Origin: a virus
DNA: 49,579 nucleotides
Virus record (IMG/VR): IMGVR_UViG_3300050120_000179
Coordinates: 1 to 49,579 of that record
Strand: one strand, 5' to 3'
The notes beneath the pieces were generated by a model. The model was not told the origin of the DNA. It saw only the letters and a list, made by a program, of their open reading frames with translations, and did no database searches. Shown piece by piece: positions 1 through 49,579 of the stretch (its first letter is position 1; every line of letters begins with the position of its first letter). The translations under genes were made by a program, and so were the position numbers.

Positions 1-186
1 CAGTCCGTTTTCGCTGGCCCTTAGACGTTCCTCACTATCATCCCGGATTTGATAGACTTTGATGTCTACATGCCACGGGGTCATTCTATTGTATTCTTCC
101 CAAGATATATGGTGCTGCTCTGTCAACTTATGGCCTACTTCGAAGTAGTCTATTAGTCGCTTGCCTTCAAAGGATATTGAAAAAAA
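1..186 (-). CDS. C-terminal frameshift extension of the tail assembly chaperone (partial, runs off left edge)
   Basis: This frame stays open from the slippery T7 run to the window edge but has no ATG near its beginning: a TGA lies just upstream of the T run and the first in-frame ATG is about 35 codons in. It is exactly the -1 frame relative to the chaperone gene ending at 153, so it is most simply a programmed -1 extension, like lambda gpGT relative to gpG. The visible part encodes about 60 acidic/aromatic residues, including EGKRLIDYFEVG. In long-tailed phages such an extension binds the tape measure protein. The real end lies outside the window. Confidence 0.6.
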
Positions 187-923
187 TCATTGATTCCATC
201 AAATCGGAACAACTTAGCCGCTCCACATTTTGGGCATTTGGTTTCAATTTTATGTTCAATCGACGGAAACTTGCTGAAGAAATGAGCATAAATGTCTTTC
301 TTGATAGTCAGTTCCAGATTGTTCAGGAACGCTAATCGTTCTTCCGGTGTGTAATTTTGTGCGTCGAACACTTCCTCTTCGGTGTAAATCTTGTCGATCA
401 GTCCTGCAATGATGTTGATTTCATTACTATCACCTTCAATACTATCCAATAGATCGAAGGTCGGATAGTGAAAGGACATGGAGTATTCATCGTTGATTTT
501 GAATGTTTTCTGAAATCCTTCCGGTTCCGCTATCTTGACTTCCTCAAGATTGACAATTACTTCCATCTTGTGATTACAAACTTCCTCAGTTCCTTCAAGT
601 TTTTCCTTGCAGGTATGATAGACGGTGATTTGTTCACCAACAGATTTCTGACGAATACGTAAGAAGAGGTCTTCGACTACCCAGGTTGGAAGCGTCCCCG
701 CGTCGATATCTGGGGTGACAATGCAGTCCTGTAGAACCTGTTTGACGCCATACAGAAGCTTGTGTTTGGCTTGAGTCGGATCGGTTTCCTTTTCCAGGTC
801 TTCCATGACAGACAACAGAATTGACTCATGTCCGATGTTGAAAGCCGTGTATTCGACCCCTTTTTTAGGCAACCACTGGTTTTTTACAATAAATTTTTGT
901 TTTACAATTACGGGTAACGTCAT
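153..923 (-). CDS. T4 gp26-like baseplate/tail assembly chaperone
   Basis: About 256 aa from the ATG at 923, which has AAAGG eight bases upstream; the upstream TTG in frame lacks this. The overall pattern fits the T4_baseplate (gp26) family: an N-terminal beta-rich part, a middle with paired cysteines (HTCKEK, EEVCNHK), and a C-terminal CPKCG zinc-ribbon-like pair. T4 gp26 acts in hub assembly. The slip site near the C terminus suggests it is the functional counterpart of gpG-type tape-measure chaperones. A CCTAAATA late-type octamer lies 33 bp upstream, fitting late expression. The protein ends 5 codons after the end of the T7 run when no frameshift occurs. Confidence 0.7.
   Translation of the reverse strand: MTLPVIVKQKFIVKNQWLPKKGVEYTAFNIGHESILLSVMEDLEKETDPTQAKHKLLYGVKQVLQDCIVTPDIDAGTLPTWVVEDLFLRIRQKSVGEQITVYHTCKEKLEGTEEVCNHKMEVIVNLEEVKIAEPEGFQKTFKINDEYSMSFHYPTFDLLDSIEGDSNEINIIAGLIDKIYTEEEVFDAQNYTPEERLAFLNNLELTIKKDIYAHFFSKFPSIEHKIETKCPKCGAAKLFRFDGINDFFQYPLKASD
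180..186 (-). other. Slippery heptamer T TTT TTT for -1 frameshifting
   Basis: On the minus strand the zero-frame codons are GAT TTT TTT CAA, giving the X-XXY-YYZ heptamer T TTT TTT. A -1 slip moves ribosomes from the chaperone frame (stop at 153-155) into the long open downstream frame. Six bases downstream is a small CCTT/AAGG hairpin (164-173), and a perfect 14-nt palindrome, CTACTTCGAAGTAG, lies at 135-148. Either could stimulate slipping. Confidence 0.6.
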
Positions 924-955
924 TTCAAAAGACCTTTGATGTATCAATGTATTGA

Positions 956-963
956 TATTTAGG
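956..963 (-). promoter_or_regulatory. Late-type promoter octamer CCTAAATA for the tail chaperone
   Basis: CCTAAATA on the minus strand, 33 bp before the ATG at 923. The same octamer, or TATAAATA, sits 25-40 bp before other late genes in this window (11126, 19599, 31389, 43389). T4 late promoters have TATAAATA and no -35 box. Confidence 0.45.
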
Positions 964-1079
964 TCAAGATTAAATCGAAACCCAATAAATTTGATTTAAA
1001 AATCATATTTTTGATCAAAATCCGTCCTATAATTCTATCTAATTACTATACCAATATGAATTATTGATGAAGGAAAAAT

Positions 1080-2084
1080 ATGGTTTCTGTTCCCCCAACG
1101 ATCCGGATGCAAACTCCCAAGAGTGAATTCCTGATTGATTATCCCCAGGCAAGAGAGTTTGCCGACGCGCAGGCCAAAGTGTTCTGGCCCCACTTCGAAG
1201 TAAAAGTTCAAAAAGACAAACAAGACATCCTGGTTAATATGACTGAACAGGAACGTCATGCAACTATCACTACCCTTAAACTATTCACCAAATATGAATT
1301 ACTCATTGGAAACGATTTCTGGTTAGATTTCGTCTATAAGAAATACCCTCGTCCTGCCGATATTCAGCCCATGGCAGTCTTATTTTCGGCAATGGAGTTA
1401 CAGGTACATGCCCCGTTCTATGCCCGTATCAATGAGGAATTGGGCTTGGCAACTATAGAATTTTTCAATGATTATGTCAACGATCCTGTTCTGAAAGACC
1501 GTATTGATTTCCTTGAAAATGCTCTGTCCAACAAAGACGACCTTAGAGCCTTGGGATGTTTTGTATTTGGTGAAGGGGCTATTCTTTATTCGAATTTTGC
1601 TTTCCTGAAACACTTCCAATCCAAGGGTAAGAACAAGGCATTAAATATTGTATCCGGGATCAATTTCAGTTCCCGTGATGAGGATTTACATTCCCAGGCT
1701 GCTGCATGGTTGTTCCGTACTCACTTACAGGAATCCCGCGATCTTGGTTTATTTGATCTTGATGAAAACTATGAAGAGGAACTAAAGAAAGACATCTATA
1801 TAGCCGCCGAAACAGTTCTAGAACATGAAAAGCAAATTGTCAAGAAATTGTTTGAAAAAGGACCAATTGATGGAATAACTGATGTACAATTAATACACTT
1901 TGTTGAAAGTCGGATTAATCTTTGTCTCAGAAATATGGGATATGAAAACCTCTATAAGGTTACCTACAATCCGATATCAGACTGGTTTTATGACGGAATT
2001 GAAGGGTTTTCCATGATTGATTTCTTCCATGCCCAGGGGAATCAATACGAAAGAGGATGGGATGAAAGCGCATTTTCGTTTTAA
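1080..2084 (+). CDS. nrdB: Ribonucleotide reductase small (beta) subunit
   Basis: 334 aa. Class I NrdB makes and holds the radical used by NrdA for dNTP synthesis. Metal-site segments are recognisable: SAMELQVHAPFY (Glu/His/Tyr region), FGEGAILYSNF, and the second-half EDLH (Glu-x-x-His). The protein ends in a short aromatic tail (WDESAFSF) that would dock on NrdA. Start ATG is preceded by AAGGA. nrdA follows 21 bp downstream, so the two form one operon. Order B then A is the reverse of many bacteria. A TATAAT at 1028-1033 has no good -35. Confidence 0.9.
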   Translation: MVSVPPTIRMQTPKSEFLIDYPQAREFADAQAKVFWPHFEVKVQKDKQDILVNMTEQERHATITTLKLFTKYELLIGNDFWLDFVYKKYPRPADIQPMAVLFSAMELQVHAPFYARINEELGLATIEFFNDYVNDPVLKDRIDFLENALSNKDDLRALGCFVFGEGAILYSNFAFLKHFQSKGKNKALNIVSGINFSSRDEDLHSQAAAWLFRTHLQESRDLGLFDLDENYEEELKKDIYIAAETVLEHEKQIVKKLFEKGPIDGITDVQLIHFVESRINLCLRNMGYENLYKVTYNPISDWFYDGIEGFSMIDFFHAQGNQYERGWDESAFSF

Positions 2085-2105
2085 AAGTACCGGATAATAA
2101 TAAAA

Positions 2106-3809
2106 ATGATAGATAAGAATTTGTATGAAGAACTCAGTATCGAAAGAAAGAAGTTACAAAAAGAGAAATTGGCACCTAAATTTTGGTCCACAAGCAGTTA
2201 TCAGTTGTTCAAGGAAAAGTATCAACGGGACGATGTAGCAAACCCCAGAGAGCATTTTCAATCGATTGCCGACACTCTGTCAGCTTACATGCCCGATTCG
2301 GAATATTGGGCAGGTCGATTCTTCGAAGTAATGTGGAAGGGTTGGTTAAGCCCTTCTACGCCCGTTCTATCCAATACAGGCACTACCCGTGGTCTGACAG
2401 TCAGTTGTCAGGGAAGTTACATCACAGATTCAATTGATGGAATTTACTCCACAAAGCACGAAACCGCAATGTTGACCAAGAATGGTTTTGGCACTTCAGC
2501 CTATCTAGGCGATATCAGGCCAAGAGGATCAAGTATTCGCGGTGGGGGCACGTCCACAGGGGTATTGCCGATCATCAAGGGGTTCCAGGCAGACATGGAA
2601 TATGTCTCCCAGGGGTCCATTAGACGCGGTTCATGGGCAGGTTATATTCCCATTGACCATGGTGATTTTGAGGAAGTCAGGCATGAGTTAGAGTCCAATC
2701 CGGACGGTAATAACATTGGTTGGAACATATCCAATGCTTTCATCGAACGATTGACAAATCGTGAACCTGAAGCATTAAAAAGATATGCTAAGGCATTGAA
2801 AACAAAGATGATTACGGGAAAGGGATACTTTCTTTTTCCGGATAAGATCAATGCCAAACGTCCTGAATCCTATGTCCAGAATGGATTAAGTTTCAAGGCG
2901 TCCAATTTGTGTACTGAAATTATGCTCCATTCGGATGATTTGCACAGCTATACCTGTGTTCTGGCTTCATTGAATTTGGCTTTATATGATGAATGGAAAG
3001 ATACGGATTTGGTCAAGGTAGCTATTGTGTTTTTGGATTGTGTCTGTTCCGATTTCCTGGAAAAGTCTAAGGGTATTCCAGGATTGGAAAAGGCCAGACG
3101 GGCTACTGAAAAAGGTCGAGCATTAGGGTTGGGGGCAATGGGATTTCATTCTTACCTACAAAGTAAGTTGATTTCCTTCGGTAGCTACGAATGTCATGCT
3201 TTAAACATTCAAATGTTCAAGATGATTCGGGAACAGGCAGATGAAACCACTAAGTATTTGTCCGAACTACTGGGTGAACCAGAATGGTGCAAGGGATTTG
3301 GACGGCGCAATACCCATTGTTTGAGTATCGCCCCAACGAAATCCACGGGTGCCCTGATGGGTGGTGTATCAGAAGGAATCAATCCCGATCCTGCTTATGT
3401 TTTCACACAGAAAACTGCCGGTGGGGAAGTGGATAGAGTAAACCCTTATCTTCTGAAAATCATGAAGGAAAGGGGTGTTTATACCAAAGCCAATATTAAG
3501 GATATTCGATTGGCGATGGGAAGTGTACAGCACGTAGAATGGTTGTCTGATGAGGAAAAACTTGCATTGCGGACAGCGTTTGAGATTAACCAGCATGATA
3601 TAATTCGACTTGCCGCAGCTAGAGGAAAATATTTGGATCAATGGCAAAGTCTGAATTTGTTCTTTGCGGGAAATGATGATGAGTCTTACATCAATGATGT
3701 GCATCGGGAAGCGTTCTTAAATCCCGATATTTTAGGTCTTTACTATGTCTATTCAAATAGTTCAGTAAAGGTGTCTGGTGATAGGGCCGAATGCGAAGCC
3801 TGTCAATAA
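2106..3809 (+). CDS. nrdA: Ribonucleotide reductase large (alpha) subunit, short form
   Basis: 567 aa, much shorter than E. coli NrdA (761 aa). Catalytic features: STPVLSN and the substrate-site Cys in TVSCQGS; the active-site NLCTEI (Asn-x-Cys-x-Glu); the second redox Cys in TCVLASLNL; the Tyr-Tyr radical pathway pair in GLYYVYSN; and a C-terminal CEAC pair for re-reduction. The N terminus goes almost directly into the barrel region, so the ATP-cone that mediates dATP shut-off is absent. That fits a phage enzyme freed from host feedback. Translated just after nrdB. Confidence 0.93.
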   Translation: MIDKNLYEELSIERKKLQKEKLAPKFWSTSSYQLFKEKYQRDDVANPREHFQSIADTLSAYMPDSEYWAGRFFEVMWKGWLSPSTPVLSNTGTTRGLTVSCQGSYITDSIDGIYSTKHETAMLTKNGFGTSAYLGDIRPRGSSIRGGGTSTGVLPIIKGFQADMEYVSQGSIRRGSWAGYIPIDHGDFEEVRHELESNPDGNNIGWNISNAFIERLTNREPEALKRYAKALKTKMITGKGYFLFPDKINAKRPESYVQNGLSFKASNLCTEIMLHSDDLHSYTCVLASLNLALYDEWKDTDLVKVAIVFLDCVCSDFLEKSKGIPGLEKARRATEKGRALGLGAMGFHSYLQSKLISFGSYECHALNIQMFKMIREQADETTKYLSELLGEPEWCKGFGRRNTHCLSIAPTKSTGALMGGVSEGINPDPAYVFTQKTAGGEVDRVNPYLLKIMKERGVYTKANIKDIRLAMGSVQHVEWLSDEEKLALRTAFEINQHDIIRLAAARGKYLDQWQSLNLFFAGNDDESYINDVHREAFLNPDILGLYYVYSNSSVKVSGDRAECEACQ

Positions 3810-3834
3810 ATTGAAAAATAAAAGGTAATAATAC

Positions 3835-4062
3835 ATGAGTACGAAAAAAGCAGCAATTCAAATTAACCACAGTGTGGACGGTATGTCAGTGTCGTTTGCC
3901 CTTCTGGTGGACGATGCAACCAAGTTGGCCGCAAGCATTCTTAAGAGTGTGGATGAAGCCAAGGCCGCTGCCGAACAGGATGCCAAGCAAGACGAAGACG
4001 TAACCGATCTAGAAGCGGTGGATGTTTCTGATGAAATGTCAGATGACGTGGCACAAGAGTAA
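3835..4062 (+). CDS. Small acidic protein, unknown
   Basis: 75 aa with AAAGGT 8 bp before the ATG. N-terminal beta-like segment, then a strongly acidic Ala/Glu/Asp-rich tail (DEDVTDLEAVDVSDE). No family recognised. It lies 25 bp after nrdA in the same direction and is probably co-transcribed. Confidence 0.75.
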   Translation: MSTKKAAIQINHSVDGMSVSFALLVDDATKLAASILKSVDEAKAAAEQDAKQDEDVTDLEAVDVSDEMSDDVAQE

Positions 4063-4113
4063 TTGATTGTAACAAACCCAGGGTATTTCCTTGGGTTTCT
4101 AAATAGGATTGTT

Positions 4114-4554
4114 ATGAGTGATATTGATGTGTTGGCTAATGATGTAAAACGTTTCCTGGAAACGATTATCGAAGGTCAAGTGTTCAGAAAGGAACCGAAT
4201 AGTAAAGGCGATGGATTTTTCATCTATGGCCCTATCTTTACGTTGCTTGTGATGGTAGGAATACCAGATCGACCAAATGGGTTCATTGTTTCAGTCAATG
4301 GTGATCCTGGCTTTTTGGTTGAACTTTCATTAAATTTAACCAAAGTGTTTCCCGAATTGGAATATCTAGGGTCTTTCTGTGAAGCTGTTGACGGTTCAGG
4401 AAGGATTGTGATGGGTGATGAGGTTCTTGCCATGCGCGAAGAACATATCATGCTTCAAGCCCTAATGATTGCCAAGACAAGAGAGGCAGAAACCAAAGGC
4501 AATACTGATGAGAAAATTCTTGTCCCGAATAAACAGATTATTGTTCCGGGGTGA
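4114..4554 (+). CDS. Unknown protein in the nrd operon
   Basis: About 146 aa from ATG 4114, with AGGA ten bases upstream; an upstream in-frame TTG is less likely. Mixed alpha/beta, with a GFFIYGPIFTLLV hydrophobic strand and a charged C-terminal helix. No family recognised. Its last 47 bases overlap the next gene in another frame. Confidence 0.7.
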   Translation: MSDIDVLANDVKRFLETIIEGQVFRKEPNSKGDGFFIYGPIFTLLVMVGIPDRPNGFIVSVNGDPGFLVELSLNLTKVFPELEYLGSFCEAVDGSGRIVMGDEVLAMREEHIMLQALMIAKTREAETKGNTDEKILVPNKQIIVPG

Positions 4555-4834
4555 TCCGGATATGGTAGATGATGGTGTAAGCTATCTTCTGTCTAACGGT
4601 CATACCCTGGATTTTGTACAGGATCAAGGTCCAAATGTCGTCTATGACGGCGTGGAAGACATTGAAATCATTGAAATCCTATTGGATTACCTATCTTCTG
4701 TTCAGGATATTAGTCCATGTCAGGAAAATCTGTTGGCGTTACAGCACCTAACCAGTGCGCTGGATGCCTTGAACCAGAGAAAAATCAGTAGAACTTTATA
4801 CAGTCCGCCAGACGTGATTGCTCCGGTAGCCTGA
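4508..4834 (+). CDS. Unknown small protein
   Basis: About 108 aa from the ATG at 4508 (AAAGG nine bases upstream). Basic N terminus (MRKFLSRINRLLF), then an acidic helical body. No family recognised. Overlaps the 3' end of the preceding gene and is followed directly by an intrinsic terminator, so it closes the nrd transcription unit. Confidence 0.65.
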   Translation: MRKFLSRINRLLFRGDPDMVDDGVSYLLSNGHTLDFVQDQGPNVVYDGVEDIEIIEILLDYLSSVQDISPCQENLLALQHLTSALDALNQRKISRTLYSPPDVIAPVA

Positions 4835-4839
4835 AAATC

Positions 4840-4859
4840 GCCCCATGTTGGGGCTTTTT
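4840..4859 (+). terminator. Rho-independent terminator after the nrd operon
   Basis: GCCCC-ATGTT-GGGGC stem-loop followed by TTTTT, six bases after the stop at 4834. Confidence 0.85.
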
Positions 4860-4904
4860 GTTATCCGTCTAAGTATCCATACCTTGAATGATATGGATAT
4901 CTTA

Positions 4905-5447
4905 ATGATATATGCTGGAATTGATTTTAGTTATGGTGGTCCTGCTATGGCAATCTACAATGACGATAAACCGTTTGTTTTTGACAACATCAATTTTTAC
5001 GCCTTGACCAAGACCCAGAAGTATCAAGGGGACTTCGGGAATATGTTGATTCATGCTTTACCTGAATTCGAATCCAATGAGGAACGATTCTTCAAGATCA
5101 ACAAATGGGCCGAATTCATCCTACTAGAAGAAAAAGTAGAAAAGGTTCAGTTAGAAGGATACGCCATGGGTGGGGTAGGAAAGATATTTCAAATCGCTGA
5201 AAATACAGCGTTATTGAAACAAACCCTATGGAAACATGGAATTGTCTTTGAAACCCCGGCACCTACCCAGGTTAAGAAAGCCTTTACGGGGAAAGGAAAC
5301 GCCAAGAAAGAACAAATGATAGAGAAATTTATCGAAATCACTGGAAAGGATTTATCGATCCTCCTAGCCAGTAGCCGTTACATGAAACCGATTGATGATA
5401 TCTGTGATGCCTATGCCTTGTTGACAATGCATCCAGGGCTACACTAA
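4905..5447 (+). CDS. RuvC-like Holliday-junction resolvase / RNase H-fold nuclease
   Basis: About 180 aa. The first strand has GIDFSYGG (first catalytic Asp in the pattern G-I-D-x-S). LEGYAMG supplies a conserved Glu, and DDICDAYAL near the C terminus supplies the Asp pair. That is the RuvC order. It would resolve branched DNA before packaging. Start is uncertain: ATG 4893 or 4905, both with poor ribosome sites. Confidence 0.65.
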   Translation: MIYAGIDFSYGGPAMAIYNDDKPFVFDNINFYALTKTQKYQGDFGNMLIHALPEFESNEERFFKINKWAEFILLEEKVEKVQLEGYAMGGVGKIFQIAENTALLKQTLWKHGIVFETPAPTQVKKAFTGKGNAKKEQMIEKFIEITGKDLSILLASSRYMKPIDDICDAYALLTMHPGLH

Positions 5448-5581
5448 ACATTGTCTAGATTTTTGGATGGTATCCACTAAGTATTCTAGGCGAGCAAACA
5501 GTGTGAACTAATGAAATACTTTGTAGTCGGATTCATCGTTGTGTATGTAATCCAAGGAACTTATAATGGAACTTTTAAATT

Positions 5582-6052
5582 ATGGCAAAGAATAAAGAAC
5601 TTACGAAATATAGCCCAATCACGCAATTTCTCGACTATATCACCGAACCCAACAAACTCGAACAAAGAAGTGAACGTTATCGTGAAATTGTTCAGACTTA
5701 TCCGTTTGTTCGATCCGCACTGTCTGAAGCTTTTTATCCCTCGTTCGAATATGAAAAGGTCATTCCATTCTTTCAAGCCAAAGAGGTAAGCCGAATGAAG
5801 TACTTCGGGGATACTACCTTCGCGGAGTATTGGAAGAAACACTATCGTTATGATGATTCATTTGAAGGGATGTCGCCCAAGAAAAAGTACACTCAGATGA
5901 TCCAGAACTTCTACTTCATGGATGAATCGGATGTCAATTTCATCATGGGATTGGTCCATGGTGAATACCGTGGTCCTGACAAAATCAATCCTTTGTTCCT
6001 GAAAGCCGTTGACCCGGAACTGTCATTGGGAAAATCGTTCGCCCTCGTCTAA
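5582..6052 (+). CDS. Unknown phage protein
   Basis: 156 aa, rich in Tyr/Phe/Lys and likely helical (TFAEYWKKHYRYDDSF). No recognised family. There is no clear ribosome site before the ATG at 5582. Followed 67 bp later by an intrinsic terminator. Confidence 0.7.
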   Translation: MAKNKELTKYSPITQFLDYITEPNKLEQRSERYREIVQTYPFVRSALSEAFYPSFEYEKVIPFFQAKEVSRMKYFGDTTFAEYWKKHYRYDDSFEGMSPKKKYTQMIQNFYFMDESDVNFIMGLVHGEYRGPDKINPLFLKAVDPELSLGKSFALV

Positions 6053-6118
6053 TGTGTCGGTTGAAGGAATTCTACTGGACGCGGGACTATAGACATTGTA
6101 TCCGTTAAGCTACAAAAT

Positions 6119-6138
6119 GCCCCTTTATTGGGGCTTTT
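6119..6138 (+). terminator. Rho-independent terminator
   Basis: GCCCC-TTTATT-GGGGC then TTTT. It ends the unit upstream of the strong promoter at 6166. The 65 bp between the preceding stop and the terminator code for nothing I can support. Confidence 0.8.
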
Positions 6139-6165
6139 GCGTCTCTAGGGATACAAAAGAATCGC

Positions 6166-6194
6166 TTGAAATTTTTCAATTAAAGACCTATAAT
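6166..6194 (+). promoter_or_regulatory. sigma70-type promoter TTGAAA-17-TATAAT
   Basis: -35 TTGAAA at 6166-6171 and -10 TATAAT at 6189-6194, 17 bp apart, 37 bp before the ATG at 6231. The spacer holds TTTTTCAAT, and the -10 continues as TATAATTAGTTGTCG, both shared with minus-strand promoters at 17.7, 18.3 and 18.8 kb. Confidence 0.85.
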
Positions 6195-6230
6195 TAGTTG
6201 TCGGTCCTGAAAAACTAAAGGTCACACAAA

Positions 6231-6467
6231 ATGTTTGAACAGTATATCCAGCAAGAATCCCGTGTTTCAGTCTCGCATGTTGTTCCTGGATTTCAATACA
6301 ATACTTTGCAGAGCTATGAATATAGTCCTGCTTCCCAATCCCTGGTATGTCGTGGTATCGCCCACAGCCTGCGTGCCATTGCCAAGAAAAGCGAAAGCGT
6401 GAGTGAACGTAGACGCGCCCTGATAATTGCCCGTCAATATCAATCCAAATCCTTCCACTTTGCCTGA
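6231..6467 (+). CDS. Small basic protein, unknown
   Basis: 78 aa, Ser/Arg-rich, with a basic C-terminal helix (SVSERRRALIIARQYQ). Own promoter at 6166 and GGTC/AAAGG upstream. Likely an early host-takeover protein judging by its promoter, but the function is not recognisable. Confidence 0.75.
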   Translation: MFEQYIQQESRVSVSHVVPGFQYNTLQSYEYSPASQSLVCRGIAHSLRAIAKKSESVSERRRALIIARQYQSKSFHFA

Positions 6468-6483
6468 TGTTACAATTTAGTAA

Positions 6484-6512
6484 TTGAAAAATCTTTAATT
6501 TAAGACTATCAT
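6484..6512 (+). promoter_or_regulatory. sigma70-type promoter TTGAAA-17-TATCAT
   Basis: -35 at 6484-6489 and -10 TATCAT at 6507-6512, 17 bp apart. Drives the three-gene unit starting at 6546. Confidence 0.75.
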
Positions 6513-6545
6513 ACTTTTATCGTAGTCCTAATTGAGAGAGCAAAA

Positions 6546-6689
6546 GTGTTGGACCAAGTGATTGACCGTGAAATTCTTACCCATAACGTTGGGGACAAGG
6601 TTCCCTTTGATTTTATGGGGTTTCTGGTTGCCGTCTCGCCCTTCTTTGTATTCGTAGCAGCACTCTACGTTCTGACTCATTTGGGATAA
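6546..6689 (+). CDS. 47-aa single-span membrane protein
   Basis: GTG start with GAGAG seven bases upstream. The first half is soluble; the second half is one hydrophobic span (FMGFLVAVSPFFVFVAALY). It ends 2 bp before the next ATG. Unknown function. Confidence 0.6.
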   Translation: MLDQVIDREILTHNVGDKVPFDFMGFLVAVSPFFVFVAALYVLTHLG

Positions 6690-6691
6690 TT

Positions 6692-7342
6692 ATGCCTATT
6701 ATCAATTTTTCTCACGACAAACAAGCCGACGGATTCATGCCGCACTATGATTATCCTGGTGCAGCCCCAATCAAAGAATGGCCCGAAGGGGCTATGTGTC
6801 CCCTTGACCATGATAATCAATTAGATCGCGTAAGGGTCCATGGTGCGCTGGTCTTGTGGTATACCCATGTCGGAATGTGCCTGCATGACTATGAAATCAA
6901 CGGATATAGCGATTCCGATTTTAGGATGATCGTCTGGAATCCTGAACTTGAAAAAGCGGAAGACATCTGCTTTGCCTCTACCCGTGGATGGTCTTATCCT
7001 TCCTACGGTTCAAAGACCGATGCCAGTCCGGAAATCATAGCCAAATATGAAGCCTGGAAGAAAAAAGAAAGTCGCATCGAAAAAGCGCACAAACTGATGA
7101 GCATACGCAAACGTCTAAAGCGTGATGCCCAGGATGCGCGAATCGAATTTATGCAAGCCAAAAAGCTTTCAGTGGTTTTGGGTCAGAAGTATGAACCTGT
7201 CATAAAGCTGTTGAAGACTAAGAACTTTCGAAGTCAATTCCGCCAAAGCCTGAACAATCAGGTACGGGAATGGTTGAACAATCCCGAAAATCGGAAATTC
7301 CCATACCCGCTTTCATCAAAACAATTGGACTATCTACAATGA
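6692..7342 (+). CDS. Unknown 216-aa protein
   Basis: The N-terminal half is Trp/Tyr/His-rich with scattered Cys. The C-terminal half is a long basic helix (KLMSIRKRLKRDAQDARIEF), perhaps nucleic-acid binding. No family recognised. ATGA overlap with the next gene. Confidence 0.75.
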   Translation: MPIINFSHDKQADGFMPHYDYPGAAPIKEWPEGAMCPLDHDNQLDRVRVHGALVLWYTHVGMCLHDYEINGYSDSDFRMIVWNPELEKAEDICFASTRGWSYPSYGSKTDASPEIIAKYEAWKKKESRIEKAHKLMSIRKRLKRDAQDARIEFMQAKKLSVVLGQKYEPVIKLLKTKNFRSQFRQSLNNQVREWLNNPENRKFPYPLSSKQLDYLQ

Positions 7343-7623
7343 ACTTCTATCTTGACGAAAAACGTTCCCTGATCACCAACTTTCATAAGGAAGTGGAATC
7401 CGTCTATCAGCAAGCGATAGAAGAATTTCATGGTCAGGAAGAACGCGAAATCCTTGAAATTCGACAGAACGCCTATAGCAGCGTTGAATCTGGTTGTCGA
7501 GAATTGCCTACCTATCGGTCATTGCATATCATAGCGGACCGGGAAGACCTATCATCCTTTTGGAGGATTTTTGAAAAGCATCGGGATCGGTATCGTGCTG
7601 AAAATGGAAACGAAGGTTGGTAA
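7339..7623 (+). CDS. Unknown 94-aa helical protein
   Basis: Starts at the ATG overlapping the preceding stop (ATGA). Acidic, mostly helical (VYQQAIEEFHGQEEREILE). Unknown role; last gene of the unit. Confidence 0.7.
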   Translation: MNFYLDEKRSLITNFHKEVESVYQQAIEEFHGQEEREILEIRQNAYSSVESGCRELPTYRSLHIIADREDLSSFWRIFEKHRDRYRAENGNEGW

Positions 7624-7651
7624 CCCCGAAAACAACATTTTTAAATTTTTC

Positions 7652-7680
7652 TTGACATCCAATTAGTTGCAACATATAGT
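7652..7680 (+). promoter_or_regulatory. Strong sigma70-type promoter TTGACA-17-TATAGT
   Basis: -35 TTGACA at 7652-7657 and -10 TATAGT at 7675-7680. The transcript would carry a leader of about 200 nt before the ATG at 7891. Confidence 0.85.
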
Positions 7681-7711
7681 TCACTCATGGATTGCTACTT
7701 TTGTCCAGTAT

Positions 7712-7765
7712 CATTCGGTTAGGGTAATCACTTAGTATGTTTTTCTTGATGACTCTAACCGAATG
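7712..7765 (+). promoter_or_regulatory. Structured 5' leader of the exported-protein gene
   Basis: A perfect 11-bp inverted repeat (CATTCGGTTAG at 7712-7722, CTAACCGAATG at 7755-7765) with a 32-nt loop. It is followed by a GC-rich stretch at about 7830-7875 that can form CCGA-CGAA-TCGG and has a GCCTAACCG...CTATACGG segment. No ORF of note. Probably an mRNA stability element or a sensing leader. Confidence 0.55.
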
Positions 7766-7890
7766 TGATAAAAAATCTCGGTTTTTAAGTGGTTTGATTC
7801 TTTCTTAAGCAGTTTTGTGTATTACCGTGGCTCCGACGAATCGGGCAAGCGCCTAACCGTCGCTATACGGTTTTGAAAAGGTAGTAGATC

Positions 7891-8427
7891 ATGAAATTCA
7901 TTAACAAGATTTTGGCCGGTGCGTTGGTTACTGCTGGTCTTCTGACTGGCAGCATGGGTGCTGCTCAAGCTGGTGGAACCATTTCCGGTTCCATTGGTGT
8001 GGGTGGTGTGGTAAGCCTCTCACAAAACGCCGTTCAAGGTGTGGTGTCGTCACAATCGGCATCGTCCGGTCTTGTCACAACCTACGTGACCGACAACGGT
8101 TATTCCGCGCAAAACGAAAAGGGTGTTGCCGTTGGTAATGCCGGTCTGAATGTGGTCAGCAATCCTGGTGTTGGTTTGAACGTGGAAACGTTTGCGAACC
8201 ATTCGGAATCCAGTGTTGCTTCGGGAACGGTCAATGGTTCGGCTCCGGGTACGGTTGGTGGCCTGCTTGCCAATGCGGCAACGGGTACTGCCAGCAACAC
8301 GGTTGCTTCGAACGCAACTGCGACTCTGAACCGTGTTGACTACTCGGGTTCGGTTGGTATCTCTGGTTTCATCACGACCAAGGGTATTGCCCCGATCACG
8401 GCCCTTCAGGCTTTGAACGGTCTGTAA
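7891..8427 (+). CDS. Exported Gly/Ser/Val-rich protein
   Basis: 178 aa. The N terminus is a textbook signal peptide (MKFINKILAGALV, ending AQA before GG). The mature part is low-complexity Gly/Ser/Val/Ala/Asn with no Cys, resembling surface or matrix proteins. AGGTAG precedes the ATG. Strong promoter and long leader suggest high expression. A phage sending a protein to the periplasm could be altering the envelope or excluding other phages; this is inference. Confidence 0.8.
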   Translation: MKFINKILAGALVTAGLLTGSMGAAQAGGTISGSIGVGGVVSLSQNAVQGVVSSQSASSGLVTTYVTDNGYSAQNEKGVAVGNAGLNVVSNPGVGLNVETFANHSESSVASGTVNGSAPGTVGGLLANAATGTASNTVASNATATLNRVDYSGSVGISGFITTKGIAPITALQALNGL

Positions 8428-8438
8428 GCAGTTAGGTT

Positions 8439-8474
8439 TTACACAAACTCTCCCTCAAAAGAGGGTTTGTGTAA
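8439..8474 (+). terminator. Long hairpin between the two exported-protein genes
   Basis: TTACACAAAC (8439-8448) pairs with GTTTGTGTAA (8465-8474), with further CTC/GAG pairing inside. There is no U tract, so it is more likely an mRNA-stabilising or partial terminator hairpin. A third TTTACACAAA copy follows at about 8493. Confidence 0.55.
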
Positions 8475-8538
8475 GCTAAACGAAAGAAAAAGTTTACACA
8501 AATCCTTTTAGTATTTCAAAACAGGAAGTTCATTTATC

Positions 8539-9162
8539 ATGAATAAGACTTTGATTGCCCTTAGTTTGGTGTTTATGACGGGTACTGCCATTGCTGCTCC
8601 CGCCTCTTCGCGTAGTGCGCGTGCCAATTCCAGCGCATCCACTCAGTCCAGTGCCGCATCTGCCAATTCAGGACAGGGAAACGGGAACGCCCTGACTTTG
8701 AACAGCACAGCCGTAAATCCGGATCATATCAGTGAAACCGTTCGATCTGCCCCTGGTTTGGGTGCGAATTTTTCGTATGGGTCTGCCAGTCAGGGTAGTT
8801 GTATGGTGTCTGGGTCCGCTCAGATGTCCGTGATTGGATTTGGTGTAGGTGGTACGACTCCGATTCAGGACGAAAACTGCAACCAACGCCAGGATTTCAC
8901 CCTGCTCATGCAGACTGCGGTTGGAACGCGTGACCCGCAAGAACAACGTGCCATCAAGGTTGCTGCCTTTGATCGCCTTTGTTCGCGTGGTGGGGATTTG
9001 TACAACGATCTGGAACGTCAAGGTCTGTGCGAAACCAAACGTGATATCAACGGAAAAGCCGTGGATAATCAACAAAACCACAAGGTTACCGCCATTGCAG
9101 AAATCAAACCTGCTCCGGGTGTAACGCTTTCTAGTCTGGGTCAGATGTATCATTACGACTGA
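8539..9162 (+). CDS. Second exported protein, Ser/Ala-rich N terminus
   Basis: 207 aa. Signal peptide (ALSLVFMTGTAIA before APAS), then a Ser/Ala/Asn-rich linker, then a domain with five Cys (SCMVSGS, ENCNQRQ, DRLCSRGG, GLCETK) that could form disulfides in the periplasm. AGGAAG precedes the ATG. Same direction as the preceding exported gene and followed by its own terminator. Family unknown. Confidence 0.8.
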   Translation: MNKTLIALSLVFMTGTAIAAPASSRSARANSSASTQSSAASANSGQGNGNALTLNSTAVNPDHISETVRSAPGLGANFSYGSASQGSCMVSGSAQMSVIGFGVGGTTPIQDENCNQRQDFTLLMQTAVGTRDPQEQRAIKVAAFDRLCSRGGDLYNDLERQGLCETKRDINGKAVDNQQNHKVTAIAEIKPAPGVTLSSLGQMYHYD

Positions 9163-9187
9163 TTTCAGGTAGATGTAAAGGTAATCG

Positions 9188-9215
9188 GGCACGATGTAAT
9201 GTCGTGCCTATTTTT
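9188..9215 (+). terminator. Rho-independent terminator
   Basis: GGCACGA-TGTAATG-TCGTGCC stem-loop followed by TATTTTT. Confidence 0.85.
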
Positions 9216-9234
9216 ACGCCATTAAGGATTAATC

Positions 9235-9420
9235 ATGCCAGAAAAGATAGATTGGATTTGCCGTAATGACAATCAGCCCGCTAACCCCGTTCCCAATATG
9301 TCTATAGACTGTAAATTCAGGAATGGTCGAATAGTCGAGAATGTCGAAAGCCGTGAAATGGATTGGTCGGTTTATCATGGAAATTGGGATATTGTTGAAT
9401 ACCGAATCAGGGATAAGTAG
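9235..9420 (+). CDS. Small protein, unknown
   Basis: 61 aa with AAGGA upstream of the ATG. Polar and Trp-containing (DWICRNDNQ, DWSVYHGNWD). No family recognised. Confidence 0.65.
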   Translation: MPEKIDWICRNDNQPANPVPNMSIDCKFRNGRIVENVESREMDWSVYHGNWDIVEYRIRDK

Positions 9421-9449
9421 AAGGACACTTATTTCTTATTGAAGCAAAC

Positions 9450-9896
9450 ATGAAATCCTTTTTACAAGCAATTAATGAAGACCATGGATTCACCAAGGTC
9501 TTGACCGTTCAGGATACAGATATATGGGCTTCTGGTCATTTTCTGGATCGACTAAGACAGCGTGACGCTACTAGATCGATAGATGACTGGAAGTTCATTT
9601 TTACCAAGATGGTCGAATGGATCAAAAACCATATGTCTCAGGTTGGACAATGGAATAACGGGGAAGGGATGTTCTTTAGCCGTTCCAAACAACAAAGCGT
9701 GGTGGTGTCCTACCGTCGATCCAGGGACAACCCATCAATCAAACGCAAGGACATCTATGTGATGACAGTGTTTGAGCCGGGTAAGGACGCTAAACCGAAT
9801 AGTTCTGCCACACAACGCGTGGTATTAGAATCAGCATTAATTGACATATTTGAAAGTATGGGATACGATAGTACAAATACTATATTCATCGATTGA
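9450..9896 (+). CDS. Candidate internal head protein with capsid-targeting-like N terminus
   Basis: 148 aa. The first ten residues, MKSFLQAINE, resemble the T4 capsid-targeting sequence of internal proteins (MKTYQEFIAE), with I-N-E as a possible prohead-protease (I/L-x-E) cleavage site. The rest is a basic alpha/beta domain (HFLDRLRQRD, SVVVSYRRSRD). If packaged it would be injected with the DNA. Two other small genes in this window share the N-terminal pattern (43650, 43969). Confidence 0.65.
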   Translation: MKSFLQAINEDHGFTKVLTVQDTDIWASGHFLDRLRQRDATRSIDDWKFIFTKMVEWIKNHMSQVGQWNNGEGMFFSRSKQQSVVVSYRRSRDNPSIKRKDIYVMTVFEPGKDAKPNSSATQRVVLESALIDIFESMGYDSTNTIFID

Positions 9897-9906
9897 AAAG
9901 GTTTGT

Positions 9907-10347
9907 ATGGAACATATATTTGTCGGTTTTGAAGGATTGGAACGAAAGCTATATGAATCTGCCATTAAAACAGCCATTAAGGGTTTTGGTGGGATGGTTG
10001 GTCTAGGTCCAATTGTCGTTCTATCACGTTCCGCCAATATTGCTTGGGGGTTTAGGATTTATCATAATGAAATTACTTTGGATTCTTTTTATCCAAAGCC
10101 AGACCCCAATACCTATAATCTTGATCTAGAACTTGTTCCGGACAATGAGTATGTGAATGCCGTTGCACCCCGTGAATTCATGGAATTTATTGCCAAAATT
10201 CGGTATATAGAGGTCCAGGAAGCTATCGAATCCTCGCAATCTGGATTAATGCATACGGTTGATATTAATGATCATGCTTTCCATAAGATCGTATTTCTGG
10301 ATGGAAAGTACCAAGTACCAAGTTTTTACCCTGTAGTGGTGGATTGA
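9907..10347 (+). CDS. Unknown 146-aa protein
   Basis: ATG 9907 chosen (AGG upstream, 10 bp after the preceding stop). Alpha/beta, with a glycine-rich stretch (IKGFGGMVGLGPIVVL). Family not recognised. Overlaps the next start (TGATG). Confidence 0.7.
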   Translation: MEHIFVGFEGLERKLYESAIKTAIKGFGGMVGLGPIVVLSRSANIAWGFRIYHNEITLDSFYPKPDPNTYNLDLELVPDNEYVNAVAPREFMEFIAKIRYIEVQEAIESSQSGLMHTVDINDHAFHKIVFLDGKYQVPSFYPVVVD

Positions 10348-10640
10348 TGGAAACGAAACTCTGCACTGACTGTAAGCATTATGCGAAGGATAGGGGACTT
10401 GAAGTCTGTAATGCCCCTCAAAACATAATCCCTAATTTGGTAAATGGGATAGAAATCAGAAGACATAATTCTTGTCTACTTCATCGTGCTTTTGATTTGT
10501 CCTATGGTTATAGTCAACGAATTTTTAGAAAACCAGTCCAATACTTACGGGGAGACAGTGTTATCAACAAAGAATATTGCTGTAAGGAAGCACAGTGGTT
10601 TGAACCCAAAGACGTTCTTGAAGTAGGAATGACTGATTAG
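10347..10640 (+). CDS. Small Cys-rich probable zinc protein
   Basis: 97 aa. CTDCKHY...VCNAP near the N terminus and later HNSCLLH and YCCKEAQWF suggest one zinc site. Such small Cys-rich proteins are common in phages. Convergent with the gp4-like gene, overlapping it by 4 bp. Confidence 0.65.
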   Translation: METKLCTDCKHYAKDRGLEVCNAPQNIIPNLVNGIEIRRHNSCLLHRAFDLSYGYSQRIFRKPVQYLRGDSVINKEYCCKEAQWFEPKDVLEVGMTD

Positions 10641-11101
10641 TCTGATTTCTTCTTATAGCGTCGTGCCTTGGGTTTCAATTGGTCTTCTGTGAAGATCATG
10701 AACTGCCAGCCATATTTTTCACAGACATGACGTGCAGCCGCCCATTTTGCTTGATTCACTGAGTAGGTAGCCACTTCCCTAAGAAACCGTCCTTCCGACT
10801 TGGAAGCGGTTTTCTTAGGTGCCAGCGTTTGGGCCTTGGGCTTGACTTCAATAAGAATAATGCGCCCATCCGATAGCTGAACCCGTGCATCCACGAAATA
10901 TCTATGCTGCCTGCCGTCTAATGGGCTAATATAGGGGATGATATCGCACTCGGAATGCCACTTGATAACTTCATCCGTTTCATCAAACCAGTTATAAAGT
11001 GTTCGCTCCCATGAGGATCGAAACACTAAGTTATCTAGGTTTCCTTGATATTTTTGTGGATTCTTTGGTCTAAACTTACCCTGAACGTATTTGTATGACA
11101 T
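10637..11101 (-). CDS. T4 gp4-like head completion nuclease
   Basis: About 154 aa from MSYKYVQGKFRPKNP, which matches the start of T4 gp4 (gp50). Contains FRSSWERTLYNWFDE, VIKWHSE, and a PD-(D/E)xK-type core: FVDARVQL then ILIEVKPKAQT. It trims or seals DNA ends as heads are completed before tail joining. A T4-type late promoter TATAAATA lies 25 bp upstream, consistent with late expression. Confidence 0.8.
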   Translation of the reverse strand: MSYKYVQGKFRPKNPQKYQGNLDNLVFRSSWERTLYNWFDETDEVIKWHSECDIIPYISPLDGRQHRYFVDARVQLSDGRIILIEVKPKAQTLAPKKTASKSEGRFLREVATYSVNQAKWAAARHVCEKYGWQFMIFTEDQLKPKARRYKKKSD

Positions 11102-11125
11102 ATCCAAAATCTATTGACTTTCGGA

Positions 11126-11133
11126 TATTTATA
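11126..11133 (-). promoter_or_regulatory. T4-type late promoter TATAAATA
   Basis: Perfect T4 late octamer on the minus strand, ending 25 bp before the gp4-like ATG at 11101, with no -35 box needed. Confidence 0.7.
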
Positions 11134-11183
11134 TTGTATTATTAAAGTTCAGAATTTGATTTTAATTTAAAAGGATTTTAATC

Positions 11184-11393
11184 ATGGGTTTTCTTAAATT
11201 TCTAGGTATTTTCTTCTTTGGATTCATTGGAATAATGATATTTGTGTATGGTGCATTCAATACGGTTGGTTTTCTTTCTTTTCTTTTCTTTATCCTCGTG
11301 TCACTTTTCTTTTGTTTTATCAGCCTAGCATTGATAGCAGATTTGGTTGCCAGCGCCTTCACGACCGTTGTCCGAGCCGCCAAGGATGCTTAA
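11184..11393 (+). CDS. 69-aa membrane protein, two spans
   Basis: Two Phe-rich hydrophobic helices (FLGIFFFGFIGIMIFVYG and a following FLSFLFFILVSLFFCF) and a short basic tail. AAAGGA upstream. Could be a holin-like protein by shape, but it is far from the lysis genes, so the role is unknown. Confidence 0.7.
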   Translation: MGFLKFLGIFFFGFIGIMIFVYGAFNTVGFLSFLFFILVSLFFCFISLALIADLVASAFTTVVRAAKDA

Positions 11394-11402
11394 TCACCAT
11401 CA

Positions 11403-11450
11403 CTTCTAACCTGGATAAGTAAGGGATAAGAATCCTTTCCAGGTTAGAAG
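11403..11450 (+). promoter_or_regulatory. 12-bp hairpin covering the ribosome site of the baseplate operon
   Basis: CTTCTAACCTGG (11403-11414) pairs perfectly with CCAGGTTAGAAG (11439-11450). The 3' arm holds AGAAG, the only Shine-Dalgarno-like sequence, ending 2 bp before the ATG at 11453. Likely a translational control hairpin. Confidence 0.6.
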
Positions 11451-11452
11451 AA

Positions 11453-12580
11453 ATGCCAACGCAAGCAGAACAATTAGCAACATTAAACGGGACTTCAGGT
11501 ACAGGTTCGACTGACGCTTATTTTGGAGCAAATCCGAAATCGGTGAACTTTGGTGTGGCTAAATATGCACAGCAAAATCAAACTGCATCTGGTAGTGCGG
11601 CCCCAAAAACTGCGTCCGTTCAACAGGCAGTCAATAGTAATCCAACTCAGGTTCAACTAATCTTTCCCACAGAACTGGGAAAAGATAAGGAAAACAATCT
11701 GGGTCATTGCATCGTCTTCGAACCATGCAAACTGAAATCCTCTACCCTGGACTACACGGTTAGTCTTCAGACTTCATCTAAAACCGCAACCATCACGGGT
11801 CTTACTACGAGTCCTGACGTTGCCATTCAGACCGCTGCATCCCCTACCGATACAAACAGTTCCCTGTATTCAAGCCAATATTCACAGCTTTGGACGAAGA
11901 CTGGCGAACAGATTTTTCTACCCATGCCAGAAAGCTTACAAACAGCTTACAATTCTCAATGGGAAGACGCAGACGTTGGAGCGGCAGCGCGTGGTGCAGA
12001 CTTTTGGAATAGTTTAAAAGATCGGTCTGACGCAGGTAAAAGTGATGTAGGCAGACAAGCCAAACAGTCTGCTTCTATGGCAGGCTTGGAAGGAATCAAA
12101 TCAGTATTTGGTGTGGATATTGCCGACGCATACTCATTAAGCAATGGTGCAATCATAAATCCCTATTCAGAGGTTCTTTTTAAGGGTACGGATCATAGAG
12201 AATTTGAGTTTGAATTCGATTTAACACCCTTAAATCTTGATGAAGCACTTACATTAAAATCAATAATTAATCGCTTTAAATACCATATGGCACCGGAATT
12301 TCAAACGGCCACGGGTTCTAATAATGCTATTTTGTCATATCCATCGGTATTTGATATTGTATTTTTAACACTAAACGACACTGATGTAGCTGCAAAAAAT
12401 CAATGGTTATGGAAAATTCAAACATGTTGTTTGACAGCCGTAGTGGTAAACGCTACCCCTAATGGCGAATATGCAGTCACCAAGGGCGGAAGCATGCAAT
12501 CGACTTCCCTAACCCTAAAGTTCAAGGAATTGGCGATTCTTACAAAACAAAACTTTACCGATCTACAGGATGATTATTAA
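11453..12580 (+). CDS. Baseplate tail tube cap, T4 gp48-like
   Basis: 375 aa. Key region: NPYSEVLFKGTDHREFEFEF followed by LNLDEALTLKSIINRFKYHM, matching the gp48 pattern (NPYxExxFKGxxxRxFxFxW, IIxxFKxHM), plus IFLPMPESL. The N-terminal 60 residues are low-complexity Gln/Ser/Ala. The protein caps the baseplate hub and starts the tube. First gene of the tail operon; its stop touches the next ATG. Confidence 0.7.
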   Translation: MPTQAEQLATLNGTSGTGSTDAYFGANPKSVNFGVAKYAQQNQTASGSAAPKTASVQQAVNSNPTQVQLIFPTELGKDKENNLGHCIVFEPCKLKSSTLDYTVSLQTSSKTATITGLTTSPDVAIQTAASPTDTNSSLYSSQYSQLWTKTGEQIFLPMPESLQTAYNSQWEDADVGAAARGADFWNSLKDRSDAGKSDVGRQAKQSASMAGLEGIKSVFGVDIADAYSLSNGAIINPYSEVLFKGTDHREFEFEFDLTPLNLDEALTLKSIINRFKYHMAPEFQTATGSNNAILSYPSVFDIVFLTLNDTDVAAKNQWLWKIQTCCLTAVVVNATPNGEYAVTKGGSMQSTSLTLKFKELAILTKQNFTDLQDDY

Positions 12581-13131
12581 TGTCCTATTTTAAATACATG
12601 GGAAATGTCTGGTATCCATTGCAAGATGGTACATGGTCAGTACAAAATGATATTACAAAATTTGTAACTATCGACCCCAAATATAAAAGCAATCCAAAAT
12701 ATTTTATTCCTTATCGTATTAAGGATGGAGATACGCCGGATATCCTTTCATGGCGTCTATATCAGACTACAGACTTCTGGTGGACGGTATTAATCGTCAA
12801 TGAAATCATGGACTATTCTAACGATTGGCCTAGAACGGATGATCAATTATTGGATTATATCAATGTAAATTATCGTGGGCAAGACCCCAATGAAGTTTTA
12901 CATTACATCAATCTTGATGGTCTAATCACTGATTTGACCGCTCAGAAGATGTTAGCCGGTCTTCCTTCCATATCAGATAATGAAATTATTGCCATGAGAG
13001 GATTGACCCCTGTCACTATTTTAGAATACGAAACGAATCAAAATGATACGAAACGTAATATCAATATGATTGATGCGAATTATATTAATGAAGTTTCTAC
13101 ACAATTAGAAGACCTATTAAATGGCAACTGA
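12580..13131 (+). CDS. Baseplate wedge subunit, T4 gp53-like
   Basis: 183 aa. The hallmark is IPYRIKDGDTPDILSWRLY followed by FWWTVLIVNEIMDYSNDWP, the LysM-like gp53 pattern (low-complexity tyrosines, 'ylyWvll.N.i.dp...Wp'). gp53 joins wedges to the central hub. Overlaps the next start by 11 bp. Confidence 0.75.
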   Translation: MSYFKYMGNVWYPLQDGTWSVQNDITKFVTIDPKYKSNPKYFIPYRIKDGDTPDILSWRLYQTTDFWWTVLIVNEIMDYSNDWPRTDDQLLDYINVNYRGQDPNEVLHYINLDGLITDLTAQKMLAGLPSISDNEIIAMRGLTPVTILEYETNQNDTKRNINMIDANYINEVSTQLEDLLNGN

Positions 13132-14347
13132 TACCAATTATTCCTATGCTAATCAACTAGACTTAAAAGAAGTTTATTTGTATAAGAATGAAAAAACTCT
13201 ACCCGCCGATAGGAAGAATTTACTTCCTTTCATGGTGGAATTTAATATTTTTGAGGATTTGTTTTCATCATCATTGACTGCCGCTATAGTTATGGCCGAT
13301 GGGTATAATTTGGTAGATCGCTTTGCTATCACAGGCGGTGAACGGATTCATATTACCTATAGAACGATGGGGTTTGCTAACTATAAATCCTTAGATTTTT
13401 CGATTTATAAAATTGGCAATCGTAATCAATCTGAGGATTTGACCAAAATTCAGACCTACGTCCTTCATCTGGTGACTGTGGATAAGTATGTGGATAACAA
13501 CACCAATGTGTCCATGGCCCTTCCAGGAACGTGGGATCAGGTGGTCGCACTGGTCTTAAAGCAACTCGCCACTACAAAGCTACTTGAATCAGACATTCCG
13601 CTTGGAAATCAGTCCTATGTGTCCCCATTTTGGAGTCCGCTAAAGGTCTGTGAACATGCAGCAAAACGGGCCTACGATGAAACTCGGTCCCCATTTTTGT
13701 TCTATGAAACCCAGGCAGGCTATAAATTTAGGAGCCTGAACAAGCTGATGCATCCTACCGCCCCGTTCACAACGCTCTATATTGAGTCTAAGAACGTGTG
13801 GAATAACATGGCCGACCCCAATAGAAGTCTGAACACGGTTACCCGCAAGGAATACCTGGAATCCCTGGATCGAATGAAGATAACCCAATCAGGGGCTATG
13901 GGATACAATTACTTCCTTCTGGATTATGACACGATGAACATAACCAAAGGAATATCCAGCTATGACAGCGAGTTTGGAACGAATATTCCAGGATTATATA
14001 AAAATCCATTACCAGATGATTTCCCCACTCGAAATCTAACCAAGTTTCTATTAACCCATTACGATAACAGTCATACAGCCAAATTTGAACGCATCGCATC
14101 CATGAATACCCTGGATATATTCAAATTGAATCTTGAAGTTCCTGGTAACAGTGAATTGTCAGTAGGATCGGTTGTAAATATTGACATTCCATCTAAATCT
14201 GGATTTGTTGATGGTGCTGAAGTTATGACTTCTGGTAATTGGTTGGTTACGTCCTGTAGACATCAAATCCATAAAATGGACTATAGCTGCGTCATCGAAG
14301 TTGTAAAAAATTCATTTGAAAATCCAGTGGTTTCACCATTAAAATAA
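13121..14347 (+). CDS. Baseplate hub subunit, gp27-like
   Basis: 408 aa, close to T4 gp27 (391 aa). Beta-rich, with features of the gp27/gpD hub fold: LPFMVEFNIFEDLFSS then MADGYNLVDRFAITGGERI, and a C-terminal VGSVVNIDIPSK...GNWLVTSCRHQI segment typical of hub barrel domains. Assignment rests on length, position after gp48/gp53 and this domain order. Confidence 0.6.
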   Translation: MATDTNYSYANQLDLKEVYLYKNEKTLPADRKNLLPFMVEFNIFEDLFSSSLTAAIVMADGYNLVDRFAITGGERIHITYRTMGFANYKSLDFSIYKIGNRNQSEDLTKIQTYVLHLVTVDKYVDNNTNVSMALPGTWDQVVALVLKQLATTKLLESDIPLGNQSYVSPFWSPLKVCEHAAKRAYDETRSPFLFYETQAGYKFRSLNKLMHPTAPFTTLYIESKNVWNNMADPNRSLNTVTRKEYLESLDRMKITQSGAMGYNYFLLDYDTMNITKGISSYDSEFGTNIPGLYKNPLPDDFPTRNLTKFLLTHYDNSHTAKFERIASMNTLDIFKLNLEVPGNSELSVGSVVNIDIPSKSGFVDGAEVMTSGNWLVTSCRHQIHKMDYSCVIEVVKNSFENPVVSPLK

Positions 14348-14378
14348 ATAATAATATAATAAGAACAGGTAAACCCTA

Positions 14379-16520
14379 ATGCCCGAAGTTACCCAACTTG
14401 ATCCGCAACAAGCCCTGATTCAAGGTCAGGCTGCGGACGATAAAAAGTATCGTGATGAAATCAAAGCTTTGATGGAAAAGATTAGTCTTACCAACAAGGG
14501 TGATGTAAACACGGGTAAGCAAAACGCTGAAATTTTCGAGGAAATGCTCGAAAAGGTCAAGGAAGGACTATACGACGAAGACGAAAAACGTCGCACTGAA
14601 GCCGAAAAAGATGGTCAGGAATTCCTTGAAGCTATTAGGGATATGCACGTCGATCTTGGTAAAGATCAATCCAAACTAATAGATAAGTTTGATAAAACGT
14701 TTAAGGAAGCCCATAAAGCCACGACTGCCCTTGGTATTATTGGTGAACATTTGGTTGGTGTGGCAAATCCTTCAAGAGCGTTAGGCACGTTCAAGGATTT
14801 CATTTCTGCTACATTTGAAGCTAATCCTATTTCTAGAGTAATCTCGAAATTCTATGATGATTATAAAGAAGCCAGGGAAGAGGCCAAAGAAAACCTGGAA
14901 ATAAAGGAACAAGCAGAAGAGGAAGCCAAACAGGCCAAGGAAGCGGCAGAGAAAGCCGAAGCAGCCCAGAACACTCATATTGAAGTAGTCAAGGCGACCA
15001 ATACCCATATTCAAAGCCTACATACCGAATCAATCAAACAAACTGATATATTAACCAAATTGGTTGATAATTTCAAGGGTAAAGACAAAGATAAGGTAGA
15101 GGATCAAAGTATTGACCTACAGAAACAAATGGTTACTGGTATCGACGCGATATCCGATAAGACCAGTACGGCAATCGAACAAAATGATAAAATCCTGAAT
15201 GTTGAAGTTAAACAATCAGCCGAAGCAGAAAAACATCAATTACAAAGTAATGGAACAACTATTGCTCCTATTTTGGGCGGGGTTATAGGTAAGAAGGATT
15301 CGCCAAGTAGTTTCTTAAAGAATCTATTGATGGGTAATTCTACCGTCCAGAATCTTAAAAGTAATTGGTTATTAATTAGTAGTTTTATTACCAATCTGGC
15401 TTTAATTCCTAAAAAATTAATTGGTATGGTTAAATCCATTACCAAAGGACTTTTTTCGCTTCCAGGTAAACTCTTTAGGGGCGCAGGTAGATTATTCAAT
15501 AGGACAGATAGGTTTTTAAATGGTCCAAGAAAAGACATGCTTGGGCGTAAATTAGGTGATGGTGTTAAAGCAACCGAAGTACCCAGTGCAGCCGTAAGTG
15601 AGGGCGAAAAATTAGGTCAGGAAGTAGGAAAAGAAGCGGCAAAGGGTGAAACCTTTATTTCTAAATTTCTATCTCGTTTTAAGGGTCCAATGGAATCTAT
15701 CAGCAAGTTCTTTGCTGAAAGTTCAGGGGCTATAGAATTTGGAGCTAAAGCAGCCGAAAAATTCCTGCCTGCGGTCCTAGCCGGTGCAGCAGCATTCACT
15801 GGTATTCCAGAACTTATTTTACTTGTTGACAGTGCAGTTACTGCGGCAACTGATGCTTTTGAAGGTTATACCCATGCCTCCGAAATTCTCGGAAAGCAAA
15901 AGGTAACTTTTAGAGATAAGGTATCCGCGTCGATTGGTGGACTTGTAGGAGGGGCTTTAAGTCTTATCGACGGTGTAGCCAGTCTGTTTGGTCAAAAAAC
16001 CAATGTAGGCCCATGGGTAACTAAACATATTGCTCAAACCAGTGATTACATTTTCACTGTGTTCGAAAATATGATTAAGTCGTTTGTTGGGAAAATTCTA
16101 GACATCCTACCTTCATCCATGGTCCCTGCATCATTACAGAAATGGGCCGGGGAAAAGGAAACTCCGGATGCTTTGCCACCTCCGGACAAGAATCCTAATT
16201 TTGATCCTAAATCCAATCCAGACCCAGTGGACCAAACTCAGGCCGCGTTTACGCGACCCAATGCGGCCCGGAACAGAGCAAGGTATGCCTATCAGCCTTC
16301 TGATCGACGTGACAGTTCTAATGTGATGGAAAAGACCAAGGCCAACAATGAGGCAGCAGCAAAAAATGTCCAAAACAATAAGGATAAAACCACAGCAGCC
16401 ACATTGATCAATGCCAATAAGACTAACATCAACAATAGTACGAATAATACCATTATTCAGCCATTGTCACCCCGAAACGATAGCATCACGGATCGATCCG
16501 GTTTTTACATGACCCCATAA
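14379..16520 (+). CDS. Tape-measure-like coiled-coil virion protein
   Basis: 713 aa. N-terminal half: long charged coiled coil (residues about 15-290, Ala/Glu/Lys heptads). Middle and C-terminal half: hydrophobic Ala/Gly/Leu/Phe segments (SNWLLISSFITNLALI, LPAVLAGAAAFTGIPELILL). Tail: Pro-rich, then Asn/Thr-rich. This is the build of a tape measure protein, and 713 residues at 1.5 A each would span about 107 nm, a T4-like tail. However, the frameshifted chaperone at the left edge usually abuts the tape measure, so another hub protein remains possible. AATAAATA lies 29 bp upstream. Confidence 0.55.
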   Translation: MPEVTQLDPQQALIQGQAADDKKYRDEIKALMEKISLTNKGDVNTGKQNAEIFEEMLEKVKEGLYDEDEKRRTEAEKDGQEFLEAIRDMHVDLGKDQSKLIDKFDKTFKEAHKATTALGIIGEHLVGVANPSRALGTFKDFISATFEANPISRVISKFYDDYKEAREEAKENLEIKEQAEEEAKQAKEAAEKAEAAQNTHIEVVKATNTHIQSLHTESIKQTDILTKLVDNFKGKDKDKVEDQSIDLQKQMVTGIDAISDKTSTAIEQNDKILNVEVKQSAEAEKHQLQSNGTTIAPILGGVIGKKDSPSSFLKNLLMGNSTVQNLKSNWLLISSFITNLALIPKKLIGMVKSITKGLFSLPGKLFRGAGRLFNRTDRFLNGPRKDMLGRKLGDGVKATEVPSAAVSEGEKLGQEVGKEAAKGETFISKFLSRFKGPMESISKFFAESSGAIEFGAKAAEKFLPAVLAGAAAFTGIPELILLVDSAVTAATDAFEGYTHASEILGKQKVTFRDKVSASIGGLVGGALSLIDGVASLFGQKTNVGPWVTKHIAQTSDYIFTVFENMIKSFVGKILDILPSSMVPASLQKWAGEKETPDALPPPDKNPNFDPKSNPDPVDQTQAAFTRPNAARNRARYAYQPSDRRDSSNVMEKTKANNEAAAKNVQNNKDKTTAATLINANKTNINNSTNNTIIQPLSPRNDSITDRSGFYMTP

Positions 16521-16525
16521 GACGA

Positions 16526-16547
16526 AGCCCCACTCAAGGGGCTTTTT
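16526..16547 (+). terminator. Terminator between convergent operons
   Basis: AGCCCC-ACTCAA-GGGGCT then TTTTT, just after the stop at 16520. It separates the plus tail operon from the minus early genes. On the minus strand its loop reads TTGAGT but no -10 follows at 17 bp. Confidence 0.85.
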
Positions 16548-16549
16548 CT

Positions 16550-16657
16550 TTATTTCCAGGTTACCGTCATGGTTATGGAATAGACGAAGAGTGTCAAGGC
16601 AAGAAACAGAATTAGATTGATCTTGTGCGTGAGTACAAACCCTAAAAACTTATTCAT
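16550..16657 (-). CDS. 35-aa membrane peptide
   Basis: ATGA-overlaps the upstream gene. One hydrophobic span (INLILFLALTLFVYSITM). Unknown; last gene of its cluster. Confidence 0.55.
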   Translation of the reverse strand: MNKFLGFVLTHKINLILFLALTLFVYSITMTVTWK

Positions 16658-16848
16658 CCGATCCTCGCAGGCTTGGCTTGGTGAACTACTTTTTGTTCGA
16701 CATTATCGACCACATGACCTTTCCCACCCTTGGCAGCAAAACCATCAACAAATTCAATGGCTTTGACCAGTTTGTTGCAGGAAAGGAACTTGGATTTACC
16801 GAAACGATTTTCGGCATTGGCAGAAAATTTGTGCAGCGCGGTAGTCAT
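16654..16848 (-). CDS. Small basic protein, unknown
   Basis: 64 aa from ATG 16848, preceded by AGAGGAAAT. Rich in Lys/Ala/Val (KLVKAIEFVDGFAAKGGKG). No family recognised. Confidence 0.65.
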   Translation of the reverse strand: MTTALHKFSANAENRFGKSKFLSCNKLVKAIEFVDGFAAKGGKGHVVDNVEQKVVHQAKPARIG

Positions 16849-16862
16849 ATTTCCTCTTGGGA

Positions 16863-17162
16863 TCACAGGTGGGTATCTAATCCAGTCTTCGCGGTAAACA
16901 GTTCTTGAATTTGACTCACGTATACATGATCCAGGGTTTCCTTGACCTTGTATTTGAACTGACTACGAGTATAACGAGCAAATTCCATGGTGTAAACATC
17001 GTTTTCTTCCAGGGTCACGCGAACCCGGTTGATACCTTTCACCATCGGCATGCAGATCATCACAGAATTTGTATCAGTCACGAAGGTAGTGTTCCTACCT
17101 ATCATCGAACGCAGGCGATTCACACCACCTAACTGTTCAAGAATAATATCAGCAACTTTCAT
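16863..17162 (-). CDS. Small protein, unknown
   Basis: 99 aa from ATG 17162 (AGGAAAT upstream). N-terminal helix IILEQLGGVNRLRSMIG, then beta strands. The 'INRVRVTLEENDVYTMEFAR' pattern resembles many small DUFs of Caulobacter-like and T4-like phages, but no function is known. Served by the promoter at 17199. Confidence 0.7.
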   Translation of the reverse strand: MKVADIILEQLGGVNRLRSMIGRNTTFVTDTNSVMICMPMVKGINRVRVTLEENDVYTMEFARYTRSQFKYKVKETLDHVYVSQIQELFTAKTGLDTHL

Positions 17163-17198
17163 GTAATTTCCTGGTTTGTTTCTCAATCAACAGAATCT

Positions 17199-17226
17199 AT
17201 TCTACTCTTACCACTAAATTTTTCAA
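17199..17226 (-). promoter_or_regulatory. sigma70-type promoter TTGAAA-16-TAGAAT
   Basis: -35 TTGAAA at 17226-17221 and -10 TAGAAT at 17204-17199 on the minus strand, 16 bp apart, just before the unit starting at 17162. Confidence 0.65.
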
Positions 17227-17242
17227 TTATTAAATTGTAACT

Positions 17243-17473
17243 TTAGAGGTTCTTCCAAGATACAACATTGCGATCATCCCAATCCATACCAAAGGCGACC
17301 TTCACCCGATTAAGGACGGTTTCAGTCGATCCATCAATGACAATCTGTCCTTTACCAAGATACCGTCCAAACAGGGCACGTTGTTCTTTGGCAGGCATCT
17401 TCACACTGACTTGTCCATAGATCGAACCCGTCTTTTCCTGTAAAAACAAGGCAAGATTTGCAGCGTAGTCCAT
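17243..17473 (-). CDS. Small protein, unknown
   Basis: 76 aa, alpha/beta, with GQIVIDGSTETVLNRVKVAFGMDWDD split over strand-helix-strand. No function recognised. Shares the promoter at 17709 with the gene just upstream. Confidence 0.65.
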   Translation of the reverse strand: MDYAANLALFLQEKTGSIYGQVSVKMPAKEQRALFGRYLGKGQIVIDGSTETVLNRVKVAFGMDWDDRNVVSWKNL

Positions 17474-17481
17474 GTTATTCC

Positions 17482-17673
17482 TTAGAGGAATGCTTCAGCA
17501 AGTGCATCAATAGCTAGATTGCGCAATTGGTTGTTCGGACCATGAACCACGATCCACTGTTCGACACCAGCGTGTGACATAAATCGTTGTTCAATGCTGG
17601 CATTCATGTTTCCCAACACCATACTGACTCGGAAAGTCCGACCATCATTGGCTTGAAAAATTACGTGGTTCAT
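17482..17673 (-). CDS. Small protein, unknown
   Basis: 63 aa, first gene after the promoter at 17709 (TTAGGAATAACG before the ATG). Contains HVIFQANDGRTFRVSMV. Unknown. Confidence 0.65.
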   Translation of the reverse strand: MNHVIFQANDGRTFRVSMVLGNMNASIEQRFMSHAGVEQWIVVHGPNNQLRNLAIDALAEAFL

Positions 17674-17708
17674 TCGTTATTCCTAAGAGTTTTTCAATCA
17701 GACAACCC

Positions 17709-17737
17709 ATTATAGATCATCTGAATTGAAAAATCAA
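17709..17737 (-). promoter_or_regulatory. sigma70-type promoter TTGATT-17-TATAAT
   Basis: -35 at 17737-17732 and -10 TATAAT at 17714-17709, exactly 17 bp apart. Flanked by TTTTTCAATT upstream and TGATTGAAAAA downstream. The -35 overlaps the stop codon of the gene upstream. Confidence 0.8.
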
Positions 17738-18084
17738 CTAACTCCGGTCCATGAACTGATGGCTTTATCAATACCTTCCCTGGAATGTATATAACCACGG
17801 GCAAAGTTCAGTGCAGGGGCTTTCCAGGATGCAGCTTTTAGAATGGTTCCAGCAGGGAATTTTCCGTCCACCAGGACCACAAACCCAAAGGATGATCGTT
17901 CGGAAAATTCTCCGGTGTGACGATCCTTTTCAGCAACGATCAACCGGGCAAATTTCTGTCCATACGATACCACAATCTTGCTTTCAATGACTCGCTGGCG
18001 GTCACCAGACCACCTAAAATATAGGTCGGCAACCCGTTCATTGATGTACGGTAATTGTTGTTCCAAAAGTTCTTTGATGTCCAT
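17734..18084 (-). CDS. Unknown 116-aa protein
   Basis: ATG 18084 chosen because AAGGAAATGATA precedes it and the upstream gene ends at 18098. Contains IVVSYGQKFARLIVAE and FGFVVLVDGKF strands, then a helical tail. No family recognised. Confidence 0.65.
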   Translation of the reverse strand: MDIKELLEQQLPYINERVADLYFRWSGDRQRVIESKIVVSYGQKFARLIVAEKDRHTGEFSERSSFGFVVLVDGKFPAGTILKAASWKAPALNFARGYIHSREGIDKAISSWTGVS

Positions 18085-18097
18085 TATCATTTCCTTA

Positions 18098-18310
18098 TCA
18101 ATAACCACAAAATTTCTTGGCAAAACCATTGATGCTGTATTCTCGACCATCTTTGTTATGGACAATCACAACAGAATCACCCTTCGGAATGGAAGCATAG
18201 TCCACCATGCGGTTGATTTCAATCATCAATTGTTCTGCACTGTGACCGTAACACCGACCGCGACGGACACCTTCGGGATTTTCAAAGTACAAACAGAACT
18301 TTTCGTTCAT
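18098..18310 (-). CDS. Small protein, unknown
   Basis: 70 aa, first gene after the promoter at 18343. Alpha/beta: LYFENPEGVRRGRCYG, then VVIVHNKDGREYSI. No family recognised. Confidence 0.65.
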   Translation of the reverse strand: MNEKFCLYFENPEGVRRGRCYGHSAEQLMIEINRMVDYASIPKGDSVVIVHNKDGREYSINGFAKKFCGY

Positions 18311-18325
18311 TTGTTTTCCAGTAAT

Positions 18326-18364
18326 TTTTCAATCGACAACTAATTATCTCATGTCGATTGAAAA
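18326..18364 (-). repeat. Inverted repeat bracketing a -10 box
   Basis: TTTTCAATCGACA (18326-18338) and TGTCGATTGAAAA (18352-18364) are perfect 13-base inverted arms around a 13-base centre that contains the -10 GATAAT. It could be an operator or a hairpin in the 5' end of the mRNA. Confidence 0.75.
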
Positions 18365-18371
18365 TTTTCAA
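18343..18371 (-). promoter_or_regulatory. sigma70-type promoter TTGAAA-17-GATAAT
   Basis: -35 TTGAAA at 18371-18366 and -10 GATAAT at 18348-18343, spacer 17. Lies 33 bp before the ATG at 18310 and inside the inverted repeat. Confidence 0.8.
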
Positions 18372-18373
18372 GC

Positions 18374-18757
18374 TTAATTGGATTGAATAAATTGAAAGGG
18401 CTTGTCGTAGGCACCCACCTTGATATCCACATAGTGACCCACATCAAAATAATCAGATTGGGAATCACTGTTATCGTAATTATCAAGATTCAGAGCAGCT
18501 TTGATTTTTTCAAAGATTTCAAGCAATTCACCATCGTAAGCATTATGAAGATGGTAGATATTCAAATCAAGGTAGCGATATGCTTTCCTATCATCGGGGT
18601 AGTGGGACAAACCAACCAAATCCACATCAGCTTTGGAAATGGTCATCACGATACTACTATGATTCCGAACTGACAGAGAATACTTCCAACCCTTCGGAAC
18701 AACCTTCTTAAGTTCTTCATTGATGGCACGTTTCTTCTCTTGATTCATGTAAGCCAT
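18374..18757 (-). CDS. LPD29-like small protein
   Basis: 127 aa. The N-terminal half (INEELKKVVPKGWKYSLSVR then NHSSIVMTI) resembles the LPD29 domain found in large polyvalent phage proteins, here stand-alone. Function unknown. Transcribed from the composite promoter at 18793; good GGGAAGAAAG leader. Confidence 0.55.
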   Translation of the reverse strand: MAYMNQEKKRAINEELKKVVPKGWKYSLSVRNHSSIVMTISKADVDLVGLSHYPDDRKAYRYLDLNIYHLHNAYDGELLEIFEKIKAALNLDNYDNSDSQSDYFDVGHYVDIKVGAYDKPFQFIQSN

Positions 18758-18792
18758 TTCTTTCTTCCCTCAAATTTTTCAATCGACAACTA

Positions 18793-18826
18793 ATTATAGG
18801 ACAAAGAAAAGCCCCGGTCAAGGGGC
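18793..18826 (-). promoter_or_regulatory. Terminator whose loop is the -35 box (composite terminator-promoter)
   Basis: Minus strand: GCCCC-TTGACC-GGGGC-TTTTC is an intrinsic terminator for the gene ending at 18837. Its 6-nt loop TTGACC (18821-18816) is followed 17 bp later by TATAAT (18798-18793), a near-consensus sigma70 promoter for the gene at 18757. Both signals are seen directly; their joint function is inference. Confidence 0.8.
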
Positions 18827-18836
18827 AATTGAAAAA

Positions 18837-19592
18837 TTATTTTAGGTTGGTTGGTTTAAAGAGAGTGTTTCCCTCTGCCGCCTGAGCCTTGGCATGGGAT
18901 TTAGCCGCTTTCTGTAGGTGCTGACGGTATTCAGATGGGTACATTTCACTGTTCGAATCCAGGGCAATCCACTTTTCTGTACGTAAAAAGGTTACCACAC
19001 TCCAATCGTTTGCGGGTATTTCGACCAGTTTAGTTTGTAACCTGTCTAGTCTATAGCTATGGACGGCACGTTCATACAGCTTGGAATCGGACACGCCTTT
19101 GATGATTTCCCAGGTCAACTTCAGTCTGGACTGGGGTCTAAGGACGTTTGAGGATTTGGCCTTCAGCAATTCCCAGAGCAAAAGCTGTCTTTCCTTGCCG
19201 GTTAAATAGTGCATGTTCAGACCAGTCAGGATCAATTTCCCGTCCTTGGTCTTGCCTGATGCAAAGAAGAATACTAAGGGATAACGATCATAGACCCCCA
19301 ATTCCTTCCATCCAGCCGTTTCGGCCTTGTATTCATAAAAATACATCTTACCAATTAATTGGGCATTCTCAGTTCCTGTTTTCTTTCCATACAGGGTTGT
19401 GTCCAATAAAGAAGCTTGGTCCGGCTTTAAATCCTTGGAAATCCGATCCCTGAACCATGTTAAAGCATCCTGGGTATACCGACTGGCATCCTTGGGATTG
19501 ACCTTATAGAACAGGTTTTTGTACTTCTGAACGATGTCAGGTGATACATAGTTCGAATCGTTGAAATTAAGACCGTTGTTTTGCGTTGCCAT
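18837..19592 (-). CDS. Possible T4 gp2-like DNA end-protecting virion protein
   Basis: About 251 aa from ATG 19592 (TTAGGG upstream). Contains LIGKMYFYEYKAETAG, VYDRYPLVFFF and LTGLNMHYLTGKERQ, a pattern I associate with a T4-like virion family near the DNA-end protector. In T4, genes 2, 4 and 53 are neighbours, and gp4-like and gp53-like genes lie nearby here, which supports it weakly. Could equally be an uncharacterised head or tail protein. Confidence 0.35.
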   Translation of the reverse strand: MATQNNGLNFNDSNYVSPDIVQKYKNLFYKVNPKDASRYTQDALTWFRDRISKDLKPDQASLLDTTLYGKKTGTENAQLIGKMYFYEYKAETAGWKELGVYDRYPLVFFFASGKTKDGKLILTGLNMHYLTGKERQLLLWELLKAKSSNVLRPQSRLKLTWEIIKGVSDSKLYERAVHSYRLDRLQTKLVEIPANDWSVVTFLRTEKWIALDSNSEMYPSEYRQHLQKAAKSHAKAQAAEGNTLFKPTNLK

Positions 19593-19598
19593 TGGAAC

Positions 19599-19606
19599 CC
19601 TAAATA
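19599..19606 (+). promoter_or_regulatory. Late-type octamer CCTAAATA
   Basis: Plus strand, 30 bp before the ATG at 19636 of a tail protein. Confidence 0.5.
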
Positions 19607-19635
19607 ATAAAAGAAACTCTAGGTATTTATCATAA

Positions 19636-20517
19636 ATGAGCGAACAAGCACAGCCAGCCACTAGTCCAAACGGAACAATCTATGATTTGTTGTCGTTCAT
19701 TCGCCAGCGTAGCATCGCGCCTAATAATCGCTATCGCCTTACGATCACCCCGCCTGCCTGTTTGGTATCCACCAATCAATCGAATGAGCTAAACGCCATT
19801 CAGATCATGTGCACCAGTCTTCAGATTCCGGGATATAACATTCGAACCAGTGTCAGAAACACAGGTTCAGAAACACGAAAAATTCCATACGCCAGAACAA
19901 ATGGGGACGTAGACGTTGTTTTTACCTCGTCTGGCCTGATGGAAGAAAGAAAATTCCTAGACAAATGGGTTGTCGGAATGCTTCAAGAAAACATGGAAAT
20001 AGCATTCTATGATGACATTATCACTGACATTACCATTGAAGTACTTAATCAATCCAATGAAACCATCTATGAATATATTCTGAAAGAATGCTATCCCATT
20101 ACAGTCAATTCCATTGGACTGGATAGAAAAAGTACGAATGAGGCCCAAAGTTTTCAGGTGACTTTCTATTATTGGAAGATTGAAACCAAGGACTTGATAA
20201 GTCAAAGTGAATACGATGCAGTCAGTTTTATCACTAATGCCTATCCACCTGGGGCAGTTGGGCAACCCGGATTACCCGATTCAAATCAAGTATCACCAGC
20301 AGTATCCGGTATTTTAGCACAAATTAATTATATTAAATTGGAAGTTAGTTCAGGTCAATTGGAACCAAGCGGTGCAATTAGTCTCTTGGCAAACATTCAG
20401 CAGAACATTTTAACCCAATCTACCCTCAGCACCCAGGATGAAAGCATTATCAATCAATACATTAGTTCATTACAAAGTGCATTAGGTTCGACAACCAGTA
20501 CAGATATTACAGAATAA
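19636..20517 (+). CDS. Tail-tube-fold protein (gp54/gp19-like)
   Basis: 293 aa. Residues about 35-190 fit the tail tube/initiator fold: IQIMCTSLQIPGYNIRT, a KIPYAR segment, VDVVFTSSGLMEERKFLDKW, then YEYILKECYPITVNSIGLD and FQVTFYYWKIE. These are the usual 'IPG...F...D......F..W' and 'Y...G..P..i...l.......v.F.Y' landmarks. The C-terminal 90 residues are an extra Ser/Gln/Ile-rich helical extension. Most likely the tube initiator (gp54 role); the main tube protein is possible. Confidence 0.6.
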   Translation: MSEQAQPATSPNGTIYDLLSFIRQRSIAPNNRYRLTITPPACLVSTNQSNELNAIQIMCTSLQIPGYNIRTSVRNTGSETRKIPYARTNGDVDVVFTSSGLMEERKFLDKWVVGMLQENMEIAFYDDIITDITIEVLNQSNETIYEYILKECYPITVNSIGLDRKSTNEAQSFQVTFYYWKIETKDLISQSEYDAVSFITNAYPPGAVGQPGLPDSNQVSPAVSGILAQINYIKLEVSSGQLEPSGAISLLANIQQNILTQSTLSTQDESIINQYISSLQSALGSTTSTDITE

Positions 20518-20529
20518 AAGAGACAAATC

Positions 20530-20970
20530 ATGTTCGGAAAATTGGTATTAATTGGAAAAGAAGGTGTTTCGTTTCTTACTTCCAAGTGGGAATTACTTGT
20601 CGCAGTCGTGGCATTGTGTATTTTTTCTCTAGGAATGGGCTTCCATTATGGAGAAAAATATCAAAAAGGACTGGATGCGCAGGTTGTGGTTAAACAGATG
20701 GTAATAGAAAACACTGCCAAGAGCGATAAACAACAAGCCGCCGATGCGGTTTCAACTGACTTTGCCAAGGGTCAAGCCGATAGGCAAACAAAAATAGACG
20801 TAATTGAAAAGAATTTACAGGAACAAACAGCCCCGCCTGTTGGTCCAACTATACCAGAAACGTCAATTAAAACAAGTACTTGCGTCACTCCATCTGGTCC
20901 AAGACTATTGAATCAAAATTGGATCGACCTTTATAACCAATCAGTTGAACTTACTGAGACAACAAAATGA
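20530..20970 (+). CDS. Inner-membrane spanin (Rz-like)
   Basis: 146 aa. N-terminal hydrophobic span (LLVAVVALCIFSLGMGF), then a periplasmic Ala/Gln/Lys-rich coiled coil and a Pro/Thr-rich tail. It ends overlapping an outer-membrane lipoprotein gene by ATGA. That is the i-spanin/o-spanin arrangement needed to fuse inner and outer membranes at lysis. Confidence 0.75.
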   Translation: MFGKLVLIGKEGVSFLTSKWELLVAVVALCIFSLGMGFHYGEKYQKGLDAQVVVKQMVIENTAKSDKQQAADAVSTDFAKGQADRQTKIDVIEKNLQEQTAPPVGPTIPETSIKTSTCVTPSGPRLLNQNWIDLYNQSVELTETTK

Positions 20971-21263
20971 AATTCCTACCTGTTTTGATACTACTGGTGG
21001 CTTTGTCTGGATGCGTGACAAATGATAGTCCCGCCATCTTTACGACTCAGTTACCCAATGCACCAGCGAACATTAAGTCAGTCTGTCCCCCATTTAGTAA
21101 GATTCCTGATGGATCAGATGAAAATGCGGCCAAGACGATCATCATTCATAACAATGAACTCTATCCAGAATGTCAGGCAAAAGTCGATTCCTGGATCACG
21201 TTCTACACGGTTCAACAACAAAAAGAAGTTGAATACGTCAATCAATTAAATAAGGTTAGATAA
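20967..21263 (+). CDS. Outer-membrane lipoprotein spanin (Rz1-like)
   Basis: 98 aa. Lipoprotein signal with lipobox LSGC (LPVLILLVALSGC), giving a mature protein anchored by the Cys. Here it is a separated gene overlapping Rz by 4 bp, not nested. Partner of the preceding i-spanin. Confidence 0.8.
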   Translation: MKFLPVLILLVALSGCVTNDSPAIFTTQLPNAPANIKSVCPPFSKIPDGSDENAAKTIIIHNNELYPECQAKVDSWITFYTVQQQKEVEYVNQLNKVR

Positions 21264-21886
21264 TGGCTATTACAGCAGACCAAATAAAAGCAATTCTCAA
21301 TATCACTGATGATGTAGCTACGAAATGGGAACAACCCTTGAACGTGGCAATGACCAAATATGAAATCACCACAACAGATCGAACCGCAGCGTTCATTGCC
21401 CAAATTGGCTATGAATCCGGTGGACTATCACGTACAGAAGAGAATTTAAACTATTCCGCAGAAGGTTTAGTATTAACGTTCCCGAAATACTTTACTACAT
21501 CCCAAGCCCAAATCTATGCACGACAACCTGAAAAGATTGCCAATAAGGCATATGCCAATCGTCTAGGAAATGGGGACGAAGCATCAGGTGATGGTTGGAC
21601 GTATCGCGGACGTGGACCAATTCAATTAACGGGTAAATTCAACTACAATGCCTTTTCCCAGGCTATTGGTGTTGACTTCATCACGCACCCAGAAAGCATT
21701 GAAGACCCCTATTATGGAGCCTTGTCTGCCGGATGGTTTTGGAATGGTGCAGGATTGAATACCTATGCGGACATTGCATCCCCAGAAGCTTTTGATGAAA
21801 TCACCAAGAAAATCAATGGTGGATTAGCAGGTAAAGCCGACAGGGACGCATTGTATGGAGCCGCTAAGATTATCCTAGGGTCTTAA
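21263..21886 (+). CDS. Endolysin, GH19 chitinase-like
   Basis: 207 aa. GH19 landmarks: FIAQIGYESGG (catalytic Glu region), EENLNYSAEGL, YANRLGNGDEASGDGW and YRGRGPIQLTG. GH19 enzymes in phages cut peptidoglycan glycan strands. No signal peptide or anchor, so a holin is needed; none is obvious next to it. Follows the spanin pair directly (stop of one and start of the next share a base). Confidence 0.9.
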   Translation: MAITADQIKAILNITDDVATKWEQPLNVAMTKYEITTTDRTAAFIAQIGYESGGLSRTEENLNYSAEGLVLTFPKYFTTSQAQIYARQPEKIANKAYANRLGNGDEASGDGWTYRGRGPIQLTGKFNYNAFSQAIGVDFITHPESIEDPYYGALSAGWFWNGAGLNTYADIASPEAFDEITKKINGGLAGKADRDALYGAAKIILGS

Positions 21887-22371
21887 AACCCAATCTTCAT
21901 GTGATAGGGTTCGACATTTAGAATCCTAGCTATTTCATGATGGGTTTCCCAGGTGTACCCATTGTTGTATTCGGTTCGGACAAAGAATTCCTTTTGGAAA
22001 TCCAACATATCCGAATCATCATCCACAATACAGTATTCAATTTCATCAAATTCATATATCAGATCATCGACAACTTTCTGAATTTCAAACCCTCTTGCCC
22101 TTCCAAGCATGGGGGTTTTTCTTTTGATAGGTAAACCAATCAAATCACCGAATTCCTTCAATGTTTCTGGTGTCTTAAAGCTTAAACGCCATGTTGAAGA
22201 CAGGATGATTTCTACACCCTGATTGACAAATATCCGTAATAACCCTAGGGCCACGGGATCAAGATATTGATAGGTGTCATTATCCGCAGGCCAAGGATTA
22301 CCACCCAAGCCTACAGAAGCCCGAAAGCTATTGACAACACCATCCATATCCAAAAATATAAATTTCTTCAT
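21883..22371 (-). CDS. HAD-superfamily phosphatase (RNA-repair HAD type)
   Basis: 162 aa. FLDMDGVVNS (motif I, DxD), SSTWR (motif II region) and VDDDSDM (acidic motif) match the HAD domain seen in phage RNA-repair proteins. Likely a phosphatase acting on a nucleotide or RNA end. Convergent with the endolysin, overlapping by 4 bp. Confidence 0.7.
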   Translation of the reverse strand: MKKFIFLDMDGVVNSFRASVGLGGNPWPADNDTYQYLDPVALGLLRIFVNQGVEIILSSTWRLSFKTPETLKEFGDLIGLPIKRKTPMLGRARGFEIQKVVDDLIYEFDEIEYCIVDDDSDMLDFQKEFFVRTEYNNGYTWETHHEIARILNVEPYHMKIGF

Positions 22372-22375
22372 GTGA

Positions 22376-22591
22376 TTATACCGAAAACCCAGAACCTGTA
22401 ATGTTTTCTGCTAGTTCATCATACACCGTGAATTGCATTTTGTCCTGATTAGTAGGGGAAATATCAATTTGCATGATAGGTGCCCATAGTCCAAACTCAC
22501 GCTTGACTGCCTTAAAGATGGTATTTTGATCAATAATTCCCTTGATATCAAAGGTTTTAGTCTTACCATTTACTGTTGCTTCAATTTTCAT
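22376..22591 (-). CDS. Small protein, unknown
   Basis: 71 aa from ATG 22591 (CAGGTATAA upstream). Beta-rich N terminus (MKIEATVNGKTKTFDIKG). Unknown. Confidence 0.6.
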   Translation of the reverse strand: MKIEATVNGKTKTFDIKGIIDQNTIFKAVKREFGLWAPIMQIDISPTNQDKMQFTVYDELAENITGSGFSV

Positions 22592-22616
22592 ATTATACCT
22601 GATTGTTGTATTTTTA

Positions 22617-22787
22617 CTACATTTGTTTAATGGGTATTGCATCCACCAATCGTAATGATTGATTTTTGTCTGACTGAAGTACTTTTGCCCGTTGCGTGGC
22701 TTCCTTATAATCCCGTTCGGTTACCACAATTTCATTATCAGATTCAGATTGTTCAAAGATATAGATTTTAAATCCTAGGCTATCCAT
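22617..22787 (-). CDS. Small protein, unknown
   Basis: 56 aa from ATG 22787, overlapping the end of the HAD gene upstream by 13 bp (AAGGAAATCACGC precedes). Contains FKIYIFEQSESDNEIVV. Unknown. Confidence 0.6.
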   Translation of the reverse strand: MDSLGFKIYIFEQSESDNEIVVTERDYKEATQRAKVLQSDKNQSLRLVDAIPIKQM

Positions 22788-23356
22788 TGCGTGATTTCCT
22801 TCCAACTAGAGATTTGATTGAAATTTTTACTTGTTTCATAGATGTCGTTCATGGCCTTTTCTGACATGTAGGGTCTAACATTGTCATATTGACCCGTGAA
22901 AAGAATATGCCCTGAACGTAGATTAGCCCGCGAACATTTTTCAATCATACTGGGGGTATCATCAATGAACATATCATATTGGACATATTGCTTGTCCTTA
23001 GTCGAAACAAAGCCATCCAATCTAAAATGCTTTTCCAGGAACTTCAGTTTACTAGATTCATGTTCAGGAAAGCATTTTGATACAAAGACAATCTGATGAT
23101 TTTGTCCTAGCCTATTGATTGCTTCTACGCTACCTTCAATCGGTTCCAGATGATCATATAGATGGGTATGACGCCAATAGGCACAGGAATCGGCTTCAAT
23201 CCCCAATGCACGCAAATAGATATTGATTTCATAGCCCAATTGGTAGTTATTACATCTACCTTTCAAATCCAAGCCAGGGTAAAGTCTTTCTATGTACTTC
23301 ATCCATGGCGTGAATGTCTCCACCACAGTTTGATCTACGTCAATAGCAATTATCAT
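22775..23356 (-). CDS. HAD phosphatase, 5'(3')-deoxyribonucleotidase-like
   Basis: 193 aa from ATG 23356. AIDVDQTVVETF (motif I), IVFVSKCFPEH (motif II region, Ser in place of Thr) and MFIDDTPSM (acidic motif). The capped size fits deoxy-5'-nucleotidases that tune nucleotide pools. An upstream in-frame TTG lies within the terminator hairpin and is unlikely to be the start. Confidence 0.65.
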   Translation of the reverse strand: MIIAIDVDQTVVETFTPWMKYIERLYPGLDLKGRCNNYQLGYEINIYLRALGIEADSCAYWRHTHLYDHLEPIEGSVEAINRLGQNHQIVFVSKCFPEHESSKLKFLEKHFRLDGFVSTKDKQYVQYDMFIDDTPSMIEKCSRANLRSGHILFTGQYDNVRPYMSEKAMNDIYETSKNFNQISSWKEITQWIA

Positions 23357-23370
23357 ATTGCGGTATTTCC

Positions 23371-23403
23371 AAATAAAAAGGACTTGTTTTGTGAACAAGT
23401 CCT
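23371..23403 (-). terminator. Terminator after the gp32-like gene
   Basis: Minus strand: AGGACTTGTT / AACAAGTCCT, ten pairs with a 5-nt loop, then TTTTTATTT. It lies between gp32 and the HAD gene, only about 15 bp before the latter's ATG. A TATAAT at 23406-23411 precedes it without a clear -35. Confidence 0.8.
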
Positions 23404-23449
23404 AATTATACTGCCTTATTGTCTTATGAAATGATTTTTCAATTGACTA

Positions 23450-24445
23450 TTATTTGTTTAGCAGAGCCTTGAATTGTGCCAAGGGATCAGACGCTTCTGT
23501 TGAAGCAAGCGACTGTTCATCTTTAGCAGGCATCGTGACCATTTCCTTAACAGGTTCAGTTTCTTGCAATAGGGCTTGTGTAGCCTTACCTACGCTTGAA
23601 CCATCACCAGTGGGAACCCCTTCTACATTCAATCCCATGACTTCATTGTATTTTGCTTGAATTTCTTCATAGGTCTTGAAGTACTTGCGATCATAGAAGT
23701 CTAGAATGGAATACTGTGATTTCCAGATTTCTTCGATCTTTTCATCATCCCCACCAAACAGCGGTGTAGAATTGTCGAATTTGGCATTTTTAAAGTTAGG
23801 TGACATGACTTCTTTTGTCCCTATTGTTTTTTTCTCATAAACAATGTTCAAATTCAAATTTGCCCCTTCCCAGAAGCTAAACACATCAATCGGAGCATCA
23901 CCAAACTTCGGATTACCAACCGAATCGATTATTTCAAGAACACCCTTGTAGACATCAAATAGGAACACTTTACCGTTATTATCCGGTACAGTGCCGTCTT
24001 TGATGACATAGATTCCAACGATGTTCTTTTCCTTTGGTAGACGGGCCATAAGCGCCGTTTTCCAGGATTTGGCTTCCGAACTATCCTGAGCCAATTTCTT
24101 CATATCACCCCATTGCGGACCATCTGCGTCCCGGATTGGGCATGCTTCACCAAAAGTTTGAAGTGAATTTTCAAACAGCCATTTAGACTTTGGGCCTTGA
24201 AAAGCGTGGTGTTTGATACGTGCGATGGGGGTAAGCTTGTCTTCACCAAATAGACCTTCCTCAACTTTTTGATAGTCGATAAAGGGAGCAGGTAGAAAGC
24301 GGATAATGTTCATCGAAAGGTTTTGAGCATCTTTGGTAGGTTTCCAAAAACGTTCATCTTTCTTGTTGTTCCCTGATTCCAGGGTTTTTTGAAGCGCTTC
24401 CATAGATTTAGCTGGACGTGCTTTTAATTGCTTAAAATCGATCAT
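23450..24445 (-). CDS. Single-stranded DNA-binding protein, T4 gp32-like
   Basis: 331 aa. Conserved core: NIVGIYVIKDGTVPDNNGK, VFLFDVYKG, APIDVFSFWEGANLNL, then FYDRKYFKTYEEI before VMG, all in gp32 order. Basic N terminus (KARPAKSM...) for cooperativity and an acidic/Gln tail for partner binding. The T4 zinc site (His + 3 Cys) is not present: only one Cys remains (EACPIRD). It coats ssDNA in replication and recombination. Confidence 0.85.
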   Translation of the reverse strand: MIDFKQLKARPAKSMEALQKTLESGNNKKDERFWKPTKDAQNLSMNIIRFLPAPFIDYQKVEEGLFGEDKLTPIARIKHHAFQGPKSKWLFENSLQTFGEACPIRDADGPQWGDMKKLAQDSSEAKSWKTALMARLPKEKNIVGIYVIKDGTVPDNNGKVFLFDVYKGVLEIIDSVGNPKFGDAPIDVFSFWEGANLNLNIVYEKKTIGTKEVMSPNFKNAKFDNSTPLFGGDDEKIEEIWKSQYSILDFYDRKYFKTYEEIQAKYNEVMGLNVEGVPTGDGSSVGKATQALLQETEPVKEMVTMPAKDEQSLASTEASDPLAQFKALLNK

Positions 24446-24560
24446 TTATATTTCCAATTATATTTTCGTCTGTCTTTTCTTAGAATGTATGCAAACTGGC
24501 ACAGAACTTCCACATGCATAACCTTACTTAGTCTCTATTTTACCCCATATTCAGGCTTAA

Positions 24561-24908
24561 TTATAATTCTTCAATTGACATTTCATACTCATCAACATAA
24601 TAATAGGTCTTGTCGTGACGGTTATATTCGACTTCGAGTGTAGCCCGATATGGATATCCATTCACAATAAAGTCTTGTGTATATTGTTCATGACCACAAT
24701 TGTAACTACCTTCACAATCTTTTCTGGCGCGTTCAAGTAATTCTTCGGTTAAATAATCTTCGGCTTCCTCTTTCGATTCATAAACATTGTTTTCAATTGA
24801 TTCATCGAAATGAATCAAATCTATTTGTGCAAATGCTAATTTGGCATTAGCATCGAAAACAGCTTGAACCAATCTTTGACGTTCTGGATTTTGTTCTTTA
24901 TTAATCAT
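24561..24908 (-). CDS. Unknown acidic protein
   Basis: 115 aa from ATG 24908 (GAGAG upstream). Helical, Glu-rich (ESKEEAEDYLTEELLERARK), then a C-terminal beta part rich in Tyr. No family recognised. Between gp33 and gp32 genes. Confidence 0.7.
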   Translation of the reverse strand: MINKEQNPERQRLVQAVFDANAKLAFAQIDLIHFDESIENNVYESKEEAEDYLTEELLERARKDCEGSYNCGHEQYTQDFIVNGYPYRATLEVEYNRHDKTYYYVDEYEMSIEEL

Positions 24909-24944
24909 ATGCAATTCTCTCTTGACAAATTTTTCAATTAACGT

Positions 24945-25202
24945 TCAACCGAATAGGTTGATCGTCGTATTCTTTTCCTTTAGTAGATTACGATTCAGCG
25001 ATTCCGCGTAAATCTTATCCCTTAAGGTTTCCGTCACCAGGGGTTTTCCGTCTTCTGGATCGACCCCAATTTCTTCCATCAATTCTGCCGCGATTTCCAG
25101 ATAAGTAAATTCCTTATTTGTTTCATGAAATCGCCTTTCCACTTCCAGACTGAATTTCTCAGGCGTCATTACATTTTCAAGATTTAATTCGTCTTCAGTC
25201 AT
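24945..25202 (-). CDS. Late transcription coactivator, T4 gp33-like
   Basis: 85 aa. Pattern YLEIAAELMEEIGVDPEDG, then a LRDKIYAESLNRNLL segment and a short hydrophobic tail TINLFG, parallel to T4 gp33 (YLEA...FLEEN...IxEKIxxEAxxxNLL...LDFLL). gp33 links the sliding clamp, RNA polymerase beta flap and gp55 to activate late promoters. Its presence supports the TATAAATA/CCTAAATA octamers as late promoters. Confidence 0.75.
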   Translation of the reverse strand: MTEDELNLENVMTPEKFSLEVERRFHETNKEFTYLEIAAELMEEIGVDPEDGKPLVTETLRDKIYAESLNRNLLKEKNTTINLFG

Positions 25203-25208
25203 GATATC

Positions 25209-25460
25209 TCAATAAACAATCTTGCTATGTTTGCCTGCATCTTTATCCATTTTCTTTAATACGTCCCTGAAACCATGGGGTATTTTGGAATAAAGTTCAT
25301 TGACACCAGAAACAATCATAGGAGTATTAACACCACGATCTAGGGCTTCCGCTTCACAATTTGGGCAGACGCCACCATTCTGCTTGTCTCTTTCAGCCAT
25401 TTTTAAGAATTTGTCTTCAACATACCCACATTCGGTACATCGAAAGGTATAGGTCGGCAT
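25209..25460 (-). CDS. FmdB-like zinc ribbon protein
   Basis: 83 aa. MPTYTFRCTECGYVEDKF followed by GGVCPNCEAEALDR forms a two-CxxC zinc ribbon of the FmdB/CxxC_CxxC_SSSS type. Possibly a transcription-associated or DNA-binding protein. Sits 6 bp before gp33. Confidence 0.75.
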   Translation of the reverse strand: MPTYTFRCTECGYVEDKFLKMAERDKQNGGVCPNCEAEALDRGVNTPMIVSGVNELYSKIPHGFRDVLKKMDKDAGKHSKIVY

Positions 25461-26411
25461 TTAATTTTCTCCAAAGATTCTGTCAATAATTTCAGACACA
25501 TACACGGCATTGATTAGTTCAGGATCAACCTCTTTCAATGCTTCCAATAACTGATGCATATAGGCTTGGTCAACCCCTGTCAGTTGTTCCCGCAGTGTCG
25601 CCATATCGGTTAAATCCAGTTCCGATATTTGAAAACCAATTTTCAACATCTGACCTGCCGAAACCCGCCATCCACGATTGATGAACTTTTTCAATCGAAA
25701 TAGGGACGCAATAGGGTAAAGACTTCCCTGATAGATCAATGTCCGACTCATCAACGATTCCAGGGCTTCTGTAGTCGTATGCAGGTAATTTTCACTGTAA
25801 TCATAATAATTCATCGCATGGATGAAATCATAATTGGAATGAATCTTATCCGGTTCACCGAAGAATCGAATGACGATCTGCATTGAATCAGATAGGGTAA
25901 TCGCGTTCTGGGATAGGAACACAGGACGATATTTACCGTCTTGGGCAGTCGAAGTCTGTAGGGACTCTACAAATTCGTCCTGTTGGGCTTCTGGGGCACC
26001 TTCGAAGTAGGTATAAACATCTTGTTCAATTGCAGCCACACCAGCCGATTTGATGTAAATCACCACCCGGTCTTCATAGTCACCCTTGCAATTGATGATT
26101 GATTCTTCCTTGACCATAGGCACGCACGGTTCAACCCCGTCAGCTACCTTGATATCCTTGATCTTATTGAACTCTTCCACATAGTACCGGGCGACCTTGA
26201 TAGTGGTTGCCTTGGTCCGAAAGTAGATGTCAAAGTCATTGACCGTTTCACCCATCAACATGGACGCAATAGAACCGCCTGTGACAATCACATCCTTTTC
26301 AATTGCGGTCTGTAAGTCAATATCGGTAATGGTCTTGATCCAGGCATCAATCTTAGCCTTAAGACGTTTCTTGATTGATTTTCTTTTCATGCCATAGCGA
26401 ATGTCATTCAT
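25461..26411 (-). CDS. Nucleotidyltransferase (pol beta-like fold)
   Basis: 316 aa. VTGGSIASMLMGETV then NDFDIYF is the hG-G-S...D-x-D motif of the pol-beta superfamily. Later a PVFLSQNAITLSD segment and a helical C-terminal half. Could modify nucleic acids, proteins or small molecules; the substrate is unknown. The stop lies 1 bp from the next ATG. Confidence 0.65.
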   Translation of the reverse strand: MNDIRYGMKRKSIKKRLKAKIDAWIKTITDIDLQTAIEKDVIVTGGSIASMLMGETVNDFDIYFRTKATTIKVARYYVEEFNKIKDIKVADGVEPCVPMVKEESIINCKGDYEDRVVIYIKSAGVAAIEQDVYTYFEGAPEAQQDEFVESLQTSTAQDGKYRPVFLSQNAITLSDSMQIVIRFFGEPDKIHSNYDFIHAMNYYDYSENYLHTTTEALESLMSRTLIYQGSLYPIASLFRLKKFINRGWRVSAGQMLKIGFQISELDLTDMATLREQLTGVDQAYMHQLLEALKEVDPELINAVYVSEIIDRIFGEN

Positions 26412-26878
26412 AGTAACACACCATCGCGTGAATAGGGGGCCAATTCAACTAGACCAGCGTCATTCATAACAATGGTATAGTGGGTTTTATGAGGATGATT
26501 TTTCAACCAGACTTCATCATCCAAATAGACCATGAAGGAATTACGATCCTTACGCTTGACAATATTCAGAAGAATTTCATTTTCAACATAAAATTGATAA
26601 TTTTCAGATGTCTTGTCCATGACTGATAGGACAATGGTATCTTCATCAGGCGGACTGACCCAAAGAAAATAATCCTTATAATTCTCTTTATTAATGCCAA
26701 GGCTGTCTAGGATAGACTTGTTCAGGGTCAATCGAACACGATCTTTCCAGGCATGAATAGACGCATCGCCATATAACATAACCTTTTCTTGTGGACCAGG
26801 AATGTTTACATCAAAGCCATAATCATTTCTTGGTATTTTTCCTACTATCCTTTCCAGGAGTCTTAACAGCCAATCCAT
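26408..26878 (-). CDS. Unknown 156-aa protein
   Basis: Start ATG 26878 preferred (GGGAAAG upstream); 26908 also possible. N-terminal amphipathic helix (DWLLRLLERIVGKI), then a beta-rich body. Overlaps the preceding hydrolase gene by 56 bp and the next gene by 4. Confidence 0.6.
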   Translation of the reverse strand: MDWLLRLLERIVGKIPRNDYGFDVNIPGPQEKVMLYGDASIHAWKDRVRLTLNKSILDSLGINKENYKDYFLWVSPPDEDTIVLSVMDKTSENYQFYVENEILLNIVKRKDRNSFMVYLDDEVWLKNHPHKTHYTIVMNDAGLVELAPYSRDGVLL

Positions 26879-27338
26879 TAGGTCTTTCCCTATAAAAACT
26901 ATGATCATCAATATTAACGGTATGTACTAATCTTTTTACCCATTGTTTATTATGGGAAACTTTTAGATTAATAAAGTACAATGCGCCTTTGGTGTTATCA
27001 CCATACCCATATTGTAATGCATGTAGGGCCACTTCTAATGAATTTTCAATTGGCTTTTTACCGATTGTTTTTAGATCATAAAGGCTGTTTAAATGAGGGT
27101 GTTCCCTAGTAAAGGCAAATTGTCCATGCTGAAAGACAACATCGCAAATAGTATTCGGGAAATTTGGGGACGCAACACGATTTTCGATCACACTCACAAT
27201 ACCTATCATTCCCTCTGTGGATTGATCACCGGCTTCAAAATAAATTGCCTCTGAAAGACAAGAAAATTCAGAGGCAGCGTAGAGATTTATAGAAGGTAGC
27301 AACAATGCAGCGGAAAGTAATAGACTAATTATGGACAT
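26823..27338 (-). CDS. Exported cell-wall hydrolase, SleB/CwlJ-like
   Basis: 171 aa from ATG 27338 (GGAGA upstream). Signal peptide (MSIISLLLSAALLLPSINLYA), then the Hydrolase_2 pattern: CLSEAIYFEAGDQS, GMIGIVSVIENRVASPNFP, VFQHGQFAF, and ALYFINLK. Such enzymes cut peptidoglycan. Here it lies in a replication-gene block, so it may open or remodel the wall early or assist lysis. Confidence 0.75.
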   Translation of the reverse strand: MSIISLLLSAALLLPSINLYAASEFSCLSEAIYFEAGDQSTEGMIGIVSVIENRVASPNFPNTICDVVFQHGQFAFTREHPHLNSLYDLKTIGKKPIENSLEVALHALQYGYGDNTKGALYFINLKVSHNKQWVKRLVHTVNIDDHSFYRERPNGLAVKTPGKDSRKNTKK

Positions 27339-27886
27339 CGATTCTCCATGATGATTTTCTGATACCAAGGTTTTAGTTTCATCATCTTTTTGTAGGTAAC
27401 TTGTTGAAACACATCCAGGGTAGGAACATCATCCACCAGGATTAACAGGCATGCTGCTAAATCCATACTGATGACTCTATCCAGAACTTCATTAGTCAGT
27501 TCCGGAACACTAATCGTCGTGTGTTTATTGCGGTAGGAACGGATAGCAGACGCAAGTTGTGGTCTGGTGCCGTAGTCCTGTTGCCAATCCTTGTGATTGT
27601 TTTCTAATGCCATGACCGGAAATCCCGGCCAGACACGTTCACTTTTTAAGGTGGCAAAGAAGAACCAGACTGGATCATGATTTTTGGTCTTGATCCAGTT
27701 AGAGTAGTTGACGAAGGACTGAATGGTTTTAGCTGGTTTCTTCTTAAAACCATCCAGGGTTATGCTTGTGGTCCCTGAATACTTGAAGTAGTCATAGGAT
27801 TCGGTATTGAAATTCAGATTGATCGCATTAAAGATTTGAAAGGTTTCAAAGGCCCGATCAATCTGTTGGTTTGCCCATTGACTCAT
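27329..27886 (-). CDS. Helicase loader, T4 gp59-like
   Basis: 185 aa, all-helical. Near the start: IFNAINLNFNTESYDYFKYSG, then SFVNYSNWIKTKNHDPVWFF, and YKKMMKLKPWYQKI near the end. This follows T4 gp59, whose N-terminal half reads 'Yk.i..h.ng.yDviKY' and which ends with a basic helix. Position in a block with gp33 and gp32 matches T4 synteny (32-59-33). Confidence 0.6.
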   Translation of the reverse strand: MSQWANQQIDRAFETFQIFNAINLNFNTESYDYFKYSGTTSITLDGFKKKPAKTIQSFVNYSNWIKTKNHDPVWFFFATLKSERVWPGFPVMALENNHKDWQQDYGTRPQLASAIRSYRNKHTTISVPELTNEVLDRVISMDLAACLLILVDDVPTLDVFQQVTYKKMMKLKPWYQKIIMENRCP

Positions 27887-28329
27887 TTAGGAAGTAAAAT
27901 TCCACCGGAACTGGGTTGATAGTCCGACACATCGGCCAGACCTTGTTTCTTGGTTAACTGCCGCGATCCACCAAAACGATTGCTTATTGTTGATGCTGGA
28001 TCGTCGCCTTGCTGATATGCCATAAGCCAGGAATCGGCAATAGCGTACTGAAAAGCATACCAAGGACTGGGGAACGTCGCAACATCATACACCGTAGTGC
28101 GACCAGCACCCTCTACTGAAAACAGCCCATCAAAGCTTTGCCATTCAATATTGAAATGTTTCTTGAACGAAAACATCATTCTACCAATTTCATCGGATGT
28201 CAAGTCTTCTGATACATCTGTTTTCCCTAACAAGGTTAATACCTTATCCATTAGGGATTTTTTCTTAGCCTTGTTGCCCAACGCGGTCTTTGCTTCTAAA
28301 ATACGTGCCTTTACATCTTCAATTTTCAT
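27883..28329 (-). CDS. Unknown 148-aa protein
   Basis: Basic N-terminal helix, then WQSFDGLFSVEGAGRTTVYD and a C-terminal Ser/Gly tail. ATGA-linked to gp59-like. Not recognised; likely part of the replication block. Confidence 0.7.
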   Translation of the reverse strand: MKIEDVKARILEAKTALGNKAKKKSLMDKVLTLLGKTDVSEDLTSDEIGRMMFSFKKHFNIEWQSFDGLFSVEGAGRTTVYDVATFPSPWYAFQYAIADSWLMAYQQGDDPASTISNRFGGSRQLTKKQGLADVSDYQPSSGGILLPK

Positions 28330-28723
28330 CTAGTTTCTCATCATCAAGCAATTGATTAAGTGTGATTTGCAATGTTTCAATTACATTACTTAGTCTCTTT
28401 GCACCCTTTTGATGATGTTTCTCTTGTTCTTTCAGTTTAAGCTTGGCATCGATACATTCATTCAGTAGGCTAAGCTGAAAGGAATTATCAAGGAATAAGC
28501 CATAGTCTGTTCCAACCAATTTACTAAAAGCTTGATCTACAGAAATGAATGTTCCATGAGGAAAAGAAGCCTTGAAGTTTTGAACCATGGCCCTATTAGG
28601 AACTATCATAGCCATCTGTCCATAGTTTTCCACTATTTCTGTCATAAAATCAGTTTGTCCCCATTGTCTCGAAATATCAGCAACCATATGTTCCCGGATT
28701 TTCAATAAGTCAGATATTTTCAT
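28319..28723 (-). CDS. Unknown 134-aa protein
   Basis: Core AMIVPNRAMVQNFKASFP and FISVDQAFSKLVG look like a Rossmann-type strand-helix pattern, with a C-terminal basic/coiled helix. No Walker motif seen. Overlaps its neighbours on both sides. Confidence 0.65.
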   Translation of the reverse strand: MKISDLLKIREHMVADISRQWGQTDFMTEIVENYGQMAMIVPNRAMVQNFKASFPHGTFISVDQAFSKLVGTDYGLFLDNSFQLSLLNECIDAKLKLKEQEKHHQKGAKRLSNVIETLQITLNQLLDDEKLDEN

Positions 28724-28860
28724 TTTCCATCATCCTCAAGAATTAGTTTGTAAGCGGAAAGTAACGATTGTAACCGAACAATTTCTTTGTCCTTGCTTTC
28801 AATGATATCGTCCTTTTCCTTCAGAATAGCTTCCCATTGTGATTCAGTATATGTCGTCAT
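28720..28860 (-). CDS. 46-aa coiled-coil peptide
   Basis: ATG 28860 to TGA 28720, ATGA-overlapping the next gene and starting 1 bp after the ligase stop. One charged amphipathic helix (EKDDIIESKDKEIVRLQSLL). Very tight packing supports it being real. Confidence 0.6.
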   Translation of the reverse strand: MTTYTESQWEAILKEKDDIIESKDKEIVRLQSLLSAYKLILEDDGK

Positions 28861-28861
28861 A

Positions 28862-30235
28862 TTATTCCCCGGCAATTAAGTTATTAACGATGTCGAAAAT
28901 AGTTTCTAGATCATCGGCTTCAGTCTTATCCAGACGCCATTCCGTAAAGCGTGGAAGGAACAGACTGTGTAGGGGATTCGATTCACCCGGTTCCATGATC
29001 GCATTGAATGTAATCGTGGCAATTTTATCTAGATATTGTTCCCGATTATTATGAATTTCTTTGCGCATCTTATCTGAAATACCGGATACACCAACGTCCA
29101 ATTGTCCACAGGATGATTGAAAAATGATAGAACCAAACATATCGGCATTCTTACCATTACCATCCCGGAATCCAACCACTTTCAATTCACATTGGGCTTC
29201 GATCTTCATTTTCAACTGAAAATTAGAATCGCCTGATTTCCAAAGCATATCCGGATGCTTAAGGATGGAACCCTCTTCCTTCGCAACCAAATGACCACCA
29301 TGGATTCGATTAGCCTCTTCCATGCTATGAACTACATTGGAATGAGCAACCGATGCGTCAAACATAGCCACATTGCCCATATGTTTAAGTACAGATAGTC
29401 TTTCCCTATAGGTAATTTCTGACTTTCCATTGACAAATTCTTGTACCGTGACCACATCCCAGAAAACAAAATAAGGGAAACAACCACCTTCAAAGTCGCC
29501 ACCTTGCAAAACGGCATTGAACATACCATTACCAATTTCACGCGGTAGAAACATTCGATCTTTTTTGACCAGCAATTCCCCCATGAATACCAGATTAGGA
29601 TTGTCATTGTAACTAGCGACAGCCTGTAATCCATCCAGGATATTTTTGAATTTTTCAATAGGAAATTGGCTACCGGATCGACTGGTAATTTCCTGAACGT
29701 CACCGACTTGGACATTGGAAAACATCCCGTCCATCTTCTTTTGTAGAAAAACACCCGTTTCCCACGGCCAGTCAGTTGTATCGACCTTACCCAATAGATT
29801 ACAGCGCATGTAGGGTATCTTGGGAATCAGGCTAGGGAAAGCTTTATTGATGGTAGACGTGGACACACCGGCACGTACATCGCGCAGGAATAGGTAGGTC
29901 AACAATTCACGCCCATCATCATCTAGGACATTGAAATAATCCCTGACCATATCCCGCGCAGCATGACCCGTTAGAATACGCTTCGATAGAGTATTGCAAA
30001 TGGTTGTGAAGGTTTCATAGGTTAATTCTATTGTGATGGGACCGTCCATACAATACTTTGGCTCATGAACCCAATCAGTTAGGCCAGTGAAATAATAGTT
30101 GATACGGGGATTGTAGACGGCATAAAGGTAGTCCCTTAGAAAGGGAACATCCTTAGAATCAACCAGGATTTGGGCCTTGGCCTTAGTCGAACTGGTTGAC
30201 TGAAGTGCTTGAATAATATTATTGATTTGTTTCAT
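28862..30235 (-). CDS. ATP-dependent DNA ligase
   Basis: 457 aa. Adenylation motif KKMDGMF (Lys is the AMP-accepting residue), followed by ligase motifs including FMGELLV (motif III, GE) and EEGSILKHPDMLWKSG (motif IV/V, EG and K). C-terminal OB region CELKVVGFRDGNG. N-terminal DNA-binding domain about 150 aa. Same general family as T4 gene 30 ligase (487 aa). Seals nicks in replication and repair. Confidence 0.9.
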   Translation of the reverse strand: MKQINNIIQALQSTSSTKAKAQILVDSKDVPFLRDYLYAVYNPRINYYFTGLTDWVHEPKYCMDGPITIELTYETFTTICNTLSKRILTGHAARDMVRDYFNVLDDDGRELLTYLFLRDVRAGVSTSTINKAFPSLIPKIPYMRCNLLGKVDTTDWPWETGVFLQKKMDGMFSNVQVGDVQEITSRSGSQFPIEKFKNILDGLQAVASYNDNPNLVFMGELLVKKDRMFLPREIGNGMFNAVLQGGDFEGGCFPYFVFWDVVTVQEFVNGKSEITYRERLSVLKHMGNVAMFDASVAHSNVVHSMEEANRIHGGHLVAKEEGSILKHPDMLWKSGDSNFQLKMKIEAQCELKVVGFRDGNGKNADMFGSIIFQSSCGQLDVGVSGISDKMRKEIHNNREQYLDKIATITFNAIMEPGESNPLHSLFLPRFTEWRLDKTEADDLETIFDIVNNLIAGE

Positions 30236-30278
30236 GGACTTTCCCGATTGATTCAGGAAAGTATTTTACCATGAAGAA

Positions 30279-30857
30279 TTAAGCGGCTAATGAATTTTCA
30301 ATTACGTCCAACTCTTTGAAAATCACATCTATTTCATTTGCTAGTGCAACCGTCATAATGGGATGCTGACATTTCAGGCAACGATACCTTACACCAGACT
30401 GAATTTTACGATGTTTTTGGGGACTTATCTGGAAAATCTGTTTGCAAGCACAGGTGTATTCGTACTTGGTCATCTTGTTTTTCTTGATACCGGCAGCTTC
30501 ACCGTCGAAATTCTGGGTACAGCGCTGTCCATTTCCACCCAGTGACCTACAGATACGCTTCCATTCAGGACCATGGGCTTGCTTGGCGAAGGGATACTTC
30601 ATGAACTGAACGATATGGGCAACCTCATGAGGAACAACCTCATTTAGCATGGCATCGAAATTCTGATTCATATAAAGCGAGTTATAGCAAATACTCAAAC
30701 TTAAATGAATACCATCCATCTTTCGGAAAGAATTCTTCTTAGCAACACCCACGGACTTCAGTTTCGGGTCAAAGGTGATATCAACGGGAAGTGTAATCCC
30801 GGATTTGGCAAGCAATTCACGACTACGGGCAATGATTTGTTCTTCAAAACTAGACAT
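30279..30857 (-). CDS. SprT-like metalloprotease with C-terminal zinc ribbon
   Basis: 192 aa. HEVAHIVQFM gives the HExxH zinc site, with a later HGPEWKRICRSLGG. The C terminus has YTCACKQ and RCLKCQHPI, a zinc ribbon. This is the SprT/Spartan layout; eukaryotic members cleave DNA-protein crosslinks. Served by the promoter at 30887 region (the start lies 30 bp downstream). Confidence 0.8.
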   Translation of the reverse strand: MSSFEEQIIARSRELLAKSGITLPVDITFDPKLKSVGVAKKNSFRKMDGIHLSLSICYNSLYMNQNFDAMLNEVVPHEVAHIVQFMKYPFAKQAHGPEWKRICRSLGGNGQRCTQNFDGEAAGIKKNKMTKYEYTCACKQIFQISPQKHRKIQSGVRYRCLKCQHPIMTVALANEIDVIFKELDVIENSLAA

Positions 30858-30886
30858 TTTTCAATCCAATTCATAATCGACAATCA

Positions 30887-30915
30887 ATTATAGGTCTGAA
30901 TTGAAAAGTTGTCCT
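30887..30915 (-). promoter_or_regulatory. sigma70-type promoter AGGACA-17-TATAAT
   Basis: -35 AGGACA at 30915-30910 and -10 TATAAT at 30892-30887. Flanked by TTTTCAATTC upstream and GATTGAAAAAT downstream, as in other early promoters here. Confidence 0.7.
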
Positions 30916-30918
30916 GAC

Positions 30919-31353
30919 TCAGAATGTAAAAGTTTGTATATCTCCACCGCAGGTACTGTCGAACTGAATCGCTATTTCGACTGCTTCTACCGCATCCTTA
31001 CCACAGGCCATAGCGGCCAATGCAAAGGATTGACCGATTCCGATAGCAAAAGGCGGTTTGAATTGGAGTGGGTAAGGGGTATTGTTTTCATAGTGAAAGA
31101 CCTTACGGTTCTTTCCTTTGCCCTTGATCAACAGGGCTTCTACATTGTTTTCCCGTAGATATAAGGGATATTTGTCTGGGTTCGCACCCTTTTTGATCCA
31201 ATCAACGAATAATTCGAATCCGGAACAGACACCAGCCAATCCAATCACGCCTTTTTCTATTACAAATAGCTTTTGACCATAAGATTTCGTGGTTCCCGCC
31301 GTGTATTGGCTGTCTGTAGCCAAGGTTTTTCCATCATAGGCACAAATTGTCAT
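30919..31353 (-). CDS. HslV/proteasome-beta-like Ntn peptidase
   Basis: 144 aa from ATG 31353. After Met removal the N terminus is TICAYDGKTLATDSQ, giving a Thr nucleophile and the DGxxxATDSQ pattern of HslV. Later GLAGVCSGFE and GIGQSFALAAMACGKDA match the HslV core. No HslU ATPase is seen in the window; it may use a host unfoldase or work alone. Confidence 0.7.
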   Translation of the reverse strand: MTICAYDGKTLATDSQYTAGTTKSYGQKLFVIEKGVIGLAGVCSGFELFVDWIKKGANPDKYPLYLRENNVEALLIKGKGKNRKVFHYENNTPYPLQFKPPFAIGIGQSFALAAMACGKDAVEAVEIAIQFDSTCGGDIQTFTF

Positions 31354-31388
31354 TTCATTCCCTAAATCATTGTTATGGCTACACAATG

Positions 31389-31396
31389 TATTTAGG
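31389..31396 (-). promoter_or_regulatory. Late-type octamer CCTAAATA
   Basis: Minus strand, 36 bp before the ATG at 31353 of the HslV-like gene. Confidence 0.45.
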
Positions 31397-31430
31397 GGAA
31401 TTGCAATAGGGAAACTACTTATGTTACAAT

Positions 31431-31775
31431 TTAATTAGTGTCAATATATAGGGACGGATTACCACCCAACCATAGGCAAATGGTACGCCAGAGCATATTA
31501 TGCTCACCTTTTATCCAGGGATATTTGACCTTCTGAATGACATGGGCGACCTCATGCGGGATAACCTCAGTCAGGAACACTTCTAGATTATCCTCAATTA
31601 GAACTTCATTAAAGATAATCATCGGGGTTCGGCTTTTACCGATCAATCCGGCAGCGCCACAAATCGAATCGTCCATAGGCGCAAAGGCAACTATCGCCTT
31701 GATATCGTACTGTTCCAGGAATTCCTGGGTCCGTTGCTTAATCCACTTATGCCGAATCGCATTAGGACTGTACAT
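31431..31775 (-). CDS. Second SprT-like metalloprotease, short, no zinc ribbon
   Basis: 114 aa. HEVAHVIQKVKYPWIKGEHN and TICLWLGGNPS align with the larger SprT gene at 30279 (HEVAHIVQFMKYPF, ICRSLGGN). It lacks the C-terminal Cys motifs, so it is a shortened paralogue, only one gene away. Confidence 0.75.
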   Translation of the reverse strand: MYSPNAIRHKWIKQRTQEFLEQYDIKAIVAFAPMDDSICGAAGLIGKSRTPMIIFNEVLIEDNLEVFLTEVIPHEVAHVIQKVKYPWIKGEHNMLWRTICLWLGGNPSLYIDTN

Positions 31776-32073
31776 GACTTGCCTTGAATTCCTTTTCTGC
31801 CATAGTGAAAGCAGAAAGAAAGGGCTTATTCACGTCGCTTTGGACTTGTCCATGCCCCATTGTAAGGGGTTGACCACAATAAACCTGATGTTGATTCCAA
31901 GGCCATTGCGGGGCAGGAACTTGAATCTCACGGGTAATGTATTGTACCGGAGCCACCACCTTACTCAGTTGATCCTGTACCCTACTCCACTGTTCACCAG
32001 TCAATCCGTCCTGGTCTGGACTCACATTTTCCATGAACCCTTCCAGCCAGGACTTAAAATTCTCAAACGTCAT
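31762..32073 (-). CDS. Unknown 103-aa protein
   Basis: Pro/Gln-rich in the middle (REIQVPAPQWPWNQHQVYCG). Overlaps the SprT-like gene by 14 bp. Not recognised. Confidence 0.65.
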   Translation of the reverse strand: MTFENFKSWLEGFMENVSPDQDGLTGEQWSRVQDQLSKVVAPVQYITREIQVPAPQWPWNQHQVYCGQPLTMGHGQVQSDVNKPFLSAFTMAEKEFKASHVQS

Positions 32074-32088
32074 ACTATTTCCTTTACC

Positions 32089-32457
32089 TTAATCCCAATC
32101 CCACCAACAGGAATCAGGGTTTTCTTTGCACATGGGTTCATGATCTTCATTGGCAACCCATTTAAATATCTCGCGTTTGTTGTGATTTCGCAGATATTTT
32201 TCCCGATATTGGCGATACCATGGTGAAGGGCTACGGGAATTATGAGTGCTGGATTCGCCATGCGCCCAACGTTCACGCTTCCATTCCTCTTCCTTGGTCA
32301 ATTCCCGATAGACGGTTTCCCACCAATAATGGGTTTCATCTTCGTGCTTTACAAAGTCATATTCATGGTAAAAACCAATCTTATGACGGAACTGACGTGC
32401 CCAACTATGGTTCCTTTCCTGAACCTCGTAATGCTTTCTTCTTACTGTTCTTGACAT
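32089..32457 (-). CDS. Unknown His/Trp/Arg-rich basic protein
   Basis: 122 aa, unusually rich in Trp, Tyr, His, Arg and Glu (RHKIGFYHEYDFVKHEDET, HYWWETVYREL). Could bind nucleic acid. Not recognised. Confidence 0.65.
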   Translation of the reverse strand: MSRTVRRKHYEVQERNHSWARQFRHKIGFYHEYDFVKHEDETHYWWETVYRELTKEEEWKRERWAHGESSTHNSRSPSPWYRQYREKYLRNHNKREIFKWVANEDHEPMCKENPDSCWWDWD

Positions 32458-32465
32458 ACTACCCT

Positions 32466-32499
32466 CATCGAATTATAGGCAAAATACCTACATTCGATG
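32466..32499 (-). promoter_or_regulatory. TATAAT inside an inverted repeat
   Basis: CATCGAAT (32466-32473) and ATTCGATG (32492-32499) flank TAGG...CCTA and a TATAAT on the minus strand just upstream of the ATG at 32457. No good -35 is visible. It echoes the dyad arrangement of other promoters but with different arms. Confidence 0.4.
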
Positions 32500-32525
32500 G
32501 GATTTATAGTTACGCATATCCATAA

Positions 32526-33254
32526 TTATCTCTTTCCAAAAAAGCTAAAGAATGACCTGGGTTTAGCAGGTTCTATCGTTGGTTCAACAGGAACTTGAAA
32601 TATAACAAATCCTTTGTTGATAAGATCGGCTAATTTACTAATAAACCCCGTATCATCAAGCAACTCTTGTTGTTCATGATTAATCCTGGGTAATCCTGTT
32701 ATACTTTGTAAAACAATATTTTGATGCATTCCATTTATATAGTCCCGATCCAATTGACCGGATTCAATGATAGCCATTTCCTGAGCATCCTTCCAACTCA
32801 GAGAAATAGGGGAACATGAAACAGACGCCACGTCAACCATTTTCTTATAATGAGATAAACAGTTATTATACCAATAAGTGTAATAATCCACTTGACCTAA
32901 CTTAAACTTTTGTATATTTCTTTTCTGAAATTCCAACTCTGAGAGAACTTTTTTATTAATCCCATCAATAGAATAACAATAATGATAGTGAGTGATTTCA
33001 TCTATTTGTGTTCGAAATGGTTCCTTAAAATACCCAGAACGATTTATCATGGCAGACAGTTGATCAATTAGACCGACTGTCTTGGTGATAAGGTTGTCTG
33101 CGGACTCTGCGGACTTTTCAAACCCAGGCGTATCTTCAACCAGAAAGCTTGAAACCGTATCGAACCCCTTTTGAAAGGCGGTTCCAATCCGTACCGGATC
33201 GGCCAGGACTGAACCATACTGTGTCGTAGTAGTTTCGGATATATATTCAAACAT
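32526..33254 (-). CDS. Unknown 242-aa helical protein
   Basis: Mostly helical, with a Pro-rich linker and a short basic/aromatic end (AKPRSFFSFFGKR). No transmembrane span. Not recognised. ATGA-linked to the gene upstream. Confidence 0.7.
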   Translation of the reverse strand: MFEYISETTTTQYGSVLADPVRIGTAFQKGFDTVSSFLVEDTPGFEKSAESADNLITKTVGLIDQLSAMINRSGYFKEPFRTQIDEITHYHYCYSIDGINKKVLSELEFQKRNIQKFKLGQVDYYTYWYNNCLSHYKKMVDVASVSCSPISLSWKDAQEMAIIESGQLDRDYINGMHQNIVLQSITGLPRINHEQQELLDDTGFISKLADLINKGFVIFQVPVEPTIEPAKPRSFFSFFGKR

Positions 33255-33601
33255 TATTGATCCAGTTCCGGTTTGGTGTATTCGTGAGTTACATCAACAG
33301 CCGTGTTTTCATCAACCAAGTTGATATCACACCAGTGATTCCAAACGTACATGGCTTCTATATTGACACCGGGACTACCGCGCAATTTATAGAGTCTCCC
33401 ACGACGCGTAACACCAATCATGGTTTTCTTGTCAAATTCCTTGATTTCAGAACTGACACGACCACCGCCATGAAGGTATTCGGCCCCTACAAAATGATCC
33501 TCTGTCCCTTCCCTCTCTAAGGCAGGAACACGCATTACCATCCAGCGAGACAGAATAACTTCCGGTTCTTCGGTAATAGCACTTGGACGCCACAACGGCA
33601 T
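33254..33601 (-). CDS. Unknown 115-aa protein
   Basis: Start ATG 33601; upstream in-frame sequence is tRNA-Ser and not coding. Beta-rich (IGVTRRGRLYKLRGSPG). Not recognised. Confidence 0.65.
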   Translation of the reverse strand: MPLWRPSAITEEPEVILSRWMVMRVPALEREGTEDHFVGAEYLHGGGRVSSEIKEFDKKTMIGVTRRGRLYKLRGSPGVNIEAMYVWNHWCDINLVDENTAVDVTHEYTKPELDQ

Positions 33602-33630
33602 GATATATGTCCTTGATTTATAAAGGAATT

Positions 33631-33722
33631 TGGCGGCGCAGGTAGGATTCGAACCCACGGACCCCTTTCAGGGTCGTCTGTTTTCAAGACAGATGCAATA
33701 AACCGGACTCTGCCACTACGCC
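33631..33722 (-). tRNA. tRNA-Ser (UGA)
   Basis: Type II tRNA. Acceptor GGCGTAG/CTGCGCC, anticodon loop CTTGAAA (TGA), long variable arm, T-arm GGTTCGAATCC, G73 and encoded CCA. Confidence 0.9.
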
Positions 33723-33737
33723 AATTGTGATTCTATA

Positions 33738-34037
33738 TCATTTAACCAAAGTCAAATGATTTCTTTTCGGTACTGGTTTTACTTCAGGAAACTCATTCCA
33801 AACCAAACGCATTAACATATCCGATTCAGGTTCATTAGTAAAAGAAACTAATTCATCCATCGTCGCATGACGCCAGGAAAGAGTAAACAATGCGCCAAAC
33901 GCAACGCACATGTTACGCAGATCGTCCGTTTCGAAGCTATTGAATACTGCACACATCGGCGTCAACACGAGCATATGACGCGTCACATCATTGGTTATCA
34001 ATACATCGTCTTCAGCAACTAAATCTTGAAGGTTCAT
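33738..34037 (-). CDS. Unknown 99-aa protein
   Basis: Helical, with LVLTPMCAVFNSFETDD. Not recognised. Follows the TM2 gene by 4 bp. Confidence 0.65.
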   Translation of the reverse strand: MNLQDLVAEDDVLITNDVTRHMLVLTPMCAVFNSFETDDLRNMCVAFGALFTLSWRHATMDELVSFTNEPESDMLMRLVWNEFPEVKPVPKRNHLTLVK

Positions 34038-34041
34038 GACA

Positions 34042-34326
34042 TCATTGTGGTTGATTTACAACAACCTGAATGGTATTGTACTTAGTATCCCATTCGGCTT
34101 GATCAGTGCACAACCAAATAATGAATTCAATGAATGCTACGCACCCAGGGATATAGGTCCAACAGAATACCAGATACAGAACCCCTAACCAAGTTTTTCG
34201 GGTATAGAACTTGTGAATACCAAGTCCACCCAGGAAAAAGGCTAGAAGCAATGCTGTCTTTTTCTTGACGTATCGTTCTGCGGGAGCTACCAGTACAGTT
34301 TGTGTCGTTTGAACCGTATTCATCAT
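34042..34326 (-). CDS. TM2-domain membrane protein
   Basis: 94 aa. KKTALLLAFFLGGLGIHKFY then TWLGVLYLVFCWTYIPG gives two spans joined by the GxHKFY turn, the classic TM2 domain. Function of TM2 proteins is unclear. Confidence 0.85.
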   Translation of the reverse strand: MMNTVQTTQTVLVAPAERYVKKKTALLLAFFLGGLGIHKFYTRKTWLGVLYLVFCWTYIPGCVAFIEFIIWLCTDQAEWDTKYNTIQVVVNQPQ

Positions 34327-34348
34327 AAATCCTTGTTATAAGATTAAA

Positions 34349-34582
34349 TTAGTTCCAAATTATAGCATCTGTTTCAACAAACTCCAAGAATTCAATGAAT
34401 TTATCAATATCTTTCTGTAAACCTTCTACAACATAGATACCGCGCTTTCGAATAAAGCCAAATTCAATGATATCAACCTGGACGTTCATACGGATTGCTA
34501 GGGTCTGTAGGAACTTTTTAAACATAATCCTACCCTTCCGAGTAGTCTTATAGATGCCTACCACATGTTCTGATTCATTCAT
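34349..34582 (-). CDS. Small protein, unknown
   Basis: 77 aa, basic N terminus and alternating beta/alpha (FKKFLQTLAIRMNVQVDIIE). First gene downstream of the composite promoter at 34620. Confidence 0.65.
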   Translation of the reverse strand: MNESEHVVGIYKTTRKGRIMFKKFLQTLAIRMNVQVDIIEFGFIRKRGIYVVEGLQKDIDKFIEFLEFVETDAIIWN

Positions 34583-34619
34583 TCGTTTACGTCCAATTAT
34601 TATCTTTTATTTAATTTTT

Positions 34620-34654
34620 ATTATAACAAAGAAAAAGACCCCAATCAAGGGGTC
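34620..34654 (-). promoter_or_regulatory. Second composite: terminator loop is the -35 box
   Basis: Minus strand: GACCCC-TTGATT-GGGGTC-TTTTTC terminates the gene ending at 34661. The loop TTGATT (34648-34643) is exactly 17 bp from TATAAT (34625-34620), which drives the gene at 34582. Same design as at 18793, with a different stem. Confidence 0.8.
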
Positions 34655-34660
34655 TTTGGA

Positions 34661-34834
34661 TTAAGCCTTATTGAACCAAACTCCCTTCTCTTCCAACTCT
34701 CGTAGCTTGGTCATGCGGGCTCCATAGTCTTCTGGACCAATATATTTGGACGTATCAGCACAATCATCCGCAAGTGCCTTAATGGCGTCCATACGGTCAC
34801 TGGCTTGCTTGAACCATTGCTTGAACCATTTCAT
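34661..34834 (-). CDS. 57-aa protein, unknown
   Basis: ATGA overlap with the upstream gene. N-terminal repeat MKWFKQWFKQ, then helical. Ends 7 bp before the composite terminator. Unknown. Confidence 0.6.
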   Translation of the reverse strand: MKWFKQWFKQASDRMDAIKALADDCADTSKYIGPEDYGARMTKLRELEEKGVWFNKA

Positions 34835-35226
34835 GATTGTTCCTTGTTCAGAAATTCAAGAATATCTTGCATGCTTTGCATTTCAAGACCAAAGAAGGTT
34901 TTCAGAGAAATTACCTCAAAATCATCAATTCCAGCTTCCTTTAATGCATCCACGATCTTATGGGCATCGGCTTCAGTCATACCGACGATTTGAAAGAACT
35001 CGGCAATACTGACACTTAGGATTCTATTCGTCTTAGGGTCTATCTCGAAAACGACAGGTTCACCCTCTGTAAGGATAGTATGATCCGAATTACCCCAAGT
35101 AACAGGTTCCGTCAACATACCCTTAAGAATATTGATTTTACGTACAATCGTTGACTTCAGTTTAATGGGGTCCGTATTGTCGCGTTCACAAATGGCGTCA
35201 ATTACATCTTGGTCAATGTCTGTCAT
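34831..35226 (-). CDS. Unknown 131-aa protein
   Basis: Start ATG 35226 (GAGAGAATTTC upstream), since the SPFH gene ends at 35238. VVFEIDPKTNRILSVSI and MTEADAHKIVDALKEAGI suggest two small domains. Not recognised. Confidence 0.65.
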   Translation of the reverse strand: MTDIDQDVIDAICERDNTDPIKLKSTIVRKINILKGMLTEPVTWGNSDHTILTEGEPVVFEIDPKTNRILSVSIAEFFQIVGMTEADAHKIVDALKEAGIDDFEVISLKTFFGLEMQSMQDILEFLNKEQS

Positions 35227-35237
35227 GAAATTCTCTC

Positions 35238-36095
35238 TTATTTCACATTGATAAAGGGGACAGATGATCCAGGAACCATTGTCGTGGGAAGGATACCATT
35301 CCATTTCTCGACTGCTTCCAACTGAACCAGATTCATGTTCGACGCAAGGGCCAGGGCACGGGCTTTGATTGCACTGGCTTCCGCATCGCCCTGAATTTGG
35401 GTAGCTTGGGCATTGGCTTTGGCACGTTCCAACTGGGAATCTGCTTCACCCTTGGCTTCAACAACCTTTTGATCGGCTTGAAATTTTGCCTTGGCTAGGA
35501 ATTGCTGTTGGGTTTGAACAGCTACTTCTGCCGCCATTCTGGCTTCAACCGACTTTTCGAATTGATCACTGAATGATACATCTTCGATTTGCAAGCTGAT
35601 TAGCTTGAGGGGTTCGCCTTGAAGCTTGGCCGTCAATCCTTTGAAAATACCATCTTCAAAGAGTTTTTGATTTCGAATGGCATCGTTGGCCTGCAATTTA
35701 CCAAAGTTTTCCTTGGTAACCGAAGGAATATTTGGTCGAATCAGACTGGCAACTGCATTGTCAACCGAATTGAACCGTGTATATAGATCGGCCACATGTT
35801 CTGGATCAGGCATCATCGTAATGGAAATACGAATGGTAGCCGGTTGAATATCATTGGTGTAACCCAGAATCTTATCGAATGTATAGGTTTTCGTTTGCAG
35901 TGAAACAAATTTAACATCCTCAATAATCGGTAGTTTGTAATAACGACCAGCCGTTTGAATGGCTTCGATCTTACCATTTTTCAATAGAACGGCCCGTTCC
36001 GATTGATCCACGGTATAGGTAGTGGAAAACAGGAACATCAGAAATACAAGAAAGATTCCACCCAGGGTAGAAGCAATAACAACGGTACGGTTCAT
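35238..36095 (-). CDS. Band-7/SPFH (prohibitin-like) membrane protein
   Basis: 285 aa. N-terminal span (TVVIASTLGGIFLVFLMFLF), then the SPFH domain (VDQSERAVLLKNGKIEAI, AGRYYKLPIIEDV), and an Ala/Gln/Glu-rich coiled coil as in prohibitins. SPFH proteins form ring scaffolds in the inner membrane and can shield or modulate proteases. In phages similar proteins are thought to protect lysis timing or superinfection control; that is inference. Confidence 0.8.
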   Translation of the reverse strand: MNRTVVIASTLGGIFLVFLMFLFSTTYTVDQSERAVLLKNGKIEAIQTAGRYYKLPIIEDVKFVSLQTKTYTFDKILGYTNDIQPATIRISITMMPDPEHVADLYTRFNSVDNAVASLIRPNIPSVTKENFGKLQANDAIRNQKLFEDGIFKGLTAKLQGEPLKLISLQIEDVSFSDQFEKSVEARMAAEVAVQTQQQFLAKAKFQADQKVVEAKGEADSQLERAKANAQATQIQGDAEASAIKARALALASNMNLVQLEAVEKWNGILPTTMVPGSSVPFINVK

Positions 36096-36193
36096 TTTCT
36101 TTTTATTCCAAAAAGTAAATCAATATTAAAGATTACTCCACAGATTAGGAGATAACCAACGACTAAAAATCCGATCAATTCAATTGCAGGCAT
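36092..36193 (-). CDS. 33-aa single-span membrane peptide
   Basis: ATG 36193 with GGAG 7 bp upstream, ATGA overlap with the SPFH gene. One span (ELIGFLVVGYLLICGVIF) and a basic end (GIKRK). Probably co-made with SPFH. Confidence 0.6.
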   Translation of the reverse strand: MPAIELIGFLVVGYLLICGVIFNIDLLFGIKRK

Positions 36194-36210
36194 ATAAAAC
36201 TCCAAAATAA

Positions 36211-36240
36211 AACCCTGTGTCATTTATACAACACAGGGTT
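36211..36240 (-). terminator. Terminator hairpin with a late-type TATAAATG in its loop
   Basis: Minus strand AACCCTGTGT / ACACAGGGTT ten-pair stem, loop TGTATAAATG, followed by TTATTTT. It ends the DUF2828 gene. The loop octamer TATAAATG (36229-36222) lies 29 bp before the ATG at 36193, the spacing of other late promoters here. Confidence 0.75.
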
Positions 36241-36246
36241 TATTCC

Positions 36247-37683
36247 TTACAGTAATGCTTGACTTACCGCATCATAACGCGGATTCGTGATTGCTTGCAT
36301 CATCACCATCAAAGGATTCAACTGGCTTTGATCACCAGACAGAATTGCCTTGAAAATGGCAGGGGAAAATCCCGACACCAACGCGGCACCAGATTTATCG
36401 AATTTAACCGGGCTTTGATTTGCTTGCGCAGCCAAATTCCAGAAAACGATTGCCGGACGGTCATATCCTGCTTGGGCATACTTGATATCGATCATGTCCA
36501 TAGCAGTGAAATTCACACAAGAATCAAACTGCATATCTGACAAAATCACCAGAATCTGCGGCATGTCTTCAGGGGCAACATGGTTCTTTATCGCTACATT
36601 CAGGATTGAATCAAATGCACTATTCAAATTGGTCGAACCGCCCCAATCGTTATCCGATACCAAACCATTGTATTGATCGACAATATTATTCCCTTTGATC
36701 ATCTTCAAGTGGGAATTGCTATTGAAATTCAACCATGCCCCTTCGAACGGTCCTTTGTTCTTGGTAGCCACGTACAAACCAAGCGATACCGCAACATCCA
36801 AGGCGGTCAAGTCCCCGGCTACTTTAGCCCATGTCATTGAACCAGACGTGTCCACCAAAGGCAGCACATAGGTTCCTTCTGGAATGAAATTTTCCAGAGC
36901 CTGCCACTGGGCATTGGCAACCACCGCATCACCCTTTTTGAGAGAACGAATCACGTCATAAGGGAACAAGGAAGACGCATTGATTGTGACTTCACCTTTT
37001 ACCAGGGATTCCTTGAATGCGGCATAGTGGCCTGATTCATCATGATTACCAAAGGATTTTTGATAACGTGCTGATGCAACAGACGGCAGCTTGTCATATT
37101 CAATTTGATCCCATTGACCAGCGCACATCAGGGATTCCACTACCTTGGTCATGCGCGACAACACCTTACGATATTGGCGCGGCGTCCATCCCAGAAAAGC
37201 AATGAATTCACGAGCCAGGGCACGTTTGGAACCTTTTTCACGGGGCAACCATTTAGCAACCAATGGGTCTTCCGTAATGGTCAATGCATGAGCCAGGATA
37301 GTAAACGCAGCGTTCTTGACGACTGAATCAGTAAAGATCAACAGATCGTCATAGCGACCGTATTGCGGCACCAATGGCAACAGTTTGACCAGGATATGTG
37401 GATGCACCCTTTCCAGGTAATTCATGCAGGTACGGAATGCACGGCGTTCGCCTGCACCACCCCGGACATCACGCAACCAGAAAACCAGACGAAATGCTAG
37501 TTCTTGGTCTTCGGACAATGCCTTGGCAAAGATATTTTCAATTTGTTTTGTATCCCAAGTGCGAGCCGCAGCCGCTTGGAAAAAGAAGTCTACCAGCGCA
37601 TTGGTTGAACTCTTCAGAGTTTTCATACCATTGGTTGTGCGGGTAAATTCGGGAGTTGCCTTGACGGCATTCATGAATGTCAT
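36247..37683 (-). CDS. DUF2828 protein: Ro60-like helical repeat plus von Willebrand A domain
   Basis: About 478 aa from ATG 37683 (AGGAAGGAAA upstream). DUF2828 landmarks in order: FWLRDVRGGAGERRAF, LVPQYGRYDDLL, VAKWLPREKGSKRAL, MTKVVESLMCAGQWDQIEY, ARYQKSFGNHD, INASSLFPYDVI, then the vWA part with MIDAS motif LPLVDTSGSM, NKGPFEGAWLNF, WGGSTNLNSAFD and LVILSDMQFD. The closest understood relatives are TROVE/Ro60 proteins, ring-shaped RNA binders that hold Y RNAs and misfolded RNAs. Preceded by an Sm-like gene and a strong promoter. Confidence 0.8.
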   Translation of the reverse strand: MTFMNAVKATPEFTRTTNGMKTLKSSTNALVDFFFQAAAARTWDTKQIENIFAKALSEDQELAFRLVFWLRDVRGGAGERRAFRTCMNYLERVHPHILVKLLPLVPQYGRYDDLLIFTDSVVKNAAFTILAHALTITEDPLVAKWLPREKGSKRALAREFIAFLGWTPRQYRKVLSRMTKVVESLMCAGQWDQIEYDKLPSVASARYQKSFGNHDESGHYAAFKESLVKGEVTINASSLFPYDVIRSLKKGDAVVANAQWQALENFIPEGTYVLPLVDTSGSMTWAKVAGDLTALDVAVSLGLYVATKNKGPFEGAWLNFNSNSHLKMIKGNNIVDQYNGLVSDNDWGGSTNLNSAFDSILNVAIKNHVAPEDMPQILVILSDMQFDSCVNFTAMDMIDIKYAQAGYDRPAIVFWNLAAQANQSPVKFDKSGAALVSGFSPAIFKAILSGDQSQLNPLMVMMQAITNPRYDAVSQALL

Positions 37684-37751
37684 AGTATTTCCTTCCTGTA
37701 TCGTTGTTAGTATTACTTTTGCTGTTTCGATACTGACCAAACAGGAATAGA

Positions 37752-37779
37752 AGTATACATCATGATAGAGGAAAGTCAA
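37752..37779 (-). promoter_or_regulatory. sigma70-type promoter TTGACT-16-TATACT
   Basis: -35 TTGACT at 37779-37774 and -10 TATACT at 37757-37752; overlaps the stop codon of the Sm-like gene. It drives DUF2828. Confidence 0.75.
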
Positions 37780-37973
37780 ACATCTTTTTGACGATAAATT
37801 CCAAAAGAACGTATATGGGATTTTCTTATTTTTTCGCCAGAGTAAAGAAAGACATATTTGTCATTTCGATCCCTGAACTTGCCCAATATAATCTCACCTG
37901 TGCGTAAGACTATCCTAATAGATTTGCCCGTAGGACAGGCGGTATGGGGAGTGTGATGCACGATAGACCTCAT
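37776..37973 (-). CDS. Sm/Hfq-like small protein
   Basis: 65 aa from ATG 37973; upstream in-frame sequence is tRNA-Thr. Residues about 14-58 follow the Sm fold: SIRIVLRTGEIILGKFRD, then NDKYVFLYSGEKI and a KSHIRSFGIYR ending, parallel to the Sm1 (V-x-L-x-x-G...G-x-h...D/N-x-a-h-h-L) and Sm2-type strands of Hfq (...KHAIStV). Assignment is by pattern only. An RNA chaperone role next to a Ro-like protein would make sense. Confidence 0.5.
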   Translation of the reverse strand: MRSIVHHTPHTACPTGKSIRIVLRTGEIILGKFRDRNDKYVFLYSGEKIRKSHIRSFGIYRQKDV

Positions 37974-38020
37974 TATGAAAGATGAACATCCTTTCAGTAT
38001 AGGCCAATTTATGAAATTAG

Positions 38021-38096
38021 TGGTGCCCCAAGTACGATTCGAACGCACGACCCCCGCATTACAAGTGCGGTGCTCTACCAACTGAGCTATTAGGGC
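38021..38096 (-). tRNA. tRNA-Thr (UGU)
   Basis: Acceptor GCCCTAA/TTGGGGC, D-loop AGTTGGTA, anticodon loop CTTGTAA (TGT), T-arm CGTTCGAATCG, A73 and encoded CCA. Confidence 0.92.
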
Positions 38097-38134
38097 AAAG
38101 AACTAGGGACGAATATCCCTAGTGGTAATACTTA

Positions 38135-38572
38135 TTAGGCAACCAACCGACGACCTAACACCTTCCAGACGCTTTCCCATCCACCCACAAATTCAATCAG
38201 ACGACCCTTGAATTCAAGGCAATGGGCTTTATGAATCCGATCATCAATCAGAATGTCGTATTCGTCACCCAAAACACCCTTGTTGGGGGTAATGATAACC
38301 TTTTCAACCAAGTGAGGGAAATGTTCCTTCACCCAAAGCAGCTTACCGTAGGCGGCACGCGGGTTTTCATGGGGAATCTTCGACGCAATCCACACATCAA
38401 AACCGGCAGCTTCGAAGTACGCAATGGCTTCGGCAGCACCAGGATACACAGGTAAATGATCGTAGGCTTCGGGAACTAACTTGAACAGCTTCGGATCGCT
38501 ATAACCACTGGCAAGCATACCGGCTTCAAAGTCGGCAACCACCCCATCCAAATCCAAAAAGACCTTTCTCAC
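38135..38572 (-). CDS. HAD nucleotidase, 5'(3')-deoxyribonucleotidase-like
   Basis: 145 aa. VFLDLDGVVADFEAG (motif I), VWIASKIPHENP (motif II region), IITPNKGVLG (Lys motif) and ILIDDR (acidic motif). Fits small nucleotidases of the NT5C type that trim dNMP pools. Third HAD enzyme in the window. Own promoter at 38606. Confidence 0.75.
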   Translation of the reverse strand: MRKVFLDLDGVVADFEAGMLASGYSDPKLFKLVPEAYDHLPVYPGAAEAIAYFEAAGFDVWIASKIPHENPRAAYGKLLWVKEHFPHLVEKVIITPNKGVLGDEYDILIDDRIHKAHCLEFKGRLIEFVGGWESVWKVLGRRLVA

Positions 38573-38605
38573 TACTATTCCTCAAAAGACAAACTCCACA
38601 TATCA

Positions 38606-38633
38606 ATTATACATGTAAATTGAAAAATGTCAA
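38606..38633 (-). promoter_or_regulatory. Consensus promoter TTGACA-16-TATAAT
   Basis: -35 TTGACA at 38633-38628 and -10 TATAAT at 38611-38606, with TTTTTCAATT in the spacer. Drives the HAD gene at 38572. The same TTGACATTTTTCAATT occurs at about 48540-48555 (minus) without a good -10. Confidence 0.85.
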
Positions 38634-38640
38634 AAATACT

Positions 38641-39522
38641 TTACCACTTAGCCGTATCGGGAGTGTATTGCCTGATTTTGGTTAAAACCGCATCGGAAAG
38701 TTCATTGCTTGACATTTGTGGACTTCCAGCCTTTTTCAACTGAATGTAATCTGCCTTGGATAGAAACTTACCACCTGAATCACTTTTGGTTATTTGAGTA
38801 TCCACGTTGACCTTATTGAAGGTAACAAAGATATTTCCATCCATATAGCGTTGCAATGCCGACCCCATATCCAGGATCGTCTTCATGGTCATTGAAACCC
38901 CTTCATGGGTATTGATCAGGATTTCTTCCGGGACGCGCCTTGAACGATTGGCATTCTGTTGCTTGGCTACTTCAATATCGTTCAAGACCCACACAATGTT
39001 GATCTTTTTGTTGTCATAACCCAACATATGGGCATTCGTACTGATGGTGTACAGCTTCTGTAAATCTTTTAGGGTCACATCAAAAATGATGTTCGGCTTG
39101 CGACTTGGATCAGATGTCAGGATACTTGCAAATAAGGCTTGCTGTTGTCTGTCAGCTAAATGTAAGCCATCGCTCAGGATCAAATGCAGCTTTTTCACAT
39201 CATCGGGATTGGACAGCTTTAGACTAGCCAGATCGGTCCCGAATTCATCCTTGACTTGCTGGATGATCTTAGGGGCACGAAGGGCCGCTTGCTTTAATGC
39301 ATCCACATCCAGGACTTTTCCGTCCAGATCAATCAAATTGTTCAGGACGAAACCCTTTCCAGAACCACCCCCACCAGCTAGAATCAGGACATTGCCAAAC
39401 TGACTAGATGATTGGGAACCAAACTGGATAAGGGTTTCGTTCAAAGTTTCCAGGTCGAGAGTAGTACACTCAAGGAATTCCTTGAGAAAACGTTGCTGAT
39501 TAAAGAAACTTTGATAATTCAT
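38641..39522 (-). CDS. P-loop kinase/zeta-toxin-like protein
   Basis: 293 aa. Walker A LAGGGGSGKGFVLNN at about residues 48-62, KVLDVDALKQAAL, then IIFDVTLKDLQKL and NRSRRVPEEI (possible lid Arg). The zeta-toxin/PNK-like family phosphorylates small molecules or nucleic acids; phages carry similar proteins of unknown target. AGTAAATA lies 21 bp upstream. Confidence 0.65.
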   Translation of the reverse strand: MNYQSFFNQQRFLKEFLECTTLDLETLNETLIQFGSQSSSQFGNVLILAGGGGSGKGFVLNNLIDLDGKVLDVDALKQAALRAPKIIQQVKDEFGTDLASLKLSNPDDVKKLHLILSDGLHLADRQQQALFASILTSDPSRKPNIIFDVTLKDLQKLYTISTNAHMLGYDNKKINIVWVLNDIEVAKQQNANRSRRVPEEILINTHEGVSMTMKTILDMGSALQRYMDGNIFVTFNKVNVDTQITKSDSGGKFLSKADYIQLKKAGSPQMSSNELSDAVLTKIRQYTPDTAKW

Positions 39523-39549
39523 TAATAATCGCCTGATATTTTTATTTAC

Positions 39550-40146
39550 TTATTCTTCCAACATTTCCTCTTCATAACCGAAATCGCATGCAAACATGCG
39601 CAAGAATTCCTCTTGGTCAAAATCAGCCACAAAATTAGTGCCATGACGCATGATCACCAACGGGTAGTCATCTGAAGCAAAGTGGTTATTCAGGTACATG
39701 TTACCATAGAAGGCAACCAGGATGCTATTCAAAGGGAAATCCCCTTCGCGTACCGTATTGACACCATTGTTTGTTTGGATAGATTTAACGAAAAGGTTAT
39801 AACTTTCTTCCAGAAATTCTCCGTTTGGAGCAGTAAAAAACGTACCTTGAATGTCCTGGATGTCTAGAATGAACTGTTCATGGGCATGCGTTCTGCGACC
39901 GGGACGCATGTTATAGAAAGCTTTCAGACGATTCGTTGCAATTTCTCGGCCCAGTTTTCGTTCAAAATTGTCAATTTTTGAGCAACGGGAAATGGCGATT
40001 TGGATCGTCGGTTCCATTTCTTCTTTGTTGGTGATGTTGTACACCATCGTAAATCCGCCAAGGGGAGAAACTACGACGCCATCTTGCGATAGTTTGTCAT
40101 CCTGTAGTCGGACGTGGAACAAACCACTGTAAGGAAAATTAGTCAT
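39550..40146 (-). CDS. Unknown 198-aa protein
   Basis: ATG 40146 chosen. Beta-rich N terminus (FHVRLQDDKLSQDGVVVSPL), basic centre (NMRPGRRTHAHEQF), acidic C terminus (FGYEEEMLEE). Not recognised. Confidence 0.7.
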   Translation of the reverse strand: MTNFPYSGLFHVRLQDDKLSQDGVVVSPLGGFTMVYNITNKEEMEPTIQIAISRCSKIDNFERKLGREIATNRLKAFYNMRPGRRTHAHEQFILDIQDIQGTFFTAPNGEFLEESYNLFVKSIQTNNGVNTVREGDFPLNSILVAFYGNMYLNNHFASDDYPLVIMRHGTNFVADFDQEEFLRMFACDFGYEEEMLEE

Positions 40147-40291
40147 ATATATCCAAATTATCAATAAAAAAGGTCAAATAAAACCCACAAGTCGCAAGGG
40201 ACCGTGGGTTGATACTGTCTCGCATATGAGTTACATCGCGTTCGCTTACATATAGCTAACCATTAGTTGTTATTCAGAATATATAAATTTT

Positions 40292-40368
40292 TGGTTGGAG
40301 AACTGGGATTCGAACCCAGAACTTACTGGTTAAAAGCCAGTTACGCTATCCAGTTGCGTCATTCTCCA
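40292..40368 (-). tRNA. tRNA-Lys (UUU)
   Basis: Acceptor TGGAGAA/TTCTCCA (T1-A72), D-stem ACGC/GCGT, anticodon loop CTTTTAA (TTT), T-arm GGTTCGAATCC, A73 and encoded CCA. Confidence 0.9.
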
Positions 40369-40461
40369 TTTATCGTAAGAATCAATTATACCATCAAATA
40401 TCATGCCTGCTTGAGTAGATGGTATCCGTACAACATTAGGATAAACCCTGATTCTTTTTAT

Positions 40462-40659
40462 TTATACGCTAGAGACACTTAAGAAAAACATGGCAAGAAT
40501 TAAAAATCCTGCCGACCAACTACACATGAATACAGTGTGGGCATGATCCCATGTAATACCTAGGACAGGATGTCCAACAAAGAACCATGCGATCAAATCA
40601 ATTAATCGCAGAAAAAGAGGCCACAACCAGAAAATTAGGAAAGCGATAAAGGTTTTCAT
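40462..40659 (-). CDS. 65-aa membrane protein (paralogue A)
   Basis: Two spans. FLIFWLWPLFLRLIDLIAWF then a VGHPVLGITWDHAH turn and a second span. Homologous to its neighbour at 40656 (FFLFWPALLGLVDFISWF, VTGHATLVDWNWIH): a tandem duplication. ATGA overlap between them. Confidence 0.7.
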   Translation of the reverse strand: MKTFIAFLIFWLWPLFLRLIDLIAWFFVGHPVLGITWDHAHTVFMCSWSAGFLILAMFFLSVSSV

Positions 40660-40832
40660 TTTTTATGATACTCAAGAGTAGTAGCTATCGCCAGTGTTAT
40701 AACAATCCAGGCGATAGCAAGTACGACATGAATCCAATTCCAATCTACTAGAGTAGCGTGTCCAGTAACAAACCAACTAATGAAATCGACCAAGCCCAAC
40801 AGAGCGGGCCAAAAGAGAAAAAATGCAAGCAT
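40656..40832 (-). CDS. 58-aa membrane protein (paralogue B)
   Basis: Diverged duplicate of the next gene, with the same two-span layout and GH-x-x-L...W-x-H turn. TAATG junction with the gene upstream. Confidence 0.65.
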   Translation of the reverse strand: MLAFFLFWPALLGLVDFISWFVTGHATLVDWNWIHVVLAIAWIVITLAIATTLEYHKK

Positions 40833-40993
40833 TATTGATCACCACATCCGGACAGAACACTAGCCCAGTTGGGGCCAAAGTTCTTAGCCGCTTGTAAACG
40901 TTTCTCGTAAGACCACTGTGATAGCGGACTCCAATCGGCAACACGTTCTGCGTTGCGACGATGTTCTAGTTCTTTTTCATCATTTTCATTCAT
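40832..40993 (-). CDS. 53-aa protein, unknown
   Basis: Acidic/basic helical start (MNENDEKELEHRRNAERV), ending SGCGDQ. ATG at 40993 (40996 also possible) overlaps the DUF551 stop. Unknown. Confidence 0.55.
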   Translation of the reverse strand: MNENDEKELEHRRNAERVADWSPLSQWSYEKRLQAAKNFGPNWASVLSGCGDQ

Positions 40994-41267
40994 CATCTTT
41001 TACTCCAAAATCTTCAGCTTGCGGATAGTCTTGCCAATGCGTTATATATTCCAGAACATTTATTGGTGTCCCTGACGCATATCTTCCCTGATTCCAGTTA
41101 GGCCAACCCTCGTTGTCAATAAAATCAACCCTGCCGTGAGTGACTTCTAATTCCGGGCCTTTGTGGTATTTCATATGCCAATAGTCACCCAGGCGATGAT
41201 CAATCATCACAATGACCATTTTCCGGGTTTCAGGCAGATTTTCATCAACAGAAATCCACTTAGTCAT
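40986..41267 (-). CDS. DUF551 protein
   Basis: 93 aa. Starts with WISVDENLPETRKMVIVMI and continues with VTHGRVDFIDNEGW and ITHWQDYPQAE, the DUF551 signature found in many phages. Function unknown. Confidence 0.8.
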   Translation of the reverse strand: MTKWISVDENLPETRKMVIVMIDHRLGDYWHMKYHKGPELEVTHGRVDFIDNEGWPNWNQGRYASGTPINVLEYITHWQDYPQAEDFGVKDDE

Positions 41268-41827
41268 TTCTTATATCCCCTGAACGTCAGTGATACACGG
41301 GGCTTGATGATTGAATTTCCAGACTTAGGAATCATATGAACATGGGAATCCTGCATTCCAGGTTTCATGATGCATATGGAACCATCAGCCAGAATCAGTT
41401 CTTCATAATCATTACGATCCCCGTCTTTTTCAGCAAACCGGATAGCCCGTTCGGCACCAAAGGACACGATCACGATAGGACGTTCATCATCCATTTCAGG
41501 CGAATCATCCGCGTGCCAACCCAACCAATCCCTGTTGTCCTTATATCCATTCACAAAGCAGACCTCAAGTCTACTGCCTGTATACCTTTGGACAACATCC
41601 TGAATGTGTTCTAGGACAATTGTCCACGGTTGAACTTCATAGGTTCTAACCCCGGCACCAGACCCATAGGTGTAGGGTTCAGGAATATCATTGCAGTAAT
41701 ATTCCTTCCGGGGAGTGGAACCTACTCGAACCCAATTCAGAGTATTCCAAAAATGACTTGCAATATCAAAGCTATATTTGTCAATACTGAAAAGGTTCGG
41801 TATGTATTCAATTGGAGCGGGTTTCAT
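41264..41827 (-). CDS. AlkB-like Fe(II)/2-oxoglutarate dioxygenase
   Basis: 187 aa from ATG 41827 (ATGA with the upstream gene). Iron site GWHADDSPEMDDE (HxD), distal His in DSHVHMIPKSG, and RVSLTFR (RxxxxxR for 2-oxoglutarate). AlkB enzymes remove alkyl groups from DNA or RNA bases. With so many phage tRNAs nearby, tRNA demethylation is a conceivable role. Confidence 0.85.
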   Translation of the reverse strand: MKPAPIEYIPNLFSIDKYSFDIASHFWNTLNWVRVGSTPRKEYYCNDIPEPYTYGSGAGVRTYEVQPWTIVLEHIQDVVQRYTGSRLEVCFVNGYKDNRDWLGWHADDSPEMDDERPIVIVSFGAERAIRFAEKDGDRNDYEELILADGSICIMKPGMQDSHVHMIPKSGNSIIKPRVSLTFRGYKK

Positions 41828-42039
41828 ATAGTCATCATACGAAAAATGATTCCACCAAGGAATGTCCACATGACAGCACCAGCGATTTTATCATCAGGCC
41901 ATACTTCAGGGTTAAATCCCATCAGATAGGAAAATGAATGAAATATCAGAAATCCAACAGGAAATAGATATATGATGAAAATGATTATGCCAAATATAGC
42001 CATAATCGTTTCACTATATTTTTCAAAGAATTTTTCCAT
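41824..42039 (-). CDS. 71-aa membrane protein
   Basis: Two hydrophobic segments (IMAIFGIIIFIIYLFPVGFLI and a C-terminal one). Unknown. Part of an overlapping run of membrane genes. Confidence 0.65.
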   Translation of the reverse strand: MEKFFEKYSETIMAIFGIIIFIIYLFPVGFLIFHSFSYLMGFNPEVWPDDKIAGAVMWTFLGGIIFRMMTI

Positions 42040-42404
42040 TATTTTACCAAATGACGAGCATATTCAATCAACCAGACTTTAGGAGCGATCCAAATCTGTA
42101 ACCAATCGAAACATCCCCAAAATGAAATTACAGCAATCAGAGTTAGAATTGATGTAGTGATTACAATAAAGACTTGCGGTAATCCTTCCCATTCATATTG
42201 TTCACAACGTTTAAAAAGATAGGGAACAAGGAACCACATTCCAACCAATGTGATAACACATGATAGTTGCTGTATTATTGAATTAATTACATTCCAAACG
42301 AGCAATTGATGAATGATATCTGGCATTTGACTACTGCCGAAATCAATGCCTTGACTGATCTTGGACAATACCTGAGTGATAGCCACTTGCAAATCGGGAT
42401 TCAT
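42039..42404 (-). CDS. 121-aa membrane protein
   Basis: Three hydrophobic segments (IIQQLSCVITLVGMWFLVPY, VFIVITTSILTLIAVISFW). Unknown. Confidence 0.65.
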   Translation of the reverse strand: MNPDLQVAITQVLSKISQGIDFGSSQMPDIIHQLLVWNVINSIIQQLSCVITLVGMWFLVPYLFKRCEQYEWEGLPQVFIVITTSILTLIAVISFWGCFDWLQIWIAPKVWLIEYARHLVK

Positions 42405-42823
42405 GTCGTTCCTATACTGGTTATTGATTTACATACAGACCAGTGAGTATAAACGATCCAAAGAATAAAACAATAATTCATTTGATGGGATAGTTGTTCA
42501 AATCCAACTAGGACACCATTTTCATAACTTTCCTGTCCCCATTTACGCACATTAACGATATACATTTTGAGCCAGTCTTGGGTATAGTGCCAGATGAATT
42601 CGATTAGCATCAGATAGATCAACCACATAGACTGAAAACCAAACGATGATAGGATGAAAAATGTAACTATCGCATGAAAGCCAGAATGAATGATTCCGCC
42701 TAGCAAGCCAAAGGTGTTATCCTCTTCCAGAAACGGATTGGGCAATACATAATCAAGCAGGAAATGTTTGATTTGTATCATAACAAAAAGGAATAGTAGA
42801 ATATTGATAGGCATGATAGACAT
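42401..42823 (-). CDS. DUF3307-like membrane protein
   Basis: 140 aa. QIKHFLLDYVLPNPF, GGIIHSGFHAIVTF, and HYTQDWLKMYIVN resemble DUF3307 phage membrane proteins, with conserved His/Asp within spans. Function unknown. Confidence 0.6.
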   Translation of the reverse strand: MSIMPINILLFLFVMIQIKHFLLDYVLPNPFLEEDNTFGLLGGIIHSGFHAIVTFFILSSFGFQSMWLIYLMLIEFIWHYTQDWLKMYIVNVRKWGQESYENGVLVGFEQLSHQMNYCFILWIVYTHWSVCKSITSIGTT

Positions 42824-42880
42824 CGTTACATTTTTGTAAAACTTATTCTAGTCGAAGATCATCGTAAAGTCAAGAGTATT

Positions 42881-42964
42881 TGGTGGGCCGAGAGGGATTT
42901 GAACCCTCAATCCCGAAGGCGACGGATTTTAAGTCCGTAGTGTATACCGTTCCACCACCGGCCC
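42881..42964 (-). tRNA. tRNA-Leu (UAA)
   Basis: Type II. Acceptor GGGCCGG/CTCGGCCC region, anticodon loop CTTAAAA (TAA), variable arm GCCTTCGGGAT, T-arm GGTTCAAATCC, A73 and encoded CCA. Confidence 0.92.
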
Positions 42965-43049
42965 AAATTGTTATTTTATAGCAGGATGATAGGTAGCGAG
43001 ATAAACTATCATCATTACCAACCACACAATAAAGATACCTGTTCTTTTC

Positions 43050-43100
43050 ATTATAGTCCAAAAAACAAAAAAGCCCAAACAGATTTTACTCTATTTGGGC
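43050..43100 (-). terminator. Terminator followed by TATAAT (possible third composite)
   Basis: Minus strand: AGCCCAAA ... TTTGGGCTTTTTT terminates the 75-aa gene. Its 3' arm contains TTGGGC (43078-43073), 17 bp from TATAAT (43055-43050). The -35 is weak, but the layout mirrors the sites at 18793 and 34620 and would serve tRNA-Leu. Confidence 0.6.
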
Positions 43101-43120
43101 TATATTTACAGATTTTTAAA

Positions 43121-43348
43121 TTAGAGTTTGGCTTTGAACTTCGCAAAGACGGCTTCTAACTTGGCAACATCTGCTTCAGCAAGGGCTACGACCTTGTGAA
43201 TTTCAGCCTTAACATCATCCAAGAGGGTATGTTTTTCGGCCACAACGGTCGCAGTAACGGCACCAGCTACCGCGTTAGCGACAGCAGTAGTTAGCGAAGG
43301 GGCTTCAGCAGGCGTAGCTGCAACGGCAGGGGTAACGGCATCGGTCAT
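43121..43348 (-). CDS. Small Ala/Val-rich protein
   Basis: 75 aa: Ala/Pro/Thr-rich N half, then an amphipathic helix (DDVKAEIHKVVALAEADVAK). GGAG upstream. CTAAATA 41 bp upstream suggests late expression. Possibly a minor virion or DNA-associated protein. Confidence 0.65.
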   Translation of the reverse strand: MTDAVTPAVAATPAEAPSLTTAVANAVAGAVTATVVAEKHTLLDDVKAEIHKVVALAEADVAKLEAVFAKFKAKL

Positions 43349-43388
43349 TATTATTTTTCTCCAAGGGTAATAAGGGATAATACATCCT

Positions 43389-43396
43389 TATTTAGT
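43389..43396 (-). promoter_or_regulatory. Late-type octamer ACTAAATA
   Basis: Minus strand, 41 bp before the ATG at 43348. Confidence 0.35.
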
Positions 43397-43409
43397 CCCT
43401 ATACAAAAC

Positions 43410-43561
43410 AGGTTAGGGTTCCGGCTTCTCTTATGTCCATACCACCGTAATATGGATTGTTCAGTTTCTACTGACAATATCATGGATACCCATGCGTCTG
43501 TCCAACGCTGAAGCATGTCGGACAATCATAGTAGTAGTTAGTTGGTTGCTGAACCTAACCT
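43410..43561 (-). ncRNA. Candidate structured RNA A (between tRNA-Met and a CDS)
   Basis: No ORF in 43397-43566. Ends pair (AGGTTAGG at 43410-43417 with CCTAACCT at 43554-43561). Internal hairpins include TGTCC...GGACA and TTGTCAGT-AGAA-ACTGAACAA on the minus strand. Not similar to a class I know. Confidence 0.35.
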
Positions 43562-43566
43562 AAAAA

Positions 43567-43641
43567 TGGTAGCGGGGATGGGATTTGAACCCATGACTTC
43601 TAGGTTATGAGCCTAGCACTCTGCCACTGAGTTACCCCGCA
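43567..43641 (-). tRNA. tRNA-Met (CAU), unpaired 1:72
   Basis: Anticodon loop CTCATAA (CAT), stem CTAGG/CCTAG, D-stem ACTC/GAGT, T-arm GGTTCAAATCC, acceptor TGCGGGG/CCCCGCT with T1-T72 unpaired, A73 and encoded CCA. The 1:72 mismatch is an initiator trait, but C11-G24 and the AGG/CCT anticodon stem are elongator-like. Elongator, initiator-like or Ile2 remains open. Confidence 0.85.
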
Positions 43642-43649
43642 ATAGAACT

Positions 43650-43808
43650 TTAAGCCGCGTCTTTGTCGCCATCAACGGGCTTGTCATCATTTTTCTTATC
43701 GATGGGCGTGTCATCATCACCATCTTTTTCGGCATCGGGTTTGTCATCATCGCCCGGTTTAACGTCTTTTACATCTTCTTCAGCTAGAAATTGGCTAAAT
43801 GTTTTCAT
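43650..43808 (-). CDS. 52-aa acidic protein with capsid-targeting-like N terminus
   Basis: MKTFSQFLAE at the start closely matches the T4 capsid-targeting peptide MKTYQEFIAE, with L-A-E as a probable prohead-protease site. The remainder is a low-complexity Asp/Lys chain (DDDKPDAEKDGDDD). Likely an internal head peptide. AAAGGAAAGTAAA upstream. Confidence 0.6.
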   Translation of the reverse strand: MKTFSQFLAEEDVKDVKPGDDDKPDAEKDGDDDTPIDKKNDDKPVDGDKDAA

Positions 43809-43887
43809 TTTACTTTCCTTTATTAAATGTCTGTAATAACAGTCTTAAACTTACTTAATGACTGAAATTAGAGACATTAAGTGTTCC

Positions 43888-43963
43888 TGGCGATGAGTAG
43901 GGGACTCGAACCCCTAACAGATGGATAGACAATCCACTATTCTACCAATTGAATTAACTCACC
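43888..43963 (-). tRNA. tRNA-Asp (GUC)
   Basis: Anticodon loop TTGTCTA (GTC), acceptor GGTGAGT/ACTCATC, T-arm GGTTCGAGTCC, G73 and CCA. Confidence 0.92.
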
Positions 43964-43968
43964 TAATT

Positions 43969-44211
43969 TTAAAACGTATCCAGCAATTTTTGCATGGCAG
44001 CTTTAAAAGCACCCACATCCGATCCCTGAAGCGTAATGGTAACGGTTTCATTTTCACCCTGAACCTTATCAGTAGCTAAAATGCCAACACGACCTTGATC
44101 ATTTTCAATCGTAATTTCAATATTACCGCGTGATACGACGACTGTTTTATACCCCGAATCATATGAAACTTCTGATTCATTAACTTTCATAAATTCTTGA
44201 AATGTTTTCAT
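43969..44211 (-). CDS. 80-aa protein with capsid-targeting-like N terminus
   Basis: ATG 44211 chosen, giving MKTFQEFMKVNE; AAAGAGAAAA precedes it. The start matches the T4 internal-protein leader except around the cleavage site (V-N-E). The mature part is a compact beta/alpha domain (YKTVVVSRGNIEITIEND). Third member of the group with 43650 and 9450. Confidence 0.6.
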   Translation of the reverse strand: MKTFQEFMKVNESEVSYDSGYKTVVVSRGNIEITIENDQGRVGILATDKVQGENETVTITLQGSDVGAFKAAMQKLLDTF

Positions 44212-44221
44212 TTTTCTCTTT

Positions 44222-44368
44222 TTAATCGTTATCCCAATCATCATGAGCAGCATAAACACCTTTCATGAAATCGAAGTATTCTTGACTATCTTTCGGATAT
44301 GGACAGTCTAATGGCATTTTTGGATGGTAAGCTTCGAATCCTTCCCAATAATAGGCATTCTTTTCCAT
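44222..44368 (-). CDS. Ribosome modulation factor-like peptide
   Basis: 48 aa. AYYWEGFEAYHPKMPLDCPY then a FMKGVYAAHDDW end follows the RMF pattern (G..A...G....CPY.......W..G...A). RMF dimerises and idles ribosomes. In a tRNA-rich phage region it may act on host translation. Assigned by pattern only. Confidence 0.5.
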   Translation of the reverse strand: MEKNAYYWEGFEAYHPKMPLDCPYPKDSQEYFDFMKGVYAAHDDWDND

Positions 44369-44379
44369 AATTAATTCCT

Positions 44380-44455
44380 TGGTGGATGCGATAGGAATCG
44401 AACCTATTTCAACGGTTCTTCAAACCGCCGCTATGACCACATCAGCTACACATCC
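44380..44455 (-). tRNA. tRNA-Phe (GAA)
   Basis: Anticodon loop TTGAAGA (GAA), acceptor GGATGTG/CGCATCC, T-arm GGTTCGATTCC, A73 and CCA. Confidence 0.9.
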
Positions 44456-44534
44456 CTCTTCATAAGAGGCACATTTAGCTACTTTAACTACCAAAAATTG
44501 GGTTAATAGCCCTAAATGAACCCCTTACGTTAAT

Positions 44535-44608
44535 TGGAGCGAGTATGGGGAATCGAACCCACAGCTACACTGCTTGGAAGGCAGGCGACACACCTTGTGC
44601 GTACTCGC
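44535..44608 (-). tRNA. tRNA-Gly (UCC), irregular
   Basis: Acceptor GCGAGTA/TACTCGC, anticodon loop CTTCCAA (TCC), T73 and CCA. Position 8 is C instead of U, and the T-stem needs a bulged U (TGTGGG/CCCCA). Probably functional but diverged. Confidence 0.82.
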
Positions 44609-44621
44609 ATTTAAATTGTCT

Positions 44622-44697
44622 TTGCTCCCCAGACTGGACTCGAACCAATGACCCTCGCATTAACAGTGCGGTACTCTACCAACTGAGCTACAAGGGA
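44622..44697 (-). tRNA. tRNA-Asn (GUU), CCA not encoded
   Basis: Anticodon loop CTGTTAA (GTT), D-loop AGTTGGTA, T-arm GGTTCGAGTCC, G73 followed by CAA, not CCA. Acceptor has a T6-T67 mismatch. It would need host CCA-adding enzyme. Confidence 0.88.
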
Positions 44698-44715
44698 GCA
44701 AAAACAACTTCTATA

Positions 44716-44977
44716 CATTCAGGATAGGACGTTTGGGCTTGATACCAAATCAGTAACACACTACCAGTTACCTGCGGTAGGGTATGCGTCCATAGAGCCT
44801 ACTCCATTTTCCTATCAGCATCTTCGCAGCTTGAAAGTACTGTTGTCCATTTCTTCTGTAATTACCCAGGGTACTTTGTGACAAGGTTTGGTTTAAGCAG
44901 TGACCTATACAGCTTCAAGTTTCATATTTCTGCATCATACTTAGTGTGTCCATCCACACCGCGCCCTATCCTGAATG
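44716..44977 (-). ncRNA. Candidate structured RNA B, 262 nt with a 13-bp closing stem
   Basis: Ends CATTCAGGATAGG and CCTATCCTGAATG are perfect 13-base complements. There is no ORF over most of the stretch. Internal hairpins include GTGTG-GATG-GACAC near the 5' end (minus strand). It lies between tRNA-Asn and a 49-aa gene whose stop is in the closing stem. Not similar to RNase P, tmRNA or 6S by eye. Confidence 0.5.
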
Positions 44978-45115
44978 CACAGATATACGCTTTACTTCAA
45001 CTAGTTTACCATTAAATTCAAATGGAATTCCAGTTTTCATGGAAAGTCTTAAATCTTTTGTTGCTTTAGGATCACTTAATATGTCCCTTATTAACTTAGA
45101 TTTCTTGACTCGCAT
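44966..45115 (-). CDS. 49-aa basic protein
   Basis: ATG 45115 to TAG 44966. Basic helix MRVKKSKLIRDILSDPK, then beta (IPFEFNGKLVEVKRI). Unknown. Ends inside the closing stem of RNA B. Confidence 0.5.
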   Translation of the reverse strand: MRVKKSKLIRDILSDPKATKDLRLSMKTGIPFEFNGKLVEVKRISVHSG

Positions 45116-45126
45116 GATAATCCTTA

Positions 45127-45202
45127 TGGCGAACAGGGTAGGAGTCGAACCTACAACCTACGGATTTGGAATCCGTTGCTCTGCCAATTGAGCCACCTGA
45201 AC
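45127..45202 (-). tRNA. tRNA-Trp (CCA)
   Basis: Anticodon loop TTCCAAA (CCA), D-stem GCTC/GAGC, T-arm GGTTCGACTCC, G73 and CCA. Acceptor GTTCAGG/CCTGTTC has two U-U mismatches (2:71 and 3:70). Confidence 0.88.
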
Positions 45203-45213
45203 GTGTAAAAAAT

Positions 45214-45287
45214 TGGTCAGGAATGGTGGAGTTGAACCACCGCCACATGCTTCCAAAGCAAGTACGCTACCGTAACGCTTATTCCTG
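45214..45287 (-). tRNA. tRNA-Pro (UGG)
   Basis: Anticodon loop TTTGGAA (TGG), acceptor CAGGAAT/ATTCCTG with the Pro-typical C1-G72, T-arm GGTTCAACTCC, A73 and CCA. Position 8 is A. Confidence 0.88.
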
Positions 45288-45296
45288 ATTAACTAT

Positions 45297-45458
45297 TTAA
45301 CCCATTCCTTCATCGTCAAAGAATTGGATCAATCTTTTCTTTAATTCCTTTCTCCGAAGGAAAATGTCCTTTTCCCAAAAATCAGGATCAACCACTTCCT
45401 GTTGATGTTTCATCAAATATTCAGTTAATTTTTCAATTAAATCTTGAGTATCAGGCAT
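45297..45458 (-). CDS. 53-aa charged protein
   Basis: ATG 45458; upstream in-frame sequence is tRNA-Tyr. Helical (DLIEKLTEYLMKHQQEVVD, RRKELKKRLIQFFDDE). Unknown. Confidence 0.55.
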   Translation of the reverse strand: MPDTQDLIEKLTEYLMKHQQEVVDPDFWEKDIFLRRKELKKRLIQFFDDEGMG

Positions 45459-45473
45459 TTTGATCCAATATAA

Positions 45474-45561
45474 ATGGTGGGTTGGGTAGGATTCGAACCT
45501 ACAACATCCGAAGATAACGGGGTTACAGCCCGCCGCCGAAACCAATCTCGACAACCAACCC
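45474..45561 (-). tRNA. tRNA-Tyr (GUA)
   Basis: Type II. Anticodon loop CTGTAAC (GTA), acceptor GGGTTGG/CCAACCC, variable arm ATCTTCGGAT, A73 and CCA. Confidence 0.93.
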
Positions 45562-45572
45562 AAGTACTTTAC

Positions 45573-45815
45573 TTATTCATCCTTAATATTTCTCAATATA
45601 ATATCGATTTGTCTATCAGGATTTTCATTGAATTTCTTGGTAGTTGCTTTACGATAGGACTTTTTCTGACTAATAAACTTCCTATCATGCGTTCTTTTGT
45701 TGACCAACGGCATGCAGCTATTACAGGTTGGTCTTCCTGATGGTGAATGACCACCCAAAGAAAACGCCTGTAACGGCTTGGCACGATTGCAGGAACAACA
45801 TCGAAGCTCATCCAT
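45573..45815 (-). CDS. Small zinc-finger protein (HNH-associated type)
   Basis: 80 aa. CCSCNRAKPLQAF...GRPTCNSCMPL is the CxxC...CxxC finger common at the N terminus of phage HNH endonucleases and endonuclease VII-like proteins; no full HNH core follows, so it may be a remnant or a stand-alone DNA binder. The tail is basic. Confidence 0.55.
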   Translation of the reverse strand: MDELRCCSCNRAKPLQAFSLGGHSPSGRPTCNSCMPLVNKRTHDRKFISQKKSYRKATTKKFNENPDRQIDIILRNIKDE

Positions 45816-45827
45816 AATAAATCCATA

Positions 45828-45902
45828 TGGTGGGAATTAATGGTTTCGAACCAATGACCCTCGCCGTGTAAGGGCGATGCTCTACCACTGAGCTAAATTC
45901 CC
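45828..45902 (-). tRNA. tRNA-Val (UAC)
   Basis: Anticodon loop CTTACAC (TAC), acceptor GGGAATT/AATTCCC, T-arm GGTTCGAAACC, A73 and CCA. Confidence 0.93.
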
Positions 45903-45911
45903 ATTTAAAAC

Positions 45912-45988
45912 TGGTGTCGATAGAGGGGATTGAACCCTCATTGCCGGATTGAAAGTCCGGATTCCTAAACCGATTAGAAGATATCGAC
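45912..45988 (-). tRNA. tRNA-Glu (UUC)
   Basis: Anticodon loop CTTTCAA (TTC), acceptor GTCGATA/TATCGAC, T-arm GGTTCAATCCC, A73 and CCA. Confidence 0.92.
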
Positions 45989-45997
45989 ATTAAAACT

Positions 45998-46087
45998 TGG
46001 CGGGACATACAGGATTTGAACCTGTGGACCCTTTCGAGTCTACGGTTTAGCAAACCGTTGCAATCGGCCATACTCTGCCAATGTCCC
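45998..46087 (-). tRNA. tRNA-Ser (GCU)
   Basis: Type II. Anticodon loop TTGCTAA (GCT), acceptor GGGACAT/ATGTCCC, variable arm GACTCGAAAGGGTC, G73 and CCA. Second Ser tRNA (first at 33631). Confidence 0.93.
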
Positions 46088-46091
46088 AATA

Positions 46092-46511
46092 TTATTGACC
46101 TAATACACTATAATGTGTCAAGCAAACTATTTGTTGATCATAAACTACAACATATGGATTAGGTGAACCATCCAAAGCCACTAGTTTTCTATGCTTCAAA
46201 AGGTCTGGAATATAATCACCATGATTAGAAACCGGGCCTAAAGGACCAAAAGTATCTGAAATTTTATCATGAATCAGATGAGTAATGAAATTAACAATTA
46301 TGTTAGTTCCTTCCAAAAATTCAACCTGATCACCAATACGAAACCTACCATCACTGGTTCTGCCGCCATTGACATGTTCATCATATAACAAATTATATTT
46401 TTTTAGATTAAATCTGTTATATAACTCAGGTCGAATTGTGAAATCGAGACGAGTTTCTTTAATTTCATTAGCCTGAATAGGTCTTAAAAGATCATCAATA
46501 TTATATTTCAT
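46092..46511 (-). CDS. Unknown 139-aa protein
   Basis: Contains LYDEHVNGGRTSDGRFRIGD and TFGPLGPVSNHGDYIPD. No family recognised. Between tRNA-Ser and candidate RNA C. Confidence 0.65.
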   Translation of the reverse strand: MKYNIDDLLRPIQANEIKETRLDFTIRPELYNRFNLKKYNLLYDEHVNGGRTSDGRFRIGDQVEFLEGTNIIVNFITHLIHDKISDTFGPLGPVSNHGDYIPDLLKHRKLVALDGSPNPYVVVYDQQIVCLTHYSVLGQ

Positions 46512-46550
46512 TACCTATCCCTTTAAATTTATGGGCCTTTTTATGCGAAA

Positions 46551-46692
46551 AGGACCAAAAACGGCAAAGTCAGGCGTTGCTTGCTGGTCAATGCGTCAGT
46601 CACTATGCCGGTACGCCCCTCGGAGCTACCCATACGGGAATTAGAGTAGCCATTTCACATCTGGTTAACAGTCTATAAACCTTGATGGTCCC
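46551..46692 (-). ncRNA. Candidate structured RNA C
   Basis: No ORF in 46512-46704. GGACCA (46552-46557) pairs with TGGTCC (46686-46691), and CGGCA/TGCCG pairs inside. A CCTTTT...AAAAAGG hairpin lies at the 3' end on the minus strand. Confidence 0.3.
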
Positions 46693-46704
46693 GGAAACAT
46701 TCAT

Positions 46705-46779
46705 TGGTGGACCGGGGGAGGATCGAACTCCCACTAAAGGCTTGCAAAGCCCCTGTGCTCCCATTATCACTACCAGCCC
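46705..46779 (-). tRNA. tRNA-Ala (UGC)
   Basis: Anticodon loop TTTGCAA (TGC), acceptor GGGCTGG/CCGGTCC with the G3-U70 pair that marks tRNA-Ala, A73 and CCA. Confidence 0.92.
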
Positions 46780-47306
46780 TAAACTCTACCTCTATGAAAA
46801 AATTCAGGCCAATTACCTTTTGAATCATTCCATTTTAAATTTTCAGTTCCATCAGTCAACCAGTATGAACCATATTGACTATTTTTACAACCTTTTTGAT
46901 GTTCAATTTCTTTAAATTTTTCTTTACGTTTCTTTCTTGAATTTATTGATTTTGATGCTTCAACAGCGGATAGTTGTGACCTTAATGCCAAATCATGCAG
47001 CCTCTGGAATTTAATCGGATCAGAAGTTTGCCTGAATATCATTTCTTTACTATTATTAGAAAATGTATCTATTCTAACATTTCCAATTTCATAATTCCCT
47101 AAATCATCAAACCGACATAAAGCCAAGGATTGAGAATGTATTGGCGGAAAACATCTAGGATCATTTCTAAATGGTTCCCATAAAAATTTAAATTCATCAT
47201 AAGAAAGAAGCATTTTAACAGAGTTTCCATTTCTATCGACTCTATTTCTACTATTTTCTCTAAGAATATATTTAAACTTTTTCAATATTAATTCATCAAA
47301 ATCCAT
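46779..47306 (-). CDS. Homing-endonuclease-like protein (HNH / NUMOD type)
   Basis: 175 aa. HSQSLALCRFDDLGNYEIGN then VRIDTFSNNSKE is the end of a phage HNH-like core ('..S..l.RiDn..gYe.GNvr..t...N..ak'). The C terminus QYGSYWLTDGTENLKW with PEFFHRGR is a NUMOD-type DNA-binding motif. The stop abuts the tRNA-Ala gene, a typical homing position. Confidence 0.65.
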   Translation of the reverse strand: MDFDELILKKFKYILRENSRNRVDRNGNSVKMLLSYDEFKFLWEPFRNDPRCFPPIHSQSLALCRFDDLGNYEIGNVRIDTFSNNSKEMIFRQTSDPIKFQRLHDLALRSQLSAVEASKSINSRKKRKEKFKEIEHQKGCKNSQYGSYWLTDGTENLKWNDSKGNWPEFFHRGRV

Positions 47307-47309
47307 TAA

Positions 47310-47492
47310 TCACCACTCACGATCTAGCGTTACTATTTCTAGTCTTAATCTTTCAATTTCATTAGCTGCTTCAATCAACAATTCGGATATTCTATCAGGT
47401 TTCCCTTCAATTACGCTTTTTCGGGATGAAATTTGTTGTCGTATTTCAGCACGTTTTCGTAGTCTGTAAACAACATCATCTTCATTAATCAT
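47310..47492 (-). CDS. 60-aa helical protein
   Basis: ATG 47492; upstream in-frame sequence is tRNA-Arg. Charged helices (DVVYRLRKRAEIRQQISSRK, EAANEIERLRLEIVTL). Phage proteins with an 'AA.EIErLR' segment are common; role unknown. Confidence 0.6.
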   Translation of the reverse strand: MINEDDVVYRLRKRAEIRQQISSRKSVIEGKPDRISELLIEAANEIERLRLEIVTLDREW

Positions 47493-47501
47493 GATAATCC
47501 T

Positions 47502-47576
47502 TGGTCCGCCCTGGTTGAATCGAACAACCGTCTTGAAGTTCGTAGCCTCAGATACTTTCCACTGTACTAAGGGCGG
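47502..47576 (-). tRNA. tRNA-Arg (ACG)
   Basis: Anticodon loop CTACGAA (ACG), acceptor CCGCCCT/AGGGCGG, T-arm TGTTCGATTCA, A73 and CCA. A34 would need deamination to inosine by host TadA. Confidence 0.9.
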
Positions 47577-47585
47577 ATTAAATAT

Positions 47586-47659
47586 TGGACTTGGATACTG
47601 GAATCGAACCAGTCTGCGGAGATTTGCAGTCACCTACCTAACCAATCGGTCAATCCAAG
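47586..47659 (-). tRNA. tRNA-Cys (GCA)
   Basis: Anticodon loop CTGCAAA (GCA), acceptor CTTGGAT/ATCCAAG, T-arm GGTTCGATTCC, U73 (typical of Cys) and CCA. One T-T mismatch in the anticodon stem. Confidence 0.9.
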
Positions 47660-47666
47660 TTGTTCC

Positions 47667-47819
47667 TTATCTCCAACGTCCATACCCATGGTAGGAATAA
47701 TAGGGTGCTGGAATCACCACGGCAGGTTGATAGTAATAGGCACGATGATAACCACCAACGGGTTCAACCACGCATCCAGACAATCCCAACACCAATGCTA
47801 AAACAATCAGAATCTTCAT
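47667..47819 (-). CDS. 50-aa lipoprotein, Tyr-rich
   Basis: MKILIVLALVLGLSGC gives a lipobox; the mature part is rich in Tyr, Pro and Gly (YHRAYYYQPAV). ATGA overlap with the gene upstream. Possibly a superinfection-exclusion or envelope peptide, by shape only. Confidence 0.65.
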   Translation of the reverse strand: MKILIVLALVLGLSGCVVEPVGGYHRAYYYQPAVVIPAPYYSYHGYGRWR

Positions 47820-48493
47820 TCCTTCACCCTTCCATTTTCATCAAGAATACCATCCTTTTTCAATTGTTCAACAAGGCTGGCATCAATACCATCATTGAAA
47901 GGTTTGTCATGCAGGAATCGCGTTCTATTGACAGAAATAGCTACGAAATGAGAATAGCTCCTAATTGGAACAATCTGATTCGCTTCCTGAATCTGGTCGA
48001 ACGTGAATTTCTTTCTTCCCTTTCGTAATTGGGTAAAGTATTCACCAATTTGTTGTGGATGAAACGCACCTAAATGTTGCACAGAACCAACATTTCCAGT
48101 CGTGGAAATATAGGAGGCTTGTCCATCGTCACCAGAAAAAAAGACCGAATCCTGCTTGTATTTTGCACCAAGCTTAACTGCTAAGGCTTTGACCGCATCC
48201 CCTTCCCCAGGTTTCCCCGTGAATAGAATTGAATCTTCCAACACGTCCCGTTGATCTTTCTGTCCTAGATTTTCGGTAAATCCACCCTTTACTTTCACAA
48301 AACCAAAATTCTGGCTTCGAATTGCTGCTTCGATAGCACGGTTATTGGCATCATTTTCAGATGAAGTATTGTCCCCTCTCCACCCTGACACAATGGCAAT
48401 AGGTCTTTTGTGTTGCAGGAAGTCAACAAACCGACTCATTGAAAATTCATTGATCGCTTGGACTTCCAACCCGTTTACATCATATTCTTTCAT
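47816..48493 (-). CDS. DUF3293-like protein
   Basis: About 225 aa from ATG 48493 (GGAAAC upstream). Near the N terminus: RPIAIVSGWRGDNTSSEND, ANNRAIEAAIRSQNFGF, VKVKGGFTE, the DUF3293 arrangement (sA.R.....N...N..l...l...g....v.G.y.e). C-terminal half VHRTRF-like and acidic. Function unknown. Confidence 0.6.
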   Translation of the reverse strand: MKEYDVNGLEVQAINEFSMSRFVDFLQHKRPIAIVSGWRGDNTSSENDANNRAIEAAIRSQNFGFVKVKGGFTENLGQKDQRDVLEDSILFTGKPGEGDAVKALAVKLGAKYKQDSVFFSGDDGQASYISTTGNVGSVQHLGAFHPQQIGEYFTQLRKGRKKFTFDQIQEANQIVPIRSYSHFVAISVNRTRFLHDKPFNDGIDASLVEQLKKDGILDENGRVKE

Positions 48494-48562
48494 TGTTATG
48501 TTTCCAATCAATATTCCATACTTATGGTTTTAACACATCAATTGAAAAATGTCAAAACATTT

Positions 48563-48636
48563 AGGGGTGACGTATCGGTTCTGCCCCGATGTCCTAGGCT
48601 TCACAAACCTTGGCTCTACTATTGAGCTAACGCCAC
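48563..48636 (-). tRNA. tRNA-His (GUG), irregular T-loop
   Basis: Anticodon loop TTGTGAA (GTG), acceptor GTGGCGT/ACGTCAC, C73. The T-loop reads GGCAGAA in place of the usual TTCxAxx, and the 3' end is CCT, not CCA. Possibly degenerate or specialised. Confidence 0.75.
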
Positions 48637-48648
48637 ACCTAAAGATTT

Positions 48649-48719
48649 TGGTAGACTGAGCGGGAGTCGAACCCGCCTTTCCGGGTTTAGAATCCGGTTA
48701 CGTCCCAGACGGCCAGTCC
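48649..48719 (-). tRNA. tRNA-Arg (UCU)
   Basis: Anticodon loop TTCTAAA (TCT), acceptor GGACTGG/TCAGTCT, T-arm GGTTCGACTCC, A73 and CCA. Overlaps the 3' end of the gene upstream by about 22 bp. Confidence 0.88.
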
Positions 48720-48979
48720 AATATACCTTCAAATATCACTCTGTGTTCACCATCACACAACAACTCACTAATACGATGGTCTACTTGGGCACGCAATAGA
48801 GAACCACACTTAGATGTACATGTCAAGTAAAGTCCTGTAGAAGAAATCTCCCCAGGTTCCAATGACTTACCACGCTTGATCTTCAGTTTCCTAACTTCAT
48901 AATCACCGTAGTTGGTACACAAATCCGCAACTATTTTTGAGAATGTCAGACGGTATAATAATCCATCTTTTCCAAACAC
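48698..48979 (-). CDS. Unknown protein; frame extends upstream past an in-frame amber codon
   Basis: 93 aa from GTG 48979 (contains LTCTSKCGSLLRAQVD). The same frame continues upstream to ATG 49030, which has a good AAGGA six bases before it, but codon 3 is TAG (49022-49024). So either translation starts at the internal GTG, the amber is read through, or the gene is broken. The last codons lie in tRNA-Arg. Confidence 0.5.
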   Translation of the reverse strand: MFGKDGLLYRLTFSKIVADLCTNYGDYEVRKLKIKRGKSLEPGEISSTGLYLTCTSKCGSLLRAQVDHRISELLCDGEHRVIFEGILDWPSGT

Positions 48980-49050
48980 TCCCCAGACTCTTTGAAATCT
49001 TGGTTCTTTAAATTCACATACCTAGGACATGATATTTCCTTTTAAATTAG

Positions 49051-49189
49051 TGGTGGATGAAGGTAGGACTTGAACCTACACAATACTCCGGTCTAAGATT
49101 TTACGATTCCCAGTTCTGTATGCCTGGGCTTATCACCAATTGGTCAAACCTTAACCAGCGGGGTATACCAATTCCCCCTCACATCATCC
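49051..49189 (-). tRNA. tRNA-like RNA interrupted by about 54 nt
   Basis: 139 nt. Acceptor GGATGAT/TTCATCC, D-arm GGGG-AATTGGTATA-CCCC, T-arm GTAGG-TTCAAGT-CCTAC, A73 and CCA are all present. The anticodon stem forms as CTGGT/ACCGG only if about 54 nt between them are looped out. The insert itself has tRNA-like pieces (GACCAATTGGTGATAAG; CCCAG...CTGGG). Identity unclear. No ORF in the adjacent 49190-49300. Confidence 0.55.
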
Positions 49190-49300
49190 GTTATGTCCAC
49201 TTAACCATATAAAAATGGTCCACCTTAGCAATGATCCACGCGGACGTATGGACCGGCACGCAAAACTTCGGGAGAAGGCTTCGCGTATTCTTTAAAACTT

Positions 49301-49393
49301 TGGTATCTCCGGTGTGATTCGAACACACATACCGTCTTAAACGGATTCTACTGTATTATGAGTACAGACCTTTACCATTCAGGACACAGAGAT
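49301..49393 (-). tRNA. Type II tRNA with CAU anticodon
   Basis: 93 nt. Acceptor ATCTCTG/CGGAGAT, anticodon arm CTGTA-CTCATAA-TACAG (CAT), a variable arm of about 20 nt with CCGT/ACGG pairing, T-arm TGTTCGAATCA, A73 and CCA. Long variable arms normally belong to Leu, Ser or Tyr tRNAs, so this pairing with CAU is unusual. Confidence 0.8.
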
Positions 49394-49394
49394 A

Positions 49395-49579
49395 TTAATT
49401 TAATAAACTTTTGAAATGGTTTCTTAATGGCATATTTTGCACATTTAAACCTAACTCTCTCAAAGCAGCAGTAATGTTACCACATTTACCATAAGCATCA
49501 AGAAAAATATTATCTGGAATGTGTTTCCATTTCTTGAAGTATTTTTTGTTTCTACCACTAGAAGTATCTTGTTGGGAAT
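49395..49579 (-). CDS. C-terminal part of a probable homing-endonuclease-like protein (runs off right edge)
   Basis: About 61 codons ending in TAA at 49395. KYFKKWKHIPDNIFLDAYGK then GNITAALRELGL looks like a helix-turn-helix C-terminal module seen on phage homing nucleases, close to a tRNA. The catalytic part would lie outside the window. Confidence 0.45.
   Translation of the reverse strand, partial: SQQDTSSGRNKKYFKKWKHIPDNIFLDAYGKCGNITAALRELGLNVQNMPLRNHFKSLLN

Follow-up and report, generated by a model that had tools for sequence, protein, structure and literature searches.

A candidate −1 frameshift site links a gp26-like tail assembly chaperone to a gp51-type C-domain in a T4-type phage contig

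Results

We analysed a window of 49,579 nt comprising the whole virus record IMGVR_UViG_3300050120_000179, in which base 1 is a contig end. At this end, a gp26-like gene on the minus strand contains an in-phase poly-T slippery heptamer, and a conserved C-terminal domain (C-domain) lies in the −1 frame. Judged from the sequence, the best reading is a programmed −1 frameshift that would yield a short and a long tail chaperone on the plan of lambda G/GT, to which we assign a probability of about 0.86.

The gp26-like gene encodes a putative short form

The gp26-like tail assembly chaperone gene (153-923, minus strand) runs in the zero frame from ATG 923-921 to TAA 155-153 and encodes a predicted short form of 256 residues. 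The ORF matches PF12322 (E 6e-46, 157 bits against a cut-off of 24.5) and phrog_150, 'baseplate hub', the T4 gp26 family (E 3e-44). Matches to the protein are present in 869 phage records, the closest of them at about 35% identity. A query of IMG/VR for closer relatives with the Delftia gp26 returned PhiW-14 itself and nothing else. The adjoining genes encode a tail tube cap, wedge, tail tube, head closure, DNA end protector, single-strand binding protein and ligase, a neighbourhood that fits a T4-type myovirus.

The predicted model of the protein has a pLDDT of 85. Among solved structures, its best match is the HK97 tail chaperone 2ob9 (Z 7.8 over 90 residues, 3.6 Å; next row 4.2), a Z value below the level graded clear by the structure-comparison tool. 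A Foldseek search with the protein gave E 5.4, and a sequence search of solved structures returned nothing relevant. The modest match of the model to the HK97 chaperone is suggestive of a tail assembly chaperone fold, and is not proof of it. Cysteines 105, 116, 230 and 233 of the protein are invariant within its own group, and C105 is the only one of the four among the invariant columns of the IMG/VR set. The CPKCG motif, slightly upstream of the slip site, resembles a zinc ribbon.

Two further ORFs of the window were noted. A 155-residue ORF (30919-31386, minus strand) with MTICAYDGKTLATDSQ resembles by eye an N-terminal-nucleophile (proteasome-like) hydrolase, and its search against Pfam gave no match. 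A small TM2-domain membrane protein (PF05154, E 1e-15) is encoded at 34042-34326 on the minus strand.

A conserved C-domain follows the heptamer in the −1 frame

The heptamer T TTT TTT (180-186, minus strand) lies inside the 256-residue ORF in the phase GAT TTT TTT CAA, as a preliminary description of this DNA had reported, and relatives carry T TTT TTY at the same site. By itself the heptamer is unremarkable, since the window contains four 7-nt runs of T or A, and 35 in-frame heptamers of the type X XXY YYZ occur among the 13,289 codon positions of its longer ORFs. What is notable is that it lies in phase at the gp26 end and that the conserved C-domain comes next. One of the 17 phage tRNA genes, a tRNA-Phe (GAA) at 44380-44455 on the minus strand, would read both codons of the heptamer.

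Entered at 180, the −1 frame begins SISFEGKRLIDYFEVGHKLTEQHHISWEEYNRMTPWHVDIKVYQI and, as initially claimed, stays open to base 1. These 60 codons (1-180, minus strand) constitute the putative C-domain of the long form, truncated because the contig stops within it. The frame matches phrog_634, 'baseplate hub assembly catalyst' (E 1.3e-7). A profile built from the −1 peptides of relatives, with the window and T4 left out, ranked it first of all window frames (E 5e-11; second-best frame E 0.08). By these homologies we take the −1 frame of the window to be coding.

The preliminary description had also stated that the −1 frame has no usable start of its own. This holds with a qualification: a TTG is found at residue 19 (124-126, minus strand), the first possible start codon, and an ATG, the first of the frame, at residue 33 (82-84, minus strand). 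Both lie within the conserved domain, and therefore neither could start the full-length domain. The profile alignment begins at residue 10, so conserved coding sequence extends upstream of TTG 126.

Relatives conserve the site and the frame

In all loci parsed from IMG/VR gp26 relatives, an in-phase heptamer is found at the homologous place, as NNT TTT TTC at the end of gp26. We assembled a set of these relatives, 14 isolate lineages chosen for having the heptamer, and the window; NNT TTT TTY is present in 74/74 distinct contexts and in 20/20 lineages at 70% identity. Elsewhere in the same genes, Phe is encoded by TTT in 67% of cases and 57% of Ser codons end in T. No p-value is given, because the lineages have a common ancestry and possession of the heptamer was the criterion for choosing the isolates. 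A plain argument for constraint on the site is that the codon before TTT TTY varies among AGT, TCT, GAT and AAT and its final base stays T.

In the examined phages outside the T4 group, Melnitz-3 included, it is the −1 frame that encodes the C-domain. Phage SRB7757 lacks any possible start (ATG, GTG or TTG) throughout its −1 ORF. In the window and in Melnitz-3, OC, ORM_20, Bakedbeans and Mosig, the first 13 codons of the −1 ORF contain none. A normal ATG for the downstream frame in homologues, named at the outset as counter-evidence, is absent from some phages and present in others: in many relatives one stands 3-7 codons past the slip site, and coupled initiation could therefore serve there. 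None of the annotation tables examined joins the two frames, and in several records the small ORF is absent or starts late. The annotated gp51-like ORFs of syn9, Bakedbeans, Mosig and OC begin inside the conserved C-domain, probably because a frameshift was not considered.

The next large gene in relatives is tail lysozyme-like, unassigned or weakly tape-measure-like. A neighbouring tape measure gene, as the preliminary description had expected, is not general among the relatives examined.

Cis signals are present in the group and weak in the window

Across the group, the Shine-Dalgarno-like (SD-like) duplex energy upstream of the site averages −6.5 kcal/mol, compared with −5.2 after synonymous recoding, and 0/200 recodings were as low. 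The 70 nt downstream of the site have a mean fold z of −2.0 relative to shuffled sequences, with most stretches upstream in the gene near 0. In the IMG/VR set, a cyanophage-type 5-bp hairpin located 10 nt downstream of the heptamer shows two-sided changes at 5/5 pairs and beats its controls, and 85% of its cells are paired.

The window lacks the cis signals of the group. Its SD-like stretch GATGGAA (194-200, minus strand), 7 nt upstream of the heptamer, is weak, with a duplex energy of −3.3 kcal/mol compared with −9.8 in several relatives. The two downstream elements of the preliminary description exist in the sequence, at chance level: the small possible hairpin CCU(UUGA)AGG (164-173, minus strand), 6 nt from the heptamer, and the 14-nt palindrome CTACTTCGAAGTAG (135-148, minus strand), which starts 31 nt from it and is one of six perfect palindromes of this length in the window. 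For lengths of 40-170 nt, the downstream RNA has fold z-scores near 0, the best single stretch, of 40 nt, reaching −1.8. The hairpin was dropped as evidence for this reason, and on the fold scores and the number of such palindromes neither element is supported as a frameshift stimulator.

Eight phages retain the −1 frame with a different junction

The initial expectation of a conserved T run followed by an open −1 frame is borne out, as T TTT TTY, in the 20 lineages. Eight other phages, namely Ackermannviridae, Vibrio Ackermann-like phages and Cygsa01, retain the −1 frame and lack the tandem heptamer. The Ackermannviridae SJ2, Magnus and phiMAM1 have the C-domain in the −1 frame as an unannotated ORF, with ATT TTC or GTT TTC at the junction. 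Near the end of their gp26 we found no close start codon, tandem heptamer, SD signal or fold signal. Vibrio phages K469, 207E48.1, D493 and 1.244.A and Pseudomonas phage Cygsa01 have NTT TTY together with an ATG that overlaps the stop codon. Among these five, K469 has a downstream fold z of −3.2 and Cygsa01 an SD-like stretch of −5.9.

Discussion

The lambda G/GT logic that the preliminary description proposed for this gp26-like chaperone has gained support from the conserved in-phase heptamer, the C-domain in the −1 frame, the fusion found in T4 gp51, the second gp26-type gene that T4 alone has among 11 phages, and the modest HK97 fold match. The heptamer, its phase, the open −1 frame, the homology of the C-domain, the absent upstream start and the T4 fusion can be read from the sequence itself.

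From these features we infer that slippage occurs, at some rate, and that the products act as chaperones. Most ribosomes would stay in the zero frame up to TAA 155-153 and produce the short form (gp26, 256 residues). At T TTT TTT (186-180) a fraction would slip back by one base, as both Phe-tRNAs pair anew with UUU, and continue in the −1 frame to give a long form. This form would carry the C-domain, which corresponds to the C-terminus of T4 gp51. If the analogy with lambda G/GT holds, both forms would aid tail assembly at a fixed ratio.

It is also conceivable that the C-domain is a separate gene expressed by coupled re-initiation near the gp26 stop, the T run being merely a Phe-Phe codon pair. 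The TAATG or TGATG overlaps in PhiW-14, Cygsa01, Vibrio K469, 207E48.1, D493, 1.244.A, F86 and BUCT608 are what such an arrangement would look like, and in most annotations the small ORF begins at a start codon of its own. However, in the window no ATG, GTG or TTG precedes residue 19, which is already inside the domain, and SRB7757 offers no start at all. The M of Cygsa01 (HLMFELDL) aligns with I, A or S in SJ2, Bakedbeans and the window, and the third-base constraint on T TTT TTY likewise argues against a mere codon pair. We consider a separate gene improbable for the window.

Two explanations would place the event outside the ribosome, and we regard both as very improbable. RNA polymerase could slip on the T7 run of the window and add a U to some mRNAs, which would then encode the fusion; yet in most relatives the run has just six T's before a C, and its phase is always the one that tandem tRNA slippage needs and that slippage of the transcript would not. 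Alternatively, the true gene could have eight T's and one continuous ORF, the missing base being a homopolymer error of assembly. A homopolymer near the edge of a metagenomic contig invites this suspicion, but the same frame relation is found in independently sequenced phage genomes. The programmed −1 frameshift of the ribosome remains our preferred reading.

If we look beyond the window, T4-like phages might make one short/long chaperone pair in several ways: by a tandem-heptamer frameshift in the window and the cyanophages, by a heptamer-less −1 frame in the Ackermannviridae, by coupled starts in the Vibrio phages, and by gene duplication in T4. We put this forward tentatively and would not be surprised to see it revised. 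In the Ackermannviridae, expression is perhaps achieved by slippage of a single Phe-tRNA on U UUC, or from a non-standard start. We know of no description of such an expression mode for tail chaperones. Apart from this tentative scheme, our preferred reading means that the lambda-style chaperone frameshift reaches through deep T4-type lineages, and the relatives form a ready comparative set on how a recoded gene becomes two genes.

T4 itself provides the closest reference for the two parts. Its gp51 contains the gp26 domain (PF12322) at residues 1-201 with the C-domain at its end, and its gp26 the first part alone; by homology, gp51 is a natural in-frame fusion of both. PF12322 genes number two in T4 and one in each of the 10 other phages compared, so that the two-gene arrangement of T4 seems exceptional. 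Both the gp26 domain and the C-domain (phrog_634) of the window are homologous to the T4 proteins. While T4 has two divergently transcribed paralogues, the window, an incomplete genome, has two parts that overlap in two frames.

The slippery heptamer of lambda is G GGA AAG. In contrast, the window has a poly-T heptamer, a protein of family PF12322, and no tape measure gene seen adjoining. The −1 frameshift of lambda gpG/gpGT was reported by Xu, Hendrix and Duda (2004) and is reviewed in PMC5009743, where Atkins describes the G-T frameshift as widely conserved among long-tailed phages, T4 excepted. In the Vandenendeviridae and Andersonviridae, a tail assembly chaperone (TAC) frameshift takes place at GTTTTT (PMC12846349). 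These phages share with the window a poly-T site and a −1 extension of a myovirus tail chaperone, but belong to other families, and the likeness considered here is one of site and layout. Among the papers searched, none on a cyanophage chaperone frameshift was found, and the text of the GeneTack survey does not name baseplate genes.

Vladimirov, Gautam and Davidson (2022, Virology 566:9-15) identified TAC genes of T4-like phages, according to the works that cite them (PMC12846349, PMC10885494). On the basis of that study, PRFect describes the use of a short gene and a fusion gene by some T4-like phages (PMC10885494), and poly-T slippery sites in T4-like TAC-N genes are attributed to it in the paper on phage Adele (PMC12846349). 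Given these credits, a frameshifted T4-like chaperone is not new as an idea. As far as the citing papers convey it, the likeness lies in the short form, the long form made of the short form plus a C-terminal part, and the poly-T slippery sequences; the differences are that the window adds a lineage whose closest phage match has about 35% identity, and that the long form of T4 is a separate gene. The window is a further, probable example of the known frameshifted chaperone of T4-like phages.
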